From a virus: a stretch of 29,296 bases of DNA. Position 1 is the stretch's first letter; each line of letters opens with the position of its first letter. Of this stretch, positions 1 to 29,296 are shown piece after piece. Under the pieces are notes generated by a model. The model did not search any database and was not told the DNA's origin. It worked only from the letters and a program-made list of their open reading frames with translations. The stretch covers positions 1-29,296 of the IMG/VR virus record IMGVR_UViG_3300030406_000128, one strand, 5' to 3'. A program made the position numbers and the translations under genes.

Positions 1-1
1 T

Positions 2-2311
2 TTTGCAATAGATAGTAATGGTCATTTAGAAATAAATAGTAGTTTAGTAGAGGATACAGGCAGTATTACATATGCTAGTTTGACTTTACCAAGCTCACCT
101 TTTGTAGATGGAGAAACTTATAAAGTAGTTATTACAGACCTAAATGTCAAAAGTGGTGCTTTTGAGTTAAAATATGGTAGAACACATAACTCAACACCTG
201 CAAGACCTGTAATAACATCTGCTGACAATGGAACTTATGTAGAGTATTTTCAAGCTGTCAATACTGCAGATGATATAACTATAAATAATTTAGGTGGTAC
301 TCTTGCTACTTTAAGTAGTATATCTATAAAAAAATTAGACCCTAACAATAGGTGGAACAACATAGATGGTAAGTTAACTATTGTTGATAACGGTGGTAAA
401 TTAACAGGTACTGATTCTGGACAAGCTAGATTATATTCTATACCTGCCCCAACAAGTGCAGGTAAAACATACAAAGTTAGTTATACTGTCGTAGAAAATA
501 ACGGTACGTCTTTACAACACTATGACGGAGATAGTTACGAAACAATTACAAGCACAGTAGGTGACCACTCATTCATATATACAAGACAAGGTTCTAACAA
601 TAATTTTATTCTTAGAAATCCAAGTGGTGCAAGTGCTTTTATAGTTTTAACTAACATAATGTTACAAGAACAAAAATATGTAGCATCTAACCTTAAATTA
701 AATAGTGGTAATTACAAGTCAGCAGACCCTGTTATAGTATCTACAAAGAGTATTCAGTTTGATGGTATTGAAGAACATTTAGATTTAGGAACTCAGTCAG
801 CTACTTCTTCTTTAACATATTCAGCTTGGGTAAAAGTAACAGATACTGACGCATCTACAATTTTATCTTATGGTAATACATTACTAAGACTTGGAACTGC
901 TACAAGCATACAGTTTTGGAGTGATGTTAGTGAACCGCAACTTAGCACAAGTGTATCTACTCTTACAAATGTATGGTCGCATATTGTGGTTACACAAACA
1001 GGTCAAAATGTAAAAATATACTTAAATGGGGTGCAAGTTAATTCTACTTCTTCAAATCCACCAGTAAACACAGGAGCAAATATTTCATCTATTGGAAGAT
1101 ATGCACAAGGTGACTTATGGTATTTTACAGGTCAAATAGATGATGTGGGTATATTTAACGTAGCATTAACATCAGACCAAGTTTTAGAATTATACAATCA
1201 AGGAGTACCTAGCAACCTGTCTACACATTCAGCAAACGCAAACCTAACAGGTTATTGGAAGATGGGTGACGGCACACTAGACGAAGCACCACTAATAGCA
1301 GACCAAACAAATGCTACTTTAGGTAGTGAGTTGGTAACTAACGGAGATTTTGCAACAGATAGTGATTGGAGTAAAGGTACAGGTTGGAGTATAGCAAATG
1401 GAGTAGCAAGTTGTGACGGTTCTCAAACTAGCACTTCTAATTTTTCTCAAGGCAACACATTTGATACCCCTCCACAAACTTTAAGTGATACTTATAAATT
1501 AACTTTTGATTTAGTTGTTACACAAGGTTCTATTACTGCAAGTTCAGGTAGTTTAAGTCAATCTTACACTACAAGTGGTTCAAAAATTTTATATGGAATA
1601 CCGGCAACAGGTGCAGGTAACTTAAACTTTACAGCAAGTTCTAATTTTATTGGCTCAATAGATAACGTATCAGTAAAACAAGTAAATGGCAACCCTGCAC
1701 TAATGATAAACACACCTACAATAGTAACAGACGCACCACTTACTAAGATTAGAAACTATTACAGAATGGGTGATGGTTTGTTAGATAAACACCAAGCAGA
1801 TAATATTACATTGTACAGTACAAGAGGTTTAATATGTGATATGGTAGAACCAAGTTTAGGTGCAGAGCTAATAACAGACGGTGATTTTCCTGCAGGTACA
1901 AGTGCGTGGACATTAGGCACAGGTTGGCAACTAACAACAGGTGCTTGTGTTAGAAGTGGTCATAGTACAAATACAGATTTTAGACAATCTATAAGCATTA
2001 CTGCAAATAAAGTCTATCAAGTGTCATATACAAGAGTATATGTAAGTGGCACGAGGACTACAAATTTATTTTCAGATTTTGAAACTGACGGTTCTAACAT
2101 AACTTTAGGAGATTATAGAGGAACAGAAGAAACTGTAACAGTTGTATCGTTCTTTATGCCTACTTATACAGGAACAGTTCCAATTAGAGTTTTTGGTATT
2201 AATGACTGGACTGGTAGTATAACTAATGTAAGTGTCAAAGAAGTAAATGGTGTTGGAGGATTAATGACAAATATGTTAAATACAGATATAACAAATGACG
2301 TACCAAGTTAA
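2..2311 (+). CDS. LamG-domain tail fibre / adhesin, 5' end missing
   Basis: The reading frame is open from the window edge, so the true start lies upstream; the TTG at 80 is only an internal codon. The protein is built of beta-rich modules. A concanavalin A/LamG-type domain lies at about residues 225-375 counted from codon 80 (SIQFDG, then SAWVKVTD, WSHIVVTQ, KIYLNGVQV, GQIDDVGIFN, ALTSDQVLELYNQG). Three jelly-roll, carbohydrate-binding-like modules follow a similar plan; the last two begin LGSELVTNGDF and LGAELITDGDF and end in NVSVKQVNG and NVSVKEVNG. LamG modules bind glycans in many families, so a surface-binding role in host recognition is inferred. It sits just upstream of the lysis genes, a usual place for a phage fibre gene. 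The exact attachment point on the virion cannot be told from the sequence. Confidence 0.8.
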   Translation, partial: FAIDSNGHLEINSSLVEDTGSITYASLTLPSSPFVDGETYKVVITDLNVKSGAFELKYGRTHNSTPARPVITSADNGTYVEYFQAVNTADDITINNLGGTLATLSSISIKKLDPNNRWNNIDGKLTIVDNGGKLTGTDSGQARLYSIPAPTSAGKTYKVSYTVVENNGTSLQHYDGDSYETITSTVGDHSFIYTRQGSNNNFILRNPSGASAFIVLTNIMLQEQKYVASNLKLNSGNYKSADPVIVSTKSIQFDGIEEHLDLGTQSATSSLTYSAWVKVTDTDASTILSYGNTLLRLGTATSIQFWSDVSEPQLSTSVSTLTNVWSHIVVTQTGQNVKIYLNGVQVNSTSSNPPVNTGANISSIGRYAQGDLWYFTGQIDDVGIFNVALTSDQVLELYNQGVPSNLSTHSANANLTGYWKMGDGTLDEAPLIADQTNATLGSELVTNGDFATDSDWSKGTGWSIANGVASCDGSQTSTSNFSQGNTFDTPPQTLSDTYKLTFDLVVTQGSITASSGSLSQSYTTSGSKILYGIPATGAGNLNFTASSNFIGSIDNVSVKQVNGNPALMINTPTIVTDAPLTKIRNYYRMGDGLLDKHQADNITLYSTRGLICDMVEPSLGAELITDGDFPAGTSAWTLGTGWQLTTGACVRSGHSTNTDFRQSISITANKVYQVSYTRVYVSGTRTTNLFSDFETDGSNITLGDYRGTEETVTVVSFFMPTYTGTVPIRVFGINDWTGSITNVSVKEVNGVGGLMTNMLNTDITNDVPS

Positions 2312-2322
2312 AAATTAAAATT

Positions 2323-2571
2323 ATGAGAAAATACGCAATATGTGACATAGAATTATTAGACGAAGTAGATGCTGAGGGTAACCCAGTATTTGATTTTAAT
2401 GAAGTTTTAGAGTCTAGTAGAGAAACTATAAGAAAATCTAATGACGGTTTATTATTTATAGCTAAGTGGGAAGGTGATACGCCTATTTTTTTAAATGACG
2501 TAAATACTTACACACACGCAGAAATATTGACAGAACTACAAGGTTCTAATTGGACTAGCAACGAAGAATAA
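2323..2571 (+). CDS. Conserved small phage protein, unknown function
   Basis: An 82-aa acidic protein (start MRKYAICDIELLDEVD) with no signal peptide or membrane segment. It starts 11 bases after the fibre stop codon, behind the A-rich leader AAAATTAAAATT, and its stop overlaps the start of the next gene (TAATG). Its sequence has the look of a small soluble protein that accompanies fibre genes in flavobacterial phages, possibly a fibre chaperone or accessory, but this is position-based inference. I cannot name a family. Confidence 0.75.
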   Translation: MRKYAICDIELLDEVDAEGNPVFDFNEVLESSRETIRKSNDGLLFIAKWEGDTPIFLNDVNTYTHAEILTELQGSNWTSNEE

Positions 2572-2834
2572 TGAAACCACTATCAGAGGATACATCAGTT
2601 AGTATAAATGTCAAAATGATTGGCTTTATGATAGTGATAGTAACTTCTGTTGTAGGTGGATGGTTTAATCTCAAAGCAGAAATTAAAGAAGCTAAGAAAC
2701 TGCCAGAGCCAATAATGACAGAGCAAGAGTTTATGTTAAGAGAACAACTGTTGCAACAAGCTATATTTAAAACACAAGAAGATATAGCAAAGATTGAAAA
2801 GTCTATACAAAGAATAGAAAAAAAATTAAGATAA
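2571..2834 (+). CDS. Single-span membrane protein with coiled-coil tail (lysis accessory?)
   Basis: An 87-aa protein with one hydrophobic segment at about residues 15-32 (MIGFMIVIVTSVVGGWF), followed by a charged, heptad-like helix rich in E, K and Q to the C-terminus. The ATG overlaps the previous stop. One transmembrane helix plus a soluble coiled coil fits several small lysis proteins (holin-like, antiholin or inner-membrane spanin), and the neighbours are a holin and an endolysin. There is no lipobox, so it is not an outer-membrane spanin. The specific role is uncertain. Confidence 0.7.
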   Translation: MKPLSEDTSVSINVKMIGFMIVIVTSVVGGWFNLKAEIKEAKKLPEPIMTEQEFMLREQLLQQAIFKTQEDIAKIEKSIQRIEKKLR

Positions 2835-2836
2835 TT

Positions 2837-3046
2837 ATGGAAGATATTTTGCAGCTAATAGAAGGTTACGGTTTACCCTTAGTTTTATTACTTGGTGCTT
2901 TGTATGCATTATACAGATTCTTTTTCTTTAGCATACATGAAGTCAAAAATACATTCTCTAAACACCATGAAAAAAATGCATCTAACATGGAAGAAATAAA
3001 AAAGAAAATAGACATAATCTTAGAATACATAAGAAAACAATCGTGA
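2837..3046 (+). CDS. Single-span membrane protein, holin-like
   Basis: A 69-aa protein with a short acidic N-terminus, a hydrophobic helix at about residues 12-32 (LPLVLLLGALYALYRFFFF), then a basic, helical tail. Size, topology and position (three genes before the endolysin) fit a small holin or antiholin. Its TGA stop overlaps the GTG start of the following holin gene, so the two are probably translationally coupled. Holins vary too much in sequence for certain assignment by eye. Confidence 0.7.
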   Translation: MEDILQLIEGYGLPLVLLLGALYALYRFFFFSIHEVKNTFSKHHEKNASNMEEIKKKIDIILEYIRKQS

Positions 3047-3441
3047 GTATATTTACAAAAATTTTAGGTCAGACAGGTATTAACATGGCTGAAAAAGCAG
3101 CAGATATAGCTGATAGATTTATACAAACAAAAGAAGAAAAAGCATCTTTTGAGATGGAGCTAAAAAAAGTTCTGATTGATGCAGAAGCAGCAATGCAAAA
3201 AAATGTAACAGAGAGGTGGAGAGAAGATATGAGAAGTGACAGTTGGTTGTCAAAAAACATAAGACCACTAACTGTTATTTTTCTAGTAGCTTGTACTGTG
3301 CTACTAATATTTATTGATTCTGGTGTACTTGACTTTGAAGTCAAAGAACATTGGGTAGATTTACTGCAAATCATATTAGTTACTGTAATAGGTGCATACT
3401 TTGGTGGTAGGTCGTATGAAAAAATAAAAAACAAAAAGTAA
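3043..3441 (+). CDS. Holin of the GTA/3TM-type family
   Basis: A 132-aa protein. The N-terminal half is an amphipathic, charged helix region (GINMAEKAADIADRFIQTKEEK). It is followed by hydrophobic segments at about 74-91 (LTVIFLVACTVLLIFI) and 104-121 (WVDLLQIILVTVIGAYFGG) and a short basic tail. This arrangement, with the WREDMRSDSWLSKNIRPLT segment before the first span, is characteristic of the holin family first described in gene transfer agents (GTA_holin_3TM). It would make the inner-membrane lesion that lets the endolysin reach the wall. The GTG start overlaps the stop of the preceding gene. An ATG lies in frame further in, but the GTG gives the complete family N-terminus. Confidence 0.8.
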   Translation: MSIFTKILGQTGINMAEKAADIADRFIQTKEEKASFEMELKKVLIDAEAAMQKNVTERWREDMRSDSWLSKNIRPLTVIFLVACTVLLIFIDSGVLDFEVKEHWVDLLQIILVTVIGAYFGGRSYEKIKNKK

Positions 3442-3575
3442 TGGCTAGAAAAAATGTATTTGTTTTCTTAGAAACACCAACAAGAAAAAGAAAAGGTGTA
3501 CACGCTAAAAGCAAAACATCAAAAAACAAAGGAGCAAAAAATTACAAAAAGCCATACAAAGGTCAAGGTAAATAA
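3441..3575 (+). CDS. 44-aa highly basic peptide within the lysis cassette
   Basis: A short ORF (MARKNVFVFLETPTRKRKG...) ending in GQGK. Fifteen of 44 residues are Lys or Arg. Both ends overlap the neighbouring genes by one base (TAATG at 3439-3443 and again at 3573-3577), which strongly supports its being translated as part of the operon. It has no membrane helix. The composition suggests nucleic acid or anionic-surface binding, but nothing identifies the role. It is easily missed by length cut-offs. Confidence 0.65.
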   Translation: MARKNVFVFLETPTRKRKGVHAKSKTSKNKGAKNYKKPYKGQGK

Positions 3576-3949
3576 TGAAATTAAAATATTTTAAGAAGAA
3601 AGAATTTAAATGTCCTTGCTGTGGAGAGAGTAAGATGCATCCTGAATTTTTAAAAGCACTTGACTTAGCAAGAGGGTTTTCTCGCACACCCTACAAAATA
3701 ACATCTGGTTATAGATGTCAAAAACATAACGACTCATTACCTAATTCAAAACCAAACAGCAGTCATATAGATGGACTAGCAGTTGACATAGCTTGTACTG
3801 ATAGCAGAAGTAGAGCTTTGATTATTGGTGGTTTGGTAGAGGCTTCATTTACTAGAATCGGCATAGGCAATACATTTTTGCACTGTGATTTAGCAGACCA
3901 ATTAGGTGAAAAAAACACCAAAGACGAAATTGTCTTTTGGCTGTACTAA
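3575..3949 (+). CDS. Endolysin, M15-family zinc peptidase
   Basis: A 124-aa protein matching the Peptidase_M15_3 fold (D-Ala-D-Ala/L,D carboxypeptidase-like endolysins). The zinc ligands appear as H64 and D71 in SSHIDGLAVDI and H103 in FLHCD. The substrate-side segment ITSGYRCQKHN is also typical, as is the N-terminal cysteine motif FKCPCC. It should cut peptide cross-links of peptidoglycan after the holin opens the inner membrane. There is no signal peptide, consistent with holin-dependent release. Length is normal for the single-domain type, and it lies directly after the holin block. Confidence 0.88.
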   Translation: MKLKYFKKKEFKCPCCGESKMHPEFLKALDLARGFSRTPYKITSGYRCQKHNDSLPNSKPNSSHIDGLAVDIACTDSRSRALIIGGLVEASFTRIGIGNTFLHCDLADQLGEKNTKDEIVFWLY

Positions 3950-3971
3950 GTTTAACTAAAATTTTATAAAT

Positions 3972-4196
3972 ATGGACAACATCTTTAATTTAATCGGAAA
4001 CTTTGTAGGTAAACTATCTACATTATTATTAAGCATTTTATCTCTTGGCATTATTGCTGAGGTATTATTTGGTACACCTGCTTTTGGTCTATCAGTTATA
4101 GGTAATGTGATGGCTATTATCTCTTTGTTTGGGTCAAATGGAGTAGTAGGAATTATAAGTTTAGTGGTGTTATATCACTTATTAAGCAAAAATTAA
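3972..4196 (+). CDS. Small hydrophobic membrane protein
   Basis: A 74-aa, almost wholly hydrophobic protein with two or three possible spans (about 14-32, 37-52 and 55-71) and a short LLSKN tail. It is the last gene before a strong terminator and follows the endolysin by 22 bases. It could be a second holin or antiholin, or a membrane protein for superinfection exclusion; the sequence does not decide. Glycine- and serine-rich helices favour helix packing in the membrane. Confidence 0.65.
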   Translation: MDNIFNLIGNFVGKLSTLLLSILSLGIIAEVLFGTPAFGLSVIGNVMAIISLFGSNGVVGIISLVVLYHLLSKN

Positions 4197-4208
4197 TATA
4201 TTTGTAAG

Positions 4209-4236
4209 TTCTTACTAATCTAGTAAGAATTTGTTT
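4209..4236 (+). terminator. Rho-independent terminator after the lysis operon
   Basis: A perfect 9-bp stem, TTCTTACTA (4209-4217) with TAGTAAGAA (4221-4229), closes a 3-base loop and is followed by T-rich TTTGTTTTTGTTT. It lies 13 bases after the last lysis-cassette stop codon and before a promoter, as expected at an operon boundary. Confidence 0.8.
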
Positions 4237-4248
4237 TTGTTTAGTTTT

Positions 4249-4282
4249 AAAGAGTCAGTTGTTAAGAAACTTCTGGCTCTTT
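4249..4282 (+). other. Second hairpin in the leader between lysis and replication operons
   Basis: AAAGAGTCAG (4249-4258) pairs with CTGGCTCTTT (4273-4282) over 10 bp with one G-U wobble around a 14-base loop. It follows the terminator at 4209 and precedes the promoter at 4307. It may be a second terminator or a back-up on the opposite strand. No U-tract follows on the + strand. Confidence 0.45.
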
Positions 4283-4314
4283 GCTATTTATGGTAGTATG
4301 TTTGGTTATATTTG
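4281..4314 (+). promoter_or_regulatory. Bacteroidota-type promoter for the phosphoesterase gene
   Basis: TATATTTG at 4307-4314 fits the TAnnTTTG -7 consensus, with TTG at 4281-4283 and a 23-base spacer (upper end of the range described for Flavobacterium). Transcription would begin about 4321, leaving a very short leader before the ATG at 4330. Confidence 0.6.
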
Positions 4315-4329
4315 ATAAAACCAAAGCAC

Positions 4330-5421
4330 ATGACAGAAAAACTAAAAGGTAAAAGACTTAGGTTGTCAGCAGAGGAAGTAGAATTAATATACGAGTTTAG
4401 AGGTAAAGACCTTGACAATATCAATAGCAACTCAGCTCTTGATTTACATTTATTAGAAAGAGGTATTGATAAAAAAGACGTAGTGTCTGTCAAACACTGG
4501 CAGAACATGAAAGGAGAGCTAAGATTCTCCATTGTTACTAAAGAAGATATAGGTATTGATGATAAAAGTATATTTAACAAAGTAAATGAACTTGTTACTA
4601 CGCATTCACCTAAGTATAAAAAAATAAAAAGAAAGAAAGGTAATCACCTTCTTGTTATAAATCCTGCAGATATACACATCGGTAAATATGCAGATGCTCT
4701 TGAAACTGCTGACCCTTATGACATTGAAACTGCTGTTAGTAGAGTTACAGAAGGCGTAGAAGGTATTATACAGAAGGCACAAGGGTTTGATATAGAAAAG
4801 ATTTTATTTTGCATAGGAAACGATGTATTGCACATTGACAACGTATATAATACAACGACCAAAGGTACAAGACAAGATGTTGATGGTAAGTGGTGGATGC
4901 ATTATGAGGTAGCATTGAGTCTTTATGTAAGTTGTGTAGAGATGTTAAGAATGGTAGCACCAGTTGATTGTGTACATTCTATGAGTAATCACGACTATCA
5001 AAGTGGTTATCATCTGGCTAAATCTCTACAATCTTGGTTCAGAGAAACAGATGATGTTGATGTTGACGCAAATCCAAATCACCGTAAATATTATAAATAT
5101 GGCTCTAATCTTATTGGACTAGAGCATGGTGATGGTGCTAAGATGGATAGACTACCATTACTAATGGCACAAGAAAATCCTATTGAGTGGTCAGAAACAA
5201 AATACAGATATTGGTATTTACATCACTTACATCACAAAGTAAAACATAAATGGTTAGATGCAAAAGATTATATTGGTGTCACTGTAGAGTATCTTAGAAG
5301 TCCATCAGGTTCTGATAGTTGGCATAATAGAAAAGGTTTTGTTGGTGTACCAAAGGCAGTAGAAGGTTTTGTACATGAGAGAGAAACAGGACAGGTAGCA
5401 AGGTTAGTTCATTATTTTTAG
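4330..5421 (+). CDS. Calcineurin-like metallophosphoesterase
   Basis: 363 aa from the ATG at 4330. A TTG at 4312 would add six residues but overlaps the promoter, so it is rejected. The dinuclear metal motifs of the calcineurin/Mre11-SbcD superfamily appear in order: DIH at about residues 114-116, GND at 163-165, SNHD at 219-222, a histidine in EHGDG near 266 and HHLHH at 298-302. The enzyme should hydrolyse phosphodiesters or phosphomonoesters, and in this setting a DNA-processing nuclease role is plausible. The N-terminal 90 residues (LRLSAEEVELIYEFRG) look like a small helical DNA-binding region. It heads the replication/recombination block. Substrate cannot be told from sequence. Confidence 0.85.
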   Translation: MTEKLKGKRLRLSAEEVELIYEFRGKDLDNINSNSALDLHLLERGIDKKDVVSVKHWQNMKGELRFSIVTKEDIGIDDKSIFNKVNELVTTHSPKYKKIKRKKGNHLLVINPADIHIGKYADALETADPYDIETAVSRVTEGVEGIIQKAQGFDIEKILFCIGNDVLHIDNVYNTTTKGTRQDVDGKWWMHYEVALSLYVSCVEMLRMVAPVDCVHSMSNHDYQSGYHLAKSLQSWFRETDDVDVDANPNHRKYYKYGSNLIGLEHGDGAKMDRLPLLMAQENPIEWSETKYRYWYLHHLHHKVKHKWLDAKDYIGVTVEYLRSPSGSDSWHNRKGFVGVPKAVEGFVHERETGQVARLVHYF

Positions 5422-5449
5422 TTTTTATAGTGTATATAAAAAAAAGTTT

Positions 5450-5457
5450 TATATTTG
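5450..5457 (+). promoter_or_regulatory. Promoter -7 element before the putative annealing-protein gene
   Basis: TATATTTG followed by CAT matches the TAnnTTTG element exactly. No good TTG lies at the right distance upstream (the region near 5430 reads ATAGTGTAT), so this may be weak or need an activator. It lies in the gap after the phosphoesterase stop codon. Confidence 0.55.
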
Positions 5458-5520
5458 CATGAATTAATACTAAACAATATGAATACAACAAATTTATTTA
5501 CAAACGAAAAACAAACAACA

Positions 5521-5952
5521 ATGAGTAGAAGAAACTACAAACCAGAAGAAAAAGTAGAGGTAAAAGAAACAAGAGCCGAAACTTTAAACAGATTATATAA
5601 AGAAAATAATTTAACAGCAGAGGATGTCTATAAAGACTCCAGAGGATTTGCGATTATTACAAGAACAGGAATCGACAAGATTGTTTCTAAGCAAAACATA
5701 ACAGTAGCTTATGAACCAGTGATAATGGAGAAAGACTGGGTTGTAATAAAAGCAGTAGCTAGTATGAAAGAGGGTAAAACAAGCATGAGAAACATGATGA
5801 GTTTTGGAGAAGCGTCTGACACTAATCTTATGGGTGGTGGTAAGAAGTTTCCTGTAGCTATGGCTGAGAAAAGAGCAATGTCAAGAGTAGTTCTAAAAAT
5901 TGCAGGATTTTATGAGCAGGGTGTGTTTGGACAAGATGAGATAGTAGATTAA
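5521..5952 (+). CDS. Putative phage recombination protein (single-strand annealing-like)
   Basis: 143 aa from the ATG at 5521, chosen because AAAAACAAACAACA before it matches the A-rich leader used by other genes here. An in-frame ATG at 5479 would add 14 residues and is also possible. The C-terminal half, MSFGEASDTNLMGGG followed by KKFPVAMAEKRAMSRVVLKIAGFYEQGVFGQDE, resembles a segment shared by a family of phage proteins encoded near single-strand annealing and replication genes: GEAS, then YPVAMAEKRAKDRVIL-like. A role in phage DNA recombination is inferred from that likeness and from neighbours. No catalytic residues are visible. The acidic C-terminus is notable. Confidence 0.5.
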   Translation: MSRRNYKPEEKVEVKETRAETLNRLYKENNLTAEDVYKDSRGFAIITRTGIDKIVSKQNITVAYEPVIMEKDWVVIKAVASMKEGKTSMRNMMSFGEASDTNLMGGGKKFPVAMAEKRAMSRVVLKIAGFYEQGVFGQDEIVD

Positions 5953-6213
5953 ATGAATGAGGATGACTTTATAGACTCTTTGTTTGATGGTAAACCTGCA
6001 AAGGCAACAGAACAACAATTACAAATAATTGAAACTTTGTTACCATACACAACATTAGATTTACAAATGCGTTCAGAAGTAATAAATAATTTAGAAAACA
6101 TGACTGAGGTAGAAGCTGAGTCATTGTTGCAGTTTATTGATGAACATAGAGTCTATTTAGACCCTCAAGATGAATATAAAAAACTTAAAGACAATGGGGC
6201 GTTTGACAGTTAA
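5953..6213 (+). CDS. Small acidic helical protein, unknown
   Basis: An 86-aa protein starting at the base after the previous stop, so translation is probably coupled. It is rich in E, D and L and predicted wholly helical, with the segment TEQQLQIIETLLPYTTLD followed by TEVEAESLLQFIDEH. Similar layouts (an EQQ..IE.LL helix, then a MTxxEAxxLI helix) are common in small unnamed genes next to recombination genes of Bacteroidota phages. It may partner the upstream protein; that is positional inference only. Confidence 0.65.
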   Translation: MNEDDFIDSLFDGKPAKATEQQLQIIETLLPYTTLDLQMRSEVINNLENMTEVEAESLLQFIDEHRVYLDPQDEYKKLKDNGAFDS

Positions 6214-6226
6214 CATATATAGAACA

Positions 6227-6415
6227 ATGGCAAAAGGTTTTGTTTACATGGTCTGGAATGGTGAGCATTTTATTGGAGAGATTGATAATCATAATTTACA
6301 AACTCTGTTGACCAAAGAAGATTATGACAAAGTAAAAAACAATACAAAAACAAAATTTTTGTTAGATATAGATAAGTTACAACAATATGTCAAGCCACCT
6401 AAATATAAATACTAA
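6227..6415 (+). CDS. Small basic protein, unknown
   Basis: A 62-aa protein (MAKGFVYMVWNGEHFIGEID...) ending VKPPKYKY. The frame is open back to 6170, but the ATG at 6227 lies after the previous stop behind AACATATATAGAACA and is the better start. No membrane segment and no family that I recognise. The C-terminus is Lys/Tyr-rich. Confidence 0.55.
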   Translation: MAKGFVYMVWNGEHFIGEIDNHNLQTLLTKEDYDKVKNNTKTKFLLDIDKLQQYVKPPKYKY

Positions 6416-6425
6416 AAATAAAACT

Positions 6426-6692
6426 ATGACAAAAAAATATGATTTACATAAAATAAGAGAAGCAAGAAACGAATTTGAAGCAATGCTTAGAATTAAAGGA
6501 ATATCTGCTAGAACTTTTGCGAAACTGCTAGGTGTTGCAGAAATCACGAGTGCAAAATATATTAACGACCCTACATTACTGAGATACAGACACATGGATA
6601 GTATTGCAATATATTGTAATATGTCTGTAAAAGATATTGTAGATTTGATTGAATATGATTTAGTTACTGATGGTACAGAAAGATTTGATTGA
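6426..6692 (+). CDS. XRE-like helix-turn-helix DNA-binding protein
   Basis: An 88-aa protein. Residues about 18-60 form a Cro/CI-type helix-turn-helix: AMLRIKGISARTFAKLLGVAEITSAKYINDPTLL split across helices 1-4, with ARTFAKLLGV as the turn-entry helix and ITSAKYIND as the recognition helix. The ATG at 6426 follows AAAAATAAAACT; an ATG at 6387 in the same frame is less likely because it lies inside the upstream gene. It probably acts as a transcription regulator of phage genes or as a replication accessory. No dimerisation domain beyond a short C-terminal helix. Confidence 0.65.
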   Translation: MTKKYDLHKIREARNEFEAMLRIKGISARTFAKLLGVAEITSAKYINDPTLLRYRHMDSIAIYCNMSVKDIVDLIEYDLVTDGTERFD

Positions 6693-6726
6693 TTATTTTA
6701 TTTTAGAAATTAAACAAAAACAAAAA

Positions 6727-6885
6727 ATGCAAAGTTTATATAAAGGTAACGTAAGAAATATGGACACATATTTCAAACCAAGTTCTCATATAGAAGAAAC
6801 AAACATGACGATAGGTTTTACTACACCTTTTTATAATACAATGGCAGATAGATTAGCAAACCATAAAAACAATATAGATGAATAA
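6727..6885 (+). CDS. Small protein of 52 aa, unknown
   Basis: Starts MQSLYKGNVRNMDTYF and ends NHKNNIDE. The chosen ATG directly follows AAACAAAAACAAAAA, the phage's A-rich leader; the frame extends upstream to 6670 inside the HTH gene, which is less convincing. Its end overlaps the next gene by eight bases. No domain recognised. Confidence 0.5.
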   Translation: MQSLYKGNVRNMDTYFKPSSHIEETNMTIGFTTPFYNTMADRLANHKNNIDE

Positions 6886-7132
6886 AGAAAAAAACTACAT
6901 AGCTAGTAGTATAAAAAAAGTTACAACACAATATGGAGATTTGTTTAATGCAAACATAAAATTAGACGACCTAAAAAAAATAGAAAAAAAAGGTTGGGTA
7001 AGTATAACCATAGCAGAACGCAGACAGCCATCAGAAAAAGGTGCTACGCATTATGCATATGAAAACACATATGAACCAAAAGACCCTGTTGAAAAATTAG
7101 TACAAGACAATCAAGATGACCTTCCATTCTAA
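6878..7132 (+). CDS. Small protein with SSB-like acidic tip (putative ssDNA-binding)
   Basis: An 84-aa basic-to-acidic protein. The body has beta-strand character (KGWVSITIAERRQPSEKGATHYAYENTYEP), and the end is DNQDDLPF, the C-terminal tip that bacterial and phage single-stranded DNA-binding proteins use to recruit partners. It is shorter than a canonical SSB (about 110-180 aa), so an OB fold is not certain. It overlaps the start of the replication initiator gene by 17 bases, consistent with a replication role. It may instead be a protein that mimics the SSB tip to compete for host repair or replication factors. Confidence 0.55.
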   Translation: MNKEKNYIASSIKKVTTQYGDLFNANIKLDDLKKIEKKGWVSITIAERRQPSEKGATHYAYENTYEPKDPVEKLVQDNQDDLPF

Positions 7133-7754
7133 ACCATCTTATTATTCTATATTACCTGCTGAGGTAAGGTACGACACAAACCTTACTGCTAATGCTAAAT
7201 TATTATATAGCGAGATTACTGCATTAACAAATGCTACTGGATATTGTTATGCAACAAACGGCTACTTTGCTAGTCTATATGGCAAGTCAAAGGTTACTAT
7301 ATCTAAGTGGATTAGAGAACTTGCAGAAAACAATTATATACAAATAGAATTTACATACAGAGAGGGTACTAAAGAAATAGATAATAGGTATATAACAATT
7401 CTTAAAGGGGGTATTAAAGAAAAGTTAAATACCCTCTTAAAGAAAACTTTAAAGAATAATAATACAAGTAATAATACTACAAGTATAATAAAAGAAAAAA
7501 TATATAAAAAAGAAAAATTTATTAAGCCATCAATAGAGGAAATACAAGCATATTGTATTGAAAGAAAAAATAATATTGACGCAGAAAACTTCTTTGCATT
7601 TTACGAAGCAAGAGGTTGGATGATTGGAAAAAACAAAATGAAGAATTGGAAGATGTGTATGATTACTTGGGAGAAAAACAACAAAACAAATACAAGTATG
7701 TCAAAGATTGACATTCAACTTAATGAATATAACAAAGGCAAACAATTATTATGA
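7116..7754 (+). CDS. Replication initiator / replisome organiser (winged helix + C-terminal domain)
   Basis: A 212-aa protein with three parts. Residues about 7-92 are a winged helix-turn-helix of the phage replication-initiator type (LTANAKLLYSEITALTNATG, then GYFASLYGKSKVTISKWIREL, then the wing). Residues about 95-135 are a low-complexity Lys/Asn/Thr linker. Residues about 137-188 form the helical C-terminal domain ending in MKNWKMCMITWEK, as in DnaD-like and lambda O-like organisers. It would bind the origin and recruit helicase. The linker is encoded by an AT-rich, repeat-containing stretch that may itself be the origin (see 7401-7490). It overlaps the genes on both sides. Confidence 0.75.
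   Translation: MTFHSKPSYYSILPAEVRYDTNLTANAKLLYSEITALTNATGYCYATNGYFASLYGKSKVTISKWIRELAENNYIQIEFTYREGTKEIDNRYITILKGGIKEKLNTLLKKTLKNNNTSNNTTSIIKEKIYKKEKFIKPSIEEIQAYCIERKNNIDAENFFAFYEARGWMIGKNKMKNWKMCMITWEKNNKTNTSMSKIDIQLNEYNKGKQLL
7401..7490. repeat. Candidate replication origin inside the initiator gene
   Basis: An inverted repeat (7401-7415 with 7428-7442, 15-bp arms with one mismatch and one wobble, 12-base loop) is followed at once by very AT-rich DNA. That DNA carries two copies each of ATAATAC (7459-7465, 7471-7477) and TACAAGTA (7463-7470, 7478-7485). It lies between the two domains of the initiator, the position of the origin in lambda O and many other phage initiators. No experimental support; coding constraint on Lys/Asn codons could create part of the pattern. 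Confidence 0.4.
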
Positions 7755-8083
7755 AAGAAAAATTATATGACATCATCGCAAGAACATCAATTGAATTAGG
7801 ACATAAGACTGATGGTAAAACACTAGCAGTTTTAACAAAGACTTTTGCGTTTGATTTAGAAACTGATAAAAGATTTAGAAGATTGACAATAGAGGATGTT
7901 GACACTGCATTTAGGTTAGGTGTAAGACTAGACACAAAGGATAGTTTTCTTAATATAAGAACATTTTACAGGTGGTGTTTGGCACATAAGCAGAGGTTAC
8001 AAGACGCTTATTATGAAGTACATACATTAGGTGCAGACCCTAACAAAGTACCTTATTATAAGAAAAATTTATTAACTTTATAA
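7751..8083 (+). CDS. Small helical protein next to the replication initiator, unknown
   Basis: A 110-aa protein. The core RRLTIEDVDTAFRLGVRL followed by SFLNIRTFYRWCLAHKQ has a helix-loop-helix layout that recurs in unnamed proteins next to replication genes in Bacteroidota phages. Its ATG overlaps the initiator stop (ATGA), implying coupled translation. A helicase-loader or initiator-partner role is possible from position, but no AAA+ or other motif is present. Confidence 0.6.
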   Translation: MKEKLYDIIARTSIELGHKTDGKTLAVLTKTFAFDLETDKRFRRLTIEDVDTAFRLGVRLDTKDSFLNIRTFYRWCLAHKQRLQDAYYEVHTLGADPNKVPYYKKNLLTL

Positions 8084-8097
8084 AATTAAATTTAAGT

Positions 8098-8289
8098 ATG
8101 TTAATGATATTTTTATTACTTCTTGGTATTGGTTTTTTGACCATAGTAGGTATATGTATGGTAGAAATACTGATACAAAAAAATGAAAATGAAAAGTTAG
8201 CAGAGAATATAGATAAAATAGAACCTAAGCACAAAACAATTACAGGTGCTTTATATAGAGAAAGAAAAGATGACAAAAAAAATACCTGA
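8098..8289 (+). CDS. Small single-span membrane protein
   Basis: A 63-aa protein with one N-terminal hydrophobic helix (about residues 2-24, MLMIFLLLLGIGFLTIVGICMVEIL) and a charged, probably cytoplasmic tail rich in Lys and Glu. Its 3' end overlaps the next gene by 20 bases. It lies in a replication block where a membrane protein is unexpected; a membrane-bound exclusion or anchoring role is possible but not shown. Confidence 0.6.
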   Translation: MLMIFLLLLGIGFLTIVGICMVEILIQKNENEKLAENIDKIEPKHKTITGALYRERKDDKKNT

Positions 8290-8509
8290 TTACTATATAG
8301 GTAAATATCATAAGTATGAAGCAAGAAAAGTCATAGAAGATTTTGACTTGTCATATAATTTAGGCACAGCAACAAGTTACATACTACGTTGCTCTAGGAA
8401 GCATGATAGTCCAGTAGATTGTATTAGAAAAGCCATTGCACACTTAGAATTTGAATTAGATAAATTAGAATTTACACATGAGCAAGATTGGAAAAATAAA
8501 AACATCTGA
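8270..8509 (+). CDS. DUF3310 family protein
   Basis: A 79-aa protein with the DUF3310 signature: PDYYIGKYHKYEARKVIEDF, then LGTATSYILRCSRK, then KAIAHLEFELDKL. The family is widespread in phages, usually near nucleotide-metabolism or replication genes; its biochemical role is not settled. The ATG at 8270 was preferred over an in-frame GTG at 8246 because the family begins close to the YY motif. Confidence 0.8.
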   Translation: MTKKIPDYYIGKYHKYEARKVIEDFDLSYNLGTATSYILRCSRKHDSPVDCIRKAIAHLEFELDKLEFTHEQDWKNKNI

Positions 8510-8690
8510 GAGAAAAGACCACAGAGGTGGTGGTTACAGCAGAAGGAAGTTTTCTGACAGTGAAGCTAAACTTATAAGAAAAGAATATGAGGAGGGGGTA
8601 GGGGGGTCTGTTACACAAATGGCAAAGAAATATAAAGTTTCTCAACCACTTATGTATCAGTTACTTAATTATGTAACCTATAATGAATAA
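8478..8690 (+). CDS. Small homeodomain-like HTH protein
   Basis: A 70-aa basic protein. Residues about 25-66 (KFSDSEAKLIRKEYEEG, then SVTQMAKKYKVSQPLMYQLLN) form a resolvase/transposase-type helix-turn-helix like those in phage regulators and small terminases. The N-terminus is Lys/Arg/Gly-rich (DHRGGGYSRR). It overlaps both neighbouring genes. A regulatory or DNA-targeting role is inferred. The codons for EEGVGGS include an unusual G-run, GGAGGGGGTAGGGGGG at 8591-8606. Confidence 0.6.
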   Translation: MSKIGKIKTSERKDHRGGGYSRRKFSDSEAKLIRKEYEEGVGGSVTQMAKKYKVSQPLMYQLLNYVTYNE

Positions 8691-9030
8691 AGAAGCTAGA
8701 GTTCAGTCAGCATTTTGTGACTACTTAAAACTAGCTTATCCTAAAGTAAGATACTGTGCAAGTCTTGGTGGTATCAGAACATCAATGAAACAAGCAATAC
8801 TAGCGAAGCGTACTGGTTATGTAAAAGGTTTCCCAGATTTACAAATACTAAAAGTAAATAAAAAATATGCAGGTTGTTTTTTAGAAATTAAAGCAGATAA
8901 AAAATCTTACCCAACTAAAGAACAAAAAGAGTGGGTAGCATTTTTAAATGATGAAGGTTATTTTGCAAAAGTTGTTAAAGGATTGGATGAGTGCATTGAA
9001 ACTGCTGAATGGTATTTGAAACTGCCCTGA
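8683..9030 (+). CDS. VRR-NUC domain nuclease
   Basis: A 115-aa protein matching the stand-alone VRR-NUC fold of the PD-(D/E)XK nuclease superfamily. The early glutamate lies in NKEARVQSAFCDYLK, followed by TGYVKGFPDLQIL (the aspartate) and FLEIKADK (the ExK), then the QKEWVAFLNDEGYFAKVV helix. Members cut DNA structures such as flaps and junctions; in phages they probably resolve branched replication intermediates. Length and motif spacing are normal. The 3' end of the gene runs into the first iteron cluster (9018-9048), whose copies overlap its last codons. Confidence 0.85.
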   Translation: MNKEARVQSAFCDYLKLAYPKVRYCASLGGIRTSMKQAILAKRTGYVKGFPDLQILKVNKKYAGCFLEIKADKKSYPTKEQKEWVAFLNDEGYFAKVVKGLDECIETAEWYLKLP

Positions 9031-9048
9031 AACTGCTGTGAAACTGCT
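9018..9048 (+). repeat. Iteron cluster A: 11-bp tandem repeats of GAAACTGCT
   Basis: Copies of GAAACTGC(T/C) begin at 9018, 9029 and 9040, exactly 11 bases apart; a further GAAACTGCT sits at 8998-9006 within the nuclease gene. A related cluster lies at 11716-11770, and the DNA just after both clusters also matches (20 of 24 bases from 9039 and from 11761). Confidence 0.75.
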
Positions 9049-9059
9049 GGACATTTTCT

Positions 9060-9109
9060 AAGGGTGGAGTACGGAGCTTGATAAATTCTGTAAGTCTCCT
9101 ACCACTCTT
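9060..9109 (+). terminator. Imperfect hairpin after the nuclease gene (terminator or structured leader)
   Basis: AAGGGTGG (9060-9067) pairs with CCACTCTT (9102-9109). An inner helix GGAGCTTG (9073-9080) pairs with TAAG-T-CTCC (9091-9099), giving a long stem with one internal loop and one bulge. A short T-run follows the outer arm. It could end the replication operon. No other gene feature occurs in the 160-base gap apart from the promoter at 9147-9174. Confidence 0.5.
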
Positions 9110-9146
9110 TAAAATTGTTCATAACTTTTTTTATCATTTATATAAG

Positions 9147-9174
9147 TTTGTTTAGTATTTATTTATTATATTTG
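9147..9174 (+). promoter_or_regulatory. Promoter for the accessory early operon
   Basis: TTTG (9147-9150) and TATATTTG (9167-9174) with a 16-base spacer match the Bacteroidota promoter pattern; transcription would begin near 9181, about 16 bases before the ATG at 9197. Confidence 0.65.
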
Positions 9175-9196
9175 CATATAACCTTAAAATAAAATT

Positions 9197-9697
9197 ATGA
9201 AAACAAAAACAATTTTAGAAGTGTATAATGATTATGATTCAAATTTTGCATATGAAGATTATAAAGAAAATATAAATGGTCTTGCAAGTGAATTGGATAT
9301 AATTATATTTAACAAAAACGATGAAAAGTTCGACAATATTATTTCTGATAGGCAAAAAACAAAATATTGTACAAATCATAAAGATAGTTATAAGAATAGT
9401 ATAACTATTGATTGCGTTGGATATTCTCAAAGTGATTGGGATACATATACGATATATTATAATGACATGACAAATGACTTAAAATACCTTTGTAAAGAAT
9501 TAAAAAGGTTATTTACTCATAAAAATGATTATTTAATAAAAGAAATAGAATTGTTAGATTCCGGTCATTCAAAAGTAATTAACACTCATTCTATAATGAT
9601 TAATTATATAGAGTTTCCTACTAACAAAGATATTGCAGAAACAATAAAACATTATGGTATAGGTGATTTTGACGAAATAATATTTAATAATAACTAA
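9197..9697 (+). CDS. Unknown protein, first gene of accessory early operon
   Basis: A 166-aa acidic, Asn/Asp/Tyr-rich soluble protein (MKTKTILEVYNDYDSNF...). No family recognised, no membrane segment. It sits directly behind a promoter and the A-rich leader CTTAAAATAAAATT. Codon use is more AT-rich than in the structural genes, as in the next five genes. First-transcribed phage genes of this kind often act on the host, but nothing in the sequence proves it. Confidence 0.7.
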   Translation: MKTKTILEVYNDYDSNFAYEDYKENINGLASELDIIIFNKNDEKFDNIISDRQKTKYCTNHKDSYKNSITIDCVGYSQSDWDTYTIYYNDMTNDLKYLCKELKRLFTHKNDYLIKEIELLDSGHSKVINTHSIMINYIEFPTNKDIAETIKHYGIGDFDEIIFNNN

Positions 9698-9711
9698 AAA
9701 CAAATAAAATT

Positions 9712-9918
9712 ATGGAAATAAAAGATTATGTTTTATACGATAGAGCAAACAATAGTTTGGTAAAGTTTGATAGTGGGGATATAGTATTATATGGAAACAA
9801 AGATGAAGCAATAGAAGATTGTTATGGTAACGAAGAGGTAATACAATTTGAAAATTTACCAAACGACAAACAAAAAGAAATTATTAAACAATTAAAATTA
9901 AAACAAAATGATAAATAA
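9712..9918 (+). CDS. Small acidic protein, unknown
   Basis: A 68-aa protein (MEIKDYVLYDRANNS...) with beta-rich N-terminal half and a Lys/Gln-rich helical end. It is preceded by AAAACAAATAAAATT and overlaps the next gene by 11 bases. No family recognised. Confidence 0.6.
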   Translation: MEIKDYVLYDRANNSLVKFDSGDIVLYGNKDEAIEDCYGNEEVIQFENLPNDKQKEIIKQLKLKQNDK

Positions 9919-10153
9919 TGAACATTTAAAAAAGTGTAAACAAATAATTAATGATTCACATAAAAAAGCAAATCCTGTCTATATAGCAAATGATATAGAA
10001 ACTAAAATAAATACATATGTAGATTGGTTTTTTGATGAATGTGGAGACCCTAAAGATGAGTTAAGATATTTAATGCAATTAATATTAGATAGTGAAGGTA
10101 AAGCAAAAGAGGATTTACTAGACGTTTTATCTTATCATACAATGATTTACTAA
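9908..10153 (+). CDS. Small helical protein, unknown
   Basis: An 81-aa, mainly helical, acidic protein (MINNEHLKKCKQIIND, then WFFDECGDPKDELRYLMQLILD). The gene begins inside the end of its predecessor and is followed two bases later by the next, so the three are probably co-translated. No family recognised. Confidence 0.6.
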   Translation: MINNEHLKKCKQIINDSHKKANPVYIANDIETKINTYVDWFFDECGDPKDELRYLMQLILDSEGKAKEDLLDVLSYHTMIY

Positions 10154-10154
10154 T

Positions 10155-10382
10155 ATGGACTATGATAACTATAAACTATCTTTAGAAGATAACGAACCAT
10201 ATGTTAGTCAATGTTGTGGTTGCGAAGTGTATGAAGTGTATGATTCTAAGTATGAAGAATATAAAACAATATGTGATGAATGTAATTCATATTGCGATAT
10301 ATTATTAGAATATGAATATGAATCATTTAAGGTAGAACAAATAGCTGATGAAATGTATGAAGAAAATAAACTTAATAACTAA
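10155..10382 (+). CDS. Acidic zinc-ribbon-like small protein
   Basis: A 75-aa protein with a cysteine pattern CCGC (residues about 20-23), then CDEC and a further Cys about 18-25 residues later, typical of a small treble-clef or ribbon zinc site. It is strongly acidic (about 21 Asp/Glu against five Lys) and rich in Tyr (SKYEEYK, LLEYEYESF). The charge makes DNA mimicry or binding to a basic host protein conceivable. The family is not named here. Confidence 0.6.
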   Translation: MDYDNYKLSLEDNEPYVSQCCGCEVYEVYDSKYEEYKTICDECNSYCDILLEYEYESFKVEQIADEMYEENKLNN

Positions 10383-10394
10383 AAACAAAAACAA

Positions 10395-10589
10395 ATGAAA
10401 AAATTAAATGCACAAGAATTACTAGAATATTTAATGGATTTATCTTTAGATTTTGATTTATCAAATGTTCAAGTAAATTATAGATTTTCTGATGATTCAG
10501 ATGTTTATGAAATATCAAAGGTCGAGGATGATTTATATGATGAAATGACAAATAATAAATTACAAAGTATAATATTAAAAACTAAATAA
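10395..10589 (+). CDS. Small acidic protein, unknown
   Basis: A 64-aa protein (MKKLNAQELLEYLMDLSLD...) with a helical N-terminus and a beta-like acidic middle (VNYRFSDDSDVYEISKVEDD). It follows the leader CTAAAAACAAAAACAA, the clearest copy of the A-rich start signal in this operon. No family recognised. Confidence 0.6.
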   Translation: MKKLNAQELLEYLMDLSLDFDLSNVQVNYRFSDDSDVYEISKVEDDLYDEMTNNKLQSIILKTK

Positions 10590-10595
10590 AAACAA

Positions 10596-11192
10596 ATGGA
10601 AACAAAAACAAATAACAATTTTGATAGCAGACTTAGAGATTTAATGGGTACTGCTGACTTTGAAAAAGCAATCAAAGATACTGAGTTCGCAATAGATTTT
10701 GGTGGATTTTATGAATCTATCCATACTGAATATATTGATAGACATATTGAAGATTTACTTATATCTTGGGTAGATGTAGATTATAAAAAAACATATGAAA
10801 ATTATGCAAAGTGTTTTGTTGATTATATAAACTTTTCACTTAATCAAAAATTAAAGTATGTTGAATTAGATAGTCCAAAATATTATAATTTCAGAAACGA
10901 TAAAATTATTGTAAGTATAAATGAAATAGATAAATATAATCTAATTCAGCAATATAGAAACGATAATCAGTTTGTTAAGTGGGTCAACGAAGCTAGTGCT
11001 AGTCGAGATGGATTTACATCTTTTTGTAGTGGTATCGATAACTTAATTAATGAGCAGGAGTTATTATTAGAATATATATTTACATATATATTGTGGCATG
11101 AAGAAGAAAATGAATTTATTTTAGAGTCAGTAGGTTTACATGATTTTATGATGGATGACTTTGAAGTAGTAATGTTAGAAGGAAGGTTATGA
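10596..11192 (+). CDS. Acidic 198-aa protein, unknown (DFGGFYES motif)
   Basis: A soluble, strongly acidic protein (roughly 45 Asp/Glu to 22 Lys/Arg). The N-terminal third contains FAIDFGGFYESIHTEYIDRHIEDLL, divided as FGGFYESIH and YIDRHIED. Similar FGGFYxSxH stretches occur in unnamed phage and mobile-element proteins, but I do not know a function for them. The C-terminus (LHDFMMDDFEVVMLEG) is acidic. The composition fits DNA-mimic inhibitors but does not prove one. Its stop overlaps the ATG of a tiny downstream ORF. Confidence 0.65.
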   Translation: METKTNNNFDSRLRDLMGTADFEKAIKDTEFAIDFGGFYESIHTEYIDRHIEDLLISWVDVDYKKTYENYAKCFVDYINFSLNQKLKYVELDSPKYYNFRNDKIIVSINEIDKYNLIQQYRNDNQFVKWVNEASASRDGFTSFCSGIDNLINEQELLLEYIFTYILWHEEENEFILESVGLHDFMMDDFEVVMLEGRL

Positions 11193-11287
11193 GTAGAGGA
11201 GGTAATTTACCCATGTCTAACTTTAGTAATACTTACTTGACAATACTATTAATTATAGCTATTTGTTTTAGTGGGTGTTTACAATAA
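11189..11287 (+). CDS. Possible 32-aa lipopeptide / membrane micropeptide
   Basis: A tiny ORF starting in the stop codon of the previous gene (ATGA overlap). It reads MSRGGNLPMSNFSNTYLT then ILLIIAICFSGCLQ. The hydrophobic run ending FSGC resembles a signal peptide with a lipobox, leaving a mature peptide of only three residues (CLQ). An inner ATG at 11213 gives 24 aa. It may be a small membrane-acting or exclusion peptide, or chance. Confidence 0.35.
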   Translation: MSRGGNLPMSNFSNTYLTILLIIAICFSGCLQ

Positions 11288-11292
11288 TTACA

Positions 11293-11327
11293 GGGACATA
11301 GGGGGGTATAGGGGGGTGCTAGGGGGG
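11293..11327 (+). repeat. G-quadruplex-forming array (four G-tracts)
   Basis: Tracts GGG (11293-11295), then three GGGGGG blocks (11301-11306, 11311-11316, 11322-11327) separated by loops of 5, 4 and 5 bases. Three repeats of TAGGGGGGT are visible. The same nonamer occurs at 8599-8607. It lies in the 84-base gap between the tiny ORF and the SH3-like gene in DNA that is otherwise about 70% AT. Confidence 0.7.
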
Positions 11328-11371
11328 TAGGTATAAATAATAATTATAGTAACTTAAAACGAATAAAAACA

Positions 11372-11653
11372 ATGAAAACAATAAAGATTAGCACAGATGA
11401 GGCAAAGGAGTTAATACATGATTATAGAAATCAAATATTCACCTGTAAGTTTGTCAAAAAAGATGGTACACATCGGATAATGAATGCAAGACTAGGAGTA
11501 AAGAAAGGAGTTAAGGGAGTGGGGTTAAAATATAATCCAGATGATTATAATCATATAATTGCATATGATTTAAAAAATGATGGATTTAGGACAATAAATA
11601 TAAATACTTTGTTATATTTGCGAACTAACAGAAAGAAGTACACAATCGTGTAG
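11372..11653 (+). CDS. SH3 beta-barrel-fold phage protein
   Basis: A 93-aa protein of a widespread phage/plasmid type (MKTIKISTDEAKELI, then FTCKFVKKDGTHRIMNARLGVKKGVKGVGLKY, then FRTININTLLYLRTNRKKY). Homologues are commonly annotated as SH3 beta-barrel fold-containing proteins of unknown role. Leader AACGAATAAAAACA precedes the ATG. A strong terminator closes the unit 27 bases downstream. Confidence 0.75.
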   Translation: MKTIKISTDEAKELIHDYRNQIFTCKFVKKDGTHRIMNARLGVKKGVKGVGLKYNPDDYNHIIAYDLKNDGFRTININTLLYLRTNRKKYTIV

Positions 11654-11679
11654 TTCAATTATTTTTCATAATAGGTTTT

Positions 11680-11712
11680 AAAAAGTGTAGATTTTTTTCT
11701 ACACTTTTTTTT
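11680..11712 (+). terminator. Strong rho-independent terminator
   Basis: A perfect 12-bp stem AAAAAGTGTAGA (11680-11691) with TCTACACTTTTT (11698-11709) and a T6 loop, followed by more T. A-tract and T-tract on both sides mean it could work in both directions. Confidence 0.9.
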
Positions 11713-11715
11713 ATT

Positions 11716-11770
11716 GTAACTGCTTTACGAAACTGCTCCGAAACTGCTCCGAAACTGCTATGAAATTGCT
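11716..11770 (+). repeat. Iteron cluster B: GAAACTGCT tandem repeats
   Basis: GTAACTGCT at 11716, then GAAACTGCT at 11729, 11740 and 11751, and GAAATTGCT at 11762; the last four are exactly 11 bases apart. This is the larger partner of the cluster at 9018-9048. It lies between a terminator and three hairpins in a region without a confident gene. Confidence 0.8.
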
Positions 11771-11778
11771 GGAGATTT

Positions 11779-11852
11779 GCTTAGTGTATTTTGTACGCTT
11801 AGCTTAGTGTATTTTTTACACTAACTTTTTTCATAGTGTGGTTTATACACTT
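11779..11852. repeat. Three consecutive AGTGTA-type inverted repeats
   Basis: Hairpin 1: GCTTAGTGTA (11779-11788) with TACGCTTAGC (11794-11803), one mismatch and one wobble. Hairpin 2: TTAGTGTA (11804-11811) with TACACTAA (11817-11824), perfect, then C and six T (terminator-like). Hairpin 3: AGTGT (11835-11839) with ACACT (11847-11851). Spacing of about 25-30 bases and a shared sequence suggest operators or stacked terminators. Confidence 0.65.
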
Positions 11853-11868
11853 AGTTTAATTCAACATA

Positions 11869-11970
11869 ATGTTAAAAAAACTTATTTTAAAGCGTTTTAA
11901 GGCTTTTAGGGTGCTTTGTAAGGGTGTAGCATCTAAATTAAAAGATAGTAGAAAATACAAAAATTACTAG
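11869..11970 (+). CDS. Possible 33-aa basic peptide
   Basis: ATG at 11869, reading MLKKLILKRFKAFRVLCKG and ending KDSRKYKNY, with about 13 Lys/Arg and a hydrophobic face, so an amphipathic helix is likely. There is no clear promoter between it and the upstream terminators, and no A-rich leader. It may be chance; the DNA resembles part of the ORF at 12931. Confidence 0.25.
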   Translation: MLKKLILKRFKAFRVLCKGVASKLKDSRKYKNY

Positions 11971-12009
11971 AGTAGATATAAAAAAAACTTAAATATTTAT
12001 TAAACTTTG

Positions 12010-12040
12010 TTTGTCATATTAATTTTTTTATATATCTTTG
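12010..12040 (+). promoter_or_regulatory. Best-matching Bacteroidota promoter of the window
   Basis: TTTG at 12010-12013, a 19-base spacer, and TATCTTTG at 12033-12040 fit the -33/-7 consensus exactly. Start of transcription is expected near 12047, within the palindrome that follows. Confidence 0.75.
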
Positions 12041-12060
12041 CTTTGGCAATTGTGCCAAAG
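12041..12060. promoter_or_regulatory. Perfect palindrome just downstream of the promoter (operator or 5' hairpin)
   Basis: CTTTGGCA (12041-12048) and TGCCAAAG (12053-12060) form a perfect 8-bp inverted repeat around ATTG. It directly follows the -7 element, so a dimeric repressor bound here would block initiation. As RNA the 3' part would be a leader hairpin only if transcription starts early. Two small HTH proteins of this window are candidate ligands. Confidence 0.6.
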
Positions 12061-12077
12061 TAACAAAAACAAAATTT

Positions 12078-12287
12078 ATGAAAAACACAGAATTAAAAAA
12101 CCCTTTATCAAATGTTCAAAAAATAGCTAACACACTCCCCCTTCAATATGTCCTCTCTTTTTTTGAAGCGTGTGCAATGGATGAAGAATGGGCTAATAGG
12201 CTAACAATGGATGATAGATTGTTCGACATCTTGCACGATGTCAAGGGCATATTGTCAAAAGATAAACATTTTTTGCCAAGACTATAA
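12078..12287 (+). CDS. Small acidic helical protein, unknown
   Basis: A 69-aa protein (MKNTELKNPLSNVQKIANTL...) predicted helical, with FFEACAMDEEWANRL and LFDILHDVKGIL. First gene after the promoter/palindrome and behind leader TAACAAAAACAAAATTT. No family recognised. As the gene nearest a regulated promoter it may be an early regulator or host-directed factor, which is inference. Confidence 0.65.
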   Translation: MKNTELKNPLSNVQKIANTLPLQYVLSFFEACAMDEEWANRLTMDDRLFDILHDVKGILSKDKHFLPRL

Positions 12288-12317
12288 AAAGAATATTAAC
12301 TAAAAAAAAACAAAATT

Positions 12318-12524
12318 ATGAGTAACATGAGCTATTGCAGGTTTGAAAATACTGCAAATGATTTGGAAGATTGTATAGAAGCAATTGAAAACGAAGAGAT
12401 AAATGACTTAGGAGTTTTTGAGGTACAGGGACTTCAACGCTTACTAGAACAAGCAAAAATTATCTTACGTTATAGAAACGAAATAGAAGAAGGAATAGAA
12501 CAAAGTAAAAACAAATTAAATTAA
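12318..12524 (+). CDS. Small conserved phage protein (MSYCRFENT family)
   Basis: A 68-aa acidic helical protein beginning MSNMSYCRFENTANDLEDCIEAI. The MSYCRFENT-DL-DC opening recurs in many unnamed small phage proteins from different hosts. Function unknown. An inner ATG four codons in is the more usual family start. Leader AAAAAAAAACAAAATT. Confidence 0.7.
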   Translation: MSNMSYCRFENTANDLEDCIEAIENEEINDLGVFEVQGLQRLLEQAKIILRYRNEIEEGIEQSKNKLN

Positions 12525-12530
12525 ATTATT

Positions 12531-12779
12531 ATGAAATCTTATCCAATCTGGACAAATATACAAGCGTGTAATTATAAATCATCTAAGAGTTTCGGAAGTC
12601 TTGAAACAAGCATACAAGATATTTACGTTGGTTCTAGTCGTACTAATTCGCACCACTTAGTAAGAATAAAGACCACTAAGAGGTTAATAGATGGCTTGTT
12701 ACATTTTAGATTCTCCTATGATGATAATATTGTTAAGGAGATTAAATTTTGTCCAAAGACAAAAAAACGTATCGATTAA
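12531..12779 (+). CDS. Small conserved Bacteroidota protein, unknown
   Basis: An 82-aa basic protein (MKSYPIWTNIQACNYKSSKSFG, then SSRTNSHHLVRIKTTKR, then HFRFSYDDNIVKEIKF). The MKSYPIW-N-ACxYKSSKS opening with the NSHH motif is shared by small proteins of Bacteroidota genomes and phages, which supports the host assignment. Function unknown. It is the last gene before a strong terminator. Confidence 0.7.
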   Translation: MKSYPIWTNIQACNYKSSKSFGSLETSIQDIYVGSSRTNSHHLVRIKTTKRLIDGLLHFRFSYDDNIVKEIKFCPKTKKRID

Positions 12780-12798
12780 ATAAAAGATACATATAATT

Positions 12799-12827
12799 AA
12801 AGAGAGGGTTCACGCCCTCTTTTTTTT
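12799..12827 (+). terminator. Strong rho-independent terminator
   Basis: AAAGAGAGGG (12799-12808) pairs with CCCTCTTTTT (12815-12824; one G-U) around TTCACG and is followed by T's. It closes the 12.0-12.8 kb operon. Confidence 0.9.
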
Positions 12828-12930
12828 GTCCTAAATTTTGGTAAATCTACCAATTTTAAATTCAACATAATATATATTATAAGACAAACTAAAAATAAGG
12901 TCATTTAACACACTTTATTTGCTTTGCAGT

Positions 12931-13155
12931 ATGTTAGTATTAAATAACATTTTTAATACTTTAAACGCTTTTAAAAGTGCTTTAAATAGTTTGTTAACTG
13001 ATGTAGTTAGTTTTATATTATTGTGTTATTATGGTGGCTCACTGATTCATACACACTTTCCAAATATTTCAGACAAAAAGAATCAAAAGTTATTAACAAA
13101 GTGTTTTTTTTACACTAAGATTGAAGGGCAATTCCGTCAAAGTGCAACCCCCTAG
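12931..13155 (+). CDS. Doubtful 74-aa ORF with hydrophobic stretch
   Basis: ATG at 12931 gives MLVLNNIFNTLNAFKSALN then LLTDVVSFILLCYYGG and a polar tail. It has one possible membrane helix, but no A-rich leader, a poor promoter (TTTATTTG at 12914) and a hairpin-like AGTGT-T7-ACACT within (13100-13116). The DNA start resembles the 33-aa ORF at 11869. It may be a decayed gene or non-coding DNA. Confidence 0.25.
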   Translation: MLVLNNIFNTLNAFKSALNSLLTDVVSFILLCYYGGSLIHTHFPNISDKKNQKLLTKCFFYTKIEGQFRQSATP

Positions 13156-13189
13156 CTTTTATGCCCACACACATACACATGAGGAAACA

Positions 13190-13417
13190 AAGTTCAATTT
13201 TATAAAGTCTATATTTTGGTATTAAATGTGTTCATTGCGATATGAGCAATACACATTCTATAAGAAGTTGGAAGGTACAATAATTATTTGATATTTAAAA
13301 GTAATATTGTGAAGTTTTAGTTTCTGTAGGGTAATTGATTGTGTGATTCATTTATTTTTATTTATATTGTAGCTAGAAATAAATTGTATAATTATATTAA
13401 GTTCAATTTTATAAAGT
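13190..13417 (+). repeat. 19-bp exact direct repeat flanking a hairpin, abutting a start codon
   Basis: AAGTTCAATTTTATAAAGT occurs at 13190-13208 and 13399-13417, 209 bases apart; the second copy ends at the base before the ATG at 13418. Between them AATGTGT-TC-ATTGC (13225-13238) pairs with GCAATACACATT (13246-13257), a 12-bp stem with a 2-base bulge. Confidence 0.75.
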
Positions 13418-14458
13418 ATGCCTTGTTATAAATGTGAGAATGGAAAGTATAAGTTTGGGTTGAGTGGTGCTTGTACCTACGATACCAAAGCACAATGCGA
13501 AGCAGCAAACAAAGATTATTATGCAGAGCAGACTTATGATGACTATCCACAATCTGCAAGTAACAATGCAAAACGTGCAATAAAATATAAAGAAGAAAAC
13601 GGCAGTTCTTGTGGAACGCAAGTGGGATGGACAAGAGCAAGACAGTTGGCAAATAGAGAAGCACTAACAAGAAGCACGATAGCAAGGATGGCTAGTTTTA
13701 AAAGGCATCAACAACACAAAGACGTACCTTATGATGAAGGTTGTGGGGGCATAATGTGGGATGCTTGGGGAGGGAGCAGTGGAGTAGAGTGGGCAATAAG
13801 AAAATTAGAACAAATAGATAAAGAAAGGAAAGCAATGGTAGATGAAGAAAAAGAAACAGATGTTATCTTCAATCAAGAGAAAGTAGAAATCAGTGAGAGA
13901 ATAAAGAAGGCACTAAAAAATAAAATGGAAAAACACAATGAGGATGTCAAAGACTTGAAGAAAGATTGGAATCCAAAAGTAACAATGGCAAAACTTGAGA
14001 AGTGTTTTAGAAGAGGAGTAGGTGCATATTATACAAATCCAGAATCAGTAAGAGAAGGAGTAACAGGGCCTGACCAGTGGGCTTTGGCTCGGTGTAATTC
14101 TTTCCTTTATGCATTGAGGAATGGAAGGTATAGAAGTGGTAAGCATGATACTGATTTATTACCAGAAGGACATCCAATGAGAAACACAAAAAAAGAAGTA
14201 CAAAAAAATATGGAACATAAAAAATACAAAGGTAACCCTGAACACGATTTACATATAGATATATCAGAAATGCAAATGGCTAAACTTCATGGAGAAGGTA
14301 TGGTTGAGATGATGCATGAAGAAGAAGGTAAAGAATATTCTATAAAATTAACTTACAACATGAAAGAGAAAGAAGTTGAGATTAAAGAAGAAGAAGTGAA
14401 GGAAGATATGAATTATGTATTTGACAGACTACTTAACAAACTTAAAAATGACATTTAA
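13418..14458 (+). CDS. Virion-associated protein with DUF5824-like domain
   Basis: A 346-aa protein of several parts. An N-terminal cysteine region (CYKC, then GACTYDTKAQC) comes first. At about residues 47-133 is a module seen in phage head proteins: ASNNAKRAIKYKEENG, GWTRARQLANRE, ARMASFKRH, and GGSSGVEWAIRKLEQID. Residues about 187-255 match DUF5824 (VTMAKLEKCFRRGVGAYY, then GPDQWALARCNSFLYALRNG, then DLLPEGHP). The C-terminus is acidic and repetitive (EVEIKEEEVKED). Position just before the terminase pair and these modules suggest a head or packaging-related protein; the exact role is unknown. It is not a recognisable portal. Confidence 0.65.
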   Translation: MPCYKCENGKYKFGLSGACTYDTKAQCEAANKDYYAEQTYDDYPQSASNNAKRAIKYKEENGSSCGTQVGWTRARQLANREALTRSTIARMASFKRHQQHKDVPYDEGCGGIMWDAWGGSSGVEWAIRKLEQIDKERKAMVDEEKETDVIFNQEKVEISERIKKALKNKMEKHNEDVKDLKKDWNPKVTMAKLEKCFRRGVGAYYTNPESVREGVTGPDQWALARCNSFLYALRNGRYRSGKHDTDLLPEGHPMRNTKKEVQKNMEHKKYKGNPEHDLHIDISEMQMAKLHGEGMVEMMHEEEGKEYSIKLTYNMKEKEVEIKEEEVKEDMNYVFDRLLNKLKNDI

Positions 14459-14783
14459 AAAAGGAGATGTAAGACCAGTATTAGCTGGTAGGAAAAGCAA
14501 AATAAAAACACCACTAGCAACTGAGATGTCAAGAAAGACAATAGCTCATGCACTAGAAGGTCATAGTTTTAAAATTAAGATGGCACTAGATAGAATCTTT
14601 GAAGAAGATGCAAAGCTATACATAGATGCAATATCAAAACTTATGAATTATGCTGTACCTAAATTATCATCTACTGAAATAAAAGACAACACATCTAAAA
14701 AGATAGAAGTAAAATTAGGTAAGGACGCAACTGTTGACGATATAAGAAAACAGTTAGAAGATATAAAAAATTTAGATGAGTAA
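14448..14783 (+). CDS. Putative terminase small subunit
   Basis: 111 aa from the ATG at 14448 (MTFKKGDVRPVLAGRKSK), which overlaps the end of the preceding gene by 11 bases; the frame extends back to 14415 but that start is deeper in the neighbour. A basic N-terminus is followed by helices (MALDRIFEEDAKLYIDAISKLMNYAVPKL) and an acidic tail with IRKQLEDIKNLDE. It overlaps the large terminase gene by eight bases. Small terminases recognise the packaging site and stimulate the large subunit. Called from position, size and helical pattern rather than a definite motif. Confidence 0.65.
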   Translation: MTFKKGDVRPVLAGRKSKIKTPLATEMSRKTIAHALEGHSFKIKMALDRIFEEDAKLYIDAISKLMNYAVPKLSSTEIKDNTSKKIEVKLGKDATVDDIRKQLEDIKNLDE

Positions 14784-16206
14784 TAAAGAGTTGCATTTCG
14801 CATTAGAAAAGAAACTATGCGAGATGTCTTTTTACGATTTTTTTAAGAAGGCGTGGCATATTGTAGAACCCTCTATTCCCTTATCTACGAATTGGCATCA
14901 TAAATATCTTTGTGATACTTTGCAAAAAGAGTGCGAGAGAATCATAGAAGGTAAGAATAAAACCAAAGATATTATTGTCAATGTTCCTTTTAGAAGCACC
15001 AAATCTCTCCTAGTCACAGTGATGTTTCCTGTGTGGTGCTGGATAAAAGACCCACGCCTACGATTTATCACTGCTTCTTACTCAGCGTCACTATCAATAG
15101 AACACGCAACAAGGAGCAGAGATATAATCTTTAGTGAATGGTTCAAAGAAAGGTGGGGGGAAGTATTTGTAATTAAGAAAGACCAAAACCTCAAAGAAAG
15201 ATATGAGAACACACATCTTGGTGTAAGAAGAGCTACATCAGTTGGTGGAACTGTTACTGGACAGGGAGGTGATTTCTTAATAGTGGATGACCCTGTATCA
15301 CCTCAAAACGCAGCAAGTAACACAGAGAGAGAAAATGCTAACGAGTGGTATCGAACGACATTTTACTCTCGATTGAATAATCCAAAGACAGGGGTAAGAA
15401 TAATTATCATGCAGAGAATACATGAGAATGATTTAAGTGGCTTCTTGCTTGACAGAGAAACAAGACTTAATTACAATCACATCTGCATACCAGCAACAGA
15501 GGATGGTAATGTCAAGCCAAAGAAACTAATTCAATTTTATGAAGATGGATATTTTTGGAAAGAAAGATTTGGTAAAGAAGTTTTAGATGATTACAAAACT
15601 GCTTTGGGTACTTATGGCTATGCAGGTCAGCTTATGCAAACACCAACACCAATAGATAGTGGTATGATAAAGTCAAGTTGGTTTAAAATATCCAAACACA
15701 AAGTAGAAGATGCAACAATAAATTTTGTGATAGACCCAGCATATACTGCAAATCAAAAGAATGACCCTTCAGCATTACTAGCATATATATACAAAAACAA
15801 TGTTTGGCAAATTGTGGATTGTATAAATGTACATAAAGAGTTTCCAGAACTTGTTAGATATATACCACAGTGGGTACAGAAAAATGGTTACACACCACAA
15901 TCAAGAATATTTGTAGAACCAAAAGCATCAGGTAAATCAATAGTACAAACACTAATTAGAGAAACAGGATTAAATATTAGAGAAGATAAACCACCAACTA
16001 AAGATAAAGTAGCTAGAGTACAAGATATATCAGCTACACTTGAGTCAGGTAGAGTAAGTTTACTTGCAGGTGGTTGGAATGAAACATTTTTAGACCAATT
16101 ATCTAAATTTCCTGCAGCAAAGCATGACGATATGGTAGATTGTTTAGTGATGGCAATCAACAGAGAAATATGGTCAAATAAGGGGTCGGTAGTATATTTT
16201 TCTTAA
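14776..16206 (+). CDS. terL: Terminase large subunit (ATPase and nuclease)
   Basis: A 476-aa protein. The ATPase has an altered Walker A (VPFRSTKS, residues 70-77, with Ser-Thr in place of Gly-x-Gly), Walker B FLIVDD (167-172) and a coupling region RIIIMQRIHENDL. The C-terminal RNase H-like nuclease shows VIDPAY (D320), FVEPKASGKS (E381) and KHDDMVD (D451/D452). It pumps DNA into the prohead and cuts the concatemer. Length is typical. The PFRSTKS P-loop is common in terminases of Bacteroidota phages. Unusually, it is not followed by a portal gene but by tail genes. Confidence 0.95.
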   Translation: MSNKELHFALEKKLCEMSFYDFFKKAWHIVEPSIPLSTNWHHKYLCDTLQKECERIIEGKNKTKDIIVNVPFRSTKSLLVTVMFPVWCWIKDPRLRFITASYSASLSIEHATRSRDIIFSEWFKERWGEVFVIKKDQNLKERYENTHLGVRRATSVGGTVTGQGGDFLIVDDPVSPQNAASNTERENANEWYRTTFYSRLNNPKTGVRIIIMQRIHENDLSGFLLDRETRLNYNHICIPATEDGNVKPKKLIQFYEDGYFWKERFGKEVLDDYKTALGTYGYAGQLMQTPTPIDSGMIKSSWFKISKHKVEDATINFVIDPAYTANQKNDPSALLAYIYKNNVWQIVDCINVHKEFPELVRYIPQWVQKNGYTPQSRIFVEPKASGKSIVQTLIRETGLNIREDKPPTKDKVARVQDISATLESGRVSLLAGGWNETFLDQLSKFPAAKHDDMVDCLVMAINREIWSNKGSVVYFS

Positions 16207-16312
16207 AATTACTTGCATTTGTTAGCTTTTTTTAGTATCACTTACAGATATTAGGAATTTTAGCGATATTTTTTTTATATTATTGCATTATATTAAATTT
16301 TTATGAAATCTT

Positions 16313-16717
16313 ATGAATATCAAAGAAATTTATGCAGTAAATAAAAAACACAGGGCGTTACTTGAAAAATACATAGTATATGTAAAAAAAGTAGCTTATT
16401 TTGCTACTGAAGATAGTAAGTTAGGTAAATTTAAAGAATATCACGATATTTTAGATACAATTATAGCATATTCTAATAATTTTTATGAGTCAATTAAAAA
16501 TAATAGTCAATTAAAGGCAGAGTTTGCATATATCATACCAAACCTTGTTTTATACATGACGATTGGCTTTATGACAGGACTTAAAAATAAATCTAACGAA
16601 TATGATTTAATTATGCTTATAGATAGACTGACACGAAAGACGGAAGCACTTACTGCTGAGATAACTGATATACTACATGAAGATTTAAAAATTTTAGATA
16701 TAGAAGAACTAATATAA
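16313..16717 (+). CDS. Helical protein upstream of the tail chaperone, unknown
   Basis: A 134-aa, almost all-helical protein (MNIKEIYAVNKKHRALLEKYIVYVKKVAYFATEDS, broken by short polar turns) with one hydrophobic helix near residues 80-97 (YIIPNLVLYMTIGFMTGL) that is too polar for a sure membrane span. It begins after a 106-base gap that contains TATTATTG (one mismatch to the -7 consensus), so a weak promoter is possible. Position suggests a tail-assembly or late regulatory role. Confidence 0.6.
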   Translation: MNIKEIYAVNKKHRALLEKYIVYVKKVAYFATEDSKLGKFKEYHDILDTIIAYSNNFYESIKNNSQLKAEFAYIIPNLVLYMTIGFMTGLKNKSNEYDLIMLIDRLTRKTEALTAEITDILHEDLKILDIEELI

Positions 16718-16725
16718 CAAACAAA

Positions 16726-17436
16726 ATGATAGAAATACAAATTCAAGACAAAAAATATGAAATACCAACTGAGTGGAAAGACATAACACTTGAGTGGTGG
16801 TGTGGTTTATATACAATAATAAAAAAACACACAAAGATGGAGCTAGACGAGGAAAACAAACAAATAAAAGAAGAAAAGTTAAAAGAGGTAGAAGTTTTAA
16901 GAATGAACAGAGATATTTTTAAATATTTGACTGGTGTTAATGACGCAATGTTAAAAAAATTAGATTTTGAAAGTGTGAATCAAGCAGTAACGACTGTATC
17001 CGAACTATTACAAGAGTATAAACCTACTGGCATAGATAAGTTTGATTTTGAAGAAGAAACATATTACTTTCCTAAAGAATTTTTAAAGAGAAACACATTT
17101 GGTGATTACATAGAAGCTACACAGTTAGATGCAACTATTGAAATGATGAAACATGGTAAGTTTGATGTACTACCAGAACAGATGGCAATACTATGCCGTA
17201 AAGCATCAGAAGAATACGATGATGATGCTATACCTGCTAAAGCAGATAAATTTAAAAAATTATCAATGGACATCGTGTGGGAGTTCAGTTTTTTTTTGAC
17301 TATGCAAAGCGTCAGATTAACAAGAACTTTCCAAACGTATTTGGTGGAGGGTCAAGAGGAAGTATCAAAACAAGTAAAGGAAGAATCTCAACAGAAGGAC
17401 TCTATAAAAAGTACATCAGACCTTATGGTTGGCTAA
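16726..17436 (+). CDS. Tail assembly chaperone, short form (G-like)
   Basis: A 236-aa acidic protein (MIEIQIQDKKYEIPTEWKDITLEWWCGLY). Its opening, an EIPTEW-DITLxxWxxL segment, is typical of the tail assembly chaperone that precedes the tape-measure gene in flavobacterial phages. It would bind and shield the tape measure during tail assembly. In-frame translation reads through the T9 run at 17289-17297 and stops at 17434-17436. A -1 frameshift there produces the longer form. Confidence 0.75.
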   Translation: MIEIQIQDKKYEIPTEWKDITLEWWCGLYTIIKKHTKMELDEENKQIKEEKLKEVEVLRMNRDIFKYLTGVNDAMLKKLDFESVNQAVTTVSELLQEYKPTGIDKFDFEEETYYFPKEFLKRNTFGDYIEATQLDATIEMMKHGKFDVLPEQMAILCRKASEEYDDDAIPAKADKFKKLSMDIVWEFSFFLTMQSVRLTRTFQTYLVEGQEEVSKQVKEESQQKDSIKSTSDLMVG

Positions 17437-17615
17437 ATAGTTTATATATGGTAGCAGAGAAAGGTATTTTTAAAGAAGAAGGATTTAACGAAATAGATAG
17501 TGTTAAAAGAGCAAATCTATACAAAGTATTAACATATTTGAGTTGGAATACTGCTAAAAATGATTATGAGATAGCAGTAAATGATAAAATTAACAATCCA
17601 AATAAAGTAGCGTAA
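16726..17615 (+). CDS. Tail assembly chaperone, long form by -1 frameshift (GT-like)
   Basis: The ORF in the -1 frame runs 17277-17615 without a good start codon and encodes SLYMVAEKGIFKEEGFNEID and VLTYLSWNTAKNDYE, a plausible T-domain. Slipping at T-TTT-TTT (17289-17295) joins the first 190 codons to 106 codons of the -1 frame, giving 296 aa. This G/GT arrangement is conserved in long-tailed phages: GT links chaperone to major tail protein and tape measure. The order chaperone, tail proteins, tape measure is seen here. Confidence 0.7.
17289..17295 (+). promoter_or_regulatory. -1 ribosomal frameshift slippery heptamer
   Basis: Zero-frame codons are AGT TTT TTT TTG, so T TTT TTT forms an X-XXY-YYZ slippery heptamer ending on a codon boundary; the run is nine T long. 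No clear stimulatory stem-loop is seen nearby downstream. Confidence 0.7.
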
Positions 17616-17618
17616 AGA

Positions 17619-18791
17619 ATGGCAATAACAAGATTAAAAGATATAGTAACAGTATTTCAAGATAAATGGACATATGGTGATAGTAGATTTGGTTATGAAA
17701 GTGAAATCAATGAAACTCATAACACAATTTATCCAGCAATGATTATTCAACCACCTGAGTCTATTATGCCTGATATATATACTGGTAGAGAAGAGTTTGA
17801 GTTTGAAGTAAATTTTTATAATCTATATCAACAAGCAGCACAGTCTGCTGTTACACTACAACATAGATGGGATAACTTACAAGACTTAGCTACTGAGTGG
17901 ATGGATTTAGTTTTAAAAAACTTCCAAGATGCAACAGTTCAGGTTTATCTTAATGATGAGAGTATAGAGTTTGAAAGAGTAAAAGAAGTAGCAAATGATA
18001 GATTAGTACAGATTAAATTAATATTTACAATGTCTGCATTTACAAAATGCTTTAGACCAGTAAGTAATTATCCATCAGATATTAGTGACTTAGTCATTTG
18101 GTTAAGAGCTGATAGTGGCGTTACATTTGATATTGCAACACAACAAATAAATGCTTGGACAGATTATTCTGGCAACTCTAATAGTGTAGCTCAAGCTACA
18201 AGTGCTAGTCAGCCACTGAGAATAGGATATGATGGTGCTAACGATAAAGCAAGAATTAATTTTAATGGTACTTCACACATATTAACATCTAACAACAATG
18301 CACCAATAACAGCTAATGATTTTACAATACTTAGTGTTTTTAAATATACTGATTTAAGCAATAGTAGTCAAAGAGTTTTTTCTGTAAGAGAATCTACAGA
18401 TAGAGTTGTCTTTGGTTTAGATAACAGTGGTAGAATATTTTTTAAGGCTGTTGACAATGATGGTAATCAAGGTCAAGTCTTGTCTGGTGTATCTGAAGTT
18501 ATGAGTGATTTCAATATTGCTATGGCTCAATGTAAAAAAATAACAGGAGGTAGTGACTTAACAGTGCAATTTAACAATAACGCTACTCAAACAACCACCG
18601 TAACAGGTTTTAATAACAACGACACTGGTTTTGATGATGCTATTTTTACTATTGGTGGTCTTACTACTTTAACATCTTTTACATATCTAAAAGGTGATTT
18701 GTGTGAATTAATAGTATTTAACAGGGCTTTGAACACTACGGAATTAGCAACAGTAAAAGATTATTTAAATAACAAATACAGAATATACTAA
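17619..18791 (+). CDS. Tail terminator-like domain fused to LamG-type lectin domain
   Basis: A 390-aa protein in two halves. Residues 1-145 (MAITRLKDIVTVFQDKW, then FEFEVNFYNLY, then VQIKLIFTMSAFTKC) have the size, strand pattern and position of a small tail-completion/terminator protein. From about 150 a concanavalin A-like domain begins (LVIWLRADSGVTFD, INAWTDYSGN, ARINFNGTSHI, FTILSVFKYTD, CELIVFNRALNTTELATVKDYLNNKY). The second half is typical of phage and bacterial surface glycan-binding modules. The fusion would place a lectin on the tail. Both domain calls are by pattern only. Confidence 0.6.
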   Translation: MAITRLKDIVTVFQDKWTYGDSRFGYESEINETHNTIYPAMIIQPPESIMPDIYTGREEFEFEVNFYNLYQQAAQSAVTLQHRWDNLQDLATEWMDLVLKNFQDATVQVYLNDESIEFERVKEVANDRLVQIKLIFTMSAFTKCFRPVSNYPSDISDLVIWLRADSGVTFDIATQQINAWTDYSGNSNSVAQATSASQPLRIGYDGANDKARINFNGTSHILTSNNNAPITANDFTILSVFKYTDLSNSSQRVFSVRESTDRVVFGLDNSGRIFFKAVDNDGNQGQVLSGVSEVMSDFNIAMAQCKKITGGSDLTVQFNNNATQTTTVTGFNNNDTGFDDAIFTIGGLTTLTSFTYLKGDLCELIVFNRALNTTELATVKDYLNNKYRIY

Positions 18792-18792
18792 A

Positions 18793-20508
18793 ATGGGAAC
18801 AGTATTAAAATCAGGAACTACATTAGCAATCAGAATAGAGCCAAAGGAAACATTAACAGATTATCCACTTAGTGATGAAAATGAGTTAGTTAGTGCAAAC
18901 CTACCAATTATCATACAAATGGAATGGTCTGGCACTGGCGTTACAGGCACTTACAAACCACAAGCAGAGGGTGACTTAGTAAATGTGATATTAGAGATTT
19001 ACATGGGTAATAAGTTTGGTGTAAATCAAAATTTCAGTGCCACCTATGATATGCTAAAGATAGCAGAAATAAGTAAGTCAAGAGATTTACCTTTTCAATT
19101 TCAAGACACAGGTAAGTTTGCAACTCAAACAGCAAATAGACAATTTTTTAGTTTTGATATACAATCTATATGTGCTGACTTATTATCTTACACACTTGCA
19201 CCAATAAAACAAGGAACTATTGCTTCTTTTGGTGGAGCTTTTGGTGGCTACAATGGAGAGGTGTCATCTTATCTTCAAGGTAATGCACAACCATATATGA
19301 ACTCTTTAGGAGCTTTTCGTTTTATTTCTTTCAAAGCAAAAGCACAAGTTTTAGATAGTAATGGTGAGTTAACAATAGCAGATACTACAGTTAGTTCTGG
19401 TACAATAAAATATTACGAGGGTAAATCTATTGGTATTATAAATGCTGTTCCTCAATGGACTGATATACACAGACTTAATTTGTACACTATAAGTGGTAAG
19501 GATGGTACTGCTAACACAAATCAAAAATTTTTATCTTACTGTCCTAATGCAACATCTTCTGGCACACCATCTTACAAAAAACCTGTAAGATTGGCACATC
19601 AAGCAGAGTGGTTGCATTTTTATCTTTTCAGAGGTAAGTTTGATGGTAGTGCTTCAAACGATAATGATACTACAAGTGTTAAGATACTAATTACAACTAC
19701 TGAAAGTGATGGGACAAGTCATACAGCTAATTTAACAAACTTTAACAATTTAATAACTGATGAATCTGGTAACAATATAATTACGACTGCAGAAGATGCT
19801 ATATATAGAACATATTGCATACAAAATGTTTCACCAGCATTTATAAATACGGTTTCAGCAAGTACAATCACAAGTGAAACAATATCCTACACAGCACAAC
19901 TAATTATGAATGATGGTAGTGATTATGCTATTTCAGAGGTCAGGCATTATGTTTTAGATAAACAACCAACTAAGTTTGCTTATGGTTTTGTTCGTTTTCA
20001 TTGGCTAAATAGACTAGGAGGTATTGACAGCTATACCTGTACAAGAGATGTTGTAGAAAGTATAAGTGTTTCTAAAAACACATATGAACAAAGACCAAAT
20101 CAAAGGATGTTTATTGAAGAAGATATAACGCCACCTATATATGGCAATGCAGGAACAAGTAACACTAATAAAGTAGATACTAACTTTTCAGAAACTTATC
20201 AAGAAAGCGTTAGAGTTTTGAATGTAGATGCTACAAAAAATGATTCTGTATATACAGAACCTATGAATAAGGTAGAAGCTGATTGGTTAAGTGAATTAAT
20301 TACTTCCCCATCTGTGTGGATTGAATTAGAAAATGATGCTAGTACAAGAGCTAATTCTGTTAGTAGTAGTATGCACCCATCTACTTTAGGGTACTTTCCA
20401 GTGATTATAACAAATAGTTCTGTTGAAACTGTCAACCAAGAGCAAGGGCTTGTTAAATTTAATATTGAATACACACATTCACATAAGATTAATACACAGA
20501 GAAACTAA
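18793..20508 (+). CDS. Tail structural protein
   Basis: A 571-aa, beta-rich, soluble protein. A motif FHWLNRLGGIDSYTCTRDV near residue 400 is shared by tail proteins of Bacteroidota phages. It lies between the chaperone/terminator genes and the tape measure, where tail-tube and baseplate proteins are encoded. It is longer than most major tail proteins. It could be a distal-tail or baseplate component. No enzymatic motifs. Confidence 0.65.
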   Translation: MGTVLKSGTTLAIRIEPKETLTDYPLSDENELVSANLPIIIQMEWSGTGVTGTYKPQAEGDLVNVILEIYMGNKFGVNQNFSATYDMLKIAEISKSRDLPFQFQDTGKFATQTANRQFFSFDIQSICADLLSYTLAPIKQGTIASFGGAFGGYNGEVSSYLQGNAQPYMNSLGAFRFISFKAKAQVLDSNGELTIADTTVSSGTIKYYEGKSIGIINAVPQWTDIHRLNLYTISGKDGTANTNQKFLSYCPNATSSGTPSYKKPVRLAHQAEWLHFYLFRGKFDGSASNDNDTTSVKILITTTESDGTSHTANLTNFNNLITDESGNNIITTAEDAIYRTYCIQNVSPAFINTVSASTITSETISYTAQLIMNDGSDYAISEVRHYVLDKQPTKFAYGFVRFHWLNRLGGIDSYTCTRDVVESISVSKNTYEQRPNQRMFIEEDITPPIYGNAGTSNTNKVDTNFSETYQESVRVLNVDATKNDSVYTEPMNKVEADWLSELITSPSVWIELENDASTRANSVSSSMHPSTLGYFPVIITNSSVETVNQEQGLVKFNIEYTHSHKINTQRN

Positions 20509-23193
20509 ATGGCAGATAAAAAAATACAGATTGAGGTTCTTGATTTTGAAACTGGTGACAGTCTGGAAAGAGTTAATATTATTGATGGAGGTCAATTTTT
20601 AGCCACACCTGTAGCTTTTGTTTTTAATGGTTCAGGTCAACCAAATCCAACTACATCAGCTACTATAACTTTGACTACATCAGGTAGTGGTACTCAAGCT
20701 AATCCGTTTGTTATAACTGGCGTTTCAATAGGAAATGCTGGAGCTGGTTACAATTCTACAATTAGAATTTTAGTAACAACTGTAAGTGGTGGTAGTGATG
20801 TGTTGTCAAATGCAGATTTACAACCAGTTCTAAGCACAGGTGTTATAGGGCAGTTAGATATTACAGATAGTCAAAACTTTCCTTTATCATTGAACTTTAC
20901 AGTGTCAGATGGTAAAGATTTAGAAAGTAGATTTGGTAATTTCTCAAAAACATTTAATTTACCAGCAACAAAAAATAATAACAGAATATTTCAACACATA
21001 TATAATTCACAAGTTTTAAATACAAAAAATATGTATCATCTAAAAGACTGTAGAATTTTAGTTGATAGTATAGAGTTTTTTGTAGGGAAAATCAAACTAT
21101 CTGGTAGCACTCAAGATAAAAATCCAAAGTCTTATTCTTGTACTATATTTGGTGGTAATTTTTCTTGGGTTAATGAAATTAAAGATAAAAAACTTTGTGA
21201 TATTGAGTTTGCTACGGCTGGTTTGCAAACTTATGATTACACGACAATAAATAATAGTTGGGCAAAAACACAAGCTAATTCAGAAATAATATATCCTTTA
21301 GTAAGCTATGGTGATTTTAATGAAGATAATACATTGGGTGGTGTAAACATATATGAGGAAAATTTACCTTCCTATGATTGGAGAGGTTGGTTTTGGGTTT
21401 ACAACATACTAAAAGAAATATTTAGAAACATTGGTTTTGCAATAGATTCAACATTTATTGAAACTGCCAATTTTAAAAAGCTAATATCACACTTTAATTT
21501 TACAAAAGGCAATGAAAATGCTTTAGCAGAACAAAAAGCATTGAGTGCAGAGATACATAGGGTTGATGCAGATGTTTCTGATTTTCAATCGATTTTGGGT
21601 AATTCTGCTGCCTTAAGTGGTACTGGTGCTTTTATAAACCCTTCTGGTGGTGTTTTTCCAAGTTCAGCTAATAGTGCAATAGATGTCATTTTAAAATATG
21701 ATACTGAAATTTCTGATTCAGTAAATTCATATAATACATCAACTGGTAAATGGACTTGTCCAAGAACAGGTAGGTATAAGATTAGTGCTAGTGCAAATAT
21801 ATGGTTTGGGGTTAGTCAAGCGTCTAATGGAACATTTTTAACAAGAATGAGGATTAGACTTATAAAAAGAGATTCTAGTGGTAATTTCTTGCATAGATGG
21901 AATAACACATTTTATCCTAATAGTGGCACATCACCAGCAGGAAATCAGGGTTACGGTTTCTATCCAAACCAATCTATAACTACTCAAGATAATTTTGGTT
22001 CTCAATACGTTTATTTTCAACAGGGTGAAACTGTTGAAGCTGCTATGAGAATAGATTTGGCAGAAATTTCTGGAACTACAAGTAGCCAATTGCGAGTAGC
22101 TGCAGCTTTTGGAGGTATGGGAGCAGTGGTGAGTTTCCAAAACTTAGTTTCTACATTTAAAGTTGAGTATGATTCTCAAGATTTAATGATTGGACAAACA
22201 TTTAAGTTGACAGACATTTTACCATGTAACATAAAACAAATAGATTTTATTAAAGGTATATCACATATGTTTAATTTACAATTTTATACTGACGTACAGA
22301 GTAAAAAAGTTTATATAGAACCATATAATGATTTTTATGGCTCTGCTAACGATGCATTAGATTGGTCTAGCAAGGTTGATTATTCTAAAGGTATAGAGGA
22401 TAAATATGAGTTAGGATTAAATGAAGAAGTTATATTTAAATACAAAGAAGATAGTAATGATAAATACGCACAATATCTAAATGAAAACGAAAATGGTAAT
22501 GCGTTAGAAAATCCTTTGTTTGCGTATTACATTAACTTAGGTGATAAATTTCCAAAAGGCAAAAAAGAATTTGTTAATCCTTTATTTGCACCAACGATAC
22601 AAACATGGGATAATGATTGTGTTTATGCAGCATATAATAATGGTGTGTTAATCCCTGTAATGTGGTCGGAAGTACCACCATCTGTTACAATAGGTTTTGA
22701 TTCTAATATTGTTCCTCCAGTAGAAAGACCTGAAAAAGGATATAAGTACGAGCCAAGAATAGCATACTATCATGGGCAAGTTAACAATCCTAATAATAGT
22801 AACTACGTCACTAGGTTTGATAGAGAAACATCTGCTAATAATTTTTTGGGTAGCACATCATATCCTAGAGCAACTTTTGTAGATTTTGAAGATGCATCTT
22901 TTCCATCACTATCATATAATGATGAAACTATAGAGCCACCTTTTTCAGGTACATCGACCTTAGTCAAAGGTTTGTATTCTACATATTATGAAAAAATGAT
23001 TAAGCAAATGTTGCAATCACCAAGAATCAGAACAGTCCATATGAATTTAAAATCACAAGATATAATAAATTTAGATTTTAGAAAACTTATATTTTTTGAT
23101 GGTAGTTTGTGGAGAATAAATAAAATAGTAGATTATTCACCTGCTAAAAACATAACTACAAAAGTGGAGGTAATACAATGGTTTGAAGTTTAA
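20509..23193 (+). CDS. Large tail/baseplate protein with C1q-like insertion
   Basis: An 894-aa protein. N-terminal region with a glycine-rich beta stretch (GVSIGNAGAGYNSTIRI, about 75-91), then the tail-tip core with FSKTFNLPATKNNNRIF and FFVGKIKLSG, typical of Bacteroidota phage tail-tip proteins that resemble gp27/distal-tail domains. At about residues 405-545 lies an inserted jelly-roll (YNTSTGKWTCPRTGRYKISASANIW, with VYFQQGETVEAAMRIDL) of C1q/TNF type. The core resumes with FKLTDILPCNIKQIDFIKGI and a conserved C-terminus (RKLIFFDGSLWRINKI). The inserted lectin-like domain probably sits on the tip surface. Confidence 0.7.
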   Translation: MADKKIQIEVLDFETGDSLERVNIIDGGQFLATPVAFVFNGSGQPNPTTSATITLTTSGSGTQANPFVITGVSIGNAGAGYNSTIRILVTTVSGGSDVLSNADLQPVLSTGVIGQLDITDSQNFPLSLNFTVSDGKDLESRFGNFSKTFNLPATKNNNRIFQHIYNSQVLNTKNMYHLKDCRILVDSIEFFVGKIKLSGSTQDKNPKSYSCTIFGGNFSWVNEIKDKKLCDIEFATAGLQTYDYTTINNSWAKTQANSEIIYPLVSYGDFNEDNTLGGVNIYEENLPSYDWRGWFWVYNILKEIFRNIGFAIDSTFIETANFKKLISHFNFTKGNENALAEQKALSAEIHRVDADVSDFQSILGNSAALSGTGAFINPSGGVFPSSANSAIDVILKYDTEISDSVNSYNTSTGKWTCPRTGRYKISASANIWFGVSQASNGTFLTRMRIRLIKRDSSGNFLHRWNNTFYPNSGTSPAGNQGYGFYPNQSITTQDNFGSQYVYFQQGETVEAAMRIDLAEISGTTSSQLRVAAAFGGMGAVVSFQNLVSTFKVEYDSQDLMIGQTFKLTDILPCNIKQIDFIKGISHMFNLQFYTDVQSKKVYIEPYNDFYGSANDALDWSSKVDYSKGIEDKYELGLNEEVIFKYKEDSNDKYAQYLNENENGNALENPLFAYYINLGDKFPKGKKEFVNPLFAPTIQTWDNDCVYAAYNNGVLIPVMWSEVPPSVTIGFDSNIVPPVERPEKGYKYEPRIAYYHGQVNNPNNSNYVTRFDRETSANNFLGSTSYPRATFVDFEDASFPSLSYNDETIEPPFSGTSTLVKGLYSTYYEKMIKQMLQSPRIRTVHMNLKSQDIINLDFRKLIFFDGSLWRINKIVDYSPAKNITTKVEVIQWFEV

Positions 23194-23196
23194 AAT

Positions 23197-23454
23197 ATGG
23201 GTAGGTATAGACAAGACATAATAGCAAAAAAGAGTTTAATTTTAAAACATTTAAATGTTAGCAGCTCAGGTATTGTAACAGTAGGTGCAGGTAATGTATA
23301 TTATGAAAACTCAGCTTCTGAATATGCACAAGTAGTTATTACAGATGAATTTGGTAATATTCAACCTTTGATATTCAGTACAGATAAGGATGTTACTGAA
23401 TATAATACAGAACAAACAACTAATTTAGCCGTTTACTCAAATACACCAGTATAA
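23197..23454 (+). CDS. Small tail-region protein, unknown
   Basis: An 85-aa beta-rich protein (MGRYRQDIIAKKSLILKHLN, then SASEYAQVVITDEFGNIQPL). It starts three bases after the upstream stop and its own stop overlaps the next start (TAATG). It may be a tail-tip or baseplate accessory. No family recognised. Confidence 0.65.
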   Translation: MGRYRQDIIAKKSLILKHLNVSSSGIVTVGAGNVYYENSASEYAQVVITDEFGNIQPLIFSTDKDVTEYNTEQTTNLAVYSNTPV

Positions 23455-23969
23455 TGATTACATTTAAGCATACAAGTAAAGAATTATTAAGAGTTGGTAA
23501 ACTTGTTGTAAAAGGTTTGCAAGAGGAGCTTAAAGACCAAAGGCACGTTGCAAGTGGTGCTTTGCTTAAAAGTTTCAAGGTTAGAGCAAAAAGAAACTCA
23601 GGTGTCTTAAATATAGAAACTAATAAATTATATTGGAATGTTTTACAAAACCCTAAAACAGCTTATAGAGTATCTATAAGAGCTATTCAAAAATGGATTC
23701 AGAGTAAGGGTGGTAAATCAGGGTTTCCAACAGATAGTGAGGGTATCTTAAAAACTGCAATATTAATATTTAGTAAACTTAAAAATAAATTTTATGGTAA
23801 ACCATATGTTTATTGGACAGAAGGTAATAATCTAAGAAGAACAGATTTTGCTGGTTATACAGCAAGAAAATATAAAAAACAAATAGCAATAGAGTTAGCA
23901 GAATCAATAGGTAAAGATGTAGCTGACATGATAAGTAAAGATATTAGAAACAATACAAAATTGAGTTGA
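23454..23969 (+). CDS. Tail-completion / neck protein (HK97 gp10-like)
   Basis: A 171-aa basic protein. The opening (HTSKELLRVGKLVVKGLQEELKDQRHVASGALLKSFKVRAK) has the N-terminal helix plus SGxLxxS pattern of the HK97 gp10/minor-tail family, and the C-terminus is a lysine-rich helix. Such proteins act at the head-tail joint. Its place directly before the tape measure, rather than in a head-completion block, is in keeping with the rearranged module order here. Confidence is moderate. Confidence 0.5.
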   Translation: MITFKHTSKELLRVGKLVVKGLQEELKDQRHVASGALLKSFKVRAKRNSGVLNIETNKLYWNVLQNPKTAYRVSIRAIQKWIQSKGGKSGFPTDSEGILKTAILIFSKLKNKFYGKPYVYWTEGNNLRRTDFAGYTARKYKKQIAIELAESIGKDVADMISKDIRNNTKLS

Positions 23970-23970
23970 T

Positions 23971-26622
23971 ATGGCAACAAACACAGAAAAGATAGTAGTA
24001 CAGGTAGTAGTCAAAGGCGAAAAAGATTTAAATAATCTTGATAATACAACCAAAAAAGCAACAAAAGGTGTAGGACGTTTAGTAAAACAATATGGATTAT
24101 TGACTGCTGGTGTATTAGGTAGTGCAGCAGCTTTTAGAACAATAAACAAATTGATTGCTGATTCTGTTAGGGCGTTTAGAGATTATGAATTTCAAATGGC
24201 TAAAGTAAAAGCAATCACTGGTGCAAACAACACAGAATTCAGACAATTATCAGAATCTGCACAAGAGCTTGGTAGAACGACCTTCTTTACAGCACAACAG
24301 GTGTCTGAACTTCAAACTAACTTTGGTAAATTAGGTTTTTCAACTAAAGAAATTATGGATGCACAGGAAGCTACATTACAACTTGCAACAGCAACAGACA
24401 GTGACTTGGGTAGAGCTGCGATTGTAGCTGGAGCATCTGTAAGAGGTTTTGGATTAGACGCATCGGAAACACAAAGAGTAGTTGACGTTATGGCAGTTGC
24501 ATTTACATCGTCAGCGTTAGATATTGAAAAGTTCCAAACATCTATGACTAAGGTTGCTCCTATTGCAAAAGCAGCAGGTTTTTCTATAGAAGATACTACA
24601 GCTATCATGGCACAACTTGCAGACTCAGGTATTGAAGCGTCTATTGCAGGTACATCTTTAAGAAATATACTTCTTAAAATGCAAGACCCTAATTCTGATT
24701 TAGTAAAATCATTTGGTAAGACTATACATAGCTTAGATGAATTAGTACCAGCTTTGACTAAATTCTCAGAAGAAGGTGGTAGTCTAGCAGAGATTATGGA
24801 AGTTGTAGATTTAAGACAAGCAGCAGCTTTTGAGCAAATGATTACAAGTAGACAAAGAACTATTGAATTAAGAGATGCTTTAGAAGGTGCAACTGGTGCA
24901 GCATCACAAATGGCATTTATAGTAGGTGATACTTTAGAGGGTGCATTTAAAAGGTCGCAATCAGCAACACAGGGTTTACAAATTGTTTTAGTAGAAAAAT
25001 TTGGAGAAGGGTTGAAAAATCTTGTAGATATGTTTGCAAACTTAAAAAACGCAATCACTGATTTCTTTGATACACCATTATCAGAACAACTGAGAGAAGA
25101 TTCTGCTGAAATGAATATATTGTTTAATACTTTAAAAAAACAAAATTTAGAACAAGATACTAGAAACAGATTGATTGCAGAGTTAAATATGAAATATGGT
25201 GAATATTTGCCAAACATTATTACTGAAAAAACAAGTTTAGAACAGCTTGAAATTGCTCAAGATAATGCAAATCAAGCATTGCTTGATAGAATTAATATTT
25301 TAGCTATGACTGAATTACTCCAAGAACAGAGAAAAAAGAATATAGTAACAGCAAAAGAATTAGCAGATGCAGAATTAGTTTTGACAGATTTACAAAAAAA
25401 GAACTCAGAAACTCAACGTATTGAAACGGAAAAATTAACAAAAGTTCGTAATCTAGATAAATTTGCAACACTTGGAAGCACTCAAGTAATAGAAGCAAGT
25501 AATTCAGCATTAGACGTTGCAGAGAAAAAAGTTACAAAACTTAAAGACGAATTAAAGAAGGGTGAGGAAGAAATGAAGAAAATAACAGACGCTGCTGGTG
25601 AATTAGGAATTACCCTAGAAGATTTAAATAAGAAAACAGAACAAAACACAACAAATACAAATGAATCCACAGAAGCTACAAAAGAGCTGACACGAACACA
25701 AATATTGCAAACGCAGTTTATGGAAATGGAAATTCAATTAATGAATCACATAATGGATAAAAGGAAAGATGTAGATTTATTTGAAGAAGTATCTACAAAC
25801 AAAAGAATTGAATTGTTAGAAAAAACTTTAGAATTAGTTGACCTAGAAGCAGATGAAAAGATAAAACTATATGATATGTTAACTAAGTTAAGATTCAAGC
25901 AATATACTGATGAACAAAAATTAGAAGAGCAAAGAAGTATGAGTGTTATATCTATGGCTCAATCAACTGCAGATTCTATTTTCGAAATACAAGAAAATGT
26001 AAGAAATCAGCAAGTTGAAAGAGATAAAAAAAGATTGCAACAACAATTAGAAAGTGGTATTATAAATCAAGATAAATTTGACAAAGAGGTTAGAAAGATA
26101 GAAAAAGATAAATTTATTGCAGACCAAAGAAGGTCTATAGCTCAAGCATTAATCAATGGTGCTTTAGCTGTTACACAAGTTTTAGCTCAAACAGGTGTGG
26201 CAGCAGGTATAGCTATACCACCAATCATAGCAGCTACAGCAGGACAGGTAGCTGTAATTGCTAGTCAAAAGTTTGCAGATGGAGGTATGGTATATGGTAA
26301 TTCTCATGCCAATGGTGGTGAGAAGTTTGCAGTAGGTGGTAGAGTAGTAGAATTAGAAGGTGGAGAAGCTGTAATAAATAAACGTAGTACATCTATGTTT
26401 AGAAGTCAGCTATCTGCTATAAATCAAGCAGGAGGTGGTGTAAAGTTTGCAGATGGTGGTTTATTAAATATGCCATCATTTGCTACTAATCAGTTTAATG
26501 CTGTTGGAATGAATGGACTCGCAGGAGCTATGAGTCAAGGAGGTAGAGTATATGTATTAGAAAGTGATATTACTAATACGCAAAATAATGTAAGTCTGAT
26601 ACAAAGTCAGGCAGGATTTTAA
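23971..26622 (+). CDS. Tape measure protein
   Basis: An 883-aa protein. Residues about 80-330 match the PhageMin_Tail/TP901 tape-measure core: FEFQMAKVKAITGAN-like opening (here YEFQMAKVKAITG), TTFFTAQQVSELQTNFGKLGFS, ATATDSDLGRAAIVAGASVRGFGLD, DIEKFQTSMTKVAPIAKAAGFSIEDT, SGIEASIAGTSLRNILL. Coiled-coil, Lys/Glu-rich stretches follow (about 370-700). A hydrophobic segment lies near 720-760 (LINGALAVTQVLAQTGVAAGIAIPPIIAA) and a Gly-rich C-terminus after it. At about 1.5 angstrom per residue the tail would be near 130 nm. It confirms a long-tailed virion. Confidence 0.93.
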   Translation: MATNTEKIVVQVVVKGEKDLNNLDNTTKKATKGVGRLVKQYGLLTAGVLGSAAAFRTINKLIADSVRAFRDYEFQMAKVKAITGANNTEFRQLSESAQELGRTTFFTAQQVSELQTNFGKLGFSTKEIMDAQEATLQLATATDSDLGRAAIVAGASVRGFGLDASETQRVVDVMAVAFTSSALDIEKFQTSMTKVAPIAKAAGFSIEDTTAIMAQLADSGIEASIAGTSLRNILLKMQDPNSDLVKSFGKTIHSLDELVPALTKFSEEGGSLAEIMEVVDLRQAAAFEQMITSRQRTIELRDALEGATGAASQMAFIVGDTLEGAFKRSQSATQGLQIVLVEKFGEGLKNLVDMFANLKNAITDFFDTPLSEQLREDSAEMNILFNTLKKQNLEQDTRNRLIAELNMKYGEYLPNIITEKTSLEQLEIAQDNANQALLDRINILAMTELLQEQRKKNIVTAKELADAELVLTDLQKKNSETQRIETEKLTKVRNLDKFATLGSTQVIEASNSALDVAEKKVTKLKDELKKGEEEMKKITDAAGELGITLEDLNKKTEQNTTNTNESTEATKELTRTQILQTQFMEMEIQLMNHIMDKRKDVDLFEEVSTNKRIELLEKTLELVDLEADEKIKLYDMLTKLRFKQYTDEQKLEEQRSMSVISMAQSTADSIFEIQENVRNQQVERDKKRLQQQLESGIINQDKFDKEVRKIEKDKFIADQRRSIAQALINGALAVTQVLAQTGVAAGIAIPPIIAATAGQVAVIASQKFADGGMVYGNSHANGGEKFAVGGRVVELEGGEAVINKRSTSMFRSQLSAINQAGGGVKFADGGLLNMPSFATNQFNAVGMNGLAGAMSQGGRVYVLESDITNTQNNVSLIQSQAGF

Positions 26623-26633
26623 AAAATTAACAT

Positions 26634-26828
26634 ATGTTCGTTGATAAAAAAGAAAAACAGAGAAGATTAGATATATGCAAAAGCTGTAACTTTTACAGAA
26701 ACTTTTTAATGTTAAAATATCCAAAGTGGGATAGAGGAGCAAGATGTGCTAAATGCACTTGCTTTCTTGATGCAAAAGCAGCATTAACAAAAGAGTTTTT
26801 TGGTAAATGTCCAATAGATAAATGGTAG
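26634..26828 (+). CDS. Zinc-ribbon-like small protein
   Basis: A 64-aa basic protein with Cys at about 15, 18, 39, 42, 44 and 59 (ICKSCNFY, then RCAKCTCFL, then KCPIDKW). This CxxC...CxxC...CPxxKW pattern belongs to a small zinc-binding protein found in many phage tail/head regions (DUF6171-like, from memory). Role unknown; perhaps a nucleic-acid or protein-binding cofactor. Confidence 0.65.
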   Translation: MFVDKKEKQRRLDICKSCNFYRNFLMLKYPKWDRGARCAKCTCFLDAKAALTKEFFGKCPIDKW

Positions 26829-26829
26829 C

Positions 26830-27123
26830 ATGACAGACATACAAAGCATAGCAAAAAAATACTCAAAAGAAAAACAAAAATATTTTATAGATATACTTAA
26901 TGAAAACGATAAGTATAATTTAAGTTTTGGTCAACACAAGGCAGATTGCATTTATAAATTATTTGATGAATGGCATAAATTATTTCCAGCACATAAACAA
27001 GATGTAAATTGTACTGGTTGTAGAAATGCAGTAATTAAATTTTTTAAAACAATGCATATAGAGTGGGATACGCAAATTGAAACACCTAAAAAGAAAACTC
27101 GTGCCAAAAAATCTAAAAAATAA
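26830..27123 (+). CDS. Small protein between tape measure and head genes, unknown
   Basis: A 97-aa protein. A helical core includes LFDEWHKLFPAHKQDVNCTGCRNAVIKFFKTMH with a CxxC pair, followed by a lysine-rich tail (TPKKKTRAKKSKK). The core looks like an unnamed phage family with a DEWH.lFP...C..CR..V.kFF pattern. The basic tail suggests nucleic-acid binding. Starts one base after the upstream stop. Confidence 0.6.
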   Translation: MTDIQSIAKKYSKEKQKYFIDILNENDKYNLSFGQHKADCIYKLFDEWHKLFPAHKQDVNCTGCRNAVIKFFKTMHIEWDTQIETPKKKTRAKKSKK

Positions 27124-27430
27124 ACCAAAAGTAATTTACGAGTATATTGAAACATTAACTGTAGAACTTACAAAAAGATTTGGTAATGACCCAACTACGA
27201 AAGATATACTTAGACATCTTGTTGAAAGAGGTATGGTAGAGAAAAGAAGGTTAAGAAACTATATGATAATAACTGACTTTGATAAAATGCTTGTACATAA
27301 CGAAGGTAATAGAACTGCTACATTTATGGACTTATCTATAAAGTATGAGATATGTGAAAGTCAAGTACAAAATATTGTATATAAAGATAGAAGAAAAAGT
27401 CAAATGTCTAGTAACGTATCTACAACATAA
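27101..27430 (+). CDS. HTH protein (Mor-like), unknown role
   Basis: 109 aa from the GTG at 27101 (MPKNLKNKPKVIYEYIETL), chosen because a longer frame (TTG at 27077) lies within the upstream gene. Overlap with the upstream gene is 23 bases. Residues near 75-105 (NRTATFMDLSIKYEICESQVQNIVYKDRRK) form a C-terminal helix-turn-helix like that of the Mor/late-activator type. A transcriptional role in late-gene control is possible because it directly precedes the head genes. Confidence 0.5.
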   Translation: MPKNLKNKPKVIYEYIETLTVELTKRFGNDPTTKDILRHLVERGMVEKRRLRNYMIITDFDKMLVHNEGNRTATFMDLSIKYEICESQVQNIVYKDRRKSQMSSNVSTT

Positions 27431-27483
27431 TTTTTTTCCCTTAATTAGGTATCAATAAATAAATTCAGTAGTAATTTTGTAGT

Positions 27484-28509
27484 ATGAACGGAAAATGGTA
27501 CGAAATTAAAAACGAAGCATCTGCATCGACAGATGTTTATATTTTTAATGACATCGGTACTTTTGGTATAACAGCACAAAAGTTTGTTGATGACATTAAA
27601 GGTTTGGATGGACGTGACATCACTTTACATATCAATAGTGTTGGTGGTGAAGTTTTTGAAGGCATGGCAATGCACTCGATAATAAAAAACAGAAAAGGTA
27701 AAACTACTGCATACATCGAAGGTATTGCAGCAAGTATTGCTACTGTTATAGCTCTAGCTGCTGATGAAGTAGTTATGAGTGAAAACTCTTTGTTTATGAT
27801 ACATAACGCATGGGGTAGTAGTCAAGGTGATGCTAATGATATGATGAAACAAGCACGAGTGCTAGAAAAGATAAGTAACGAAATAGCAGAGATTTATGTT
27901 AAGAAAACTGGTAGATACTATGATGAAATCATGGATTTAATGGATAACGAAACATGGATGACTGCTGAAGAAGCGTTTGAGTATGGTTTTATAGATAGAA
28001 TATCTGATGCGATTAAGGTTGCAGCAAAAGCAGATGTTTCTCAGTATAAGAACATGACAAATGAAAAAGTAAATAAAATCCTAAATAGTAATTTAAAAAG
28101 TAGTAAAATGACAGAAGATTTAAAAAACTGGTTTAACAGTAAAATCGATGAAATCGTTACTAAGGTAAAAGGTGATAATAACTCTGAAACTGCTGTTTCT
28201 GACGTTGAGATTACTATTGCTGACAAAGAAGAAGTTATGAATAAACTTACAGATTTTGAAGCAAAACTATCTGAAGCTAACGAAACTATTTCTAATCTTA
28301 CAGAAGAAGCTGCATCTTTAAATGGAGAGAAAGCAACTTTAACTGAAGAAGTAGAAAGATTAACAACTTTATTAAATAAAGCAGAAGCTACTGGTACAGA
28401 GATAAAAAAAGATACTGAACCAGCAGTTGTTGAAGATAAAGTTGTAGATGCTAACACAGAGTTTTACAATGGTTTAGCAGAAATGATTAAAAATAAATTA
28501 AAACACTAA
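27484..28509 (+). CDS. ClpP-type head maturation protease fused to a scaffold
   Basis: A 341-aa protein in two parts. Residues 15-180 are an S14/ClpP-like prohead protease: HINSVGGEV (oxyanion strand, 49-57), Ser84 in GIAASIAT, His107 in MIHNAWG, and probable Asp154 in LMDNETWMTAEEA. Residues 209-341 are a charged coiled coil (DKEEVMNKLTDFEAKLSEAN, then TISNLTEEAASLNGEK) typical of scaffolds. The protease would cleave the scaffold and itself during capsid maturation. An in-frame ATG at 28108 could yield the scaffold alone (133 aa), as lambda C/Nu3 does. An AT-rich 53-base gap precedes it. Confidence 0.9.
   Translation: MNGKWYEIKNEASASTDVYIFNDIGTFGITAQKFVDDIKGLDGRDITLHINSVGGEVFEGMAMHSIIKNRKGKTTAYIEGIAASIATVIALAADEVVMSENSLFMIHNAWGSSQGDANDMMKQARVLEKISNEIAEIYVKKTGRYYDEIMDLMDNETWMTAEEAFEYGFIDRISDAIKVAAKADVSQYKNMTNEKVNKILNSNLKSSKMTEDLKNWFNSKIDEIVTKVKGDNNSETAVSDVEITIADKEEVMNKLTDFEAKLSEANETISNLTEEAASLNGEKATLTEEVERLTTLLNKAEATGTEIKKDTEPAVVEDKVVDANTEFYNGLAEMIKNKLKH
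28108..28509 (+). CDS. Possible internal start giving a free scaffold protein
   Basis: ATG at 28108 is in frame with the protease gene (residue 209), preceded by A-rich TAGTAAA, and gives 133 aa starting MTEDLKNWFNSKIDEIV. The product is entirely the coiled-coil scaffold domain. The nested arrangement is established for lambda and other phages. No clear ribosome signal exists in this phage class. Confidence 0.4.
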   Translation: MTEDLKNWFNSKIDEIVTKVKGDNNSETAVSDVEITIADKEEVMNKLTDFEAKLSEANETISNLTEEAASLNGEKATLTEEVERLTTLLNKAEATGTEIKKDTEPAVVEDKVVDANTEFYNGLAEMIKNKLKH

Positions 28510-28525
28510 TTAAAATAAATAAAAA

Positions 28526-29296
28526 ATGGCAAATGTAGCAGCAAAAGGTACTTTCGCAACATACGAGGGTGCTAATTTAAATCAAATGTTTTTTGAGCCA
28601 GTATTCAAAAGTGACAACATTTTGCAAAACTATAGAGTAATACCTAATGTTAAGCATAAAATTAATGTCTATACGAGTGCAGCTCTTAAAAAAATTGTTA
28701 GAACTTATACTGACTGTTCTTCATCAAGTACAGGTTCTACATTTAATGTTGAAAACAAAACATTAACAGCAGGAAGAATGAGAGTAGCTCTTGAGCAATG
28801 TTCAAAAGAGTTTTTTGGAACATACATTGAGGAGTTATACAAAAGTGGAGTAGATGTAAATAATTTAGAAGGAACATTATTAGCAGACGCAATCTTAAAT
28901 AGAACTGTATCTGGTATTGGTTCAGATGTAGTAAGAATTGCTTGGGGTGGTGACACTGCTTCAGCTTCTGATGACTACAAACAAATGGATGGTTGGATGA
29001 AATTGATGGGTGCTGGTTCAGCTCCAAGATTTACTGCCAATGCAGCGACTGACAATGAGCCAACTTTATCAGAAGTTATGACTGGATTGAGAAAACTATA
29101 TGATGAAGCTCCAGCAGCTCTTCAGCAAGTTCCAGCAGCAGAAAAGAGATTCTTTGTAACACCATTAATATATAACACTTACCTACAACAATTAGAAGGT
29201 AAGGCAGCAGATTTAGCGTTAAGAAACGAAATTGATGGAGTAACAAGAGTAACTTACAGAGGAATACCTCTAATACCAATGTATGAGTGGGACACT
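28526..29296 (+). CDS. Major capsid protein, 3' end missing
   Basis: ATG at 28526 follows TAAAATAAATAAAAA, an A-rich leader; the frame stays open to the window edge (257 codons). It directly follows the protease/scaffold gene, the standard place for the capsid gene. The sequence begins MANVAAKGTFATYEGANLNQ and includes LNRTVSGIGSDVVRIAWGGD and DGVTRVTYRGIPLIPMYEW, like the HK97-fold major capsid proteins of flavobacterial phages (conserved G-PLIPM-W near the C-terminal strand). The rest lies outside the window. Confidence 0.85.
   Translation, partial: MANVAAKGTFATYEGANLNQMFFEPVFKSDNILQNYRVIPNVKHKINVYTSAALKKIVRTYTDCSSSSTGSTFNVENKTLTAGRMRVALEQCSKEFFGTYIEELYKSGVDVNNLEGTLLADAILNRTVSGIGSDVVRIAWGGDTASASDDYKQMDGWMKLMGAGSAPRFTANAATDNEPTLSEVMTGLRKLYDEAPAALQQVPAAEKRFFVTPLIYNTYLQQLEGKAADLALRNEIDGVTRVTYRGIPLIPMYEWDT

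Follow-up and report, generated by a model that had tools for sequence, protein, structure and literature searches.

A bipartite repeat cassette tied to a small helix-turn-helix gene in a family of uncultured, apparently marine phages

Results

We found that two clusters of short direct repeats in a viral contig (IMG/VR record IMGVR_UViG_3300030406_000128, class linear; the whole record of 29,296 bases is the window of this study) belong to a genuine, family-wide bipartite element, which appears to be undescribed and is tied to a small helix-turn-helix (HTH) protein. Each array is the right-hand half of a cassette, in which a cluster of G-runs is followed, after about 430 bp, by GAAACTGC repeats; that the array is one half of such a cassette is new here. 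What we observed directly is the cassette with its strand and spacing, and the fact that it is linked to the HTH gene. The same element is present in well over 100 contigs of uncultured, apparently marine, phages. Searches of the literature on the repeat sequence itself and on iterons in Bacteroidetes phages, TubR-like centromeres, and G-quadruplex origins did not find the element, and we found no publication on replication or regulation in this phage group.

All genes discussed here are on the + strand of the window. From the left, tail and lysis genes are followed by a DNA exonuclease gene (4312), an ORF whose product may be a single-strand-annealing protein (5455; a guess, since no family was matched), a replisome organiser with an HTH_36 domain (7116; Pfam, and replication initiation in PHROG), the small HTH protein (8478), a VRR-NUC nuclease (8683), accessory ORFs, a WYL_2 protein (11372), further small ORFs, and then TerS (14415) and TerL (14776). 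The closest isolate by TerL is Croceibacter phage P2559Y (43.5% identity), with Cellulophaga phages at ∼37%, and from these identities we infer that the phage probably infects a marine bacterium of the Bacteroidota. A distant DNA search of a 50,697-record phage collection gave no DNA-level relative of the region.

Array 1 (8998..9048, + strand) consists of GAAACTGCT/C copies at 8998, 9018, 9029, and 9040; array 2 (11716..11770, + strand) has copies at 11716 (GTAACTGCT), 11729, 11740, 11751, and 11762 (GAAATTGCT). An earlier reading of the window, made without database searches (the sequence-only reading), had given the copies at 9018, 9029, and 9040 and the five of array 2, with a period of 11 and one of 13, and we recovered all of these; its count of three for array 1 had missed a further exact copy at 8998-9006. 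It had also placed the repeats outside coding context, which is wrong, because the copies at 8998 and 9018 fall within the VRR-NUC ORF (8683-9030), and its statement that the repeats occur only in the two clusters holds for the paired pattern but not for single exact copies, four of which lie within genes (at 4702, 4726, 6521, and 28186). The arrays are beyond chance: GAAACTGCNNNGAAACTGC, with at most two mismatches, occurs five times, always on the + strand and restricted to the two clusters, and shuffles (n=100) lead us to expect 0 occurrences of the paired pattern. The sequences continuing from the last copies (9039-9062 and 11761-11784) are identical at exactly 20 of 24 bases, as had been noted, and the conserved tail past the last copy (9049..9062, + strand, in array 1) has the family consensus RGGNMTNTT in the tail logo. 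This tail looks like a degenerate repeat unit. The 60 nt on the 5′ side of many arrays are T-rich and G-poor (G 0.14, T 0.46); in the window, array 1 instead overlaps a gene, and no AT-rich unwinding element is obvious there. GC skew does not switch at the arrays and was uninformative.

The left halves of the two cassettes, both overlooked in the sequence-only reading, are G-run cluster 1 (AGGGGGTAGGGGGGT, 8594..8606, + strand), which lies within the coding sequence of the HTH gene, and G-run cluster 2 (TAGGGGGGTATAGGGGGGTGCTAGGGGGGTA, 11301..11327, + strand). The distances from cluster to array start are nearly the same (391 nt from 8594-8606 to 8998, and 388 nt from 11301-11327 to 11716), and different ORFs lie in between: the VRR-NUC gene in cassette 1 (8683..9030, + strand; PF08774, E=1.4e-6), the 3′ end of which overlaps the first repeats, and the WYL_2 gene, encoding an Sm-like SH3 barrel, in cassette 2 (11372..11653, + strand; PF10902, E=3.4e-9). 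Among relatives the intervening ORF is likewise variable, being vrr in most, and otherwise wyl, hth (L129, L131), or the gene for an unrelated small protein (L349, L355). At least two AGGGGGTA-like runs are found 300-700 nt upstream on the same strand in 165 of 174 arrays, as compared to 3.2% of control positions, and at least three in 142 of the 174 (median 415 nt upstream, all at 300-700 nt). Over the array-bearing contigs, 221 G-clusters are on the strand of the array and 8 on the opposite one. The G-runs within the hth coding sequence could in part be glycine codons.

In genomes with two cassettes, the length from the G-cluster end to the last repeat copy tends to be matched. In the window these lengths are 433 and 434 nt; other genomes have 433/436, 434/434, 437/432-435, 448/444, 457/461, 409/414, 492/493, and 492/497, the exceptions being 448/433, 437/425, and 458/443. 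Over nine distinct genotypes the two lengths are correlated (r=0.94, or r=0.85 with the 492 point removed) and differ by 7 nt on average vs 24 nt when permuted (p=0.0008, about 0.001); the genotypes were hand-picked and their list typed in after the data had been seen and the points are related by descent, so this p-value is optimistic and should be taken as descriptive. We set aside 412/492 (L390) and 498/648 (L129), which are one cassette split by clustering, and left L035 (435/445), which was unchecked, out of the test. Filler accounts for part of the match: in L057 and in L074, each of the two cassettes has ∼60 nt of extra AT-rich sequence, equal in length but differing in sequence between the two cassettes and between the two genomes. 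Single-cassette genomes show a negative correlation between the lengths of the parts before and past the stop codon (rho −0.40, uncorrected for relatedness), consistent with length compensation.

The gene most closely linked to the array encodes a 70-aa HTH protein (hth8478; 8478..8690, + strand). In a set of loci retrieved by the HTH protein rather than by the repeat, and having enough sequence, the array is 310-530 nt 3′ of the HTH gene in 70 of 70, and antisense in 0 of 70. With a looser motif, at least three copies were found in 166 of 179 HTH loci, and in a wider set that included diverged HTH queries, at least three GAAACTGN copies were found in 157 of 182; most of the remaining loci in this wider set have either two copies or an array of drifted sequence (12 loci with GTAACTGCC, L388 with GAGACTGCC, L299 with GAAATTGC). 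This drift of the motif follows the HTH subclade, while the arrays persist, mostly at 11 nt. Retrieval by WYL_2 gave the same picture: of 13 loci that have the HTH gene, 12 contain an array, and of 26 that lack it, none does. The array adjoins the HTH gene across several gene orders (hth-vrr-array, vrr-hth-array, vrr-nuk-hth-array, and hth-wyl-array). The alignment of the family revealed a near-invariant basic arm (RKDxRGGGYxxRKF) in addition to the HTH, and the AlphaFold model is a three-helix HTH (pLDDT 79.5). Homologues were absent from the 50,697 phage records, and sequence and fold searches of the PDB returned generic HTH matches only (PDB E above 0.1); the protein has no strong match to a known family. 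The linkage, the basic arm, and the predicted HTH make this protein the best candidate for the one that would bind the array, although the linkage could also be inherited synteny instead of recognition.

We found the exact pattern GAAACTGCTNNGAAACTGCT in 73 IMG/VR stretches, against a chance estimate of only a few, and many of these are contigs that also carry a related terminase. Of the long relatives, 27 out of 33 contain the motif pair, nearly all at just one or two places and on one strand, and a reversed control pattern was never present in the 33; many arrays per genome, which would have counted against the sequence-only reading, were thus not found. Arrays have three to seven copies, with the unit logo YGAAACTGCY. 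Copy spacing is mostly 11 nt, with 9, 12, 17, 18 nt and more also seen, and such loose spacing speaks against tightly phased iterons. A search of bacterial and archaeal genomes (257 Gb) gave 18 GAAACTGCTNNGAAACTGCT matches; these are chance-like isolated pairs, none of them in a GAAACTGC array with three regularly spaced copies, and they do not point to a host prophage source. The clusters are absent from two isolates, Croceibacter phage P2559Y and Cellulophaga phage phi17:1.

Hairpin-capable DNA does follow both arrays, as the sequence-only reading had proposed, with a z of −4.0 for array 2 and a weaker one (z −1.7; 9060..9109, + strand) for array 1. Also as proposed, promoters are found 3′ of both; they are of Bacteroidota type, the first with a spacer of only 16. 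The promoter-like sequences are TTTG (9147)-N16-TATATTTG (9167-9174; together 9147..9174, + strand, by direct sequence reading) for the accessory operon, and TTTG (12010)-N19-TATCTTTG (12033-12040; together 12010..12040, + strand) for the next operon. Missed in the sequence-only reading were three imperfect, operator-like palindromes of the TTAGTGTA-N5-TACACTAA type (TTAGTGT...ACACTAA) after array 2 (11781..11853, + strand), and like palindromes are present 3′ of the arrays in L388, L355, L358, and L114. The distance from array to promoter (TTTG/TANNTTTG) is ∼91-122 nt in many loci and at most ∼400 nt elsewhere; in the group with 18-nt spacing the promoter begins 145-156 nt past the array. In most loci the array is 0-80 nt past a stop codon. 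The intrinsic terminator of the wyl operon lies directly 5′ of array 2 (11680..11709, + strand), and terminators were detected 5′ of the array in 32 of 166 loci and 3′ of it in 8 of 166 (control, 13 of 633), with none found in most single-array loci. The arrays show no RNA structure (folding is less stable than in shuffles), and Rfam gave no match above the gathering score.

The probable main replication origin is elsewhere, within the organiser gene (7361..7496, + strand), where AGAGGGTACTAAAG at 7361 and AGGGGGTATTAAAG at 7406 are followed by an inverted AATACCCTC at ∼7429 and then by an AT-rich element of AATAATACAAG type. This assignment derives from the corresponding sites in other organiser genes: those of relatives contain RAGGGGGTAYTAAAG repeats and then AATAATACAAG-type AT-rich sequence, and in eight Firmicutes/Fusobacterium phages with a related organiser N-terminus the gene contains TACCCC/GGGGTA sites together with this same AT-rich element. 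The arrays are themselves tandem repeats of one orientation near replication genes, as may be expected of a main origin, and the earlier suggestion of protein-binding iterons for replication or regulation fits them. They are, however, unlikely to be iterons of the main initiator, because by sequence comparison the organiser-gene sites, in this phage and in the eight Firmicutes/Fusobacterium-type relatives, centre on GGGGTA/TACCCC and not on GAAACTG.

Discussion

We read the GAAACTGC arrays as DNA iterons for the HTH protein that, with the G-runs, would make up a secondary-origin-like or pairing site, and we hold this reading tentatively, at close to even confidence. The HTH protein (8478-8690) would bind the array, and the replisome organiser O may bind the G-runs by way of the AGGGGGTA core that the G-clusters and the organiser-gene sites have in common; alternatively, the G-runs might act by folding as G-rich DNA or as an R-loop. 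Once assembled, the complex would work where the replication and accessory operons end, as a secondary-origin-like or pairing site with a role comparable to that of SPP1 oriR, and may also affect the promoters downstream. The narrower possibility of a pairing (synapsis) element, in which the two cassettes of one genome, or those of sister genomes, would align G-cluster to G-cluster and array to array with the RGGGY-arm HTH protein as a bridge, seems to us distinctly unlikely. If true, it would explain why the G-to-array length is equal within a genome despite unrelated contents, and single-cassette genomes would pair with identical copies and hence drift freely. The within-genome match in spacing is hardly explained by ordinary operators, and is directly testable.

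The main rival is control of the next promoter: the array would be only an upstream activating or silencing site, and the HTH protein an early-to-late regulator. This is possible, if doubtful. Many loci do have a TTTG/TANNTTTG promoter ∼91-122 nt past the array, operator-like palindromes lie between array and promoter, and the HTH profile is weakly similar to the Mor/C late activators; the promoter distance, however, ranges from 91 to about 400 nt, and the G-cluster about 430 bp upstream and the matched spacings would be left unexplained. As for Mor/C of phage Mu, no family member has a significant match (the best Pfam E is 0.0055, and the window protein scores 13.8 bits against a cutoff of 24.9), and those proteins are larger and bind the promoter itself. 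We consider it unlikely that the element acts as RNA, with a protein binding the GAAACUGC repeats of the transcript to bring about antitermination, termination, or 3′-end protection of the upstream operon. The strictly sense arrays (0 antisense), their flexible spacing and position 0-80 nt past a stop codon in most loci, and the lack of a detected intrinsic terminator in most single-array loci are in its favor, but all genes run in one direction, so the sense orientation is not diagnostic, and the best partner is an HTH, i.e., DNA-binding, protein. Strong intrinsic terminators precede array 2 and related arrays, which would therefore be little transcribed; since terminators are more often 5′ than 3′ of the array, array 2 is behind one, and there is no RNA folding, we favor a DNA site.

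Packaging (pac/cos) or partition (parC/tubC-like) sites are a very improbable explanation. Repeat sites of bipartite form are known from pac regions, and the 11-bp direct repeats resemble partition centromeres: those of R1 (parC, with ParR) and pBtoxis (tubC, with TubR) have 11-12 bp repeats, and a small binder encoded nearby, as proposed here, would be a further likeness. The terminase genes, however, are at a distance of at least ∼3 kb, and contig ends are not concentrated at the array but lie at scattered distances from it (52-2515 nt), so that a fixed genome terminus or cos there is not supported; and unlike parC and tubC, the element has variable spacing and a G-run partner site, and no ParM/TubZ/ParA match, nor any motor ATPase/GTPase, was found in the neighboring ORFs tested (a subset of genes). 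The sequence-only reading had suggested a movable island bounded by the repeats, and we consider an accessory island or recombination hot spot between the two arrays highly improbable as well. The block at 9197-11653 indeed differs from the rest of the window, with 25% G+C vs 32% and six of seven proteins at pI 4.1-5.0, although the last one before array 2, the WYL_2 protein, is basic (pI 9.9) and not acidic as had been claimed for the whole; its six accessory ORFs for small acidic proteins (9197..11192, + strand) vary in content among near relatives. Yet one-array relatives retain wyl and accessory genes in the absence of array 2, each array follows its own G-cluster and also the HTH gene, and no clean absence of the block between two arrays was seen among relatives. 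The other suggestion, a repeated control cassette, fits the two cassettes of the window.

The closest parallel is SPP1, where oriL is found within gene 38 and oriR between genes, in a segment that bears morons; direct repeats and a DUE are present in both (PMC6316719). Similar to SPP1 (gp38), the window has its probable origin in the initiator gene and another repeat site within an intergenic stretch that carries accessory genes (morons), with direct repeats, AT-rich DNA, and genes for an organiser-type replication protein, a recombinase, and a nuclease nearby. One protein binds the repeats of both sites in SPP1 (PMC6316719); here, the intergenic site has two dissimilar halves about 430 bp apart with an ORF between them, and it is the G-runs, and not GAAACTGC, that are held in common with the O-gene sites. 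The arrays are also similar to lambda-type O iterons and plasmid iteron origins in being short direct repeats of one orientation adjoining replication genes, but differ from these in lying outside the initiator gene, in their loose spacing, and in the proposed binder (the 70-aa HTH protein).

For these phages a likely replication origin is now located, and its layout (GGGGTA iterons and a AATAATACAAG element) is also seen in Firmicutes phages. What the cassette offers for this large uncultured, apparently marine group is a cis element defined by its sequence, a protein that is a candidate for its cognate partner, and, in the matched spacing, a quantitative constraint.

Palindromes of the form TTAGTGT...ACACTAA lie in arrays 3′ of the GAAACTG array, both in the window (11,781-11,853) and in the fetched loci L388, L355, L358, and L114, with about seven copies in L388; they are likely operators for a repressor. 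A palindrome (GACAAATTGTC) is also seen between array 1 and the next promoter, for example in loci L008 and L074, and in groups with a single array the regions downstream of array 1 carry one of the TTTAGAATNATTCTAAA type.

In single-array relatives (e.g., L095 and L099), the G-run cluster is located at the 3′ end of hth, where it is translated and gives the HTH protein a C-terminal tail rich in Gly and Arg. L166 and L175, from a bacterial MAG (Bacteroidetes SZUA-528), contain a different, TTCGAA-based repeat, CGAAACTGCTTCGAAACTGCTTCGAAG, which has no relation to the phage GAAACTG arrays.

Among the contigs with a related terminase, many have an end lying 0.1-4 kb upstream of terL (table read by eye); these ends are probably either assembly breaks in the variable region or genome ends.

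The probable replication origin is at 7361-7496, within the replisome-organiser gene; its iteron core and AT-rich element are common to phages of Lactobacillus, Staphylococcus, Enterococcus, and Fusobacterium, and to other phages.
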